Assembly (NCBI GenBank): GCA_030272585.1
Contig: BSYQ01000001.1
Span: 8,323,001-8,387,000 of the forward strand
Length of the DNA stretch: 64,000 nucleotides
From: Bryopsis sp. KO-2023
Taxonomy: Eukaryota; Chlorophyta; Ulvophyceae; Bryopsidales; Bryopsidaceae
Direction: 5' to 3'
Shown here: piece after piece, positions 1 through 64,000 of the stretch
How the letters are laid out: the number at the start of each line of letters is the position of its first letter
Numbering within the stretch: position 1 is the first letter of the stretch
Notes under the pieces: model-generated
Databases searched by the model: none
The model's input: only the letters and a program-made list of their open reading frames with translations
Told to the model about the DNA's origin: nothing
Position numbers and translations under genes: made by a program

Positions 1-473
1 GCAGTCCGCAATCGAACAGCTCTAGTGAGTTCTCTTTCATGAAAAAAGACACCTGTGGTTTTAGAGGGGAAAACCACGATATCCATTTTTGAGCAACTGG
101 ACCCATCGTATTATTTTGAAGTCAGTTTCATCGAAAAAGAGCAGTCTTTTCCCTTATTCTAAGCAGATTTCACCGACTTGTGCGAAAAGTAAAACAACAA
201 ACAAGGGAAAATATATTAAAAAACAAGGGACAAGGGAGATAATGGAGAAAAATGGAGAGTTTACCCACAGGACTGGCTTCCTTTAATTGTGTTTTTTTTT
301 AAGGCAGCGATTATCTCCTTGAATGCAGTGTGATGGTCGAGCAAGTGCAGCCGCTCCTCACTCAACTCAGCGGGTGGTCCGAAAAGGTGATGACTGAAGA
401 GGCTGAGCTCATGGGCAAACTCAAAGCAGCTAAAGCACTGTCGGGGATTCCCGAAGAAGACTTTGACGTGTAG
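1..473 (+). CDS. 3' end of coiled-coil protein gene, copy A (partial, runs in from the left)
   Basis: This is the tail of the same gene that is complete at 16923-17944. An exon end lies at 1-24, a GT donor at 25, and the last exon is 308-473, ending in TAG. The terminal exon encodes a charged helical tail with the same ending as copy B (GIPEEDFDV) and only small differences upstream. The function is not recognised; the Glu/Lys/Leu-rich spacing suggests a coiled coil. The rest of copy A lies to the left of the window, so whether it is a complete second gene cannot be judged here. Confidence 0.75.
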
Positions 474-1516
474 AGGTGAAAAAAAAACCAAAAAAAAAAA
501 AAAATCAGAGCGGAGAGAAAGAGAGAAAGAGAGATAAAATTTTGGCTGGAAAAGGGAAGAAAAAAAGACCTCATTCATAAGAAAAAAACAAAAACAAAAC
601 ACGCTTCATGTATGATAGTTTGCTTTCTTTCATACCTATATGGACTGTCAAGAAAGAAAGTTTAAAAAAAAAAAAGTCTTGTATCTGACGTATGGTAGTT
701 TGATTTTCTACGCATCTATTACATCATTTTAGGTTCAATAGCATATTGGCAAATTAGCGGCCGTGAGGGTTTGAATTTTTGGAGGGGAAAAAAAAAGAAA
801 TGGCAGAATTCCCTTCTGGTGGGTGTGCCCGTGATTGTTTTGCAGGAAAATGGGAAAAAAAATTGGATTGAAGAAAAAAATTTACGTCCAAATTACACAT
901 ACTATCAAAAAATAGCATGTATGAACCCGCACCCCGCCCCCCCTCTTCTCACTATGATTTGCCACGATTCTTGCGACTTGAGCTATCGCTCACTGCACAA
1001 TCAATCAAAATTATATCATTATCATATCTTATCATTTCTAATTTTCCCCTGTTCTAAATATATCCGGGTTTGGTGGGGGAAAGCATGGCACATTTTTAAT
1101 TGGCTTTGGAGATCATCAATCTTGCCATATGCACATTTGCATGCGAAATGGCAAGTCTAGCTTGGGGAAAATGGTTGCATATCACCTTTTTGACTTCCCT
1201 CACAAAACCCAAGTGTTTTGATGTTTCTGAGAAAATCAGCAAATTGGCATGACAGAGTTGTGTTGCCGACTCGCTGATTGATTTTTTGAGGTAGGGAGGG
1301 TTTTGCTTCGTTTTGTTTTGTTTCGTTTTGTTTCGTTTTCTAGTTCTGCATGGGATGTACGTTTGGGAGGCACGGGTGGCTGGGAAAGGGGGGAGGGGGA
1401 TGAACAATAAAATTGGGTGGTTTGTAGGGTTGGTGGGACGGTGGCATGACGGTGTAAGTTTCTGTGTGGATGTGGTCGTGTTCCCTTGGATGAAACTGAG
1501 TTGTGTTTTGTTGATT
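1..1516 (+). repeat. Segmental duplication, copy A
   Basis: Bases 1-1516 match 17480-18980 in direct orientation along almost their whole length, with scattered substitutions and small indels in homopolymers. The match covers the last intron and exon of the coiled-coil gene plus about 1 kb downstream. It stops abruptly after the shared TTGTTGATT at 1508-1516; beyond it the two loci are unrelated. The left limit is outside the window. Confidence 0.95.
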
Positions 1517-2443
1517 GTACAGTTTTTTGCAACGAGTGTCAGTGTGCACGTTGTATACGATGGGAGGACGAAGAAATTCCGCTTTCGCCAAAGAAGTGAG
1601 TAGATAGTTATATAACCATATCCCAGCTAGCTTGAGATGGGGCTGCTCTGTTTGGCCGCCTCGTCGGAACTTGTTTCCGTCTTGAAAGGGGATGGAGGGA
1701 TTGGGGGTTTCCCCAAAATTCAGCAGCAAGTAACAAGCATGCGGCTGTGTGGGTGATCTCTCCGTGCTATGCCAAGGTACGGATCGATCGACACCCTGCA
1801 TGGTGCGAATCAAGGAAGACATAAGAAGGCTTCTAGTGTACAAGGATATCTTCACGGGTGAGCGAAATGTCCGAACGGAGACTTATCCCAGTATAAACTC
1901 GTTCGATTTAATTCAACAGTCCGTCCATTTGGATTTGGCTTTTCTATAGTAGAATAAAAAAATTAAGAAATCTATATTAAGATAATTGAAATTATTCAAA
2001 AAAAATTCCTAGTATAAGAGTTTTAAAAACTATCAGGCTAATTAAAAAAACTATTCATATAATTTAAGAAAACATTCTCTGCGCAACATGTCCACCCTAG
2101 ATTTATGGGCATGTAACATGCATGTTTGGCAGGTTCAACAAAAAACGACTTGTCAAACGACGCAGACCCTCCACGCATCCAATCTGAAGACATCTTGGCA
2201 TGTGCTTTAGCCCCCATAATACACCCAATCTTTCTGTGTTTTGGTGCAGGGGATGCGAGGGTAAATGAGCTGACGGGACTTCAGTGGGCATAGAATTCTC
2301 AATCAATCCCTGGAATATGATTTCCATGACCTTGATTCTTTCTCATCTCTTACCTCAAAAGAACTACCAAGCTTGTGTTATTTCCCCCACAGGGAAGGAA
2401 ATGTATTTTTCTACTTGCCTGATCGATGTAGTGTATTCTTCAG
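1517..2443. other. Intergenic stretch, no supported gene
   Basis: Between the duplication end and the first recognisable channel exon there is no conserved protein. A short open stretch at about 1797-1857 ends at a usable GT donor and could be an upstream exon of the channel, but nothing in its translation confirms this. 1940-2090 is AT-rich. Confidence 0.4.
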
Positions 2444-3607
2444 GAGCATGAAAGCGGCGAGGCGATACATCCCATGAGCGCGCTGCGAACGGGATGAGAT
2501 GTCTTGATGTTGGGTCTGATATTGGTGTTGTGCGTGGTTGCACCTTTTCGAATCGGTTTCAATATTCGGTCGAGCACATTCCTGGACGTGTTTGACACGT
2601 CGTGCGACATCTTGTTGACGGTGGACATTGTCCTCAACTTCTTCACAGGCTACGTCGACAAGAACGTCACCCAGCTTGAAATTAGAAAGGTGGGGGGCTT
2701 TTTCTTCTGGATAGGGCGTCACAGCCCGTTTTGTTTGTGTTGTGTATTTTGAAGTTTTTGTAACACATAAATATAGATTTATATTGTACGAATGACGAGC
2801 GTGGGTTTCGTCTCGACTCCTCCAGATAGCACCGAAGTATTGAAAACAAAAATCATAGCTGCTTTGGAAATCCAAAGAGAAGTCTTCCACTTGTGGTCTG
2901 TTGCTCAGGTGGCGCGACAGTATCTAAGATTTTGGTTCTGGGCAGACATTGCTTCTACCCTGCCTGTCACAGGTGAGCCACATGATGAAAGTGGGGATAC
3001 TGCCTGAGAATTAATTCATCCTGACTCTCAAGCTCCTAGGGGTTATTCGGCTGTTTAGAATACTGAAAGTTGCGCGACTGATGAACAGATTCAAGTGGTG
3101 GGTCTTGATTCGCTTCAGCGTCCGATCCATCATCAAGTTTGTGCTCATCATATTGGTGAGGATTCCCACCTGCATCATTGTCAAGATATCTAATGGGTGC
3201 GACAAAGTAACTCGCCTGTCTTACGCTTTCAACAGTAGCAAAGACTTCAGAATTTGCTTTGGGATCGAAATCAAAATCGAACAAACAAACAAACATAACT
3301 ACATGCGCAGATGCCCCCCGGCACCTACCTATTGTACAAAGTACAACAAAGTGTAGTTTTCAAGATTTAGGTTTTTCGAAATTGAAACCCAATGCCTCTT
3401 CTACAGATGGTCGCGCATTGGAACACTTGCCTTTGGTGCTTGATGACGAGATGGGGGCATTCTGAGGACACCTGGGCAGGATTTTACCAAATCAATCTCG
3501 ACGTAATAGCATGGCCGAAGCTCTATCTTATTTGCTTCTATTGGGCCATCACAACGATGACGACCATAGGCTTCGGTGACCTCCGCCCAGTTACAGTTCC
3601 AGAGAAG
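2444..3607 (+). pseudogene. Voltage-gated potassium channel fragment (EAG/CNG-like), S1 to pore
   Basis: Four exons splice in frame: 2444-2689, 2909-2972, 3040-3155 and 3407-3607. They encode, in order, S1 (VLMLGLILVLCVVAPFRIGF), S2 (DILLTVDIVLNFF), S3 (FWFWADIAST), an S4-like basic helix (RLFRILKVARLMNR), S5 and a pore helix with the selectivity filter TTIGFGD. This layout is that of plasma-membrane cation channels of the EAG/CNG group. Where this family has a conserved Trp before S1 (…RTG-W-DVLML), the reading frame has TGA. TGA is used as a stop by other genes here, so recoding is unlikely. No S6 or cyclic-nucleotide-binding domain follows; a repeat block starts about 100 bases after the pore exon. 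It is most likely a decayed fragment, though a sequencing error at the TGA is possible. Confidence 0.8.
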
Positions 3608-3699
3608 GTTTCACTTTGCTAGTGATGTGTACTGGTGAGTTACTGCTGCTGTTGTGGAGGTCGAGCGGTTTCTGGATCAGCCATCTCTGTGATGTCAGC

Positions 3700-4060
3700 T
3701 ATCCTGGTGGTAACCAACACTACGGGAAATGGGTAATACCTATTATGCCTATTTAACACCTGGACAGGTATTAAAACTGGATACCTGGGAGACGCCTGGT
3801 TAATACCTGTGGATACCTGCAGTTTTGATACGTTCGCGGACGATACAGGTGTTAGATCCATACCTGCGGTATTACCCCAGGTACCTGGAAAATGTGACCT
3901 CAATTTGATGCCTGGCGTGTCAGGTATCAACCAGGTGTTATCAACCAGGTGTTATATGAGATATACCTGGGGGATACCTGGGAGATGCCTGGTTATACTT
4001 CTTGGTACCTGAAGTTTTGATACGTTCGCGGACAATACAGGTATTAGATTGAGACCTTAC
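3700..4060. repeat. Tandem repeat of about 191 bp rich in GGTAT/ATACC motifs
   Basis: A 42-base stretch beginning TTTTGATACGTTCGCGGA at about 3823 recurs at about 4014, a period of 191 bases, with about 1.7 copies in all. Within the unit the words ACCTGG, CAGGTAT and GGTATTA recur on both strands, giving many short palindromes. It sits where the channel gene should continue. Confidence 0.8.
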
Positions 4061-4748
4061 TTGTCACTTGATAGCGACTCATCAGACCCAATATATATCA
4101 AGAAAAATAACGATTTTTAAAAATCATGATCTTTACAAGGGCAATTGTTCCCTCATCGACAAGCATCCTCAACCTCCAAGTGCATACAACTTCCCCCATT
4201 CAGGACTTTTTTTCTTGTTTATTAGAAAAACCCATGGCCAGCGATAATTTTTCCAAAAACACCTTCCCATAGATAGATACAGATCAACCACCACTACGAC
4301 CACAGCACACCCTCTCCTTCGCCACCTCCCACTCTGCACGTGAGCAGGTCGGCGATACACACCCTCAGTCAGGGTAGATGGAGCATTATGTCGATGGGTT
4401 GCATTTCGAATCAAGGTCCCCAGTTTCCATCGGCTCTTCGAGTTTGTTACAAGGAGGGGTCCAAAACTTGCAACAAGTAATCGGCATATTAAAGGTGCCA
4501 AAACATTTTGACTTGATTTTTGAAAGGAACTCCTTCGAAAGAAAATTTCGAAAATTACATCTTTTTTGAACTTTTGTTCTGAAAGAAAACCCACAGAAAT
4601 TAGAGGTGTCGGCGGTGGGTCAGATTTCTCAATACACAAGAACTGCACAGTTTCCTTAATTGAGAGGATAATTTGTTCTTGCCAGAAGTCAAACTATGGA
4701 GGGAAAAATCCCATCCCAAGAACCCCACCAAGAAATCAAACACTCACC
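4061..4748. other. Non-coding or unassigned
   Basis: No recognisable gene. A minus-strand open frame at 4169-4648 contains a plausible coding stretch around 4330-4450 and could belong to the candidate gene to its right (its downstream end), but splice joins cannot be fixed. Confidence 0.3.
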
Positions 4749-7206
4749 TGTTGGGCTGGAGGTTTTGGTTACGAAGCAGCCGTTGCTGCAAGATAGATCT
4801 ATTGGTCCTATTGGAGTAACATTTTTCCCCCTGAAAAAGAGATATACTATATCTCTTTTAGTATAAGGCAAGAAAAAAATCCAAAGGGGCCCACCACACC
4901 AGTCCACCCTGGAAATGCCAACCACTCCAGTCTCCTCCTCCCGGCATCTTCATCTCCTAATTGTTTTCCTACAACACTACACTTTAACGCCCACAGAGCA
5001 GTCATAACAACCTCTTTTCCTCCACTCTGAAGTCCACACTCCAGTTCAGAATTGACTTTCTTGTTTTCTTGCTGCTTATGTATGGTCACAGACTGATTCC
5101 CCAAAGTCTGACTATATCTACCACCAATAGCCTGTGGCTTGGTGTTTTCCCGACTGCTGGCTTGTGATTTCTCAGCCTGCGGTTCTCCGTTTAAACAGCT
5201 GATCTCTGCCAAGGGGATGTGCATGGAAAAGCCTTGGGCTTCGAACACATCTTGGCAACGCTCCGTTAATAGATTTCCACGAAGGGTGTCAATGACGAGG
5301 AACAGGGACAGAAGCATAGGCGCAACCAGGGGGGGCCTGGGGGGCCTGGCCCCCCCTAGAAATTTTCTGGCCCCCCCAAGAAAGTCAAGGAAAAAGGGAA
5401 AAAAAAGAAACTTCCTCCTGAACCAACTGTTTCTTACCCTAAAAAAAAAATTGGGCCCCCCCTTCCCTGAAATCCTGGTTGCGCCTATGACCATGGGTGA
5501 AAGAAGCATCCCAAAAATCCTAATCCAACCAACAGGTTTTTTTCTCACTGGCTGTAAAACCTCTGCAAGCACCTACCTGTTTGATGGTTATTTTGATAAG
5601 GAAAAACCCACCCTGAGAACCCACACCCCCCAGTGACCAGAATTCCGATCACGTGTGCAAACCTATCAGGAATCTCAAAAAACCACCCATTCATTGCACC
5701 GCCACTTTGTCCCGGGCAGTGGCTCCTCACAAATTATCTCCACTGAATCAAAAGTAGAAGGAATTAACCTCATCCCAAAAAACAACCCACCCAGCAGCCC
5801 TGTTTCTTGCCTATTTTAGGGCGATTTGGACAACAGAACAGGTGTTGTGCCAGTCTCACAGCCATCCTTTGGCATTCCAATGCCTGCCTGGCTGCGAGCA
5901 GCTAATAACATTTCCCACCCGACCTCCTTCTTCCAAAATTGCCCTTCCCGAGCTGCTGGTTGTTTTGTGAGGTGAGGTTTTTCCCTTTTGCTTTTGATTT
6001 AGTGGAGAAAATTTGTGACGAGCTACTACCCGGGACAAACTGGATGTGGAATGTACGGACGGTTTGCCAAGGTTCTTGATGTGTTTGCACACGTGACCAG
6101 AATTGTGGTGCCTATGTGGGTTTTTCCCATGTCTTAAACAAAACAACGAGCAGTTAAGAGAGCTTGGAGAAGATTTCCAGTCAGAAGAACATATCGATTA
6201 TACTACAAACTTTGAGATGAGTGCCTGGTCGAAAAGCAACTGCACTCACTCCTTTCCTCCTGGGCCCAGCTCATACCTGGGGGGGGTTCAAAACAAATAT
6301 CTATGCATGTTTGCAGCCGCTTCTTCAGGTTTTTGCCCTGGACAAGCGTCCGGTTGGTGTCTTTACAGATCTTCGTTGGCTGGATCTTCCTCCCAGTTGT
6401 TCTCTGATCGCTTCTATGATAGAAGCATCGTGAAACTGATGAGTGCGGTGTATATCCAGGTCGCCTGGCATCGGGTGCATTCACCGACGCTCGAATGACC
6501 GTAGTCTGTTTCGCAAGCTCCACACAGCAACGCACAACCTTCCACTACAAAGAAGGAAAAGAAAAAAACACTGTCACAAAAATCACATTCATACATCAGC
6601 TCCAAACTTGACACAACCAACAATCCAAGGAAATTTTCAGCCAGATTGAAAAAAACAGAAACAAAAGTGCACCTGGTTCTGCAACTACATCCAGACTTCT
6701 CAAGAAGAAACCCTCCCTGGAATGGAAGAGGCATCGAACCTTAAAGAAAAATTGTGGTACCTTTTTTCATCGTGGTCCCCAGTTGCACCATGTGTCCAAC
6801 TTCGTGCAATTCAAAAGAAAACCCCTCCTTATACAGATACCAAAAGTTTTCGCCATTGGAGTCAGGTTAACCGATGAGAAAGGGGTGGTGTTCAAGGAGT
6901 GCTTTTTGGCGAATGTGTTTGCAGAGCCTCCACATGGGAGTTAAGGAACAAGTCCAAAGCCAAGCTGGATTTAAATTTGCCAAACAAGAGGCCCACTGAG
7001 ACAGACGCAGTCCCTAGCCTACAACACAAATGTGCAATGCTAAAATGTTATGGACGCATTTGACCATGCACCAAATGAATGATATCTGACATGTACCCAG
7101 AATGAGCTTGCTGATGTCTTTTGAAGCCATAAACTCACCTGAGGAACGAGCTCGAGAAAGTCTCTGAACCCAATGCCCCCTCCCCACCTCTATCACCACT
7201 GAAACT
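4749..7206 (-). CDS. Candidate multi-exon gene, Cys-rich and membrane segment (uncertain)
   Basis: Several minus-strand pieces look coding. 7142-7206 ends at CAG|GTGAGT. 6430-6535 encodes a Cys-rich motif (LCGACETDYGHSSVGECTRC) running into a hydrophobic segment (WIYTALISFTMLL). This arrangement is seen in protist surface proteins with ephrin-receptor-like Cys repeats before transmembrane helices. About 6270-6420 ends at CAG|GTATGAG. 4960-5314 plus 5510-5572 is a long open exon interrupted by a 175 bp foldback element. 4749-4796 is a short exon bounded by TTGCAG and GTGAGTG. I cannot join them into a single verified frame and do not recognise the family, so this may be one gene, two genes or a decayed one. 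Confidence 0.3.
5315..5489. mobile_element. Foldback MITE, hAT-like ends
   Basis: The ends are perfect 16 bp inverted repeats: CATAGGCGCAACCAGG on the left and its reverse complement on the right. The arms continue as G-rich and C-rich runs (GGGGGGCC… and …GGCCCCCCC), so the element can fold into a long hairpin. CA-N2-GGCG-N-AACCAGG resembles hAT terminal repeats. The octamer AGAAGCAT overlaps the left end (5310-5317) and recurs 12 bases beyond the right end (5502-5509). This looks like an 8 bp hAT target duplication with a short filler. It splits a minus-strand open frame that reads through if the element is ignored. Confidence 0.8.
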
Positions 7207-7439
7207 ATTTTTCTAACGTTGCAAACGTTGTTGTTGTTTGGGGGGGGGGATTACCGCTTGCGTGGTCTGGAGACTGTAACCATGAGGTTGTAGGTACTGT
7301 GACAATAGTGGACCAGTTGCAATTGCATGTTCCTGAGAGTATCAGGTTGGAGTTCTGTGTGTTAGTCTGAAGTTCACTGGTTGGGTCGAGTTAAGTAGGG
7401 ACAAGCCTCTTTCTATAATTGAGGTTTTTCTACTTTTTT

Positions 7440-9250
7440 GCCCGTGGAGAAGTATATCGTTTGATTTTTTGCTGCGCCGGCCAACCTGGTGTTTACTGCC
7501 CCTTGTGGCTGACAACCCCACACCACTCCGCTCACTCTACCACGCTTCAACAATACAACGCCAGAGAGCGTGGAGTTTTACCGTCTCTTGCAAGACACGG
7601 AACTGGTTTCTGCCGATCGAGACACTGTTCGGACACACCCCTTTGGGATTTTGGTTCGACTCACAGCCAAGGCCAAGAACTTCGTCGCAGTTTGGGTGAC
7701 AAGTCTGCTGCTTGGACGGAGGCGGTGAACCAGGCACCGATCCTGTACTCTTTTTTCACCACTCAAGCTAGCCTCGTCGGACTATTGTGAAGGGAAGAAG
7801 TTCCCGAGCACGTTCGACAGATTTTCGACCCCATTATACAGGCACAGGGAAGGACCCTCGACCTCGCCATTGACAGTTGGCGCGTTTTGGAGACCAAGGC
7901 TTTGCACGACCCTGAGATACCAGACGCTTTCGCTTTCGCTTTCTTTTTGGTTTGCGACGCTTTTGGTTGTTTGCGACGCTTTTGCTGGTTTGCGACGCTT
8001 TTGCTGATTTGAAGACACAGATCCACTATGGGCGACTCTCCCTCTTCTACCCCTGCGACAGCCGAGCAGCTTAACGCGCTTATGGGACAACTACAGACCC
8101 TCGTCTCAAACCAAAGTGCTATGCAAGAAGAACAAAAGGAAATTCGGAACGAAATCGCGTCCTTATCGGCGGCCACCACTGTCGATGACCTCACCTCGTT
8201 GACGTCGTCAGTCTATTTTGGACCCGGAGCGGCTTTATGCTTGGTTGTCGAGAAGGCCTTGGCTCAAGGAAAGGGGGACTCGGGGGTAGATTTGGAGACG
8301 GCGATCAGGGGTGCGTCCAGGCTCGCGACAGCGATCCTTTTAAAAGCTAAAGCGTGTTCCTGGAAAAATCCGCTAGTGACAAGCCTTTTGTTAAAGATCA
8401 GTGCGTCTGATAGAGAGCGAGCAGGACTGGATTCCAGCTACCCAAGTGAATGGCTCAACGGGCATCAACTTCTTGAGGTCGTCGACGTTCAAACTCGGGC
8501 TCGTACCCCACCTCGGGAGTCTCAGGCGATGGCTTTGCTGCGTCACATGCTTCCAACGCTCAAGCGTGGTCGTGGGGCGGAAGACTCTTCCTCACCTCGT
8601 AAACGTAAGTTTTGTTATGTCACCTCGTAAACGTAAGTTTTGTTATGTGTTGGGTTTCGTTCCATGGTCACCCGCGATTACACGTTGGGTCTCTCGCGAC
8701 GACCGCGCCTGGCTTCCAGCCTTTCAGACGAAGTGACTCAATTGGTGGACGTCGTTGCGACCGTCGCGCTTAGAGATAACACTTTTGCCTTAAGTCGTCA
8801 GGTTCGACGCCATTTTCTCATTTCTCAACGTCGTTCAACGGTTCCTGGTGATACGATTTTCTTAAACCTTCGCTTGTAGACGTCTTGCAAACACAGGCGG
8901 TTGTTTTCCGTGACCTCTATGACTTGGGGCTGCGACTGAATATCGAGAAGTCTTTGTTGGTGCCTTTCCACCACGCTCGTTTTTTGGGATTTTTTGTGCA
9001 GTCGTTGCCCACTACGAGTTCTTGGTTATCTTATCTCCACCCTCCCCGCGCTACCCCTTGCCCGGCCATTCTCACGCTCGTCTTATCGTCTTTTGCGTTC
9101 CCTGCCTCTCACTTCGAGTGGTGGACTGCTGCTCTCTTGTTTGGAGCGCTTGAATGGTCGTTCGAGCCAGGGGCAAGGCCATGTTACTAAAGTGCATAAT
9201 GGATGTTGATGTTACAGGGGGTAGAAATGGAGCTGGCAGCAGGAGACACT
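7440..9250 (+). mobile_element. DIRS-like retroelement fossil (gag-like and reverse transcriptase parts)
   Basis: A Gag-like open frame occupies 8028-8630, with a predicted N-terminal helix rich in Gln/Glu and a basic C-terminal patch. A reverse-transcriptase piece lies at about 8885-9010. It has the LGLRLNIEKS … FLGF signature that DIRS/Ngaro-type and related retroelements carry after the catalytic motif. Base composition is clearly richer in G+C and CpG than the surrounding DNA, suggesting separate ancestry. No long terminal repeats or tyrosine recombinase were recognised. The copy is broken, with several breaks, and looks moderately old. The last ~70 bases recur at 13446. The exact ends are uncertain. 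Confidence 0.6.
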
Positions 9251-9309
9251 AATTGGAGCGAACGCAAGAAGGAGCTTTAACCTCTCAACGAGAAACGACC
9301 GGATATAAT

Positions 9310-9962
9310 TGGGGATGTGGGTTTGGGGGGTGCGAGGCAGGAAGAAGAGTTGGGGTTAAGTGGGGAGAACTTTGGTTTTCCTGTGGTTGCTCAGAGGTAT
9401 GTTTTTGTACCCAATGATTGAAGAGTTGTCAGTATTATCGATCTGGAAAAGGGCAGACATATAATTGGGGTTGTGGGTTTGGGGGGTGCGAGGCAGGAAG
9501 GAGAGTTGGGGTTAAGTGGGGAGAACTTTGGTTTTCCTGTGGTTGCTCAGAGGTATGTTTTTGTCCCCAATGATTGAAGAGTTGTCAGTATTATCGATCT
9601 GGAAAAGGGCAGACATATAATTGGGGTTGTGGGTTTGGGGGGTGCGAGGCAGGAAGGAGAGTTGTCAGTAGTATTGATCTGGAAAAGGGCAGACATATAA
9701 TTGGGGTTGTGGGTGAAGGAGAGTTGTCAGTATTATCGATCTGGAAAAGGGCAGACACATAATTGGGGATGTGGGTCTTGGGGGTACGAGGCAGGAAGGA
9801 GAGTTGTCAGTATTATCGATCTGGAAAAGGGCAGACACATAATTGGGGACGTGGGTCTTGGGGGTACGAGGCAGAAAGGAGAGTTGTTAGCAATATGGGT
9901 GTGGAACAGGAAACGCAGAAAGGAGAGTTGTTAGCAATATGGGTGTGGAACAGGAAACGTGG
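9310..9962. repeat. Minisatellite, ~79 bp units with 158 bp higher-order form
   Basis: Units begin GAGTTGTCAGTATTATCGATC and contain a GGCAGACAYATAATTGGGG core. Starts at about 9579/9658 and 9720/9799 are 79 bases apart; 9421/9579 is 158, the longer unit carrying an extra segment (TTAAGTGGGGAGAACTTTGG). A 37 bp repeat (GTGTGGAACAGGAAACG…) closes the array at 9897-9960. The array lies directly downstream of the retroelement fossil. Confidence 0.9.
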
Positions 9963-10961
9963 TGGTCCCTTCATATGAAGTGTAAGGTTGTGTAAAGCTT
10001 CTTCCATGTCGATCCAAGACTAACGTCTGAAATGGAAACTTTAAAGAGTGGTGGAACAGAAGCAAACAGGCATCCTTACAATGTGGCAGTCGGAAAAATG
10101 CCGGCTACCTCTAAAAAAACATAATTACAGTTTCATAAGGAAATCAAACGCAGGTCCAACCAGTGTTTGATCAGGGAAACAACTGAGAGATTTTTTTTTT
10201 GAAGGGGTCAAAGCACAAATCAACCCCACATTCTTGATTACTGGCAAAATATTCTAACTGGAAACTTTCCCAACCTTTTTTAAAAGAAACCCCACATACA
10301 ACCCTCTTGAGCAGCCGCCACCGCTCAATCCCTTCCTGCATTTGTTGACTCATAACTCGTCGCTCTTGATTTCTTTTCCGTCCAGAGTTTCATGCATTCA
10401 CAGGAATTCAAATTACAAATAAGAGGGGAAAAAAAGCGCAAAAAACACACACACACACACAATCAAACACATGCAGCGAAAATCACTCTTCTTTGGTTGA
10501 GATTACCAACACAAAAACTCGTTCAATGCCGCCCCTCACCCCTTCCAAATCATTCGCCCAAATCCATGGGGTGGTGTCTCAAAGAAGGACAAAAAGCAAC
10601 AAAAAAAATGAGAGTGACGGCGAATTTTCAAATCATGACGAAGGAAAAGAAAACAAGACTTACATCCAAATGACTGCTTTGGCACCATTTTTCATCCCCG
10701 ACTCGTTCTTGAGTTGGAGTGTGACAGCTTTTCCTGACCACCAACAGCAAGCACCACTCTTCCACTCACATTATAGCACCTTGCTCCATTTTCTTTTTCT
10801 AAAAAAAAGGTCACTCCCCCCCCCTTGCGTCAGATTCTGCAGCGGGCCAGCAACTGTCAACCATTGCGTCACCCACCTGTACACCAAGCCCTGCAACATT
10901 ACTCCACATCGGAAGAAAACGTATATACATATATTTGCTGAAAATTTCTCAAGCAGACGTT
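9963..10961. other. Non-coding, nothing recognised
   Basis: No conserved exon or RNA was seen. It contains a (CA)n run near 10447-10460 and homopolymers. It probably includes the 3' flank of the Erlin gene, which ends at 10962. Confidence 0.5.
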
Positions 10962-13412
10962 TCAAGGGTCGATCTGAAATGAAATGGGTGTTCTTGGAAG
11001 GGTTGTTTCTGTTCTCTCGGAAACCCACGTGTTTTGGCTCAGGATGGAAGATGTGTTGGGCATGAATGGAGCAGTGCTCAGCAGCTGTAGCATTCTCAAC
11101 CGCAAATAGTCAGGGCTCAACAGCTCCTTGTTTCCTTCTGCCTCCATCAAAGCACTGCCGGAAAGAAAAAGTCAATCAAAGAGAGGAAATAATCAAATGG
11201 ATGCTACCAAAGTCAACTGTTGCTAAAATCCTCCGATCCAGCTCGACCCCAGCTCCGGAGGAACAAAACGAACGATGGCAGAAAATAGCTTACGATGTTT
11301 TTTGTGCTTCGGCGATGGCCTTTTCTCGTTCCAACATGATCATGTTTTCAAGTTTCTGAACCTCTAGCTCTATTTTCTTGTTCTCCAATCGATGTCGTAA
11401 ACCTCTCCCACGCTCTGCTTCCCTCCTCGCCTGAAAATGTTCAACCAAAAATACAAGTACCGTACGCACAAACTTCAATGTGCCAGCGATTTCAGTGTAA
11501 CAATGTTTGATGATGTGCCAAGCTTGTTGTAACGCGTAACATGTGTGCCAATGTGCCAGGCGCATCACAAAACAATCAAAATAACAAAATCACACCCACA
11601 ATCCACAATAACCACCCAACACCAGATTTAGTATTTTTGGACCAAAAGAGCACTCTGCTCCTCCGGTATTTTGTCCCTCTCTTGGAAATCCCAACAAGAA
11701 AATATAATTGGAATTTCCTTGTACACCACATTCAGATGACGAACATGAGGCCTATCCACAACTATCCCCTAAACTATCTGTTTTGGGAGTATGTGTATGT
11801 TATTGTTTATTTTTTGACACTTCTGGACTGGGCTGGGTTCAGATCTGTTAGGGTTATTTGGACATAAGAGTTATTGATTCCAAGACAATTCTGATCTAGG
11901 CTGGGATTACTTCTGGTTTGGGGACAGTACACTGTTCTGATGATGGTTTCGTCAGACTTGCGACATGTAAGCCTCCTAGGCGTAAGTGTTTTGGTTGGAG
12001 TGTTTGTGATGAACGAGAATAGTAGCCTACAATAGATGTTTTTGTTTTCATTGAGTTTTAGATGTAATTCAGAGAATGAAATATATTAAACATGTTAAGG
12101 CTTGATAGTGGGATATTTTAGTCATATATCACAGATATCACAGTGTGATATTTTAAAGCAGCCTGGACACAGACACAAGTACGTAACATAATTGATGAGT
12201 GTGCCACAGCCCACGTAACGCGTAACACGATGTGCCGTGCCCACCTAAGTGTAACCGTAACGGCACATTGAAGTCTGTGCGTACGGTATATTTGAAAAAA
12301 TTCTACTGTTTAGTTTGGAAAGAAAGATTGAGAGAGGGGGGTGATTCCCCCCCCCCCCCCTAATTTTCCTCCATGGAAAAAAACCATACCTCTGCGATTG
12401 TTTTCTCCAACTCATTAAGCCCATTCGCTTTTCGACACCTTCAACTTCTCCTCGGCGGCAACAGCTTTCAACCGGTGTTGCTCGACCTCTAGGAAATGAC
12501 TTTCTATGAAACTGGGGACTTCGGGGATCCTCAGATGAATATCAATGATGGTAAGGCCTGGAACAGTTTCTCTCAGCTTCCCAACCAGGGACTCATTCAC
12601 ACGATTTCCTAGCTGAACACAAAACATCACTCAGAAACATGACGACAAAAAAAACCAATTCTTGGACGGACCCCACCAGGCAAGGAACACACAAAAAAAA
12701 AGCAGTTCTGCAACCAAACAACACCTCAATCTTTTCTGCAAGTTTTTTTTTTGAGAATTTTGTTTTTTAAAGAATTTTACTTTTGTGGAGTCCAGGCATG
12801 TCCAAACCAACAAGAACAAATGGAGGGAAGAGATCCTACCTCCCTGAAGGTGTTAAAAATTTCGTGAATGTTCATGGCGATGCACCATGAGCTGATCTCC
12901 CTCCGAATAAGTTTTCCCACCAATTTCGTGACGAAATTCTCTCCATACTTTTTTATTGTATCGTACAGATACTCTGGGTCAAGCTCATGCGTCACCTAAC
13001 GACAGGAACACCACGAAAAAAAACAGCTTCATTTTGGCCCCCATGTCGGTGAATTATGTGCATAAGTAAAAGCCCAGTTTGAAGTTTCAGTTTTGCTGGA
13101 TTCCATCCCCAATCCCAGCTGGTGATTTCATTTGCTCCTTCAGCAAGAACCCATATGCCAGAGAAGTAATAAAAAGTTGTTTCTGTTGATATTTCGCTGG
13201 ACGTACCTCCACTGCTTTCAAGCGAATGACGATTCCTCCTTTGATAGTGCAGCTGGTGTTCGCCAGCAAAGTCGTCGTCGCGAACGATCGGTATGGCCTC
13301 ATATCGATCAAGAAAAGGCACTCTCAACCGCAAACCGGGCTGGCTTATCCTCGACAGCAAGGAATCTTTCGATCCCACACATAAAATCATTCATTTTGAT
13401 AAATAGCCACTT
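10962..13412 (-). pseudogene. Erlin (SPFH/prohibitin-domain ER membrane protein), apparently decayed
   Basis: Erlins are endoplasmic-reticulum lipid-raft proteins that recruit ubiquitin ligases and regulate sterol and IP3-receptor turnover. Minus-strand exons run right to left: about 13207-13370, 12840-12995 (52 codons), 12390-12612, 11294-11430 and 10962-11154 with TGA. Landmarks match the family in order: CTIKGGIVIRLKAVEV, the PEYLYDTIKKYGE helix region, VPGLTIIDIHLRIPE, a long coiled coil (ENKKIELEVQKLENMIMLER) and the C-terminal LLSPDYLRLRMLQ. Two one-base shifts are needed: one between VPF and LIDMRPYRS (near 13312), one after EEKLK (near 12440). The N-terminal signal anchor was not found; repeat DNA starts at 13446, so the 5' end may be lost. 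Sequencing indels are an alternative explanation. Confidence 0.85.
11460..12286. mobile_element. TIR DNA element with TA target duplication, in Erlin intron
   Basis: The left end TA-CCGTACGCACAAACTTCAA and right end TTGAAGTCTGTGCGTACGG-TA form inverted repeats that continue inward. Both sides also carry GTAACGCGTAACA and GATGTGCC words in mirrored order, over roughly 100 bases. TA flanks both ends (11458-11459 and 12287-12288), as in Tc1/mariner-type insertions. The 827 bp interior has no transposase-like frame, so it is a non-autonomous copy. It fills nearly all of the large intron between the 12390-12612 and 11294-11430 exons. Confidence 0.85.
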
Positions 13413-13445
13413 ACTCTTAAGGAGGCTGAACAAATGATGCAGTAC

Positions 13446-13640
13446 CATGTTACTAAAGTGCAGAGTGGATGTTGATGCTGCAGGGGGTAGAAATGGAGCT
13501 GGCAGCAGGAAAAACTAACTTTCCCACCCTGCAGGTTTCGCGTCGTCATCTTCTCTCTGCCGCCTCTGGCTGGACCGCTTCCGTACTTGTTGCTCCGTTT
13601 GGCCGTCGCCCCTTCGTGGCTCCTGTTCCTTCCTCGAGTT
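13446..13640 (+). mobile_element. Retroelement-derived fragment sharing a segment with 9180-9250
   Basis: CATGTTACTAAAGTGCAGAG and the following ~70 bases match 9180-9250 (…GGATGTTGATGYTRCAGGGGGTAGAAATGGAGCTGGCAGCAGG). The following G+C-rich stretch has the same composition as the fossil at 7440-9250. It is best read as a second, separate remnant of the same family, broken and old. It abuts the start of the damaged Erlin gene. Confidence 0.55.
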
Positions 13641-14036
13641 TAAGTCCCCCACAGCGGGGCCCCGATTCTCAAAGTCCCTCACAGCAGGGCACCAGGTCAC
13701 GCTAACCCAGACTCAAAGGGTGTTGATTGGTAGAAACAGCAGGACGGTGGCCATGGAAGTCGGAATCCGCTAAGGAAAATGGATGGCGCTCAAGCGTGCG
13801 AACCGGCGTGCGGCCGCGATCCTGGTTTTCAAAGTCCCTCACAACAGGGCACGTCTAAGTCCCCCACAGCAGGGCATCGTTTTTTCAAGTCCCTCACAGC
13901 AGGGCCCCGATTCTCAAAGTCCCTCACAACAGGGCACCGGGTTTTCAAAGTCCCTCACAGCAGGGCACGTCTAAGTCCCCCACAGCAGGGCATCGTTTGT
14001 TCAAGTCCCTCACAGCAGGGCACCAAATTCTAAGTT
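13641..14036. repeat. Minisatellite with AAGTCCCYCACARCAGGGC core
   Basis: About eleven cores AAGTCCC(T/C)CACA(G/A)C(A/G)GGGC lie in direct orientation with variable spacers (GATTCTCA, GTTTTTTC, ACCGGGTTTTC, ACGTCT). A 70-75 bp higher-order unit is seen at 13800-14036. One non-repeat interruption lies at 13700-13810. Confidence 0.9.
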
Positions 14037-14166
14037 CCCCAGTTGTTTTTTGCTTTTTTTTTGGATAGCTTCAAAAGTCGAACAAAGTCAAAGTTACATT
14101 AGAGCTGGTCGGTTTCGCTTTAGAGATAAAGGCGTGGGAAATGTTTTATTTTTTTATTTTTGAAAA

Positions 14167-14679
14167 ATGACCATCAATGATGTTGCTGTAGGCGCAGTCC
14201 TACCCCTCAGTGTTCCTGCTGTTGAACAAGGTGGATTTGGTGAGCTGGCGAAAGTGTTCTATGGAAAATATCCGTTTAAGAAGTGCTTCTTCATATCTGC
14301 TCTGAAGGGTGGTGGAATTCGATTTTTGAAAGAACATTTGGTCAGAAAGGTAAGCACTGCATTCTGACAGTATCTTTCTTCTCACCGTGTTTTACCAGAA
14401 GCTTCCATGTTGTTATGCCATCTGCCTTTTGTTTTACCATGTAAATGCGACGAGGAATTTCTCAAAACTGGTGAGGAAAAGCATGTCGCATTTGTTGCTG
14501 TTGCTGGGGAATAGAATACGAAGGATGGTAGTGGGAAAGAAAGGGGAAATCATACAGTCTTATATCGCGTTTAGGGCACAGAGAGAGATCTGATCAAAAT
14601 TCTAGGGAGGAAGGTTCTTTTGTCGATAAAAGTGAAAGTAGTGAATCCTTTAGGTAAACTGGCAACGCAAGGAAAATAG
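14167..14679 (+). pseudogene. Era-type GTPase, C-terminal remnant (KH domain)
   Basis: Era is a GTPase needed for small ribosomal subunit assembly, in eukaryotes usually in mitochondria or plastids. Exon one (to 14349, donor AAAG|GTAAGC) encodes the end of the G domain, KKCFFISALKGGGIRFLKEHL, where SAL-K-G is the family's G5 region. Exon two from 14399 encodes the KH core RRMVVGKKGEIIQ and then, in a shifted frame, LIKILGRKVLLSIKVKVVNP before TAG. The P-loop, switch regions and most of the G domain are absent; minisatellite DNA lies where they should be. Truncation plus the frame change make a functional product unlikely. Confidence 0.75.
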
Positions 14680-16922
14680 AATCGGCCAGGAGATGTTTTT
14701 GTGGATCATTTTGTGGGGGGGGGGGGGTGGGGAGGAGATGGGGCTAGACGTGGGGTTGGAATCGCCGGACAACATCTACGCCCATTAGAAAAGAGAATGC
14801 AATTGACATTGAGGAATTTTAAAATTTGAGGTGTTTTTTCCCTGTTGGAACATTCGAAGCAAAGAAGCGGTGTTTCGCTGTTTTTCCCTTCATTTCTGCT
14901 TGATGCGTTTTTTCGTTGCTTTTTGTGGTCCTATTTGCTTCTCATAACTTCACACGAAAAAGTTCATGAATACTAAAAGAAGGCCCAAAAAAATTCTGTA
15001 TGGAAGATCTCCTCAAACTGGTGGTTTTTGACAAGGTTTTAGATTGTGAGAGTGTGGGTTTTCGAGTCAAATCAATAATCGTTGTTTTTCAAAAGTGTTG
15101 AAATCCTTTTTTGTGATGGTAGACCAAAATCCAAGGACCAAAAAAGCTTCCCAACAAAACAAAATGACAGCCCCAGGAACCTCACCAAAAATCAGAATGC
15201 ATCGATTTGATTGTTTTTTGAAACCTTCCACCTTGCGTTGCTGACCATCCCTATTGATATAGCTCCTTTTTCCAAGGCTTTCAGCCGTCAATGAGCAACA
15301 TATGGGCTAGCACAGTGGTAATATTGACGAGGAGGTGTGGAATTTTGATAGGTTTTGAGATATCGGAGGGTGAAATTCATGGCGAGGAAACGTAGGATGA
15401 AACCTCGTTGCCAGTCCGAGCAAATTTCCTGAAATCGCTGGAGCCGCCAGAGCGAAGGGTGCAGATCAGGGTAATATGGAGAGGAGCCCACAAGTTTCCA
15501 ACTCCAAAGAGCTGGAGGCATGCGTGCCGAGAATGGGGGGGTTAGAGCCACGCACCGTTGCTGTGAATTCGCCCAACACCGAGGTGATTGTCGAGGACTG
15601 CCACCATGTGGCAATATCTGTACGAGTAAATGCTGAATTTATCAGGCTGGATGGACGGTGATCGAGCCAGCTGGGGGTATTTCATCCACTGGTTCGATAC
15701 GCAGCAAGAAAACTGGTACTCATTGTGCCGATCGACGTTTGATTTTAGCCTCGACTTCCAACTGTTTGTCTTGATCGTACAGCTACCGATCCTCAGCAAC
15801 CACGTGGCCTCCATGCATTCGATCGCGATGAGCTATGGCGTCCCTATGTCAGACCGGGATGTTCTGGACCTCATGTCGAGCATCGGGCAGATCTCCTTTC
15901 TGTGCTTATCTTTTCCATCATGTCATAGACCCCAAACTTCAGTCGGTCAGCAGTTTGATTGGGACCATCAATCGGCTGTGTTTTCACTCCGATCAAGCGG
16001 ACGAAACAAGCAAGTAGTTCGACATCACTGTGCACCCCCGTATGCACCAAGGGGTGGGAATGTAAAAAGGTCAGGTCAATCCAATGCAGCAGCCAGCTTT
16101 TACCACATTCCGAGGTTTTTAAGATGACACCACTTGATGATGATGACAGACGACAACGAATGATGTCCGCTGTGACGTCCACTGCTGATGAAAGTGGTGA
16201 CGGTTAGTTCTGGCGTTTACTGTGGTTGACCGTCTGTTCTGGATTGGAGAGAGGAAATGATGGCTTGAATGCACGGAGCGTTTGACACAATCTGTCCCGG
16301 CGACGGAATTTGGTTCGGAGACTGGCTCAGTAAAGAGCGACCCAATGAATGACTGGTTACAGATGAAGTGGTTTGGAGAATAGTTCGTCTTCTTTTATAG
16401 CCCCAGTTCAGCTAACTGTTTCTACCCAACACTGATACAACTTCCCCTTCCAGTAACTCTCACTACCAACTCCACTCAGTCAGACCATGAAACACCAACC
16501 ATAACGATCAATCAACACGATCTCCCACAACTGTACATGCACATCTCTGTTATACGACAAACAAACAAACATATACGACACCAGTTTGTGATTCACCAGC
16601 TACATGTAGTTTGAAGGCATTTAGGCGAAGATGCAACTCGACGCTTTTCCGTACTGGGATACAGACTACGAAGTCGAGAGCGTCACTCGACAGCAGACAG
16701 ACGCCGCGATCTTTTTCCTTGAGAACTGCTCCAGAAATAAATTGTGCAGGTGGTACAACGGATTTCCACCGCCAAAAGAGAGAAGGCGCGAGTGAAAAAA
16801 AAAAAAAAGGTACACATTTTCCACGCGCGATTCGCAGCCAGCTTTGCGTTTGCTTTCATCGGTTCAGAAATCCTCTTCTTCCGTCGGCTTGCAAGAACAG
16901 CGTGTTACCGCAGGAGAGCACG
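14680..16922. other. Unassigned stretch with coding-like but unrecognised segments
   Basis: 14700-15290 shows nothing beyond a G-run at 14714-14728. 15420-16130 has long open frames on both strands and even base composition, as in an exon, but no domain was recognised and frame choice is arbitrary. A possible plus-strand start at 16124 (MTPLDDDDRRQR…) ends in a GT at about 16202. 16390-16610 looks non-coding. Confidence 0.35.
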
Positions 16923-17944
16923 ATGTCTCAGCTGAGTGACAAGAATCGAATTGTGAGGTTGGACGCGGACGATCACCCCAACCCCCTTCACAGTGACAGG
17001 TGGGAAGATCTGCTCCACGAGCGCACTGCTGTTGGTTTCCTGCATTTCCTATCCCTGCATCGTCGCTGCGAGTGTGATTTCCTGTGGGCGTTGGCAGTGA
17101 ATTCGTCCAGCCGTAACTCCACCCTTCAGAATTTCAGATCCGTTGATATTTTGCATTTCGCGACCATTTCATCTTCTTGCTTGCTGGTTGGCCTTGATTT
17201 TTCCACACACTCTTTTTTTGACTGTAATTCTTTCTGGTTTTCCAGTTTGAAAAGCACTGTTTCCACTTTGCAAAGCGATGTGACGGTTGAGTTCGACCCA
17301 CCGAGTGCTGTCCACCAATCTCCAGCGTTTCACTCAACGATATACCGAAGTTTAGCGGAGCCTTGCTCGCCGTTGGAAGACAAAGTCAGGGCAGGGTATA
17401 AGTTGATCGATGGTCAGAGAAGGGACATTGCCCGGATGATGAACAAAGTGTCAGACCTCAGGGCAGCCCATGAGGGAAAGCAGTCCGCAATCGAACAGCT
17501 CTAGTGAGTTCTCTTTCATGAAAAAAGACACCTATGGTTTTAGGAGGGGAAAACCACGATATCCATTTTTGAGCAACTGGACCCATCGTATTATTTTGAA
17601 GTCAGTTTCGTTGAAAAAGAGCAGTGTTTTCCCTTATTCTAAGCAGATTTCACCAACTTGTGCAAAAAGTAAAACAACAAACAAGGGAAAAATATATTAA
17701 AAAACAAGGCACAAGGGAGATAATGGAGAAACATGGAGAGTTTACCCACAGGTTTGCTTTGATTATTTTTTAAAGCAGCGATTCTCTCGTTGAATGCAGT
17801 GTGATGGTCGAGCAAGTGCAGCCACTCCTCACTCAACTCAGCGGGTGGTCCGAAAAGGTGATGACTGAAGAGGCTGAGCTCATGGGCAAACTCAAAGCAG
17901 CTAAAGCACTGTCGGGGATTCCCGAAGAAGACTTTGACGTGTAG
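16923..17944 (+). CDS. Coiled-coil protein of unknown function, copy B
   Basis: The start MSQLSDKNRIVRLDADD is chosen because it is followed by an open, polar N-terminus. A middle exon from about 17248 (acceptor TTTTCCAG) to 17503 encodes DKVRAGYKLIDGQRRDIARM and a heptad-like helix. The last exon, 17779-17944, joins in frame and ends GIPEEDFDV-TAG. The first intron (about 17030-17247) has no ideal donor, so that join is tentative. The product would be about 200 residues, hydrophilic, without signal or membrane segments. Leu/Lys/Glu spacing suggests a coiled-coil adaptor or complex subunit. The 3' part from 17480 is duplicated at 1-473. The ciliary neighbours ARL6 and DRC2 lie just downstream, but no function can be inferred from that alone. 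Confidence 0.65.
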
Positions 17945-17982
17945 AGGTGAAAAAAAAACCAAAAAAAAAACTTTTCAGAGCG

Positions 17983-18013
<31 letters not shown>

Positions 18014-18980
18014 AATTTTGGCTGGAGAAGGGAAGAAAAAAAGACCTCATTCATAAGGAAAAACAAAAACAAAACACGCTTCATGTATGATAGTTTGCTT
18101 TCTTTCGTACCTGTATGGACTGTCAAGAAAGAAAGTTAAAAAAAAAAAGTCTTGTATCTGATGTATCTGGCAGTTTGATTTTCTACGCATCTATTTTCGA
18201 ATATCATTTTGGGTTCAATAGCATATTAGCAAAATAGCGCCAGTGAGGGTTTGAATTTTTGGAGGGGAAAAGAAAGAAATGGCAAAATTCCCTTCTGGTG
18301 GGCGCGCACGTGAATTGTTTTGCAAGAAAATAGGGGAAAAAAATGGATTGAAGAAAAAAATTTACGTCCAAATTACACATACTATCAAAAAATAGCATGT
18401 ATGAACTCACACCCCGCCCCCCCTCTTCTCACTATGATTTGCCACGATTCTTGCGACTTGAGCTATCGCTCACTGCACAATCAATCAAAATTATATCATT
18501 ATCATATCTTATCATTTCTAATTTTCCCCTGTTCTAAATATATCCGGGTTTGGTGGGGGAAAGCATAGCACATTTTTAATTGGCTTTGGAGATCATCAAT
18601 CTTGCCATATGCACATTTGCATGCAAAATGGCAAGTCTAGCTTGGGGAAAATGGTTGCATATCACCTTTTTGACTTCCCTCACAAAACCCAAGTGTTTTG
18701 ATGTTTCTGAGAAAATCAGCAAATTGGCATGACAGAGTTGTGTTGCCGACTCGCTGATTGGTGTTTTGAGGTAGGGAGGGTTTTGTTTCGTTTTCTACGT
18801 TTTCTAGTTCTGCATGGGATGTACGTTTGGGAGGCACGGGTGTCTGGGAAAGGGAGGAGGGGGATAAACAATAAAATTGGGTGGTTTGTAGGGTTGGTGG
18901 GACGGTGGCATGACGGTGTAAGTTTCTGTGTGGATGTGGTGGTGTTCCCTTGGATGAAACTGAGTTGTGTTTTGTTGATT
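17480..18980 (+). repeat. Segmental duplication, copy B
   Basis: Direct repeat of 1-1516 with a start-to-start distance of about 17.48 kb. Differences are mostly homopolymer and microsatellite lengths (for example an expanded GA run at 17984-18010) and single substitutions. Identity looks well above 90 percent by eye. Confidence 0.95.
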
Positions 18981-19145
18981 TTCCTGCAATCTTTCCTATT
19001 TCTCCAAAGGAGGGATGCCCAAGAAAATTTCCCTCAAGAAAATACTGGGACAAGAACATCCCACACTCAATCGACCACTCAACATGAAGTCAACGTACTT
19101 CAGCTTGACAAATCTGACCGTTCCAACCAACTTTCCACCCCCCCG

Positions 19146-19694
19146 CTATCCTTTCCTTATTTTATCCCCCAGCCACTCCATTCCTTTTCCCAGACCGTCC
19201 CCCGTCAGCGCATTACTGGCCACGATTTGCCAACCTCTGTCTTTGATCTCATCCAAATTCAAACCCTCGGCTATCTCTACCGGAGACAGGGCAGTTGGCA
19301 AATCCTGTTTGTTCGCAAAAATTAGCAGAGGTACCTTGCCCAGTTCCTTGTGTCCAAGCATGGTATCTAATTCATCTTTAACCACCGCCAGGCGTATCTT
19401 GTCGGCACTATCCACGACGAATATCACAGCCTCAGCTTCCCTGTAATACTGCTCCCACAAGTTTCGATAACGACCAGCGCCAGACATATCGAAAACTGTG
19501 AAGTTGAGTCCGCCCTGTGAAAACTCCTCGACTGAAAAACCCACAGTCGGAGCGACCTCTGGGGATTGGTTTTTCTGCGGTTTCAACCTCTCGATGATGG
19601 TCGTCTTCCCGCTGTTGTCGAGTCCGACCAATAACATATTTACTTTCCGTCCCCCTAAGCCCAGCGCGTCTAAAAGGCGTTTTAGGAAACCCAT
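19146..19694 (-). CDS. ARL6: ARL6/BBS3, Arf-like small GTPase
   Basis: An intronless 182-residue frame, the usual Arf/Arl length. G2 follows Met. The P-loop GLDNSGKTT is at residues 24-32, switch I PTVGF at 49-53, DMSG (G3) at 69-72 with the ARL6-type continuation RYRNLWEQYY, and NKQD (G4) at 128-131. FDMSG-x-GRYRNLWE-x-YY and the IIxxLKP segment after the P-loop separate ARL6 from other Arls. In cilia, GTP-bound ARL6 recruits the BBSome coat to membranes at the ciliary base for membrane-protein traffic. It is transcribed away from DRC2 with 310 bases between start codons. All catalytic positions visible are intact. Confidence 0.95.
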   Translation of the reverse strand: MGFLKRLLDALGLGGRKVNMLLVGLDNSGKTTIIERLKPQKNQSPEVAPTVGFSVEEFSQGGLNFTVFDMSGAGRYRNLWEQYYREAEAVIFVVDSADKIRLAVVKDELDTMLGHKELGKVPLLIFANKQDLPTALSPVEIAEGLNLDEIKDRGWQIVASNALTGDGLGKGMEWLGDKIRKG

Positions 19695-20004
19695 CCCGTT
19701 GCTGATTGCTCGTAGCTAAACCGCCATCCCCTAAAGGTGCCACCTCCTTTTCGCAACAGATTCGACAAAGTCGTCGCTGGACGTCGAGCTCGACGAACAA
19801 GCCAGAAACTCTCCTCTGTGTCTATCGAGCCTCGGTCGCCTTCCTGACAGCTAGCGTTTGAAATCGCTGACAGCGTCCCCTCTGGTCCAGCGAAAGTTGG
19901 ACTACTGGTGGCGAATCATAAACACAAAACTGGTCGCTGGTTCGTTTCAATGATCGATTTGGGAGAATAGATCCAAGGTTACTGACGAATTTGGGAGAGC
20001 AAAA
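19695..20004. promoter_or_regulatory. Shared divergent promoter interval between ARL6 and DRC2
   Basis: The 310 bases separate two oppositely oriented start codons, so both promoters and 5' leaders must lie here. No TATA box or convincing RFX X-box was seen on either strand. The interval is CpG-containing and not AT-rich. Confidence 0.6.
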
Positions 20005-22538
20005 ATGGTCAAAAAAGGAAAGGGAAAGGGGGGCGGCAAGGTAGGGCAACGACTCTGCGAGCACTTCCTTTTCGAAAAGAGGATGCAGTGCACCTTGCGA
20101 GGGGCATCCCAAAGAGAAAACAGTCGCATATCCTGACGTAAAGGAAAACCTTTCGGTTGCAGACAAAGGCCAAGGATGAGACGGAAGAAGAAAGAGCCGC
20201 CAGGCTCAAAATGGAGGGCATTGCGGTAAGAGTTTGCATGCATGCATGCATGCATATTTGAGTTAGGCCCTGCTTCTCGACTGTGCAGTTTCAGAGTGGC
20301 GGAAAAGCGTCATTGTAGTTTTGCAGGCTCAAGAGCAAGCCAGGAAACAAGACGAGCAAAATCGAGTGGCACTGCGATTGAAACAGGTAACGAACGACTT
20401 TGACAATGGAGGCACACAGCAGTGAATACAATGACAAGCTTTGACAAGCTGTGTGCGATGGTGTAGATTCGCGAGCAACGATATGCCCACATCAACAACA
20501 TAAAGATCCATAACCAATGGCGGAAAATCAAGCGAATGTCGAAGGTGGAGGAACTGAAGAGGGACATCGAAATCATTGCTCAAAATCATGAGAGGGAGGT
20601 CGATCGAAAAGATGCCATCCTCCAGGTACAGACGCCTTTTGATACCTTGCACAAGCCCAGTTGGAGAAAGGGAAAACACTTTCTTCAGATATGAGGGAGC
20701 ACACGATGTAGTCAGACCTGAGAACAGAGCCATAAACTGAACTTTGTGCAAGCAGATGCTGGACCGTGATTTGGAGGATGCTGAGGAACAGTACAGTATG
20801 GCGCTCAGAGGGCATTATCAAATTGTCGACTCTTTGCAAGACTTGCAACACATGCGGATGCAAGCTCTGGATGAGGATTTCAGCAAGGATCTAGAAACAC
20901 TTGAAACACAATTTGAGACGTGAGAAGAGCCTCTGAACTGGACTTCACAATCACCACTTGTAGTCCAATTCACAACACTCATGGGTGCTATTCTGTACGG
21001 TGTTCAGGGAGAAGAACGAGATAATCAGTGTTCACAACAAACAAGTAAAAGACATGACCGACATGATGAATGCAATGGAGCAGGAATTCTCTCATGCTGA
21101 GGGGGAGGCCAGACAGGAGTTCGAATCCCAACGGGAAGAAGTTAAGAATCGGAACTCCGAAGAGTACAACGTTTTGAAGATCCAATTGGAGGGCACAATC
21201 GAAGAACTGGAGCGACATTTTGAACAAGCCCACAAAGTTTATCTCGACAGCACAGAGCATCGGACGCAGGCATTCAAGAAACTGACGAAGAATGACGCGG
21301 CGGCGGCGCGAGTCATAGAAAGACGAATGCGAAAGCTGATTCGCCTTCAGGTCGAGCTCAGGAGGCAAACTTTGGTCCGGACGGCTGAACTTAAAGTCTG
21401 TCGACTTGTCTGAGTGATTTTTTGCACTCTGGCTCAGGATGCTCTGGGTCACTGGCGAAACAAAATCGCGAGCAGCACCAATGAGTGGGAGGAACGCAAT
21501 CGAGCTCTTAGGAACGAGAAGGATATCATGACCAGACACTACCGAGCACTGAAATCATCGATGGACCACTTCCGTGCCACTCAGTCCCAAAGATTAAAAC
21601 ACCTGAGCATTTGCAGCGGGCAAGCACAGGGAGACCTGGAAACAAAACTGCAGAAGGCAACGGCGATACTGAAGCTGGCAGAAATGTGCAGAAAAATGGA
21701 GACAGAACAAGAAAAAATCCTCCCATTTTGTCCAAACTTGAGCGGAGTTTATGTGGGAGGGTCGAAAGTTGCGGTTGGGGAAGTTGAATCAGATGATGAG
21801 GAGGAAAAGAAGTCTGGAGACCCAGGCGTTCCTCCTAAGGAAGATGTTGCTGTGGACGCTTCCGCTGCTGATTCAAGCGTGAGGGGTTGGGTTCTGCTGA
21901 TTATGTTCTGTGCGTTTGAAGGTGGTGCAAAAATCTTGACATGCGTTTTGGTGTTGTTGATAGATCGAGGCGGTGGGAGGTAAACTTGCAGATAAGCCAC
22001 GGTACTCATCTGTGGGGCAAGACAAAGGCAAAAACGAAGTCGAGGAATGGGATTATCTCAACAATTTCTTCAAAAAGTTCAACAAGGTATTTATTCTACT
22101 CAGCTGTGAACATCAGAAAAGAGCACCATAGAGCCGAAATGCAAGTGTGTCGATATTGATATTGCGATGACCTGAAACCAACACCATTAGTAGTGGTATA
22201 CCAGACTGTGATCACACACATCTGTTAAAATCGAGTCTCCCTCCCGGGGGCTACGGATGTGTTGACAGTACTTGAGAATTTCGCAGGTGATGCTGGACAA
22301 GGGAGCGATTGACAAAGAGCGGGATCGACTGAAGAGAGAAAACACTGATCTTCGAGCAATCTTGAAGCAGTACTTGGACGGCATCTCCGTTAATGTGGAT
22401 GTCATGAACAACCCCTCCAACACCCTAATGGTCGTGAACCAGCGCCTCCAGTTGACCTTGGGAGAGAGAAACAAAGCCAGAGCCGAGCGGGTGGCTAGGA
22501 AACAACAGCAGCAACTGGTGGTTCAAAAAGCAAACTGA
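20005..22538 (+). CDS. DRC2: DRC2/CCDC65, nexin-dynein regulatory complex subunit
   Basis: Nine exons were placed: 20005-20040, 20163-20225, 20327-20386, 20467-20625, 20756-20919, 21008-21395, 21438-21878, 21964-22086 and 22287-22538. They sum to 1686 bases and give 561 residues with no internal stop. The protein is almost entirely coiled coil. Diagnostic segments match vertebrate and algal CCDC65: the Lys-rich start, [50 protein letters not shown], and [10 protein letters not shown] followed by VVNQRLQ. An acidic linker (ESDDEEEK) precedes the exon-8 segment. DRC2 pairs with DRC1 to form the base of the nexin link on 9+2 axonemes, which controls dynein activity, so this cell makes motile cilia. 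It is about 75 residues longer than the human protein. The exon-6 donor (AAA|GTCTGT) is the weakest join. Confidence 0.93.
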
Positions 22539-22931
22539 CTGCCCAGTGTTGTTCGCATGTCAGAAAAACTGGGAACTGTGTTTTTGATGTTGGGGGTGCC
22601 CTCAGTTTCGGGAGGGTCCCAAGTTTTCAACTTTTCAAGGATTTTCAATTTCAGTCCAATCTTGTCGATAAACAAGTCCAATTAAACATCATGCATATGG
22701 GCAGAGATAAACTCTCCTCTTGTGCTACACTGATCATTACAAACGCACCCCCCCTTCTCTATCCATACACTCCCAGACAATTTCTATCGACAACGCTCCA
22801 GAACAAATGACCTTGATGCAGTTCCCTTTTTCCTTTCTCCATACACCCACCACAAAACACCAAGTATCCAGAGCCCGATCTCCCACCAAGGATCGGACAA
22901 GGTCCACCTCGAATCATATTCTCTACTACAC

Positions 22932-25228
22932 TCATGCAAAGAAATCCGAGGGAAGCTGGTATGTCAGTGCAACGTTCAGCAGCCACTCCTCATCCACCAC
23001 CTTGGCATAAGGGGGAAGATTCATCGGCTTCATGGCCCCATCACACACCACGCACACCGCACAACACCTCATCCCCACGAGCTCCGCCCCCAGTTTCTTC
23101 GCCACTTGCTCCAACCCGCTCATGTTCCCCACACTCCATCCATTTCCCCCCTTGTGCACCGCCAGCATGACTTGATCCAAAGGCTTCGATATGGATTTGG
23201 ACCGAACACATCCGGATGTCTCGCTCGCCTCGCAGTCCACTTCATATCCGTCTTCCTCGAGCCAATAGCCCTCCTCCACACAAGTTTCGATCCATTCAGG
23301 ATGCAGCAGGAAAGCTCCATCCGCAACCGCTGACGCCATCCCCAAGCTCGGCTCCTTGTCGCTCACCACCACATGAGTTTGGGCCGCGGAGGTGGCTTCT
23401 CCACAAAACTTCCCCCCCTTCAGTTGCCGTGCTGCCCTCTTAACCAGGCTGATGATCTCGCTGTCTGTTCCGATGTATCCCAGCACAATGGGGCTGCTCT
23501 CTTTCCTCCTCATGAGTAGAGGGGCTTCTCGATCTTGCACCGGAGTTCCCACAGCTTCCAAAGATTCAGAGCTGGAGGGTTCTTCGTAGGATGGGGTGTC
23601 TGGGCTTTGGGGACGATACCTCCTGACTGGAGCCTTGCCCAGAGGGTCATAAAAGGTCGGAGCAATGTTGCCAATATCTGAAGGAGACACCAGACACAAC
23701 CCACCACCATTGAGCGTCACATGGAAGACAAGACTTTCCCCAAAAAAAAAAGTTAAATTAAAAAATTAAAAAAATACGCTGAAAGTATCTTCGGAATGCT
23801 CCAGCTGGGATTCAACCTACCTGGCATGTCGCTGTCAATGATGGCCTTGTATGTGGAAGCCCACGTTTCGACATTCATTTTGAGCACCTTCCACGACACC
23901 GCTGAGACTTGGGGATTCGCATGTTTGGTGAGTTTCAGCAGCGCGTTCCCCAGCTGGTAGGCCACGGCATACTTCTCGGCGCAGGGATGGTTGATCAAGA
24001 TGTGGAGGTTTTTCAACACAGTGTGCTCGCAGCCGTCGAAATCGAATTCTCCAGACCCCACCTTGTCTAGGATTCTGGCAACCAGCTTGATCTCTCTCTT
24101 CCTCTGCAAAATTATTCACTAAGCATGTCTTGAACCCAAAACGAAATAGAAAGATTGGACAAGGGGGCAGTGGCATTTTTGCAATTTTTGACCTGTTGTC
24201 TATTTTCTGTAAAAGCTTCGAATATTGAATTCGGAACAATTATATCTTTGATCGTTCCGATTTCCGCATTATGAAGTGAACTGCAAAAGAATAGAAACAT
24301 ATTTTTGAAAGATTTTTTCAGGGGGGTTGCCACCACATCAAACACAATCTTGGGTCTGCAAAAGCATGCATTTTGCTTAAAATCCAATCGAGTTGTTGAA
24401 TAAATGCTTGGGGGGAATGGAAATTTCTTGAGCACTTTCATTTTTTTATGATTTGTTAACAATTTTTTGTATGCAATTCCAGATGATGAAAATAATAAAT
24501 TCAAATGAACAAATTCGAAAAAGTCCGGTGCTATTTGAAACTTAAAATCCAGAAAGCTAGGCAATTTCTCGTTGCCCAAACGTTTGAAATCTAGGTTTGA
24601 AATGTAAAGATTCAAGGTTATATTTTTTTTTGCCTGGTTGCTTAGTTATGATCGAATGGGTAGGCTGAGGATCCTCCAGTCTTTTGAAAAATCTAGAAAC
24701 TCCCATCCAACATTTCTCTATAAACATGAAGCACAGGATGCAGAATATCTGCAAACATGCATTCAATTGTCTATGCAATATTTTCTGTAAAATGCATCCA
24801 AAACCGCACTGCCCACCAGTCTAGCCGGTTCCCTCTGTTCCTTCAGACGTTTGCTGCGCTCTTCCTGGGTAGGGTACTTATCCCTGGCCCTCAGCCGACG
24901 CTTGGCTGCAAAAACGATACAATAACACTTTGACGCTCGACGGCCTTTATCCAAACAGGTCTCCACAAGCATCCATCACCACGATTCTCTGGAACGAACC
25001 AAACACACGCGCACTATTCTTTTCCTCACTGCAATCTCCAACCTGGTCGACAGCCGCCCTTCAAGACTGCCATGAGTGCCTCCGCTGGGTGGGGGTTTTC
25101 TTTACAGTCGTGTTGTAAAGCTCCGTTCTCCATTCTAAAAATGCCTGGGTGGCCTGCATCGAGGATGGGTTTCAATTTGGTGGATGACAGCCCGATTTCC
25201 ACGGAGTCACCTTCAGTCGTACATAGCA
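22932..25228 (-). CDS. TFIIS-N-like and tandem BRCT domain protein
   Basis: The last exon, 22932-23677, encodes two BRCT domains: the first ends around HPEWIETCVEEGYWLEEDGYEV, the second around VVDEEWLLNVALTYQLP, each with the conserved Trp. The exon at 23821-24103 joins it in phase (DSDMP|DIGNIAP) and encodes an all-helical module, HTVLKNLHILINHP…GNALLKLTKHANPQVSAVSWKVLKMNV. Its pattern fits the TFIIS N-terminal (LW) domain of transcription elongation factors. Upstream candidate exons lie at about 24790-24907 (basic helix, EERSKRLKEQ) and about 25046-25228. The 5' end was not found. BRCT pairs bind phosphopeptides in DNA-damage signalling, and TFIIS-N domains bind transcription elongation complexes. 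A role linking repair and transcription is inference. 24120-24780 is a long AT-rich intron. Confidence 0.75.
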
Positions 25229-28200
25229 ACAATTAAACCAAAATTTGCCTGCAAGAGAAGACACGTCCTCCTGCATGTTGGTCGCTATGACGCACAAAAT
25301 TCTGTCAGTTGGCCCACAGTACTTTCATCCCCACACTGTGTGGATGTTCTTCTCACTCCCTCTCTTTCCCTCCCCCCCCCAAAAAAAAAATAAAAAATAA
25401 AAACAAAGAGTGCGAGGATTTGTTGAAGTGTGCAAAAAAAAACCTTGATGTGTGCCTCCTGCACTACCCCACTTCATATCCCATGCTTTAAAACCTAACC
25501 CCTTCTCTCTTTCTATGAAAGGGTATGCCAATGTTGTGGTTGGTTGGCCAAAGACTCCAAACAGCCTTGTAAAGGGAACCAGCAATTCTCTCACGTTTGA
25601 AGCAAGGCAGATGATTTTGTGATGTGGATTTTTGAGGGTAGAGAGTCACGAGGTCGGTGTAGATTCTCTGGTGGTGATGGTTGTGTTTCCTTCCTTGTTT
25701 TGCCACAAATATGAGGATAACATGAACAGCTCATTGATTGAGACTTGAAACAGGCCCCAGGTGTGCAGCCACAGCGGCCTACTCAAGTGTAAAACTGATT
25801 CCTGATTCCTGTTTTGCCAAAACATGGGCTTGTTGTGAGGAAATTGTAACTGATTGAGTGCGTGAAGCCTTGAGTACACCACACCCATCATTCCAGCAGA
25901 AAGCGCTGGGTTCAAATGGTTCCCACCTCGATGCAAGAGAGTGAAGGAGTTGGTTTCGAAAAGTATCGGGGGGTGGGGGTTGGCTGAGGCGTGTGTGTGG
26001 TTTTTCTGCAGCCAGCAGGGGAGCCAGAGGTAACCAACAATAGGGTAGCTCTGTCTACTTTCACAGCAGCCCATCTCCAGTGTGAGTGTCACAATTCTTT
26101 CCTTACATAATTCCATCTGACAGACAGTTCAAACGAAGTGTGGTTCGCACCCCCGAGTTAATTTAATGGCTGGACTAAATTGCGAATGATTGGAATCGGC
26201 ATTGAGCTCTGTGAAGCGGGGATCGGGCACTTTCATTTTTGTGCTGCCACTGGGTTCTGTTCTGTGTCCCATGCTTTGCTGTCGAGCAAAGAAATTTTCG
26301 ACTGCTGCTGGTGAAATTTGATTGAAAAAACAAGTATATGAATGAGTGAACAAAGATTTGAGGGTTGATGATCTTGTCTTCTGACTTGCCACAGGACTGG
26401 TGGTATCTGAGCAAGGAGACTGCTCAGTTTCTTTTCTGGCAAGTTTGAGGAGGAGCATTTGGGATGGGGGTAGAGAGAGAGAGAAAGTAAAGAGTGAGTA
26501 AGATCTATTTGACAGGTGTAAGGAAGAACAACATATATATATCGCTCATATGGAGGGGACTGGCCTGAAACCTGCTGGTGGTGTTTTGAACGGGAGGTAT
26601 TTTGCGCTGAATGATGCATACGATGGTGATCAGAAGAGAAAAAAATCCAATTACCTGGAGGGGGATCCTGGTGCAACACGTTTGTTGGAAAAAGGAAAAA
26701 CCTCAAAACAGGGGGCCCCTCCCCCAGGTGGCCTCTATCATAAATCCGTTTTTTTCCGACATCTCGATTGGAATGATGCTCACAAAAGAGGGGAATTTGA
26801 AGAAATGATTTTTGACGAGGGCAAATTGACCTGACTGAAAACGCTTGATATTGCCACCGCAAACACCACTCCAAACACAATGGGTGAATGTCCACATTGT
26901 TTTTCCACAGAGAAGAGTTCAATAACGTTAAGTGTATTTTTCCTGTGGAATTCACAGTTAAACCAATGATCAGCCCACTGACAATGCTTGTATGTTTGCT
27001 AAAAATATCAATGAAGCGTACCCAGATTAGCCAGCTCCTGAAAGCCAAACAGAGGTGGGGAAATTGACATGGAAATTTTCACAAAATTCAAGGCAAATGC
27101 GATTCTTTGTAGATATGATCCACATTGACAAAAAAAGTGGAAAAAAAAAACTCACCACCATCCCAATTGTCACCCCCAGACTGATCCAACGACGTCTATC
27201 AATTGATCAAGGCTTCTCAACACTCCACTGACATGTCGATTTGAATTGACCTCAGCTGAACACAAACACAAGCAGCAACGACACCACACTGACATATATC
27301 TGTGAGTGCCAAGTGCTAATTTTCCTTTTTTTTAAATAATTTTGTGTACATTAAAGGAAGCGGCTATGAACCTGAGTGGAAAAGGTCAGTGGATTTCTGA
27401 GCATTTTGGTAACGTTTCCATGCTCTTTGCGTGTGTTTGCGTTTCGATACTCCGCAGCACTGCCGATCAAAACGGGGCAAAAGAAAAGAACTCTTGAATA
27501 AAAATAAGCACACTCTCAGACACTCTTCCAACAAAGTCGAACGAAACAATTTCTTTCCTCTCCAGAGCGGCCCTTTGTTTTTTTTTTACATTTTCCTTGG
27601 AACACATTTCGTTTGGATTGTACTCTTCTTTTTTTTTCTCCCTCTTTTTTTTCCCCCTCCCACACAAAAGCTCGTTTCTGATGCTGCTTTGCAATTGAAA
27701 GTCAAATACACACCCCCACCCTTTTTCCTTTTTCCCTCTCTCTCTCTCTCTATTTCTAGTCTGCATCGAGTGCCATAAACTCAAATACAAGTCAAGCTCT
27801 CAAAAAAATCCCACTAATAGCAGAGGATCCGAAATCAAGAACTTTTCAACCACACTCAAGAGCTTATGAAATTCCCATTCAGACTTCATCTCACCAAAAA
27901 AAATAAATCAGTATAACTCTCTCTCTCTCTCTTTTTTTTTTTCTAAATAAAAAGCGGTGGCGTGTAAATAAACAAGAACGCGTCCCCCTGTCAAATCTTC
28001 CACTCACCCGCAACAAGCATTCAGGAAAAAACGAAGCTCATATGAAATCAAAGAAAGAAAAGAAAAAAAAAAGTCTAAACGATTTTAAAAAAATATTTAG
28101 AGATACTCTCACGCTATAAAAAAAATTTAAAAGAAAAAAAAACAAAGATCAAACTAAGCGGGCTTCAGTGTTTTGCCGCAAAAAAACGATGATGAAGTGT

Positions 28201-28505
28201 TTTTCAACCATGCAAATATTCTTTTGTTGTTTTTTTTTTCCCTTTTTCTCTTCTCTAATTTTTCTTCCCTGTAACTCTCTCTCTCTCCCTCCCTCACTCT
28301 TTTTTTTTTTTTTTTTCAAGATTGCAAGGGGGTTTGCAAAGATATACACAAATATATCTGCGTCGACACACGCACATGCAAATGTCTCGTATATCGATTT
28401 AAAAAAATACACACTATAATTCTCTGGTGCATAAAATTCTGTCACCCCGGTTCTCTATATTTGCAACCATCAGGTGAAAATCAATGAAGATTCCCATTAA
28501 ACCCC
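25229..28505. other. Long non-coding, low-complexity stretch
   Basis: No supported exon. It holds homopolymers, (CT)n runs at 27730-27757 and 27917-27940, a segment at 25410-25490 repeated at 54820-54890, and strongly AT-rich DNA at 27890-28400. Long open frames on the minus strand (26233-27048) lack splice-consistent or family signals. Confidence 0.5.
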
Positions 28506-31500
28506 TCACAATATGAATCTCTCCAAAGCTTCGGCCAAACCATCTTCATCATTGGACGAAACCACAGCATCCGCTGCAGCTTTCACCTTCATGGAAAATC
28601 AAAATAAAAAAGAATAAAAAAAAATTCACTTGCTTTCACAAAGCAAAACTAAGCGAACTGCCATATGTAAACACACCAATTCACTGGTGCTTTGTCACAT
28701 GTACAAGTAATAGTCACCCTGAGTATGGAATCTATAGCTGTATTAGTCATCCTTCGCAGGGTTTTTTTAAGGAGAAGCATTATCGTTGTGTATTCCTTCA
28801 AAATTTAGAACCCCCCCTTCAATGAAAAGAATCTTAATTTTTTGTAATGTTTTTCAACGTTCACATAGTTGAAAAAACCTTGAAAGAAAGAAAGAAATCA
28901 AGAGCCATATCACAGACATGTGCATTATTTATGACTTCCCCCCCCCCCCCCCCCAAAAAAAAAAAAAAGAACCCACCTTTTCCACCCCATTTCCCATAGC
29001 GATTCCCAAACCTGCCCCCTGCACCATTTCGAAGTCATTTCCACCATCCCCCACAGCCATAACGGAATCCAACCCCACCCCAGCACTTGCAGCAAGAGTT
29101 TTCACCCCATTCCATTTGTTCACCCCTCTCGGCACCAACTCCAAATGATTCTCAACCGCAATCATGACATCGGCCCCGGTGCCCTCCACATTCCTTTCCC
29201 AATGGGGCTGAATTTCCTGCAATATCCTGGAGGGCTCCGCCATCAGCACGATTTTCTTGGGGGTGGGCCCCTGGAGGATCTGGTCAATGGTGACTTCTTT
29301 GGCGAGGGGTTCGTAGTAGCGGCTGTGCATTTCCTCCACCTCGTCGGTCATCTTGGTGGTGGCGCATTCGTCGCCCAGGAAAGCTATGCAGGAGACGTTT
29401 TGCTTTTCGCAGTACTGAAACACGGAAGCCACGAAGCTGGCGGACAGATTGGGACCCATCATGGCTTTCCCCCGCCAATCGTGCACAGCCAGACCTTGAA
29501 GAAACACGCCCGCCCCCGAAAGAGAAACGACCAAGCCATCGCCTGCGCATTTCCCAATCCACAGCCGCCGTTTCACCCACAACTCGTTTCATAAAAAAAT
29601 CCCAAACAGCCGACAAAATCCACGAAGAATAAAAAATCATGGGTTTAAAAACTTGGGACCCACACACCTGCCAGTCCAACGTTTCCGCAAGCGGATAATG
29701 CTGCAGGCCTGGCTTTCCCTGTTGCTAGCATGACCTTGATTCCCTTCGCCAGTACGGCCCTGATTGCATCTCTGGACGAGTCCAGGATTTTGCTGCGGCT
29801 GTTCAAAAGAGTACCATCCATATCTAACGAAATCAACTGAATATCGCCCTTGTAGCGATTTAAGGAAACGACCGGCCCTGAACTCCGGTTTCGCTCTGGA
29901 TCGAATCACAAACGATGCTGATTAATAATAACTCCACATGCAGTATCGAGAGAATCTGAAAAACGTTGCATCTGTGAAAAAAAATAAAAAATAAAAGAGA
30001 GTTATCAGCACCAAAAGAATTGAATTACCTGGTGTTTCTGGTTTTACTGTGGAGTGAAGCTCGCCCCCCTTGACGGCGGCTTCGATCAATCCTTTGCCCT
30101 GCCACCCCAGACGGGACATCAGGGTTTGTTCTGCTTGAGCCATTTCTTTCCAGGCCTTGGGACTCCGGTCGTGATCGAATCCCATCAAATGCAACAGCCC
30201 ATGTATGAGCAAGACGCGGCATTCGTCAAGCAGTTCCAACCTGCAATGAACTGAACAAGAAGTCAATACTTATTTCTGAACGAAGAAAACCTCCCACCCC
30301 CCACCTTTTTTTCGTTCTTTTTTTTTGTGTTTGTTAGAAGGGGGGGAGGGATGTTGATTTTGCCAGTTGTGCATCGGCAGCAGCTTTCTCAAACTGGATA
30401 CATTGATCAACTTGTTAAGGGCCTGGTCGTTGCTGATTGATGAGACGAAGTAACCTGATCCGCATGTGAATAGAAATCGGAAATCGGTTGAGCAAACTTG
30501 GAGAAAGAAAGGGAAAATTTCGCTTACCGACGCTTCTCCGCTTGTCGACTGGCAGTGTCAAGAGATATCACCAAATCACCCAGCGCCAAAAGAGGTAAAT
30601 CCTTCAAACCACCAACGGGAAAAAGTCTCTCACTCAAAATCCCAATAACAACAAGCTTTATCGTCAATGGCAGTTTTCCTGATGCTCTTTCTTTCTTTCT
30701 TTCTTTCTTTTTTAATGTGGGATGGCATTAATTAAAAAAGTGCAGTGAGCTAGCAGAAGTGCAACGACTGTGACTGAAATGCCCAAAAAAAATTCAGACG
30801 GGTGTATTTGTGCATTCCTCCTCCTTTGACATTTCAAGATCTGGAGAAAGCAGCTTTCAAAAAAAAAACGGCAAACAATTGGGATTCAATTTTAACTCCT
30901 TGGCATTATTTTTATTATTTTTTTATTTTTTTACCTCTTCTTCCTCCCCGTCATCCAATGGAAAGGAAAGCACGTCGGTTGGAGAATTGATGCCTCTCCA
31001 TTCTTTGTTCAAGTCTGTCATATGAGCATCGTCACATAACACAATGGACAGCTCCACCATTTCTACAAAAGAATAAATATACCTGTATTTTCAAACATTC
31101 AAATTCAGCCAATAGATTTCAAGGCGGCGCCTTTCACATTGTGGATGAGTTTTGGATGGGTGTAAAAAGAAAAACCCCCATGAAGGAAATTAAACTGGTG
31201 GATATGCAAGAAGCCCCTGGCCCGATGAGCGCCTCCCACCTTTGTTTGTGGGGTTCTCCTGTGAGGAGCTACGTAGCTCAAGTGCTCGCTTTAGAGCCTC
31301 CAGCGCATCCTCTTGAAGCGTTCTGGCGAGGTCTCCCACGATGGAGCTGAACACAAAAACGAAAACGACATTAAACGACGCTGCTTTCGACACGACGGAT
31401 TGGTTTTTCGTTACACGGTCATACGAGACATCAAGAAGCAAACAGAATCGATGGATGCGAAGCGCGTACCTCTGACCGGCGAGGGGCCGACCTTCGACCA

Positions 31501-31885
31501 GCACGTCGACTTCAAGCTCGGCCCCGTGTCGATCAACAGCCGCACACGAACATAGCAAGCGGAGCCCAGACTTGCGTCGGGCGTCGGAGTTTATGGAGCA
31601 AGGTGGAGGAAGACGTGCCCTCGTTTGAGCGACGGCCTGCGTCCTGCCTTGATTTCCCCTGGAAACACTTCGTTCGCGTTCGCCAAGGAGGGGTATCAGC
31701 CACTTGGGGACTTGGCTGAAAGGATCCCCAACGCAGCGCGATAGAGACGCGTAGCGCGAAAACGGCAGGAGCGCGTGAGACGTCATGGAAAGAGGGAAAG
31801 GAAGGTAGCACAATACACGGCCAATTTGTATTTGTTTTCCCCCAAAAAACGAAGGCACTGATGCTGACGCCGGCACCGTCAGCAT
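28506..31885 (-). CDS. Plastid-type YbeY endoribonuclease fused to a Cof-type HAD hydrolase
   Basis: Eight exons right to left: 31470-31885, 31240-31346, 30935-31062, 30528-30601, 30029-30240, 29668-29895, 28977-29542 and 28506-28586. They sum to 1812 bases, 603 residues, all phases agreeing. An alternative start at 31786 would give 570. The Ser/Arg-rich N-terminus suggests an organelle transit peptide. YbeY follows: [44 protein letters not shown] and the zinc site [11 protein letters not shown]. The HAD domain has DMDGTLLNS (motif I), [10 protein letters not shown] (II), a Lys-containing region near PKKIVLMAE and GDGGNDFEM (IV). Land plants encode the same order in one chloroplast protein (Arabidopsis At2g25870), where YbeY acts in plastid rRNA processing. 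The HAD substrate is unknown. No defects were seen. Confidence 0.93.
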
Positions 31886-33289
31886 CCTGTTCTGTGGTAG
31901 AGATGAAAAAGAACCAAAACCCTGAAATGGTGACTAAGTTTTCCCAGCAGCTTCTCGCTGTGAGCAATTCGACACATATCCAGAGAAAAATTAACTCTGG
32001 GTGCGGCGACCCAGCCTGATGGTCCAAAGTGATGTCGCTCAAAGAAATAACCTCCATTGCGATCGCATTCCAGATATTTATGCACCCGTCAATCACTGGG
32101 GGCACACAGCCCAGAAGCTCCACGCACCCTCAATTGCCCTCTCACCGATCTGTGTCGAAAGTAGCGGGTGCTTTCCCGTTATGGAACGTGAATCCACTAG
32201 GGTGACTGTTGTTTGATGGCTCTGCGAAACGATGAGCTGATACTTTGGCTGCTGGCTTGGAGCAGCTGTTTATTGTGCCTGAGGTTTTCTCAAAAACAGA
32301 GGTGGTGGAGGGGATGGGGAGTTCTTTAGTGATGATCGACACCAAATAGATAAATCAATTGGTGGGTGCAAATGTATATCTGCATCTGTAAAAAACAGGG
32401 CCTGGGTTTGCCTACCCTGTGCAATCGAACTACCGACTCTATAGCATTCCTTTCACCAAAACGTTTTTGGCAGAATTCATCAAACAACGAATCACCCATG
32501 AATCCATATTTGTGCTTGCTGTGGTAGCCCCTCCTCGTTCGGAGTGAAATTGTTCGAGCTCCAAAATTGTGGATATTTCGCTCGCACCCACGACTCGCCA
32601 GTACTGGATATCATTTTTCCAGTTTCCAAGGCCGTTGCTTCTTTGTGCATTAAAAAAAGAAACGCTCCCGACGTGCCCACACACGCCGCCAAAACATTTT
32701 GAGAGTCCCTTTCAGCTCGAAACGCAGGCGTGACGCTCAGATAGGGCTGACGCCGCCTTCGTGCGAATTGAAAAACGTTGCTTCACGACGCGCGCATGCC
32801 GAAACAGCCTTGCCCAACCTCTCCCATTTGAAACCCAACAGATTGATGGCCTCTCGGTCCCTTCGTTCGAAGTCAGTCTAATTACGAATGCAAGGGCGTT
32901 CCTCGCTGGATGGTTCCGATCCGATCGCTGCAACGACAAATTTCGCGCTCGAAACCTTTTTTTTTTGCACGGGGCTGAAATTAAAAGGAAAAACGCTGTC
33001 GAGGAGAGCATACGCTATACGCCCCTCGCATACGATTGGGGTGGTGGGTGCCGCGGTTAGGGCAGCCCGTTGCTCGGCGTGTCCTATGCCGCAATTGGAC
33101 ATTTTGACAAGGGGCGAGGTATGCTGACGTCACGATACCAAGTGTGCAATCGTGGTGCGGTGGCCCTATATGCCAATCTCGGTTTGCGCACACCATTCTG
33201 CGTGCACAACCTGACCCAGAGCACTGTATCGGTTCCCCTGGCAGCGCCCGTCAACAATCACATCGACGCCTTACACAAAAAAAGGGGAT
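31886..33289. other. Intergenic interval with unassigned minus-strand open frames
   Basis: Between the two divergent genes lies about 1.4 kb. Minus-strand segments at 31880-32090 (…GYFFERHHFGPSGWVAAPRVN…) and 32400-32692 (possible start MAACVGTSGAF; end VVRLHR|GTAGGC) have coding-like texture and could form a small gene, but they fall in different frames and no family was recognised. 32700-33289 is CpG-rich and probably contains the promoter of the agenet-HMG gene. Confidence 0.35.
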
Positions 33290-36200
33290 ATGGCGAGGAC
33301 TAAGCCCAGTACCGGGATGACCACCCGACGGTCCGCTCAGCACCACACGAGAGCGTTCGCTGCTTCTGTCACCCCCACGCCTGGCTCCCAACCAGCCCGA
33401 GCCAAGCAGTCCAGTACTACTTCGGGGGCGTCAAAACCTGCCCCGAAAAAGCGACCCTCCACACAGAAGGCTTCCCAACCGCGCCGAACGACGACGTGGA
33501 AAAAGGTCAGTGTCTCACCCCTCGTTTCGATGAAAGCGGTCTTTTCATGACTCGATCTCTGCCTCGATCGCAGGATTGGCTAATCTGGTGGTTCGGTGAC
33601 GCCAGGTGCGAGTGTGGTGGCCTCCGACGAAAGACAAACGCAAGACTGATTTCGGAGGTGCCTATTGGCCCGCGAAGGTAACGGAACAAAGCGAGGGAGG
33701 GTTTCACGTGGAGTATGACAACGGCGACACTGAGGTGGTGGATGCGGAGAACGTGTCCCCAGCCTCTGTGCCGGTCGACTTCGGCGAAGAAAGCGTGCGT
33801 CTCCAGGTATGCAATCGTTGTCGGAAATGCTCTCGACGAACGTTACCAGGGCGCATTTTTCGGGCTGTTTTCATCGGCACGTCCGAATGTTTGTTGGACG
33901 TTTCTGTCCGGTCGTCGTTTGCGAGTGACATCTCGGTGTCGACTCGCGCAGGTCGGAGAGTATTGCGAGGTTTTCAATGACAGCAAAACGGACCCAGCTG
34001 CTTGGCTCGCGAGGGTGCAGAAGGTTGGGCGCGGGAGGTATACGGTACGACTTCCCCGCGAGTTTCGCAGATTGTTTCCAAGAGTGTGCATGATAGGGGT
34101 GATGGATCTCGACAGATTGGGGGCAGGGAGGACTGAGTTTTCCTTCGGGTTGCTAAAGGGGGGGGCCCCTTGTGTGTGGCTGTGTGGTTTCAGATCGAGT
34201 TCCCCTTCCACGACTCCCAGGATGAAGTCATAGAGGTGAGTTGATTGCAAAACGGTGGGAGGCGTCGCAGTGATTCTTCAATCTATCAGATCCGTCGACG
34301 CTCGATCATTCTGATGTGCTTTCGTTGCGCGATTTTGTGATTCGGATCTGTGGGTGCGACCACAGGAAGAGAGGATACGACGAGCGAGGGTCTACGATGA
34401 AGAAACCAGGGCCTGGAAGCTGATCAGCCCTGCACAAGAATGGGAAGAGGGGGAGGTGAGACTGGCACCCCTACCGAATCTGGCGATTGATCCGATGAAC
34501 ATCTGAGGACCATTTGATGTGTTCAAATCAAATCATCTCGATGAAAACCGACCATTGCGACTTTCTCCAAGCCCATACTTTGATCCTGAATGGAATACAT
34601 AGGTGCATGGATGCATGCTGACCCAAGGATGCATCTGAATCGCAGGTGACGTCGCCCCTGGAGCTGGAGCTCCTGACACACATGAGCGAGCTGAATGAAG
34701 CGATCAAGAAAAAGAAGCCGGTAAATAAGAGAAGACTAGTTCACCTGAGTTGCACCCAAGATCATCTTGCGATCGAATGATTGCATCAAATGATTGAAGG
34801 CAATCATCTCATTTGGATGGACATGCATGTAAATCATAATCCTATCATCGATGCTCATGAAAATGATTCGTTTTGGACAGGCCGCACAGAAGCCGAAACC
34901 AAAGCCCAAGGCTGCTCGCAAGAGTGCCACTCCTTGGCCTGCCCCCAAACGAGCTGCAGCAGAAAAGAGCGATAAAGATCAGATCGAGAAGAAGAGAAAG
35001 GTCGAGAAGGTGCTGCAAAAGCATCGGACTGATTTCTTCCCAAATTCCAAACCCTAAACACCTAACCACAACAAAATTCATCATCCCCATTTCGCGTTTT
35101 GGACCGCTTCACATCGTTAAAAAGAAACTCCTTTTCTCGACCCTGTGCGGTGGGGGTGCTCAGAGTCCAAAAAATTTGAAACTGGATAAAATAAGATTGT
35201 GACTTTATGAAAACTCGTTCAGGGTAATGGACTTAGCTGTATCTCCTGGTTTGATGTGGTTCAGTCTACTGCACTGGCTTTGGCCCCTTCGCCACCTCCG
35301 ATTTCTCCACCTCCTCAGGTGCCCGTTGCTGGCTTGGAAGGGATCGTCACGAATTCCCAAGGACAGGTTCAAATTCCCCCAGGGCTGCAACTCCAGCCAA
35401 ACCTGCTCTTGATGCACCAATTGGGCATGATGATGCCAAATCTCCCAGGTGTGTAGCCCAGACATTACCAGTGCCAAATTATTTTTATTCTTCCAGTTTT
35501 TGTTCATGGGGGACGGGTGGGAGGTTTTGTTTTGTTTTGTTTTTTTGGGGGGGGGGTTCAACCAGGTGCAGCCATGGCACCACAAACTGACTTTGGAGAG
35601 GTCTCCTCATCGCTTCTCCAGAAAGCATGGTTTAGGATTGAACCTTGCCCCTTGTTTATACAAGCTTATGTACTGGTTTTTACACATTCCTGACATTCTT
35701 TGATTTTCAGATGCTGGTGCTCCACCTGGTTTGGCACCGAAGCCCAAGAGGAAGAAAGATATGAATGCTCCCAAGAAGGGTAAGACAGCATATGTTGTTT
35801 TCATGGAGAAGCATCGACCGCTGATCAAGCAGAACGAGCCGGACGTCCTGCCCCAAAACATCATGAGCAGGATCGGCGAGCTCTGGTCAAATGTTTCGCC
35901 AGAGGAAAGGGAGGAGTGCGAAAAAGCTGCGGAGCAAGACCGTGAACGCTACAACAAAGAGATGGAATCCTATGTGCCTCCACCAGAGGACGAGCTCACC
36001 GAAAAACCCACCAAGCGGAGAAGGAGAGTCGACACTGGGCATCCGAAGAAGCCTCTGAGTGCATACTTGCTGTTTTCGAAGGAATTCAGGGCATCCCTGA
36101 AATCGGTGCCGTTTTCAGAAGCGACCAAGACGACTGCGAAGGCTTGGAAAGAGCTGAAACCAGAGGAATTGAAAAAGTGGGATGAAATTGCCGCGATCGA

Positions 36201-37174
36201 GAAATCCAAGTATGACAAAGAAAAGGAAGAATTTGATGCAAAAGTTGCACAGAGACAGAAAGAACAGCAACAGCAGCACCAGGCAGCGGTAGGTGTAGAT
36301 TTCTCAACAAAAAAAGAAACAATCAATCCAATGGACAGAAACTCCCCACTTTTTCCCCCCCTCATTTTTTCTTCTTTCTTTTTGAGGCATAATTTTCTTT
36401 TTCGGATGGAGATCCGAGTATGAAGAGAATACCAAAATCCCTTTTCGATTTTCAACGATTGTCAAGAAACTGTTCAATACCCTCTCATCTAGACTGCGAT
36501 TTGAAGGAAAAGCAGCGCAATGGATCCACCAACACTCATCTGCAAGATTTGTTTTGGCAATTTTTCCACAAGTACGCTTTTTCATTTTGGATTTTCTCTC
36601 TGATTCCCTTTTTTTTTCTCTCTCTTCCCTGTTCTTCGAACAAAAGTTGTTACAGAGCTTGTCAGCCCTGACCTCATCATCGCTGCCTTTTGCTCTGGGC
36701 TCCGGCTCCCCCGGAGGGGCAGCCCAAGTCCCCCTTCTCAACACCACCATCAGAGACACTCTCAGCCGGCTGGACCTGGTCAAAACCAGACAGACCATCC
36801 TTCGAACCTTCACCCAGGAAGCCTTCTATTTGTTGTGCGATGTCTGGCGTGAGGGGTCCCTGGTGGTGGGGGATGCTATCAGAGCTTACCACGCGCACAT
36901 CGCCGGGAGGGAGAGGCGCCCCGACTGGAGGGGCTTCTTTGTGAGCGTGTTTGGAGTCGAAAAGATGACCTCGCTGCTGAAACCAGAGAAATCTGAGAAA
37001 CCCACCCCTGCTGCTTCCGAAATCGAAGAGGGGTCTAAAGACGAGGGCAAAGAGGGGGGAGCCGACAAGCCAGTTGCGGAAGTCAAAGAGCCAGCGGGTG
37101 AAAAAGAAGAAGAGGCCGAAAAAGTAAAAGAACAGGAGGTCCAACCCGAACCCGAAAAAACCAAAAAGTCTTAG
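33290..37174 (+). CDS. Chromatin protein: tandem FMRP-type agenet/Tudor plus two HMG boxes
   Basis: Ten exons: 33290-33505, 33606-33806, 33952-34044, 34194-34235, 34366-34455, 34646-34720, 34881-35000, 35265-35448, 35711-36288 and 36656-37174. They total 2118 bases, 705 residues, phases consistent. Residues 1-72 are basic and Ser/Thr/Pro-rich. Residues about 73-200 hold two agenet/Tudor modules; the second (VGEYCEVFNDSKTDPAAWLARV … EERIRRARV) closely follows the FMRP/FXR agenet pattern. A Lys-rich linker and a Pro/Gln/Leu-rich stretch lead to HMG box 1 (about 360-430, APKKGKTAYVVFMEKHR) and box 2 (about 450-520, HPKKPLSAYLLFSKEFR). A C-terminal helical region and an acidic Glu/Lys tail close it. 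Agenets read methylated lysines and HMG boxes bend DNA, so a nuclear chromatin role is likely. The exon-7 donor is weak and could be nine bases further. Confidence 0.88.
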
Positions 37175-38221
37175 GCGTCAGGATAGGGATTGGGAAAAAA
37201 AAAGAAAAAAGCAAAGGAAAGGAAAGAAAAAATATTGTGGGGAGAGAGAGAGACAGAGAGGGGGGGGGGGTGAGATGTGTATTTTTGTTTGTATTTCCTG
37301 AGAGATATAATACATAATATTGTGGGAGGGGGGCTGCAGGGGAACCAAAAAAAAAAAGGGGAAAAAAAAAAAGCAGGGTTAGGGTGTGGGGATGTATAAA
37401 TTGTTATCGATTAGAGTACAAGATAACTTATTTTTCAATGGAAGGGATTTGTGGGGGGAAGATTGCAGGTGATGAGACGCATGTGCTATTCTTAGTAAAA
37501 GTAGGGTGGGAAAAAAAAAAGAGGAGTCTCTGTTCAGTGTAAACAGTTGCACCAAAGGGGTCTTCTCTTCAGCATTTTTCTTTGGTATTCACGTATTTCA
37601 CTTTGTTGTGTTGTCCATGGGCTGCTGTAATTCATTCGAGACCTGCGTAGAGCGATTTTTCCATCAAATAAATGAGCGAGGAAGCAGAGACACCAATCCT
37701 GGCTCCAAAAACAATGAACTGCTGCCCAACCCGGCCCTCCATTGGCTTTTTTTTATGCTGGGACAGATGCGATGCTTCTGCAGAGCCATATGAAGATCAG
37801 CCAGCTTTGATTATTGAACAGAACCCAGCAGCATGTCTATTCTTTTCCACTTGAAAAAGAAAAAGAATAGGAAAAAAATCCTCCAGTTTTGTTGCCCTTC
37901 TCTTTCTTGCCACTTTTGCTTCTTTCCATTTCGTCTGCACTTTTCCGGTGTTTGATTTCCGATCTGCCTGACTTTCTGGAATCGTCACACCCACAGCAGG
38001 CCTTCAATTTCTCCTGAATGAGTGCTAAAATCTCCAGCCTTGTACCTACATCCTTTTTCAGTAATAGATAATACATTTATTTTTCAACGTTTTATTTATT
38101 TGCTACCCAACCTACCCACACATATAGCACCTCCATCATTTTCTTCGCCTTTTTGTAAGGGCTTTTTTAGGGACCATCACATGTTGAAAAGACCACAACC
38201 AAGAAAACCAAGTAAAAAACA
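37175..38221. other. 3' flank, G-rich low complexity, no firm gene
   Basis: 37190-37370 contains A and G runs (a GGGGGGGGGG run at 37261-37270). A minus-strand frame at 37837-38076 (MYYLLLKKDVGTRLEILALIQEKLKACCGCDD…) is rich in Lys/Glu/Ser and could be a small gene or terminal exon. Nothing else supports it. Confidence 0.35.
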
Positions 38222-39218
38222 AGCGTTTCGGAAACTGATTTGGTTGCATAAACTCTCAGCCCTTGGTTCACCTCAAGCTTTGAGGGGGGCAGATGGGGGT
38301 GGGAGGTTATGACAAGAAAAGGAAAAAAATATATAGTTTTAGCATTAGCTTTGCATTTTCTTATTTGTCTTAAGAGACTGGAAGAATTTTGAAAATGTGG
38401 ATCCAAACAATAGTGTAAATCATTGCCCTCAAAAAAAATGTTTGTATTTCTTGTGCGAGAACAGCATTCATTGTATGGCTGCAAACATATCAGAAATCGA
38501 TTTGCTTCACATCCATATTCTGATATTTCTGCCTTCGTATTTTTTTTAGATGGAAAGTTAAGCATGGCTGGTGTAAATCAATACTGTGTGGCGACTGCCT
38601 GTGGTTTTGATACTTTTGCTGAACTCTCACAACTGCATCACAGAAAGACATCCAGCTTTTTTTTTCAGGCCTAGCTAACCCCCTCTCTCCCTCGAGCGGT
38701 GTTTCATTTCCTCATTGGATTCTTGCAAACCCAAACAGTTTCTGGTGAGGCATGATGTTGCCTTAAGAAATTCTACTCTCTTTTTTTTCACACCCATGGT
38801 GACAGATCGAACATATCCATAGGGCAGTTGGGGATGAATCAAATCAAGCATCAAGGTTCAATCCAAAAACCCCTGGTCAATACTAAGGATACCCAAGCAG
38901 TTGTAGGTTGTGTCAGAATGTAAAAATTATCGCCAATAAGTTACAACACAATTATCGGGATTTATAAATACCCATTCATGTCGATTCCTGCGATTTCATT
39001 AAAATTTTCAAGCATGCAAATAACTCCCCCCCTCCTCCTTCAAACAACACCTGGATCAAATCTTCTGGTCAATGTCCCATATAAGATGTTAATGGCGATT
39101 TCATGGGATGGTGGTTTTGCATGTCCAAATGCATCATCAGGGGGTGCATCCCTGTCGGAGGTCATCCATGGATCCCTGATCTACCATCAGGGTAATTGAT
39201 TCAATTAACCAAATTTAG
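38222..39218 (+). repeat. Inverted dispersed repeat, arm A
   Basis: The reverse complement of this stretch is found at 48305-49545. Shared landmarks include CTCAGCCCTTGGTTCACCTC near 38257, the segment at 38400-38520, and 38978-39199, which translates to nearly the same 70 residues in both arms. The ends are sharp (GAAACTGATTTGGTTGCATAA left, CCAAATTTAGAGAA right). No terminal inverted repeats or transposase were seen, so the class is unknown. Confidence 0.9.
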
Positions 39219-39882
39219 AGAAAAGACAGTGAGATGGACCCAGAAGGGAACAAACGCGCTGATGTGAGTTTTCCTTGGATGACAGAATAGAGGTATGTTC
39301 TCTTGCCTTCACCTTTTTTTTGGTGCTTTGTGCGATGAATCCACAGTAATGGGGACACGGCTTCGGAGTTCTTTATAGGTGTTTCCCTCAGTAGAAAGGG
39401 ATTATACTGCTGTAGTTGGTTGGTGTCAGGATATCTGGGTCATCAATGAGTTGCATTTGAAGATCAACTCATGGATGGCATGCAGTTTTTGTTCCAGGTT
39501 GTTGGGATGGTTGAGATAAGGGGCAGTAGGAAAACAAAAAAAGTTGGGGAACCGGTCTTCTTGTCAAGTTTAATACTGACATTTTGCTTAAAGAGTGTTG
39601 ATGAATCCAATCAGCCATGAAAATCCAACAGCTTGGGCTGGGCAGCGATCGAGATATACTCCAGTGTGATGAGGGATAAGCATGTCTGTTCAATGGCTCC
39701 AAAAGGAGCTACATAGATTGGGATTCCAAGAATGAATTTACATGCAAGTCTTGTATGTCAATTATCATTAATGTTTATACACAATATTTTTAATCATCAT
39801 TGTTTCCTTGAAGCTATAATTATTTATATCTTTTTGCCTTTGTTGTACTTGTATTTTTTAGAATTGTTTCACTTTTTTTCAG

Positions 39883-40020
39883 CAAACAATAACGACACCT
39901 GCCCACCCCCACTCATTTCATCCCTTGTCTACATTTCATGGCCAATTTTGACACAGAAATATATTTTCCCCCCCTGCAAACTCTCCCCAAAAGTTCTTGA
40001 AAACTTGATTTGAATATTTG
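39883..40020 (+). repeat. Dispersed segment, inverted copy at 54268-54420
   Basis: The segment starting CAGCAAACAATAACGACACC and running through the C-rich tract to AATATTTGCTGG matches the reverse complement of 54268-54420 with modest divergence. Function and class are unknown. Confidence 0.8.
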
Positions 40021-40420
40021 CTGGTAGGAAAACGTATTTCGGGTGCGTTTCTTTTTTGCAGGGCTGCACCAATATGATGAAACAGAAACGAAAGAAAGGA
40101 AAATCAAAAAGAAAAAAATATATTTGAGCTTGTGAACCAAACACTGCTGTTGATAAAAAAAAGCTACTCGTTTGAGTACCATCTGGTGATCACCATCCAA
40201 AGAAAAAGTTTGTACTTCTACTTAGCTTTGGGGTTTTGGGGAATCTAGGTTTTCAAAGGTTCTGTTTTTTCTGTCTTTTTTTTGTATTTCATGGCATCTT
40301 TGTGTGGTGTCTTTCTGGGTGTTTCGTTGAGTAATTTGGAGCATCTTTTTTTACAAAGGATGCCATTCTTGGGGGGTTACTAAAGAGCTGTGCATGGTTT
40401 GGTTTGGGAAAGAGAATTAT

Positions 40421-40461
40421 GGGATCTGTTATAACGACCCAACGTCGTTATAACAGATCCC
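40421..40461. repeat. Perfect 18 bp inverted repeat with 5-base loop
   Basis: Arms GGGATCTGTTATAACGAC and its exact complement are separated by CCAAC. The word ATAACAGATCCCAATC recurs in direct orientation near 40587. It may be a terminator-like hairpin, a protein site or a transposon scar. Confidence 0.85.
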
Positions 40462-41634
40462 AATCGGAATGAGGCTGTATAGTATAGATCTGGGTTTGTA
40501 GTACAGATCTGTCTAGTGGTTTAGGATATATTGAGAACAATCTGGTGTTTGAACTGTCTTTTGTAACCTTCTCGTTCTCCTCAATATAACAGATCCCAAT
40601 CAGGAAAAAAAAAAAAAAAAAAAAGAATCCATATTTCTCTCAGTGTGGATTTTTGTTGGCACGTAATTTTATAGAGTGTGTTGGCTTTTTGTTTCCTCTG
40701 CTTTGCTGCTATTCGTGGATAGAATTTGAAATCTAGATGATTCTGCTCCAAAAAATGGAAATAAGGTTAAATCCTGTGGGCAAAATGATGGTCAAAATAA
40801 AATATGCTGCTTGTGTTTCAGTTTCTGTTGGGTTCTGTTGGTGTGGCTTGTTATGGGGGCTGATGGGGTTGGTATGTTCTTTCTACTTTTATTTATTTAT
40901 GTTTTGGGCTGTGCAGTATGTTTTTTTGGATTGTGTGGTTCAGTTTTGCTTAAAAAAGCGAAAAAAAAAAAAGCCGCTTTGGTATGATCTTTTTGTCTCG
41001 GAAGATTTTAAACTTATTTAGAAGGGAATTTCTTTCTCCAAATCTTACATCTCAAAAACACCACCAAAAATGTGACAATGTATGGGAGAGCATGGAGGGA
41101 ACAGATTTGAATGCACTTCCATGGTAATGATGGACTGGGGCTTCTCTTCATTTCGTTCACCACTGTTTTTTCGATGCACATGGTGCGAGGGTGAATTAAG
41201 ATTACTCATCCAGAGGGAGGTCAGCAGCAAGAACACACTCAGTTCGTTTGCATTCGTATGACCCCACTGTTGGATCACACACAAACAGAAATCCTGCCAA
41301 GATACGAATGGGTGGTGTTGTACCTTTTTCGTCGGGGGGTTCCCAACTGTTTTTCACTGAGTACCTTTTTCTTAGTTGTTTCTGTTCATCTAGATATTTC
41401 TAAAACAAAAAATAGAATTTTTGTCGACTCCTCGAAAAGGATTATTGGAAAAAAATTATAATGCGAATACTAAAAATGTGACAGTAAGAAGGTTCGTTTT
41501 GAAGAGAACACATTTAAATGGAGCTTTAAAATTTTCTACTAGACCAAAATTTACGATTCAAATTTTTTTGTCATGGTCTGATTTTGGAAGGCAATCAATC
41601 AAGAGACATTATTATTAGGTTAAATTGAGGGTTG

Positions 41635-42562
41635 CCTGTTGTGAACTCAAAAGGTGCCAATTACTCTGAGGATTTGCTGATGGAAATCGCTGCAAAGGAG
41701 TCCATGTACACGGAGCGGCGTGCCAAATACATGGAAGGATTCCTGGAAATCCCTGGGGATGCAAAAGTCGGTGGCATCCAAATATGAGGCACAATTGTTT
41801 TGATTTTCATGGGGTGAAATTCGGGTTGTAATAGTAGGCAAGCTTTGTTCAACAAATGCGAAAAAAACAAAAAACAAAAAAAAACGGAGAGTCGATGGCC
41901 ACAAGTTGGCAGAATGATTTGAGAGAGAGAGAAAGAAAATGGGGGGTTCCTTTACTTACGTTTATGACAGTTTCGAATGCACCCCCCCCCCATGCTGGTT
42001 GGAAAACCCTCGAATTCCGTGTGGATTCGTTGAGAAATGAAAATCAGGGGGGACTCTTGCCGTGGCCTGTTAGGGTCAGCGAAAAGTGGGGGAACAAACT
42101 GGGATGGAGTTTTCCTTAGAAAGAGAGGACAGTTGTGACGGGGGGGGAGTTCTTTTCTGGCTCCAGTCATGCATATTGTGAGTTTGTGAGTGCCGTGGCC
42201 AACATCAGGAATTTTCGTTCTTGGATGTTCCAATAATTTTTCAGATTGTGGTTTTGGGTGGGAATATTCCTGTCTCAAGGACAAGCAGTTATTCTTCAGG
42301 GGGGGGGGGGGGAGTTTCTGTTTTCATCCATTTAAGTAAAGAGAGAAGAGTTTGGGAACCGTGGAAATTAAGACTGCAGGAGTGAGATGTATATGTACAT
42401 GTGCGTGCGTGTGTGCACTGGAAGTTTTGTGTGTAATCCCACCCCCCAAGGCTATTTTTTTTGTCCCGGTGTTCATCTTGCAAGCCAACGGTACGAAATT
42501 GCAAGCTATCGAATCAACAATAACTGCATCATTAATGCCTGATTCGATAGAAGGGCAGGTGC
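41635..42562 (+). CDS. Two isolated putative exons of an unknown gene
   Basis: About 41645-41769 reads NSKGANYSEDLLMEIAAKES…MEGFLEIPGDAK and ends near a GTCGGT donor. 42471-42562 reads through ANGTKLQAIESTITASLMPD and ends at GGGCAG|GTGCAG. Both look like real coding sequence (charged and helical, preceded by AG) but no family is recognised and the join is not proven. The CACTA element begins 55 bases after the second, so the gene may be interrupted. Confidence 0.3.
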
Positions 42563-43396
42563 AGGAACAGTAGGAGGAAAAGGATGGATAAACTGAGTCA
42601 GGACCAAGAGGTACCATCACTAGTAAAAAAACGCCTAAAAAACACACTTTTTAAAGTGTGTATTCATATCGAAAAATTGTGTTTTGTTGTGTATTTTTCG
42701 GAAATTGTGTATCTGAAAAATTGTGTAACACAATTAAAACCGTGTATTCTTGACCGCTTTTCGTGTATTTAATTGTGTATTCTAAGGGTTTTAATTGTGT
42801 ATCTCCGTGTATTTACAGGAAATTGTGTATGTTCCTGGTGTCCATGAAAATGTGTATTTAAAGTGTGTCTTCTTGTGTACAGCGACGGGAGATTTGGTGA
42901 TCACTCGAAAGTGTGTATTTAATTGTGTCTTTCTGTGTAGGTGAACGGGAGATTTGTTGGGCATGGGAAATTGTGTATTCAAGTGTGTATTTATGTGTAT
43001 GACAACTGGGATTGTGTATTTCTGTAGTGAAACCGGAGATATTCTTTCAAAACAATTTACAAAGATTGAATCCACTAGCCAAAAACCACCACCACCCAAC
43101 TCACAAGATCCACAACACCCCTGCTCCAAACTTTTCGAGTCAAAAGCACTCGACAGAGGCGGAGCTGGCAAAACTGCAATGACCCTCTAAGACAGAAGCC
43201 TCTTCGGATTCCTTCGCTTCCAGAGCGATTCCAATCACTCCAATATGGAGGCCCTCCTTTCCCAAGCTTGTGCAAGGACTTGCTGTCAAACAGGGTCATT
43301 GGAGGGATCAGCCAATGATCCCCCCAGCCCCCCTCCTCCACACACACACTATCTCCTCTTCTGTTTTCCCATAACATGGTGCTGATTGGTTTCTAG

Positions 43397-43608
43397 AGCA
43401 AACAGTGTTATCGACAAAGCTCGAAACGGTGGGATCGTCCAAGGAGTCGGTGCTACAAGGGCTGGATGTTTTGGAGTCGGTGGAGGGGATTCATGGCCTT
43501 TCGGCCTGGGAGGGGCTTCTCATCCTCCATGCAACAGTTGTCAAGCTAGGTCATTCGGAACTGAATTGGCCTGGGAGGGCCACCTATTCACAAACACAGA
43601 TGGATAGC
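43397..43608 (+). CDS. Exon-like piece inside the CACTA element (plus strand)
   Basis: An open 70-residue stretch (…KLETVGSSKESVLQGLDVLESVEGIHG…) lies between acceptor TTTCTAG and donor AGC|GTGAGT. No domain was recognised. It could be a captured host exon or a piece of an element gene. Minus-strand exon-like pieces lie nearby. Confidence 0.35.
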
Positions 43609-44840
43609 GTGAGTACAGCTGCAACCTTGGGGAAAAGACGAAGGGAATAGTGAACGTACGTCGGGGAAAGACCTTTTCCTTCTACTCACCACAGTAAGCG
43701 TTGCAGTGTAAGTTGTACATCCAACCCAGCCTGTGGCAGCCAGGGTTGGGACAGTAACTAGGTCCAACAGGTTCTCTGGTATTTTGCATTGGCCAGGATT
43801 CTGTGCCAATCGCACGACCAACCGAATTGTTGGGCTGATTTTTTTTCTAGGGACACTTTTCACCGACCTTTTCACTGGTAGTGTAGGTAGAAACCACACC
43901 ACACTTCTTTTTTACAGGAAGGATTCTCTGATCAGCAAAAAGTTGCGTTGCGTAATAGGACTAAAAAGGCAGGACATCTGCATCAATCTTTTTGTAAGCT
44001 TTTTTATTGAACCCAGCAGATTTCACATCAAAAAATATTCCAAGTGTACAAGGGACTTGTATGAATGTCTCTCACACACAAATATATCTCTTCAGCTGAC
44101 CAATTAGGAAGAACATACCTTGGACAACGAAGCAACCGACAAGCTCACTTGTGTTAGAATCCCAGTGGATGATGGCGGCTATTTCTTCGGGGCTTCTCCA
44201 ATTTTTGAATAGAAGGGGATTGGAAACAGGAGTATTGACTCTGCATTTCCTAGTGCTTTTCCCACTGCTTTCTCTCTCTGCCTTTCGAGTGGTGGTTGCC
44301 TGGGCGGCCTCTTTTTCAGCCTGAAATACAAAAAACAGATTGCTGGGAAGTAAAGAATCACGTTTTGAACATCACCAAAATAGTTGATTAGATTAACTGT
44401 TAATACCAATACAAAAGTAGTGTGAAAATACAGAAAAAGTATCCAACACTCTTACCAAGCCAAGCACACTCCGACCAAGGAAAGGCAGCGATTAAATCTG
44501 ACGACCCCAGGGTTTCGATCTCGGTTGTCGGCCCCCCCCCCGCCCGTCAGTAAGCATGGTCGTGTGCGTTGGGCGCTTCGTTTATGATCTCGCGTTCCTC
44601 TTCTAAAAAAAAAATGAAGAGCACGGTACAACAGCACAGCACTCCGCCCTACCTGTTCACTCAAACTGAGCACGTCCTCAGTTCCGTCCGCGCGTCTTTT
44701 TCTCACGTCCAGCGCCAGCGCCAACGCCAACGCATGGGAACCTCGGCCCGCAATCACATCACGCTTGCGATCTGACAAGGAAAAGTACGGCTGATCCAGC
44801 AAGATACACAATTTTGTCTTCATGAAATCATGAAACGGAA
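43540..44840 (-). CDS. Exon-like series inside the CACTA element (minus strand)
   Basis: Right to left: about 44655-44840 (…DVRKRRADGTEDVLSLSEQ, donor GTAGGG); about 44460-44600, which needs a frame change; 44119-44320 (AEKEAAQATTTRKAERESS … IAAIIHWDSNTSELVGCFVVQ, donor GTATGT); and 43690-43757, a short exon with CPNPGC-x10-C-x3-C that looks like part of a zinc-binding fold, donor GTGAGT. It may end at a TAG near 43550. The family is not recognised. This could be an element-encoded gene or captured host exons. Confidence 0.35.
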
Positions 44841-44989
44841 AGCTACACACAAATACACGCAAATACACAGTTTTTCTTGCTGAAATCATGGTACAACGGA
44901 AAGCTACACGCAAATACACACAAATACACAATTAAAAACTGTGTTCAAATTTGAAATTGTGTTTTCTAGCGTGTTTTTTACTAGTGCAT

Positions 44990-45504
44990 TGTCCTGCGAT
45001 CTGCAACCTCACCCTTCCAGAAACCCACTGAGCATTGCTTATACTTCCGAATGACCATTTTGCTTGCAGATCAGATGATTGTCCCTCATAATGGGCTTAC
45101 TGGTTTAGACTGGCTGTGTGGGTGGAGTCCGACTGATCATAGCTTACAGTCTGTCAGAAAACGAATCAGTGATTTCCTACTGATGCTTGAATTGGGACTC
45201 AGCACCAATTGAAGTCAAAATGCCCCAGTACCCCAGATTTCTTCCAACACCTTACTGGCACTCACAAAAAACATGACAGTTCTTGGAAACAGCCACCTTG
45301 CTGACATCTAGTTTGAATAAAAAAATAAAAAAATCCTCCCTTTCGCTCCCCCTTCAATATCCATGCGGGTTCACTCAAACTTTCATGCAAGCTCCATAAT
45401 ATTCAGCCAACAACGCAAGAAAAACCCAAAGTCGCGAAGCGAAAAAGAAAAAAAAACATGCATGCATGCATGAAAAAACCCATAAAAACATGTGCCCTAC
45501 CTAC
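44990..45504. other. Intergenic, with one dispersed repeat
   Basis: About 45066-45165 matches the reverse complement of about 54940-55045 (core GGCTGTGTGGGTGGAGTCCG). A (CATG)n run lies at 45456-45471. No gene was seen. Confidence 0.5.
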
Positions 45505-45720
45505 CCGTTCGAATCCCAGAGCTGAGGCCGCCCGCGGCTTGCCGGCTGAGGTCATCCTCCTTGCGGAGACGCTCGGGATTCCCGGGAACTGAACCGACAC
45601 CTCCCCCGACTTGCTTGGGGGCGCTTATCCTGCGCTCAAGGGCTCCAAGACGCCGGACCAGCTCCCAGGAATCAGTTCCCGATCGCGTGGGTGATCATCG
45701 AGATGATCGCGGATGCTGAG
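45505..45720 (-). CDS. Isolated putative exon, helical
   Basis: The minus strand reads TDSWELVRRLGALERRISAPKQVGG…GNPERLRKEDDLSRQAAGGLSSGIRTG and ends at GGG|GTAGGTAGG. The texture is that of a genuine coding exon with a short coiled coil. G+C is well above the neighbours. Partner exons were not found; they could lie on the far side of the CACTA element. Confidence 0.35.
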
Positions 45721-45926
45721 GCTGTCTGGTGTACGAACTGAAGAACGGATCCCGATCAAGCACAGTCGTAACCAGCATGGGTTGTCGGTGGGCCCGTAAA
45801 ATGCGTTTTTGTTTTTCGTCGACTGAGACAACATTTTTCCACTTTCAAGTGTGTGGATTATGACTCACCTATTCTGTTTACGATTTTTGTTGCTCGCTTA
45901 TTTCGCAGACATCATCCACATCTCTC

Positions 45927-46812
45927 GTGTTGCGTTTCTGTTTGCTTTTGGTTTTTCTTTTTCCTTCTCGAGTGTTCACGAGACCTTGCGGCCGTCCTGA
46001 AGCCCACGCCGGCGAACAAGTGGGCCTTGTGAAGATTCCAACGGAGTCGCGCGAACCAGATCCAGAAACTTGTTTGCTCCGTACGTATGTGGAAAATGTT
46101 TCGGATGGGAAAGGGAAGGCGACTGGATACGCGAACCTCAGGAAGGACGGACGGCTTGTTGGTACGGTTTTGAGTCTGTGTTTCGCCGGGGTACTGGCGT
46201 GAGTTGTGTTGAGTTTTTGTGGACTTGCTCTCTGACGCTCGGATCGTATCGGCCTCACGGCATGTTTTCAACCAGGCCCTGAAATGTGCGAAGGAGGAAA
46301 AGCCTTGGTTTGGAACGGTCGAAGAAGGGAGGCATCACGGCCTGCGGCTGGGTGAGTTCGTCTTTTCGCCCCAGGCGCTTGTGCTGGCGCGAGTCAAGCG
46401 TGCTTCGACTGTTCGGTTTGATGGCGTATTGTTTTCCTTTGTTCAGTTTGGCCCCAACCTTGATTGTTCTTCGTATAAAAGTAAGGAAAAAGTGGACTGC
46501 GAAGATCTTTCACTTCCGTGCATCGATCTGGTGACCCCAAAGCGGATGCTTCTTCCTTGTCACAGCCGAACGAACGAGACCTCGAAACGCGTGAGCAACG
46601 CGTTGTGGATGACGTCCCTTTGGAGGAATCGACGAAGACCCTCTGGCACCGGTGCTGACATCGAGCGCTGTGCGCGGCGACGAAGGGTAGAAACCGTCAA
46701 CGACGGTGAGGAGCTCCAAAAGGAAAAAAAGTTTCGAACCGCAGTGGCAACATCTGGGATTTGGTGGAAGGGCGAGGAGGGGTGCGACCCAGCTCTGACG
46801 TGTTGCTCGTAG
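45927..46812 (+). pseudogene. Unrecognised coding-like region with frame changes
   Basis: Coding texture moves between frames: a CxxC-containing stretch at 46060-46170 (APYVCGKCFGWEREGDWIRE), then 46219-46358 up to a GTGAGT donor, then 46446-46810. CpG and G+C are higher than in the flanks, as in the retroelement fossil at 7.4 kb. It may be a decayed gene or an old mobile-element gene. No family is claimed. Confidence 0.3.
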
Positions 46813-46949
46813 TCGGGGAGATGGGCAGCTAACCCAAGCACCACACTAAAGAATAAAGTCACTAAAGACTCTTAAAGAACCCAGTCATTCCTTCTTTTGT
46901 GAGCCTCGTTCCAAAAATCATTAGTGACCCACTCCCAGGAAATTTATTT

Positions 46950-47740
46950 GGAGGCTTTAAACAATAAGATACAAAATGTCTGTGTGGTTGCTCCTGCACA
47001 GCTTGGGGCAATCACCATGCTGCTGTGGAGGTTGTTGAGTTACACAGTCTAATTTTCCCAACAGAGATCCACAGCAGATGCACCAAAGACATCAATTCAG
47101 CAGTGGCTTGCTCAATGTATGAATTGGGGGGTGAATACCAGCACATGAAAGCCGGTGATGGAAAGTCCAGGCATCAGAGGAGCTCTACAAGAAAGCCGTG
47201 CAAATCGGGTCCATCATTTACCCTGGACTGTGTCCATATTCTGGAGCTCAGCAAAGACTTAAAAGAGGGGGGGGGAGTTTGCAAAATCAGAAGCCAAAGA
47301 CGGCGCAGAAGAAATCATTTTTTTAGTTTGGGCCACATCAGCCCTGCTTTTGTGCAGTGGTTGAGTCTGGCACTGTCGAAAATAGGTTCAAAAAAGTTCT
47401 GAACTAAGAAAGAAAATTGGTGAATCGGTTGGGAAGTCATCACGGGATAATTTTTTTTCCAAACGATTTAAGAAACTTCATCCCCATATTTTTGTGGATT
47501 TCCAGTCTGAAACAATGTTTCGATACAGAAATGGGGACCTTGCCTGTTTTTGTTCTGATTTTGGAGCTCTCCTTGACCAAAGAGGCCATGTCTGCGATCG
47601 AATGGGGTGTCATGCGAACGACTTTGGAAATTCTGAGGACGGCGTTAACTGAGGAGTATGCTGCTGAGAACAAGCTCACGATAAGCTCGGTGTCCCGAGT
47701 TTTGGCTGAGGTTTGGTTCCAGACTTCCGCTGTCGAACCT
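46950..47740 (+). CDS. Putative exons of an unknown gene
   Basis: The best part is 47506-47740, an open exon between acceptor TTTCCAG and donor CCTG|GTGAGT that encodes an all-helical segment (VLILELSLTKEAMSAIEWGV … LRTALTEEYAAENK). Upstream, 47060-47330 has coding texture that changes frame (MYELGGEYQHMKAGDGKS, EELYKKAVQIGSIIYPG), suggestive of TPR-like helices or of decay. No family assignment is possible. Confidence 0.35.
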
Positions 47741-48304
47741 GGTGAGTGTGGCCATGGAAAATTTGATTTAATTTTTCAGAAAAAAAAAAAAAAATTTGAA
47801 TAAATACAAATAATAGGCCTCCTCCCTGGAGGGATGTGGGGCGAAGGAATTCATTCTCTTTCGAACTTTTGCTTGGCTGTTGCAGAAACATGGGTTTGAT
47901 TTCCTTCCCTTGCTGTCTTAATAATCATATGATGAGGTGCTTTTTCTTAGAAAGGAAAGCAAATTTTGCTCTTAATTTGAACATGGCCTATTCTCACTTG
48001 GGTATGTCACTTTGGTGACATGCTCTGATGCTTTCAAGAAGAAAAAAACATGTTCTGCAGATCGATGGGTATATTTCCCATGAGTAGCTACAAATGAGTT
48101 TTCAGAAGAGCACTGTTTTAGATATAAACATTCGATTTGATATGATGACTTCCATGCTTCATGTTGAGGTGTGTACACGATGATTGGAATAAGGGATTGA
48201 GATTCATGAGCCAGCACCTCTACTGCCGATTTGAATCAGGATTGCCATTATGCTGTTGTCAAGCTAACACGTGGGGCTAGGTTTTGAGAGAAGAAAATTG
48301 AGTT
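47741..48304. other. Non-coding
   Basis: No convincing exon. It contains an A run at 47781-47796 and sequence leading into the inverted repeat arm. Confidence 0.4.
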
Positions 48305-49545
48305 CTCTAAATTTGGTTGATTGAATCAATTACCCTGATGGTAGATGAGGGATCCATGGATGACCTCCGACAGGGATGCACCCCGTGATGATGCATTCGG
48401 ACATGTAAAACCACCATCCCATGAAATCGCCATTAACATCTTATATGGGACATTGACCAGAAGATTTGAAGGAGGAGGGGGGGGAGTTAATTGCATGCTT
48501 GAAAATTTTAATGAAATCGCAGGAATCGACATGAATGGGTATTTATAGATCCCGATAATTGTGTTTTAACTTATTGGCGATAATTTTTACATTCTGACAC
48601 AACCCTTGGGTATCCTTAGTATTGACCAGGGTTTTTTGGAGGGGACCTTGATGCTTGATTTGATTCATCCCCAACTGCCCTGTGGATATGTTCACTCTGT
48701 CACCATGGGTGTGAAAAAAAATAGAGTAGAATTGTGATTTCTTAAGGCTACGTCAAACCTCTCCAGAAACTGTTTTGGTTAGCAAGAATCCAACTAGGAA
48801 ATGAAACACCGCTCGAGGGAGAGAGGGGGTTAGCTAGGCCTGAAAGAAAAGCTGGATGTCTTTCTGTGATGCTGTTGTGAGAGTTCAGCACAAGTATCAT
48901 TATTGAACCACAGGCAGTCTCCACACAGTATTGAATTACGCCAACCATGCTGAAAATTTCCATCTAAAAAAAAATATGAAGGCAGAAATATCACTGGCAC
49001 ACCAGAATGTGGATGTGAAGCAAATCAATTTCCGATATGTTTGCAGTCATTCAGTGAATGATGTTCTCGCACAAGAAATACAAACATTTTTTTTGAGGGC
49101 AATGATTTACACTATTGTTTGGATCCACATTTTCAAGATTCTCCCAGACTTTTCTAGAACAAATAAGAAAATGCGAAGCTAATGCTAAAACTATATATTT
49201 TTTTTCGTCTAGTCATAACCTCCCACCCCCATCTGCCCCCCTCAAAGCTTGAGGTGAACCAAGGGCTGAGAGGTTATGGTTTCTAATTCTACATCTAGTC
49301 ATTTCCATTTATTTTCCTCTAATTTTGTTATAATACTGTCGTAATCTCCCACCCCCATCTGCCCCCGTCAAAAACTTGAGGTGAACCAAGGGCTGCGAGG
49401 TTACGCTCCCTATTTCATATCTAACCATTTCCATATTTTTTTTCTAATTCTGCCCTTTTTTAGTCACAACCTCCCACTCCCATCTGCCCCCCTCAAAACT
49501 TGAAGGTGAACCAAGGGCTGAAAGGTTATGCAACCAAATCAGTTT
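48305..49545 (-). repeat. Inverted dispersed repeat, arm B (with internal tandem copies)
   Basis: Reverse complement of 38222-39218. It is about 240 bases longer because the segment CCTCCCACCCCCATCTGCCC…GGTGAACCAAGGGCTG occurs three times (about 49216, 49343 and 49466) against once in arm A, at ~120 bp spacing. Confidence 0.9.
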
Positions 49546-49562
49546 CAATACTTCCATCATTT

Positions 49563-50110
49563 GTTTCCCCAAAAAGTCCTAGCCAAATCATAACCCATGA
49601 ATCTTTTCGACAGTTGCTTGGAAACAAACGAACCCAGATATATCATCAAAATGTGTGCTGAAATTTTTAAGTCAATTTTTTTTCATTCACCCATGTGCAG
49701 CAAATTTGCTGCCCATTCAAAGAGAAAATCACCATCCTTTCTTCCTCCTATTTTTTTTTCCGTAAGGGAAATCATCAAACAATTTTTAACTCATGTGATA
49801 GTCATTTCTTAGCCATCCAACAATTTTTTTTTCCCTTTGTATGTTGGCAAGACTGAGAAAACACAAATATTTTTGTGTTACTGACCACACTTCCCTTGTT
49901 TTTGTATCCTGTTTTTTTCCTTGGATCTATCACAATTTGATAATTCGCAGTTTTTTTTCTCCCATTTACTTTTTTTCCTTCCCCCCCCCCTTTTTTTTTT
50001 ACTCCAGAAAAATAACCTTTTCTTTTAACTCTTCCCACTTTTGCCTCCATACATATTTTTTCTATGACATTTACCAAATTTTTTCCTTTTTTTCTATGAT
50101 TTATCCTTCA
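49563..50110 (+). repeat. AT-rich direct repeat, copy 1
   Basis: TTGTTTCCCCAAAAAGTCCTAG and the following ~500 bases recur from 50806 with small indels, a period of about 1.24 kb. Poly-T/C rich, no gene. Confidence 0.9.
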
Positions 50111-50805
50111 CTTCTGACCCCAAGCTCAATCAATTCTGTTTCCGCCCCTTTTCATCCAGATTAGAAAAATATATAAAGAATGAAAAATGAAAATGAAGAA
50201 TAAAGAATGAAATGAAGAATAAAGAATGAAAATGAAAAATAAAGAATAAATAATGAAAAAAATATGAAAAAATATGAAAAATGAAGAATAAAAAAATATG
50301 CCTCTGTTCCCTCACCAACTCCATTTTTCCTTGCTGCGCCAAAATCCCCTCCACCAGAATCCAGTAGACAAAAACTGATTCTGCCCTGATGTCTCCTCAA
50401 TGCCACCCTCCCCATGTTTGACAAATTGTAGTTTTGCATTTCATCCACTTAATCCGCTGGTCTTGATATGATTCACTCCATAATAGCATTTAACATTTCT
50501 GGGAACGGTTCGCCGAATTCCAGCTCAAAAGAGCCCATCCACTTCAATTGTCCCCTCTTGGAATACAGAATCCATAAAAACGATCGCCAGAATTTTAAAG
50601 GCCCCACTCCCTCTTTTTTTTTCCAACCCCGAGATTATCAAAAACATAATCTTTTTTTTCCCCCCTGAAAAAATGTTTCTTCTTTTTTCCCCCTGAAAAA
50701 CTGTTTCTTCTTTTTTCAACCCCCCACCCCAAATTGTATATATATCGTTATTTTTTTTGTAAAAAATTGTACATCCCTGACCTCTCCCGGCTCCTCACCA
50801 ATTGT
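50111..50805. other. Spacer between AT-rich direct repeats
   Basis: 50165-50300 is a GAATGAAAAATGAA-type purine-rich simple repeat. No exon was seen. Confidence 0.5.
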
Positions 50806-51290
50806 TTCCCCAAAAAGTCCTAGCCAAATCATAACCCATGAATCTTTTCGACAGTTGCTTGGAAACAAACAAACCCAGCAAAAGAAAAAAACAATCTGAT
50901 ATATCATCAAAATGTGTGCTGAAATTTTCAAGTCAATTTTTTTTCATTCACCCATGCACAGCAAATTTGCTGCCCATTCAAAGAGAAAATCACCATTCTT
51001 TTTTCTTCCCATTTTTTTTTTCCGTCAGGGAAATCATCAAACAAATTTTAACTCATGTGACAATCAGTTCTTAGTCATCCAACATTCTTTTTCTTTTCCT
51101 TTTTTTTTGGCAAGACTGAGAAACACAAATATTTTTGTGTTACTGACCACACTTCACTTGTTTTTGTATCCTGTTTTTTTCCTTGGATATATCACAACTC
51201 GATATTTCGCATTTTTTTTTCCCATTTAACTTTTTTCCTTCCCCTTTTTTTTTTGGACTCCAGAAAATTAACCTTTTTTCTTAACTCTTC
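50806..51290 (+). repeat. AT-rich direct repeat, copy 2
   Basis: Matches 49563-50110. A 20-base insert (AAAGAAAAAAACAATC region) and altered poly-T lengths are the main differences. Confidence 0.9.
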
Positions 51291-51793
51291 CCTTCTTTTT
51301 TTTTTCTCCAGACATAATTTTTCTGCGACATTTACCCTTTTTTTTCCTCCCATTTTTTCTGTAGTTTTTTTTACTCTTCCCTTGTTTTCCCATACATACA
51401 TTTTTCTGTGACATTTACCAATTTTCTGTTCCCTTTTTTTTCTACAAATGAAGTTTTTTTTTTTTTTTTTTTGCCGGGCGGCTTCGGCAAAATACATACT
51501 CTTTTCACACGACGAACAAAAATTGTTTTACCGCTTCTCTTTTTCTTTTTTTCTTTTTTTTTTTAAATCTTTGTTGTGCCGGGCGGTTGCGGCAAATACT
51601 TACTTTATATATACGACAAACAAAAAATTATCACCCCTATTTTTTTTTTTTTTTAATACCCAAGTAAAGGAAAGGGAGTGATAAGAGAAAGGAGAAGGAG
51701 GTTGAATGAGAAAGAACCCAAATGATGCTAATGATTGAAAAAATGAAGTGAAGCTTCCTCCCTCCCCTTTCTCCTTAGTTGTTGTTTTTTTTT
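51291..51793. other. Low-complexity T-rich DNA with a short repeated GC word
   Basis: Long T runs. GCCGGGCGGYTKCGGCAAA occurs at about 51473 and 51579, about 106 bases apart, each followed by ATAC…ACGACRAACAAAAA, so a short tandem unit is embedded in the T-rich DNA. Confidence 0.6.
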
Positions 51794-52612
51794 TTATATT
51801 CGACGTAGGACACGTCGAGCCAGTTGAGCTAACTCAATCATGAACGCCGAAGAAATGATTATGCAGACCAATATTCCATCCAAAAGTTGAAACCAAAAAA
51901 GCTCCACACATATCATCGTAATCGCCAAGAAAATTGTTGCAGCCAGCCATTTGAAGACTAGTCGCCAGTCTCTTACAAAGGGGGCTTTGCAAATCTGTTC
52001 GACACAAGAAAACACAAGGTAAGTTCAGAGAATTTTAAAGGATATAAAATCACATCATCTCAGTTGAATTTCAGGCATCAACAAGCACTAGCACATGAAC
52101 TGCAAATCAACAGGAACTGCAAATCGACAGGAGCTGCAAATCGACAGGAACTGCAAATCAACAGGAACTGGAAATCGACAGGAATCCCTAAGGAGAAACC
52201 TTTTTCAGCGTTTCCCTATTGCTCTTCGCGCTCGGCTTCGTTTCTGGCAGAAGGACGAAACTGTTCTCACTATTGCGCTGTCGACGACGACAATTATAGG
52301 GATGTCGCGTGGGGACGACCATCGATCGTTTCGACGAGCACGTCTGCCTGTTCCCGGCGTCTAATTTAAAAGGAAAGAGTCGAGTCGTTTCAAGTTTCAG
52401 GGTCTAACGAAGATAAGGGGATACTTACAGGCTTGAGCTTCGCATACTTCCTCGCCACCTGACCATAATATATGCCATAATACATCCCGTCATCTGCGAA
52501 TCCAACGGGGGCTACACGATCGGCAGGTCCAGAAGGCACATGTCGGGAGAAAAAGACGGCCAGGACGAAAAAGATCAAGGAAATAATTCCCAGAAACCCC
52601 AACGTCCGGTAC
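51794..52612 (-). CDS. Small multi-spanning membrane protein, unknown family
   Basis: Two exons are clear: 52429-52612 (acceptor CTGTAG, donor GTAAGT) and 51794-51994 (acceptor GAACAG, stop TAA). They encode a first hydrophobic helix (FLGIISLIFFVLAVFFS), a Gly/Tyr-rich loop (DDGMYYGIYYGQVARKYAK) and two more helices (WLAATIFLAITMICVELFW and ILVCIIISSAFMIEL), then a basic tail (RRVLRRI). The start is upstream of 52612; a small exon near 52870-52900 ending GCG|GTGAGT is possible, but its phase is unresolved. The family is not recognised. Confidence 0.6.
52098..52182. repeat. 17 bp tandem repeat, five copies
   Basis: Unit AACTGCAAATCRACAGG repeated five times with single-base variants, in the intron of the membrane-protein gene. 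Confidence 0.95.
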
Positions 52613-55600
52613 CTACAGGGAAAAATCGACGGAGGATCAACACGGGGACACCATAAAGACAAAGACACAAAGACACAAAGACACAGACACTACGAAACAA
52701 GGCAAAGAAACAAGGCGAAGAAACAAGGCGAAGAATCCCGTGACTTCGCCTTTCACTCTCGTTTCGTTTTTTCGACGCTTGCAAGTGTTGCAACAAACAA
52801 ATTTCTAATCGCCTAATCGGCCAGCAACCCGATCCGACGACACTTTGTCCTCGACAACTGAACTCACCGCTCCGAACAGCTTCCCCATCCGACATACTGG
52901 CACACCACACACATCTCGGATCGCCAACTCCAAGCTTTCGGTCTGTGGACGCTCGACCAGAAAAACCAAGTAGACACGACCGGAGGCAATAGGAAACGAA
53001 GACCACCGAAGGCAAAAACACGCACAACGCCGAAGGCAAGAACACACGCACCACCAAAGGCAGAAAAACAGAAAGCGAGGAGGCAAGAATCGCTGGGTCG
53101 ACGATAAGTATCAACCTTGCGCCGAATCCCGCCAGGGCGAGCACGTGACAGTATTACATAATCACATATCTGTTCAAAATCCCCTTTGAGGGCCAGAATT
53201 TTTCTTATGTTTGATTCTGCAGTTACCATTCTGCAATTTCTGTGCTAGTTATAGCTAACTACAGCAGCTAGCTCCACTCCAGATATTGATACACATGCCT
53301 CTCTGCAGAAATATTTCCTTCATCAGGGAAACAGATGTGGCCTCCTGTTTTTCGACCTTGGCCATTTGCCATTTTGAATATTCATTTGCTTCGAGAGTGC
53401 TTGTTTCCCAAAAGTTGGCAAAAAACATATGCCACCAATGCAAATGGGGTGTCTCAGACCAGATCCACAGTGCTTTTTTTGGGAAGGGAGTGTGTGTGAG
53501 GGGGGGGAGATTCTAGAATATGCATGTTCTCTGGACCTCACATGATGTTTTTAACACCATTGTGTTAACAGTTCATGTGTATTTTGGTTCCCCACTCTTG
53601 CACCCCCCCATTGTTGTGAGGTTCGGTCTGGGATGGCTAAAAAACGAATTTGTGAAGGCAAAAACCAAATGTGGGCAATTTCATTAACCCCAAGGAAGAA
53701 ATTTCTGATTGGATTGGGTGCAGTGAAAAGCAATTTGGTGATTGCCCCGAATTTGTTAACGAATTTGTGGAAAGGTTTAAAATCTTCCACAGTGTTGCAA
53801 ATGGAGTGACACATTCAATACACCCGAAAATTATCTTATGACAACACAGATTCAGATTTACAACCCTCATCTCAATGAAGATTGGAACCACATGTACAGA
53901 ATGGACTGTTCTATCCAAGAGGAAACCACAGCCACCGTCCAAATTTGGAGTTTTAAATGAGGTGGGAAGACCTGTAGCTCAAACCACTTCTGCAGTTCCT
54001 TTTTATTTTGCTCAGAATAGCATTGTGCAGTGGGCCTCTCTAAAACACCAATATCAACATACACAGGAATTGTATGCTGAACGTCTGGCAATGTGCCTTA
54101 ACACCTTGAAACAAGAATGTTGCTGCAATTCATGTGAATTTTGAAATGGGCATGCAACATTTTGCCCTCTTGCTGTATATTAGGGAAAACACACCCTTCC
54201 TTAAAAGACATTGCGAAGAAAAGCAGACACAGCTTATTTTTTGCCAAAACTTTGCCAGCTCTACCAGCAAATATTCAAATCAACATTTCAAAAAATTTGG
54301 GGGACAGTTTGCATGGAAAAAAAAGGTATTTTTGTGTCGAAATTGGGCATGAAATGTAGACAAGGGATGAAATGAGGGGGGATGGGCAGGTGTCGTTATT
54401 GTTTGTTGAAACAAAGTGGAGTTTTAGGGGTCAATTGAGCCAGTTTAAAAAAACCTATTGGGTTAGCAGTCTTATTTTATTGGTCAAGCACTCCCAGCTT
54501 TATCTATTACTTTTGATGGTGCATAGACAGGCCACTTTATTTTGGGCATCAGCCCAAACACTTATTTTTGAGAATCTTTAACATTCTCAAGTACAGAATG
54601 AATAAACAAAAAAGTGATTTTTTCAAAAACACCAGGTTCAAAACACTGCTTGAAAAAAGAGATGTTACGAAACGACGCCCACAAAATTAGAAATGGAAAC
54701 AATCAGGAAGGCCGGACCAGTTTAATTCTTCAACAACAGTGAAACAAAAGCTTCTGAAATCTGCACCATCGAGAGGTGCACCTCTGGGCCACGACAGTGA
54801 CTCCCTCACCCCCCCAAGTGCAAGAATTTATTGAAGTGCACAAAAAAAAAGCTTGATGTGTGCCTCCTGCACTACCCCACTTCATATCCAGAGCTATGTG
54901 CCTACATCCTCCCAGAAAGTGAGCAATCAAGTATTGGCAACAATGCCAGGGAATGACTGATTCGTTTTTTGACAGATTCTAATTATTTCGCCGGACTCCA
55001 CCCACACAGCCAATCTAAACGATGTTCCCTCATGAAGGACAATCATCAGAACCGAAGCAAGCAAACTGACAAGCTTGACACTTAAGTCGGAAAGAAAAGC
55101 AAGACGACAAGTCCCTGTGGGGCTGTGTTTTTCTCCTCCCCAAAATGTGAAGATAAAGTCGGGGCAGGCCAAAGAAGCGAGCATAATTTTTGTTCAGGAA
55201 AACCGTTTTTTTATGTGTGCCAGGAAGGTGTTGAGGGAATCTGTCAAGGGTTCCCACAGAGGCTGAAGATGCATAGAGATTCTGATTGCAGAAGTTTTGA
55301 TGTTTTGCACATCCAAATATGTCAGAACACACACGTTCATATGCTTCCGTTTCTTTTTTTGGAAAGAAAGTCAAAATGTGCAGAATCTAGAAAAAAAGGG
55401 CAGCTCGAGCCCGAGGTATCCCTATAGAGTTGGTCTCTCAACCTGGCTGCAGTGACTGTCCAACAAATTCCCGCATCATTTTGCCCTATGTTGCTTCACC
55501 GCAAAACAAATCTTGGATTCAACCACAGCATCCAGTTCCCATAAAAATTGTTCTTGAACAAAATCATGGGGAGTCTAAAAGGATCGGAGCACGAGCAAGG

Positions 55601-55880
55601 TCCATTTCATAGGGCCTCTGATGATTCTTTTGAAGTTTTCTGGGGCTGCTGGCTCCAACCCCCCCCGCAAAACCCAAATGTTTTTTTTTTCGAGGCGACA
55701 GCCAGCGATCAATCAACGACAAATCGTGGCAAGAATCTATCACAGCCAAGCAGGTCAACCGGCATATCTTTCAGCAGAATGACGAGATGCATCAACTATC
55801 CTCCCAGGACAACTCATTGACGTGACCACATCTTGTCCAACACCGACAGTAAGGCCGTCACTGCACCACGTTAGGCGTCG
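52613..55880. other. Mostly non-coding; dispersed repeats
   Basis: 52640-53110 is CpG-bearing with several possible short exons on the minus strand, none provable. 54268-54420 is the inverted partner of 39883-40020. 54820-54890 is a direct copy of 25410-25490. 54940-55045 is the inverted partner of 45066-45165. No gene is recognised between 53230 and 55880. Confidence 0.45.
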
Positions 55881-55889
55881 CCACCTGTG

Positions 55890-55896
55890 TATAAAA
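55890..55896 (+). promoter_or_regulatory. TATA box of the Spondin_N gene
   Basis: TATAAAA stands 82 bases before the ATG at 55978, in otherwise mixed-composition DNA. Position and consensus fit a core promoter; transcription start is unknown. Confidence 0.6.
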
Positions 55897-55977
55897 CCGA
55901 ACTGGGGCTCAGTTTGTCTCATCAGCAAACTTTTTGCGAATTAACCCTTCGCCGCCTCCCGCTCGAACTCGGTAACA

Positions 55978-57489
55978 ATGTCTCCATCTGGATCCACCGT
56001 CGTCGTTCTCTTTGGCTTGCTCGCGGCCTACTGCGATGCCGCGACCATGCGTGGTATGGAGTAGACACGAAGCCGTTCCAACTGCTTTGCTTTCTGCTGA
56101 ATTTTAAGGGGTCTGTTTGCTGATCGATCGTGATTTTCGTTCATCCAGGTGGCGCGATCAGGACATTGCAGGCTAAGGTTCGATTTGCGTTTCGCGTTTG
56201 TTGATTGCATGAGTTTTCTTTTTAATGTTTGCTGCGCGGCATGCTTGCTATGGTTTTCTGAGCTTGTGGTGACTCTGTCTTTCTGCAGAGCGATGTTCCT
56301 TGTTCGCAAGCTGTGCGCTACAAGGTCGTGAACGACTGCCAATGGAATGCCGAGCGACAACCAACCGATTATCCCTCCAACGCTCACTGGAGCCCATTGT
56401 GTGGAACAACGCATGATAGCGAGTAAGCACCCGCTGCGGTCAGAGTCCCCCCCCCTCTTCTTGTTTCATATTGAATCTGTTGAATTTCGTGCCTTATGAA
56501 TCGATCGCGCTGAGCACTCTTCTGTTCGCAGGGCGTCGTTGTACACTCTTGGCGGCACTGCCACTGACGGTGTCAAGCTCGTTGCAGAGACGGGCGACTG
56601 CTCTATCCTCGAGGTGAGTCCTGAATCATGATCTGAGGAATATTCTCTGCGGGGCTCTGTTCAAGTGATTCAAGCCACGTGTTGAAACTGCGCAGGAAGA
56701 GGTTGCATTCTGTTCCGAGGGCGGCAACTGTGGAGCGTTTTTGAAGTTCCCATGCGACCCCTTCTCGGGAACGTGCATTTCTGAAGGAATGGTCGATGTG
56801 AGCGAAGCCATGCCCTACTTGTCCATGATCTCGATGGTTGCACCTTCTCCTGACTGGTAGGGATTTCTGATTTCTGTTTTGATGCGACTGGGAGCATCTT
56901 TGGCTCGGTCATTGCGAAAGGGATGCCATGTGTGTTTTTTGTGGCGTTGTAGGATCGTTGGTGTGGATTCCTTTGGGCTGTGCAAAGATGGAGTCTGGGT
57001 GGCCGAATATGAGAAAGATCTCTTCCCCCTCGATGCGGGAACGGATGGTGGTGAAACTTTTGCTTCGGATGATGTTCCTCTCGCAGAACGTGTCCCTATC
57101 GTGATGTGAGTTTCGTTTACATATGTTTCTGGATACCCCAAGCGCCGCTTTAGACAAATTCCTTGATTTGAGATCATGGGCTGTTTTATGTGACAGGCTG
57201 GTTGCTGAGGAAGAGTCAAACGAATTCTACAATCCTATGTCGTAAGTATAACAGAGAGGAAGAGAGAGAGAGAGAGAGTTGTACTTTATCTTTTGTGCAT
57301 TTCTTGAGAGAGTTGTACTTTATCTTTTGTGCATTTCTTGTCCTCTTGGTTGCCACTTGTGATTTCATCAAAATTCCTTTTGATTCTTCCATTTTGTTCT
57401 ATTCTAAAACATCTGATGAGATATTATTTTTGTGCAGGAACATGATCTATCCCCTGTGCAAGATCTCCATGACCCTTCAGACTAGTTAG
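55978..57489 (+). CDS. Secreted Spondin_N-domain protein
   Basis: Eight exons: 55978-56053, 56149-56177, 56289-56422, 56532-56613, 56696-56856, 56953-57105, 57197-57241 and 57438-57489. They total 732 bases, 243 residues, phases all consistent. Residues 1-22 are a signal peptide (STVVVLFGLLAAYCDA). The rest is one Spondin_N domain: VRYKVVNDCQWNAERQP, YPSNAHWSPLCGTTHDSE, ASLYTLGGTATDGVKLVAETG, PYLSMISMVAPSPDWIVGVD and DLFPLDAGTDGG. These are the conserved N/HWSP, AE-x-G, MVAPSPDW and DAGTD blocks of F-spondin and related proteins. In animals this domain sits in extracellular-matrix adhesion proteins; here it stands alone without thrombospondin repeats. Extra Cys residues suggest disulfides. 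No defects. Confidence 0.93.
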
Positions 57490-59217
57490 TTTGATTGGTA
57501 TACTAGTTTGATTGGTACTGTTTTGGGAAAAAAAATAAGTTTGGGATATCTTCACAAGGGAGTTCTGCGTCCTGGGGTGCCTTCTGATTGGATTCTATGT
57601 CCCACTTACAAAACGTTCAAATTAAACAAATTTGAGCGTTCTGAACAGAGGCTAGTGACTAGGCTCTGAGGACTGTGTCTGTGTTTTTTGAATTTGCTTC
57701 TTTCATGTAATTCTGATGCTGTCACAAATATTGCTGTGTTTGGAAAGTGCTGATGTGCATCTCATGTGTGCCTTTGAAGATGCTTGAAACTTACTACAAA
57801 ATATGATCTGGAACTGGAATTCTAGTTCCTTGAAATCAAACAGCTCTAATATTATTAAATAAATTAGCATTTTGGTCATAACATACCATCTTATTCATTC
57901 ATGAAACATATATATATCTGCTCCTACTTATCTCAGGAGAATCATATCAAGTATAAAGAGTATAAACACAGGCCAATCCTTGTTTAGTAGTGAACAGTTA
58001 GAAGTATCATAAACACAGGCCAACACTTGTTTTAGTAGTAAACGGTTAGAAGTATCATTCCCCCCAGTCTGCTGTTCACTACAGTCACTCATGGAACCCT
58101 TATGCAACCAACAGGATCAAATATTCAAAACAGCAGTTCCAGTCTTTTTGATGTTCTTTTTTGCTTTTTAATATACACATTGGAGGAAAATCAAAAAAAA
58201 ATCTTTTTCAGGGGAATTGAAAATATATTTCTGACACGCAGGGAAGGATTGTAGGAGTGAAGTATAAGGGCTGGGCTAAGGGCTGGTTGGTATAATATAT
58301 ATATATATACATATGTTGAAATTCTGTTGGGACATTTCCTTGCAATTCACTTTAGCCCAGGAAAAAAAAAGAGTGATTAAAAAAAAAGAGTGACATGGCT
58401 ATTCGGCTCCCCCCGATTTCTTGCATGACATTGAACTGAGTTTTCAACATAACTATTTTTTGGTGTGATGGCAAAGATAAGAGGCGCGAGATAATCTGGA
58501 TCCAAATTGCAGTTTTCACTCAGGATTTGCAGCTTCTTTTGCCAGTTTTGGGAAAAGATTAGACACATACATAATATCATATGAAAAAAAAACCCAGGCA
58601 TATGATGAAACAAGCAAACCAGGGATAGATCTAGAGGGATAGCCCAGGGGTTGATGTGCATATCTGCATCCCTCCGTTGTAATACCGTAGATAGGGTAAT
58701 TTCTGCGTCGGACTAATTTTTGCGAGTAGGAAAAATCGCAAAAATTAGTGTCGCAAAAATTGGGTTCCTAAACCCTGGGCCCTTTGCGACCTGATTGAAT
58801 CGCAAAAATTAGTGTCGCAAAAATAAAACACGCGAAAGTTCATGCGCGCAAACATTACCCCATTTACGGTATCCATTTCATTGATTCCAATCCAGGCCAA
58901 TCGTTTGGTGATATCTTAGCAGGTGATACCATCCTTTGTTAGTTTGTCATTACACTCAACTTCACACACCCCAGGTCATCCTCCAACCCTTCTATAAAAA
59001 AAAATCCCCCTCCCATACAGTTAGTTGTACACTTCCCACTATAATACATAAACCCAACCTGCTGGAGAGTTCAACTCTCCAAGTTGAACAAATAAAAAGA
59101 CAGCACCCCCCTCCCACTCCCCCAAACGAATTCTTTGTTTTACCTTCATTCTCATTCCTTGTCCAATGACATTGGCAGTACAAAATAATAGCATGCGTAC
59201 GTCAAAACAACATCCGA
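57490..59217. other. AT-rich intergenic DNA
   Basis: No gene was seen. Direct repeats of AAACACAGGCCAA…TTGTTTAGTAGTRAACRGTTAGAAGTATCAT lie at about 57965 and 58014. A TA microsatellite is at 58296-58310. It contains the MITE at 58685. Confidence 0.6.
58685..58869. mobile_element. MITE with TA target duplication
   Basis: The ends TA-CCGTAGATAGGGTAAT and ATTACCCCATTTACGG-TA are imperfect inverted repeats of about 26 bp, flanked by TA on both sides. Inside, AATCGCAAAAATTAGTGTCGCAAAAAT occurs twice. The 185 bp length and TA duplication fit a Tc1/mariner-type MITE. Its TACCGTA ends resemble those of the 827 bp element at 11460. Confidence 0.85.
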
Positions 59218-60489
59218 TCAAGATTCCCTCGAAAGGGAGTCAGTAAAGAAATAGGCATCGTACCTTCCACCAAGCCTCTGAAAAAACACAGACAGACACA
59301 GCGAAATCAGAAACAAAAAGGAGCAGAAGGAGCAGCAAACTACAAATCAAACATTACGAAACTTGGGAACAAAACACAAATCCCCCCTCCTTCACAAATG
59401 CTGATTACCTGAATCATCGTGAATTCAAAGATGGCTTCCTCATCTCTTCTGTACTTGTGCGTGACCCATATGCGCTGCTTCCATTTGCTGTCTGAAACCT
59501 ATGGATGACAGTGACACTAGTCAGCCTCGGAAGACCAACCTGTTCCACATCAGCATAATGCAATAATGGAAATCGGATATCCCTGGACTGCTTTTTCACG
59601 GCTAACATCATCCACATTGTGGCAAAAATTGCCTTCGTAAGGGGCAGGTATATAGCATGAAAAACATGGAGTCGAAACGGAATAGTCGCACTGTCGATGT
59701 GTCACCTGTAATGTGCTCAGTACTTTGCGTTCCGTATGGCCCAGAAGAACGATGAAGCGAGGTAAATGAAGCATTCTTCGGAATTTCTCAAATTGGCCAA
59801 GATCTTGCGAACAACTGCAGAAAACGGCACAGGTTTTTGTTGGTCACATCCCGTCATTGGGAATAAAGCAGACGGGAAGTTTTTTTCGTTTTCTCAGGGA
59901 AAGCTGAATCATCGATGCCCTACTCGAAAATGGGGACACCTCGCCAAAACGATGCAATTTCTAAAGAAAATTTGCACTTGAGAATTGGATTGCAACGAAA
60001 CAAGAAAGATCGGCCAGCAGCTTACCCAAAATAGTTTGACCGTTCGAATGGATCGACATTGGCAAATCTGTAAAGAACCTCGATGCCATGGTCGATGTAC
60101 GGATCGTTGTTGTTTTCCAATGCCTGGAAATCCACCACATAGTCACATCACCAATCCCTATGCTTGAACATTGATCAGCACTTCTCTCCCCAGCCTAAAT
60201 TCCACACCTTCATCTGAATCTCCAGGGCCTCTTCCTTAGTCAAATCGAAACTTGGCCAAATCCCTTCGCGTTTTTTGGGGAGTCGAATGCTCTCTCCACC
60301 ACCGATAGGAATTTCCCCGTTTTCAGACAAGGCTCTGGGTGTGGGTGTCCAGCGAACGCCATCTCCAGAAGGACGCCTCCGATCTCGCTTCAATCTCGTC
60401 GATCTGTGAGTGAAGGAAGTGTTGGGGAGGGAACCACTCCAGTGGCTTCCGCATCGCACATTGATCATGGCGCCCCTTTGCGACAGCAC
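59218..60489 (-). CDS. Conserved protein, DUF4864/NTF2-like (tentative)
   Basis: Six exons right to left: 60208-60489, 60026-60123, 59706-59814, 59540-59632, 59409-59498 and 59218-59277. They total 732 bases, 243 residues, phases consistent. An alternative Met lies at codon 8 (60468). The N-terminus is Arg/Ser-rich and may be an organelle-targeting sequence. The core reads WPSFDLTKEEALEIQMKALE, NNNDPYIDHGIEVLYRFANV, DPFERSNYFG, DLGQFEKFRRM, then a beta-rich C-terminal half ending RLGGRYDAYFFTDSLSRES. A helix-then-sheet order with 'more than one substrate of the day' motifs (ANVDPF, F..M) recalls DUF4864-type NTF2-fold proteins of algae and plants. That is from memory of the pattern and not certain; molecular function is unknown. 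It is divergent from the plus-strand frame at 60467. Confidence 0.75.
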
Positions 60490-61030
60490 CCTTGGAATCT
60501 TATTAAATGATGCAGAGTCTCTGTATCATCGTACACTTCCCCAAGAGCATCAGGGCGCCGATCACCGAAACATTTCCATGGCTGCTTTCTTGCGAAATTC
60601 GCGACGCCAGTTGTGCGCCGCCATTGTGCAGGTAAGCCCCCCCCCCACACATGAAGGAGACTGGAGCGATTGCAGAAAAAAGGAAGAAAATAGTTGGGAT
60701 GGCGGACGTTGGCCCAATACTTGGGATTTCAACAAAAAAATCCAGGGGATAGATGGCGTCAATTTGTGCCAATTTTGTGTCTGACAGAAGAAAACGAGTT
60801 TCTGTACCAGTCACCAGGGACCGACTGGAACGAAAGCTCGTTGCAGCATAAACCCCCGAACTGGGTGAAAGTGGCAAACCAGGTTTCGACGCTGAGACAA
60901 GGGCCATATGGCGTCCATAGACAAAGAGTTAATCCTTTCCCTCTGCTGCGGCTTGGGAAGTCTCAAGGGACCCACTGGATACGAAAAGGATCCCGAATGC
61001 ATTGGTGTGTGAGAAAAGATTTGTTCTCTA
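60467..61030 (+). CDS. Putative first exon(s) of a plus-strand gene
   Basis: 60467-60631 is 55 codons from an ATG to CAG|GTAAGCC (MAPLCDSTLGILLNDAES … FLRNSRRQLCAAIVQ). A second open stretch begins near 60799 and runs past 61030 (QSPGTDWNESSLQHKPPNWV…). They could be the 5' exons of Timeless just downstream, or a separate small gene; no similarity decides. Its ATG overlaps the alternative ATG of the minus-strand gene within one CATG. Confidence 0.4.
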
Positions 61031-61206
61031 CCCTTCGACGTATGTCCTGTATCGTCGAAGAGCTCGACACTCCACAAGTCCCGACTGCGCAGCCGCTTTC
61101 ACTGCCCTTTTCATTTCCTTGCGTTTCGCGGCTCGTCCTTTCACAATCGTCGTCGTTTCCGAGTCACTCAAGACACTCCTCTGGACGTCTCTGCTTCCAA
61201 TCAAAG

Positions 61207-63001
61207 CCTGTGTGTGGAGTGATCTTTGGCCTCCGAATGCTGACGTGTTTGGGTTCACGTTTCACCGAACAGAATGTTTGAAGGACCTTCAGAAGATTCT
61301 TCGGGAGGACGACCCCGACTTTCGAGAGGCGTTTTTCTTTCTGAGCGAGCTGGACGTCCCTCGACAGGACCTCGTCCCTCTGATAATCACATATTCAAAC
61401 GAGCCGGAGGTCGTCTACAACGCTCGTAAGCACACTCAACTTTCGCCGTGCAAGGAAACTCCGCCCACGCAGCGAGTAGTTCAACTTCCAAATTTCGAGA
61501 ACGATTCTTCCGAAAGCGAAAGAGTGGAATCCACAATGTCGCTGATCGGCCAGGAGTGTGCAGTGATTTCAGATCTGACACTCAATGTGTGTGTGACTGA
61601 CTGCAGTGAAAGTCCTGACTTTTCTGAGCATGCCGGTTGAGCATGCTAGGTCAGACAACCATTTCAAGCAGGCAAGGAAACCACCACCTACATGATTGAA
61701 AAATATCCTTGCTGATTCTGACGGCTTTGGTTGTGTCGAGAATCGATCCAAGAAAAGACTCTGCACCTTTCCACATAAATCTGCTATCTTGATGGCACTG
61801 TTGTTTTTTCAGCTTCATAATTGTTTTTTTCTTTTTTCTTGTACAGAAATAATGAAATCAGCCTGACTCCTTTTGAATTCGTTCAATTTTATGATAGAGG
61901 AAAACTGAAAGAAAATGCAAATCACTGAAGGTGGAATTTGTTGGCAAGATTTTGATGTGCTGCGAAGAGTTTTCTTCTTTCCTTTCTTTAAATGGGCATA
62001 GGCACCATCTTTTTTTTTTCTTTATATATACTTTTTTTGGCTGACAGCGTCAGTACATCCATAATGTGAAAACAGCGATAGTGCGTGGATCTGCGCTGAG
62101 CCAACTGGTTGGGTTTTTTGCGAATCACTTGAATGACTCCAACATGCGAAGAGAGGACACCATGCGTGTGCAGCTGGTTCTCGTATTTGTCAGAAACCTG
62201 CTGTGCACAGTGGATGGTAATGAAGGTCAAATCACTCATGTAAGTCCATTTTTTTTTTTTGCCTAAATAGACTAAGTGCTTAAAATCGAAACAGCTGAGA
62301 AGAATTTGCCACAGTCAGACTCAGAAACATAGCCTTCGAATAACGTTTTTTTGTTAAATTTTTTGCAGGAGGAAATTCTGAACCAGATGATCGATGAAAG
62401 CGTGATTGAAGTGCTGATAGCCATGGGTCAAAGAATCTGCCAGGCAAAGTTCAAAAAGGATGCACCCGTGTTGCTTCAAATCTTTTGCGAAATATTTCGC
62501 TACGTAACACCAGAGGCGCTGTTGAATGCAAAACGCCAGTCAGTGCAGCCACCCAAACAACAACCCAAGGTGCAGGTCGAGTGGAAAACAGTTGCAATCG
62601 ACGATTAGAATTCCGTTTCGAGGTGCAATTTTAGCTCATTGACCCAGTTTTGCGATGGATGCAGAGTTTTCCTAACAGTTTAATGGATTGCAGCTTTGAA
62701 ATGGATGGCCTGGAAGGTAGCTGAGCGTTTTCACCCTGTTTCTCGTTTAGATGGATGGACAGGAAAGGCGGAGACTTCAAATAGCAAGCATTTCCAGAAG
62801 CCTGCGCTATGGTGGGAAGTTTGTGAACAAATACAACGATTTCAGAGGAACTGTCGTGGTCAAAGACCTCAACAAAAATGCTGGAATGAAATTCAATCAA
62901 GCTGCGACACTGGGATCAAAAACCAAGGTGTGTGTAGAGTTTTCTTTTTAACCTGGTAGAGGAAAAAAAAGCCAGAAGAAAAAAAAGGAGACAGAATTTC
63001 C

Positions 63002-63037
<36 letters not shown>

Positions 63038-64000
63038 CTGAGAACACACACGAAACTCAAATGATTGTTGAAAATTTCAGAAAAGGATTTGGAAAAGTCA
63101 CCACGTAGGTCTCGAAATCAATGCTAATTGTGTTTGATATGGCCAGAAGCTGAAAGGATGGAAATCAGGTTGTCATTGCAAGCAGTGCATGGTTTCATTT
63201 GTTTGGGTATTTGCTGTTCAGGCGACGACCGCGAATGGATACCAGGAGGGGCTGCTTTTGAAGCTGAGAACTTATGCTGATAAATTCCTGAAGGAGTCTT
63301 ACAACATATTGATGGGGGTGATCGCGAAGGAACTGGAGCCAGGTTTGCTGATGTCGAATCTGGACAGGGACGATTTCCTTCGCTTCTTCAGACTAGCCCT
63401 ATTTTTCACGAGATATATTTCCATAAAGCAGGTAGGGTCTTCCCTAAACATGTAAAACAGTGGTGTTCCTGTCATTGAATTTTTGTTGGTGCGTGCGTGT
63501 TTGTGGTCAGATGTAAACAATTGAACAATGTAGTCAATTTACTGATTTATCGATAAATATTTACATCTTCGATTCGGATGATCAGAAACCTCTCAAAAGT
63601 AAAAGGAAGGTTTATTCGTGTTGAAGCTGTGAAAAGTTTGAATATGTGTAGTTTTCTTTGAAACATTTTTTTCACAGGAGAGGGCAATTCCATTGTCCCA
63701 GGGAAAAAAGGATGAACCGAAGGCTTCAGAAACAAAAGAAAGTTCCCCTTTTGATTTCATATCGACCACAACGAGCTCGACTGTGTTCAGAATCTTGCAG
63801 AGCATTTGGCTGTCGACAATCGGATGTAAAGTCAGCGAAAGAGACCCGGAAATGCAGGTGATCCCCAAAAAAAGGAAGCCAAAAACACAATTTCTGAATA
63901 TTTTGTCATTTGCCGACCGACCCAGGGTGTTGCATATGATGCATGGTGCTGAATTCTGTGCATTTGTGGTTTTGATTCGGTAAGGGTGCTTGCGTTGAGT
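61207..64000 (+). CDS. TIMELESS: Timeless/Tof1 replication fork protection protein (partial, runs off right edge)
   Basis: Exons: about 61207-61424, 61607-61671, 62048-62239, 62369-62569, 62751-62927, 63081-63104, 63222-63431 and 63678-63857, all in phase. The order matches the TIMELESS N-terminal domain: TECLKDLQKILREDDPDFRE with LVPLI, then LKVLTFLSMPVE, RVQLVLVFVRNLLCTV, EEILNQMIDESVIEVLIAMG, APVLLQIFCEIFRYVTPEALL, SRSLRYGGKFV, a 24-base exon (KRIWKSHH) and DKFLKESYNILMGVI. The 61607 exon ends CAG|GCAAGG, a GC-AG intron. Timeless with Tipin couples helicase and polymerase and supports checkpoint signalling. The true start is not settled, and the C-terminal part lies beyond the window. A further exon near 63927-63980 is likely. 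Confidence 0.88.
63002..63038. repeat. Poly-T tract in a Timeless intron
   Basis: A run of about 34 T lies 40 bases upstream of the 24-base exon at 63081, longer than a normal polypyrimidine tract. Confidence 0.9.

Follow-up and report, generated by a model that had tools for sequence, protein, structure and literature searches.

A predicted chromatin protein pairing tandem Tudor/Agenet modules with two HMG boxes

A ten-exon gene was found on the forward strand at 33290-37174 of the window (the whole 64,000-nucleotide stretch of DNA analysed). It probably encodes a single nuclear chromatin protein in which a Tudor pair would dock on a methyl-lysine tail and HMG boxes would bend the adjacent DNA (rough probability 0.62). 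The ten-exon frame, the HMG boxes, the Tudor-class modules with aromatics at cage positions and the basic tail and linkers are seen directly in the sequence. From these we infer one transcript, methyl-lysine binding by the cages, DNA bending and a nuclear location, and it is reasonable to infer that methyl-lysine reading and DNA bending are combined in one protein.

The coding span opens with an ATG at 33290 and closes with a stop codon at 37172-37174, both boundaries being exact, and its ten exons join into a frame of 708 amino acids with no internal stop. All nine introns are GT-AG; eight of the nine junctions are phase 0, the exception being the phase 1 junction of exon 8 with exon 9. The claim of the sequence-only reading that the ten exons keep phase was borne out. 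Exon 1 (33290-33505) encodes a basic Ser/Thr-rich tail with the N-terminus M-ARTK, exon 2 (33606-33806) the first Tudor/Agenet module (aa 73-125), and exons 3 (33952-34044), 4 (34194-34235) and 5 (34366-34455) each a part of the second. A Lys/Ala/Pro-rich linker follows on exons 6 (34646-34720) and 7 (34881-35009), the latter carrying the motif KAARKSA at 34908-34928, and exon 8 (35265-35448) adds a Pro-rich linker. Both HMG boxes lie on exon 9 (35711-36288), whilst exon 10 (36656-37174) encodes a predicted helical segment and then a Glu/Lys-rich tail. Two splice sites can be placed in more than one way. The exon 7 donor is at 35009 in the rebuilt model and was put at 35000 in the earlier reading; the frame is preserved with either, and the join of 35000 to 35265 stands as an alternative. 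Likewise, exon 8 may begin at 35265 or at 35319, which is in frame too.

The model was compared with the output of a small gene finder run over about 33200-37400, which took its codon weights from 860 codons in five other ORF pieces of the window and used generic splice weights. With loosened limits the best chain ran from 33290 to 37174 and reproduced nine of the ten exons with exact boundaries; exon 8 alone differed, its start being shifted to 35319. A stricter run, in which acceptors were filtered more tightly and introns cost more, returned six of the ten exons exactly; exon 5 was skipped and exons 8, 9 and 10 were altered, with exon 9 shortened and the start of exon 10 replaced, and the result was still one chain over both halves. 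Since the loosened run relaxed both limits and so admitted the model's own sites, it favours that model. The gene-finder test supports the ten exons but is not a blind test. Codon signal per codon was absent in exon 1 (-0.04) and exon 8 (-0.02) and ranged from 0.10 to 0.29 in the other eight exons.

Pfam matched HMG_box to the full-length sequence at 6.5e-27 (94.2 bits against a cut-off of 25.4) in two stretches, at aa 364-431 (35770-35973) and aa 454-520 (36040-36240), and the second box alone scored 5.8e-11 (43.1 bits). PDB matches of this part include HMGB1, NHP6A and SSRP1. The presence of two HMG boxes, as the sequence-only reading had it, is certain and far beyond chance, and as members of their family they would be expected to bind and bend DNA. 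The first 72 residues carry a net charge of +16, and the C-terminal Glu/Lys-rich tail one of -8. Between the HMG boxes and this tail, a segment of some 80 residues (about aa 560-645, 36734-36982) is predicted to be helical, with five helices in a low-confidence model; exon 10 folded alone and without an alignment gave a poor model (pLDDT 50.9), and the segment matched no Pfam family and, by sequence, no PDB entry at an E-value below 1.

By profile, the N-terminal half is predicted to hold two Tudor/Agenet modules, a class assignment that is beyond chance on the 145-aa piece spanning the pair. On that piece Pfam reported Agenet at 4.5e-7 (30.7 bits against a cut-off of 27) and Tudor_3 (Crb2 Tudor) at 1.3e-6 (28.6 against 25.8); on the full-length protein both fell just below their cut-offs (24.9 against 27 and 22.5 against 25.8). 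The proposed tandem modules were upheld on the shorter piece and not at full length. Module 1 alone matched Agenet at 4e-05 (24.5 bits against 27), and the sole match of module 2 alone was Tudor_3 at E 0.06. The small-barrel families PTM_DIR17_Tudor, Myosin_N and MBT also matched the 145-aa piece below their cut-offs, and an NCBIfam scan of the Tudor piece gave no match. When the modules were compared with each other by BLASTP, 28% identity was found over 37 residues of module 1, at an E-value (1.5e-4) that is generous because only two sequences were compared. The pair as a whole is acidic (net charge -13).

The single-sequence AlphaFold model of module 1 (exon 2 alone) contained three strands of at least three residues at a poor mean pLDDT of 53.5, and a PDB fold search with this poor model returned no match at 1e-3. 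Its best 50 rows were a mix of integrase C-terminal domains, myosin heads, PWWP, SH3 and one PHF20 Tudor, weak matches that are not Tudor-specific and would indicate a small barrel at most. In the sequence search of the 145-aa piece against the PDB, matches to designed repeat proteins, tachylectin and ADP-ribose pyrophosphatase were judged to be chance, those to the repeat proteins being sums of 4-5-bit stretches. No relatives were found for the tandem Tudor piece or the HMG piece among viral contigs, or for aa 1-536 among prokaryotic genome contigs, which says little given that the collections scanned were viral and prokaryotic.

A closer inspection of the two modules revealed aromatic residues where a methyl-lysine cage needs them, by alignment only. 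Module 1 has W76/W77, F88, W93 and Y109, and the putative pocket residues of module 2 are V146, F147, W157, F173 and E181. In the alignment, which is the only basis for this correspondence, W76/F147, W93/W157 and Y109/F173 share columns with Y, W and Y of FXR2. W76 would stand where 53BP1 has its first cage Trp. The FXR1 pocket, in its module 2, is described as Y95, W97, V66 and E104 (PMC2970552, available in part). Against FXR2, module 2 here has V146, W157, F173 (Phe for Tyr) and E181 at residues of the FXR1-pocket type, a correspondence drawn from the kinds of residue aligned and not from the numbering of that paper. The cage of AGD2 in AGDP1 is given as Y122, W127 and F144 with E149 (PMC6208443, likewise available in part), and the spacing of F88, W93 and Y109 with D113 in module 1 is nearly the same; module 2 has no aromatic five residues before W157, where AGDP1 has one. 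With aromatics at cage positions in both modules, each could hold a methyl-lysine.

The sequence-only reading had called these modules FMRP-like. The resemblance stands as a distant one: FXR2 (3h8z) was the sole Tudor chain matched in the PDB by sequence, over 64 residues that take in module 2 and the inter-module linker, with identical residues in 20 of 67 columns. However, the E-value of this match (0.12) is sub-significant, the Agenet and Tudor_3 models score instead, and neither a KH nor an FXR family came up for this protein in Pfam at a max_evalue of 10, with filters that drop most matches above E 0.1. Membership of the FXR family was therefore rejected, and the literal reading, in which a true FMRP-family tandem Agenet was captured by an HMG protein, is most improbable. 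FMRP, FXR1 and FXR2 do share with this protein two N-terminal Tudor modules in tandem, and V, W and E of module 2 are of the types found in the FXR pocket; they differ in that no KH family was found here, Phe replaces Tyr, module 1 has cage-type aromatics and HMG boxes follow the Tudor pair.

Gene-finder scores did not tell whether the Tudor and HMG halves belong to one gene or to two (74.3 for one gene; 31.3 + 42.2 = 73.5 for two, a sum that includes no charge for a second promoter). The two-gene arrangement would consist of adjacent genes on the same strand, a Tudor/Agenet protein ending at a stop at 35057, which the unspliced frame of exon 7 does reach, and an HMGB-like protein with its start codon at 35412. 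Just 354 bases would then be left for the promoter of the second gene and the 3′ end of the first, and that interval contains neither AATAAA nor a CpG-rich stretch. The only forward-strand AATAAA within 33.2-38.7 kb is at 37667, 3′ of the HMG part, although this may not be the signal of this genome; TGTAA occurs at 34828, within intron 6. CpG-rich stretches lie upstream of and across exons 1-4 (32.4-34.4 kb, 11-22 CpG per 200 bp). None was found between the halves: 35.0-35.4 kb has 8 and 6 CpG per 200 bp, which is average and not depleted (the window mean is about 7), and 35.4-35.8 kb is CpG-poor (1 and 2). CpG-rich DNA may not mark 5′ ends in this genome. The HMG-only start at 35412 sits in a poor context, with T at -3 and C at +4, versus G at both positions for the start codon at 33290. 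Counted against a single gene are the tied scores, the lack of codon signal in exon 8 and the average CpG content of the gap. With neither AATAAA nor CpG-rich DNA between the halves, and with a weak start context at 35412, the evidence leans towards one gene that would yield a single transcript; two separate genes are an unlikely, if credible, arrangement.

If the halves form one protein, the tandem Tudor/Agenet modules would dock on a methylated histone tail, while the HMG boxes and basic linkers would hold and bend the neighbouring DNA. The outcome would be HMGB-like DNA architecture delivered to marked nucleosomes. In HMGB1 an acid-rich C-terminal tail tunes the HMG boxes, and the acid-rich tail here may do the same. 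Counted against this explanation are the sole and weak match of module 2 alone (Tudor_3, E 0.06), its missing aromatic five residues before W157, the poor confidence and unspecific PDB matches of the module 1 model, and the lack of relatives in the viral and prokaryotic collections, all noted above. It could also be that there is one gene but that its Tudor pair reads no methyl mark, serving instead as a protein- or nucleic-acid-binding arm on an HMGB relative. Such a role would fit the weak binding of histone peptides by FXR1 and FXR2 (about 450 micromolar or weaker; PMC2970552, in the portion available) and the binding of FUS as well by the FMRP tandem Agenet domain (PMC5430443, in the portion available), but both modules here have cage-type aromatics and a plant tandem Agenet is a specific H3K9me2 reader (PMC6208443, in the portion available), and we consider a non-reading arm rather unlikely.

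Two short stretches of the protein resemble histone H3. The N-terminus reads M-A-R-T-K, as in H3, with ARTK at aa 2-5 (33293-33304), and KAARKSA at aa 249-255 is identical to H3 residues 23-29, the H3K27 site. Across the window, 549 stop-to-stop ORFs reach 60 aa or more, most of them surely not genes, and an H3-tail match of at least five residues was found in the KAARKSA ORF alone. Shuffling gave a seven-residue H3-tail match 18 times in 100000 for the linker and 8 times in 20000 for the whole protein. Among first-order Markov sequences, such matches occurred in 284 of 40000 under a model built from the linker itself, in 55 of 40000 under one built from all basic parts and in 2 of 8000 under one built from the whole protein; these counts rose to 388, 196 and 11, respectively, when any of the four core histone tails was allowed. 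Given the composition of aa 2-72, the chance of ARTK at the start is 3.6e-4. As both motifs were chosen after the sequence was seen, none of these figures is a clean p-value, and composition makes part of the KAARKSA match cheap. Homology does not account for the resemblance to H3: with E-values allowed up to 10, neither the first 70 residues nor the Lys-rich linker hit anything in the PDB.

Short H3-like lysine motifs that enzymes and readers treat like H3 are described in non-histone chromatin proteins (PMC10611923 and PMC8319299, both available in part). Since histone mimicry is known among chromatin proteins, the idea that it operates here is not exotic. The protein might be a self-reading chromatin factor whose own ARTK and KAARKSA engage its tandem Tudor reader, although we regard this as distinctly doubtful. 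Removal of the first Met would leave an N-terminus of A-R-T-K exactly as in H3, and the protein's own H3-like stretches could fill the reader pockets, by auto-inhibition or intermolecular bridging, until nucleosomal H3 competes. Alternatively, H3K4 or H3K27 methyltransferases could write these stretches and thereby gate the DNA-bending HMG half. In AGDP1, according to the available portion of PMC6208443, A1 and K4 of H3 lie on module 1, R2 contacts both modules and the methyl-lysine sits in the module 2 cage, the two modules between them holding A1, R2, K4 and methylated K9.

The sequence-only reading had stated that HMG-box proteins usually lack Tudor readers. This needs a caveat, as the Royal-family reader PWWP occurs with HMG boxes in NSD/WHSC proteins, one from Monosiga included (PMC3457860, in the portion available). 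A fusion of reader and HMG box is thus already known, and a tandem Agenet with HMG boxes is an unusual pairing of familiar parts; no such pairing of tandem Tudor/Agenet and HMG was found in the titles and abstract openings among the literature matches listed. NSD/WHSC1 (PWWP, HMG, PHD and SET) resembles the present protein in having a Royal-family methyl-lysine reader and an HMG box in one chain, but has PWWP where a tandem Tudor is found here, and a SET methyltransferase, of which none was found here. AGDP1 is likewise a tandem Agenet protein; the aromatic spacing of module 1 is close to that of its AGD2, and its peptide-binding surface is acidic, as is the Tudor pair here. It differs in having three pairs, in the aromatic before Trp that module 2 lacks and in that HMG is named once, in a reference, within the available text of PMC6208443. 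HMGB1-type proteins share the two tandem HMG boxes and an acid-rich C-terminal tail (mixed Glu/Lys here), but not the N-terminal Tudor pair, the H3-like segments or the extra helical C-terminal segment. With the histone mimics, namely EHMT1/2 substrates, JARID2 and PALI1, the protein has in common short H3-like lysine motifs; here, unlike there, both ARTK and KAARKSA lie inside a probable reader, and those of JARID2 and PALI1 are not exact H3 copies (PMC10611923 and PMC8319299, in the portions available). A brown-algal Gypsy element is reported to encode a polyprotein that ends with a Tudor domain (PMC12477816, available in part). Nothing at 33290-37174 resembles it.

The window as a whole is eukaryotic-type DNA of 45% GC with spliced genes, and neither a tRNA (ARAGORN) nor an Rfam family at gathering score was found within it. 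The CpG-rich stretch at 32400-34400 runs from about 0.9 kb upstream of the gene to about exon 4, and a second one further upstream, at 31200-31800, may belong to another 5′ end. On the reverse strand are an Arf-family GTPase exon (19149-19715, Pfam 9.8e-56), a BRCT domain exon (22935-23765, 1.5e-4, 22.3 bits against 21.3) and a HAD-type hydrolase exon (28932-29588, Hydrolase_3, 2.5e-25). On the forward strand are fragments of Spondin_N (56861-57106, 2.7e-10) and of a Timeless protein (60933-61637, 7e-6, 26 bits against 25), and charged, probably coiled-coil ORFs at 20964-22535. The last of these ORFs has a weak match, at 6e-5 and short of the cut-off, to the sperm-tail NYD-SP28 C-terminal family, a hint that the organism may be flagellated.

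The Tudor-HMG fusion may be common in this organism's group. If this is indeed one protein, it would couple the reading of histone marks directly to DNA bending of the HMGB type, with no enzyme in between. If its H3-like segments are functional, it would offer a simple system in which to test how histone mimicry switches a reader.
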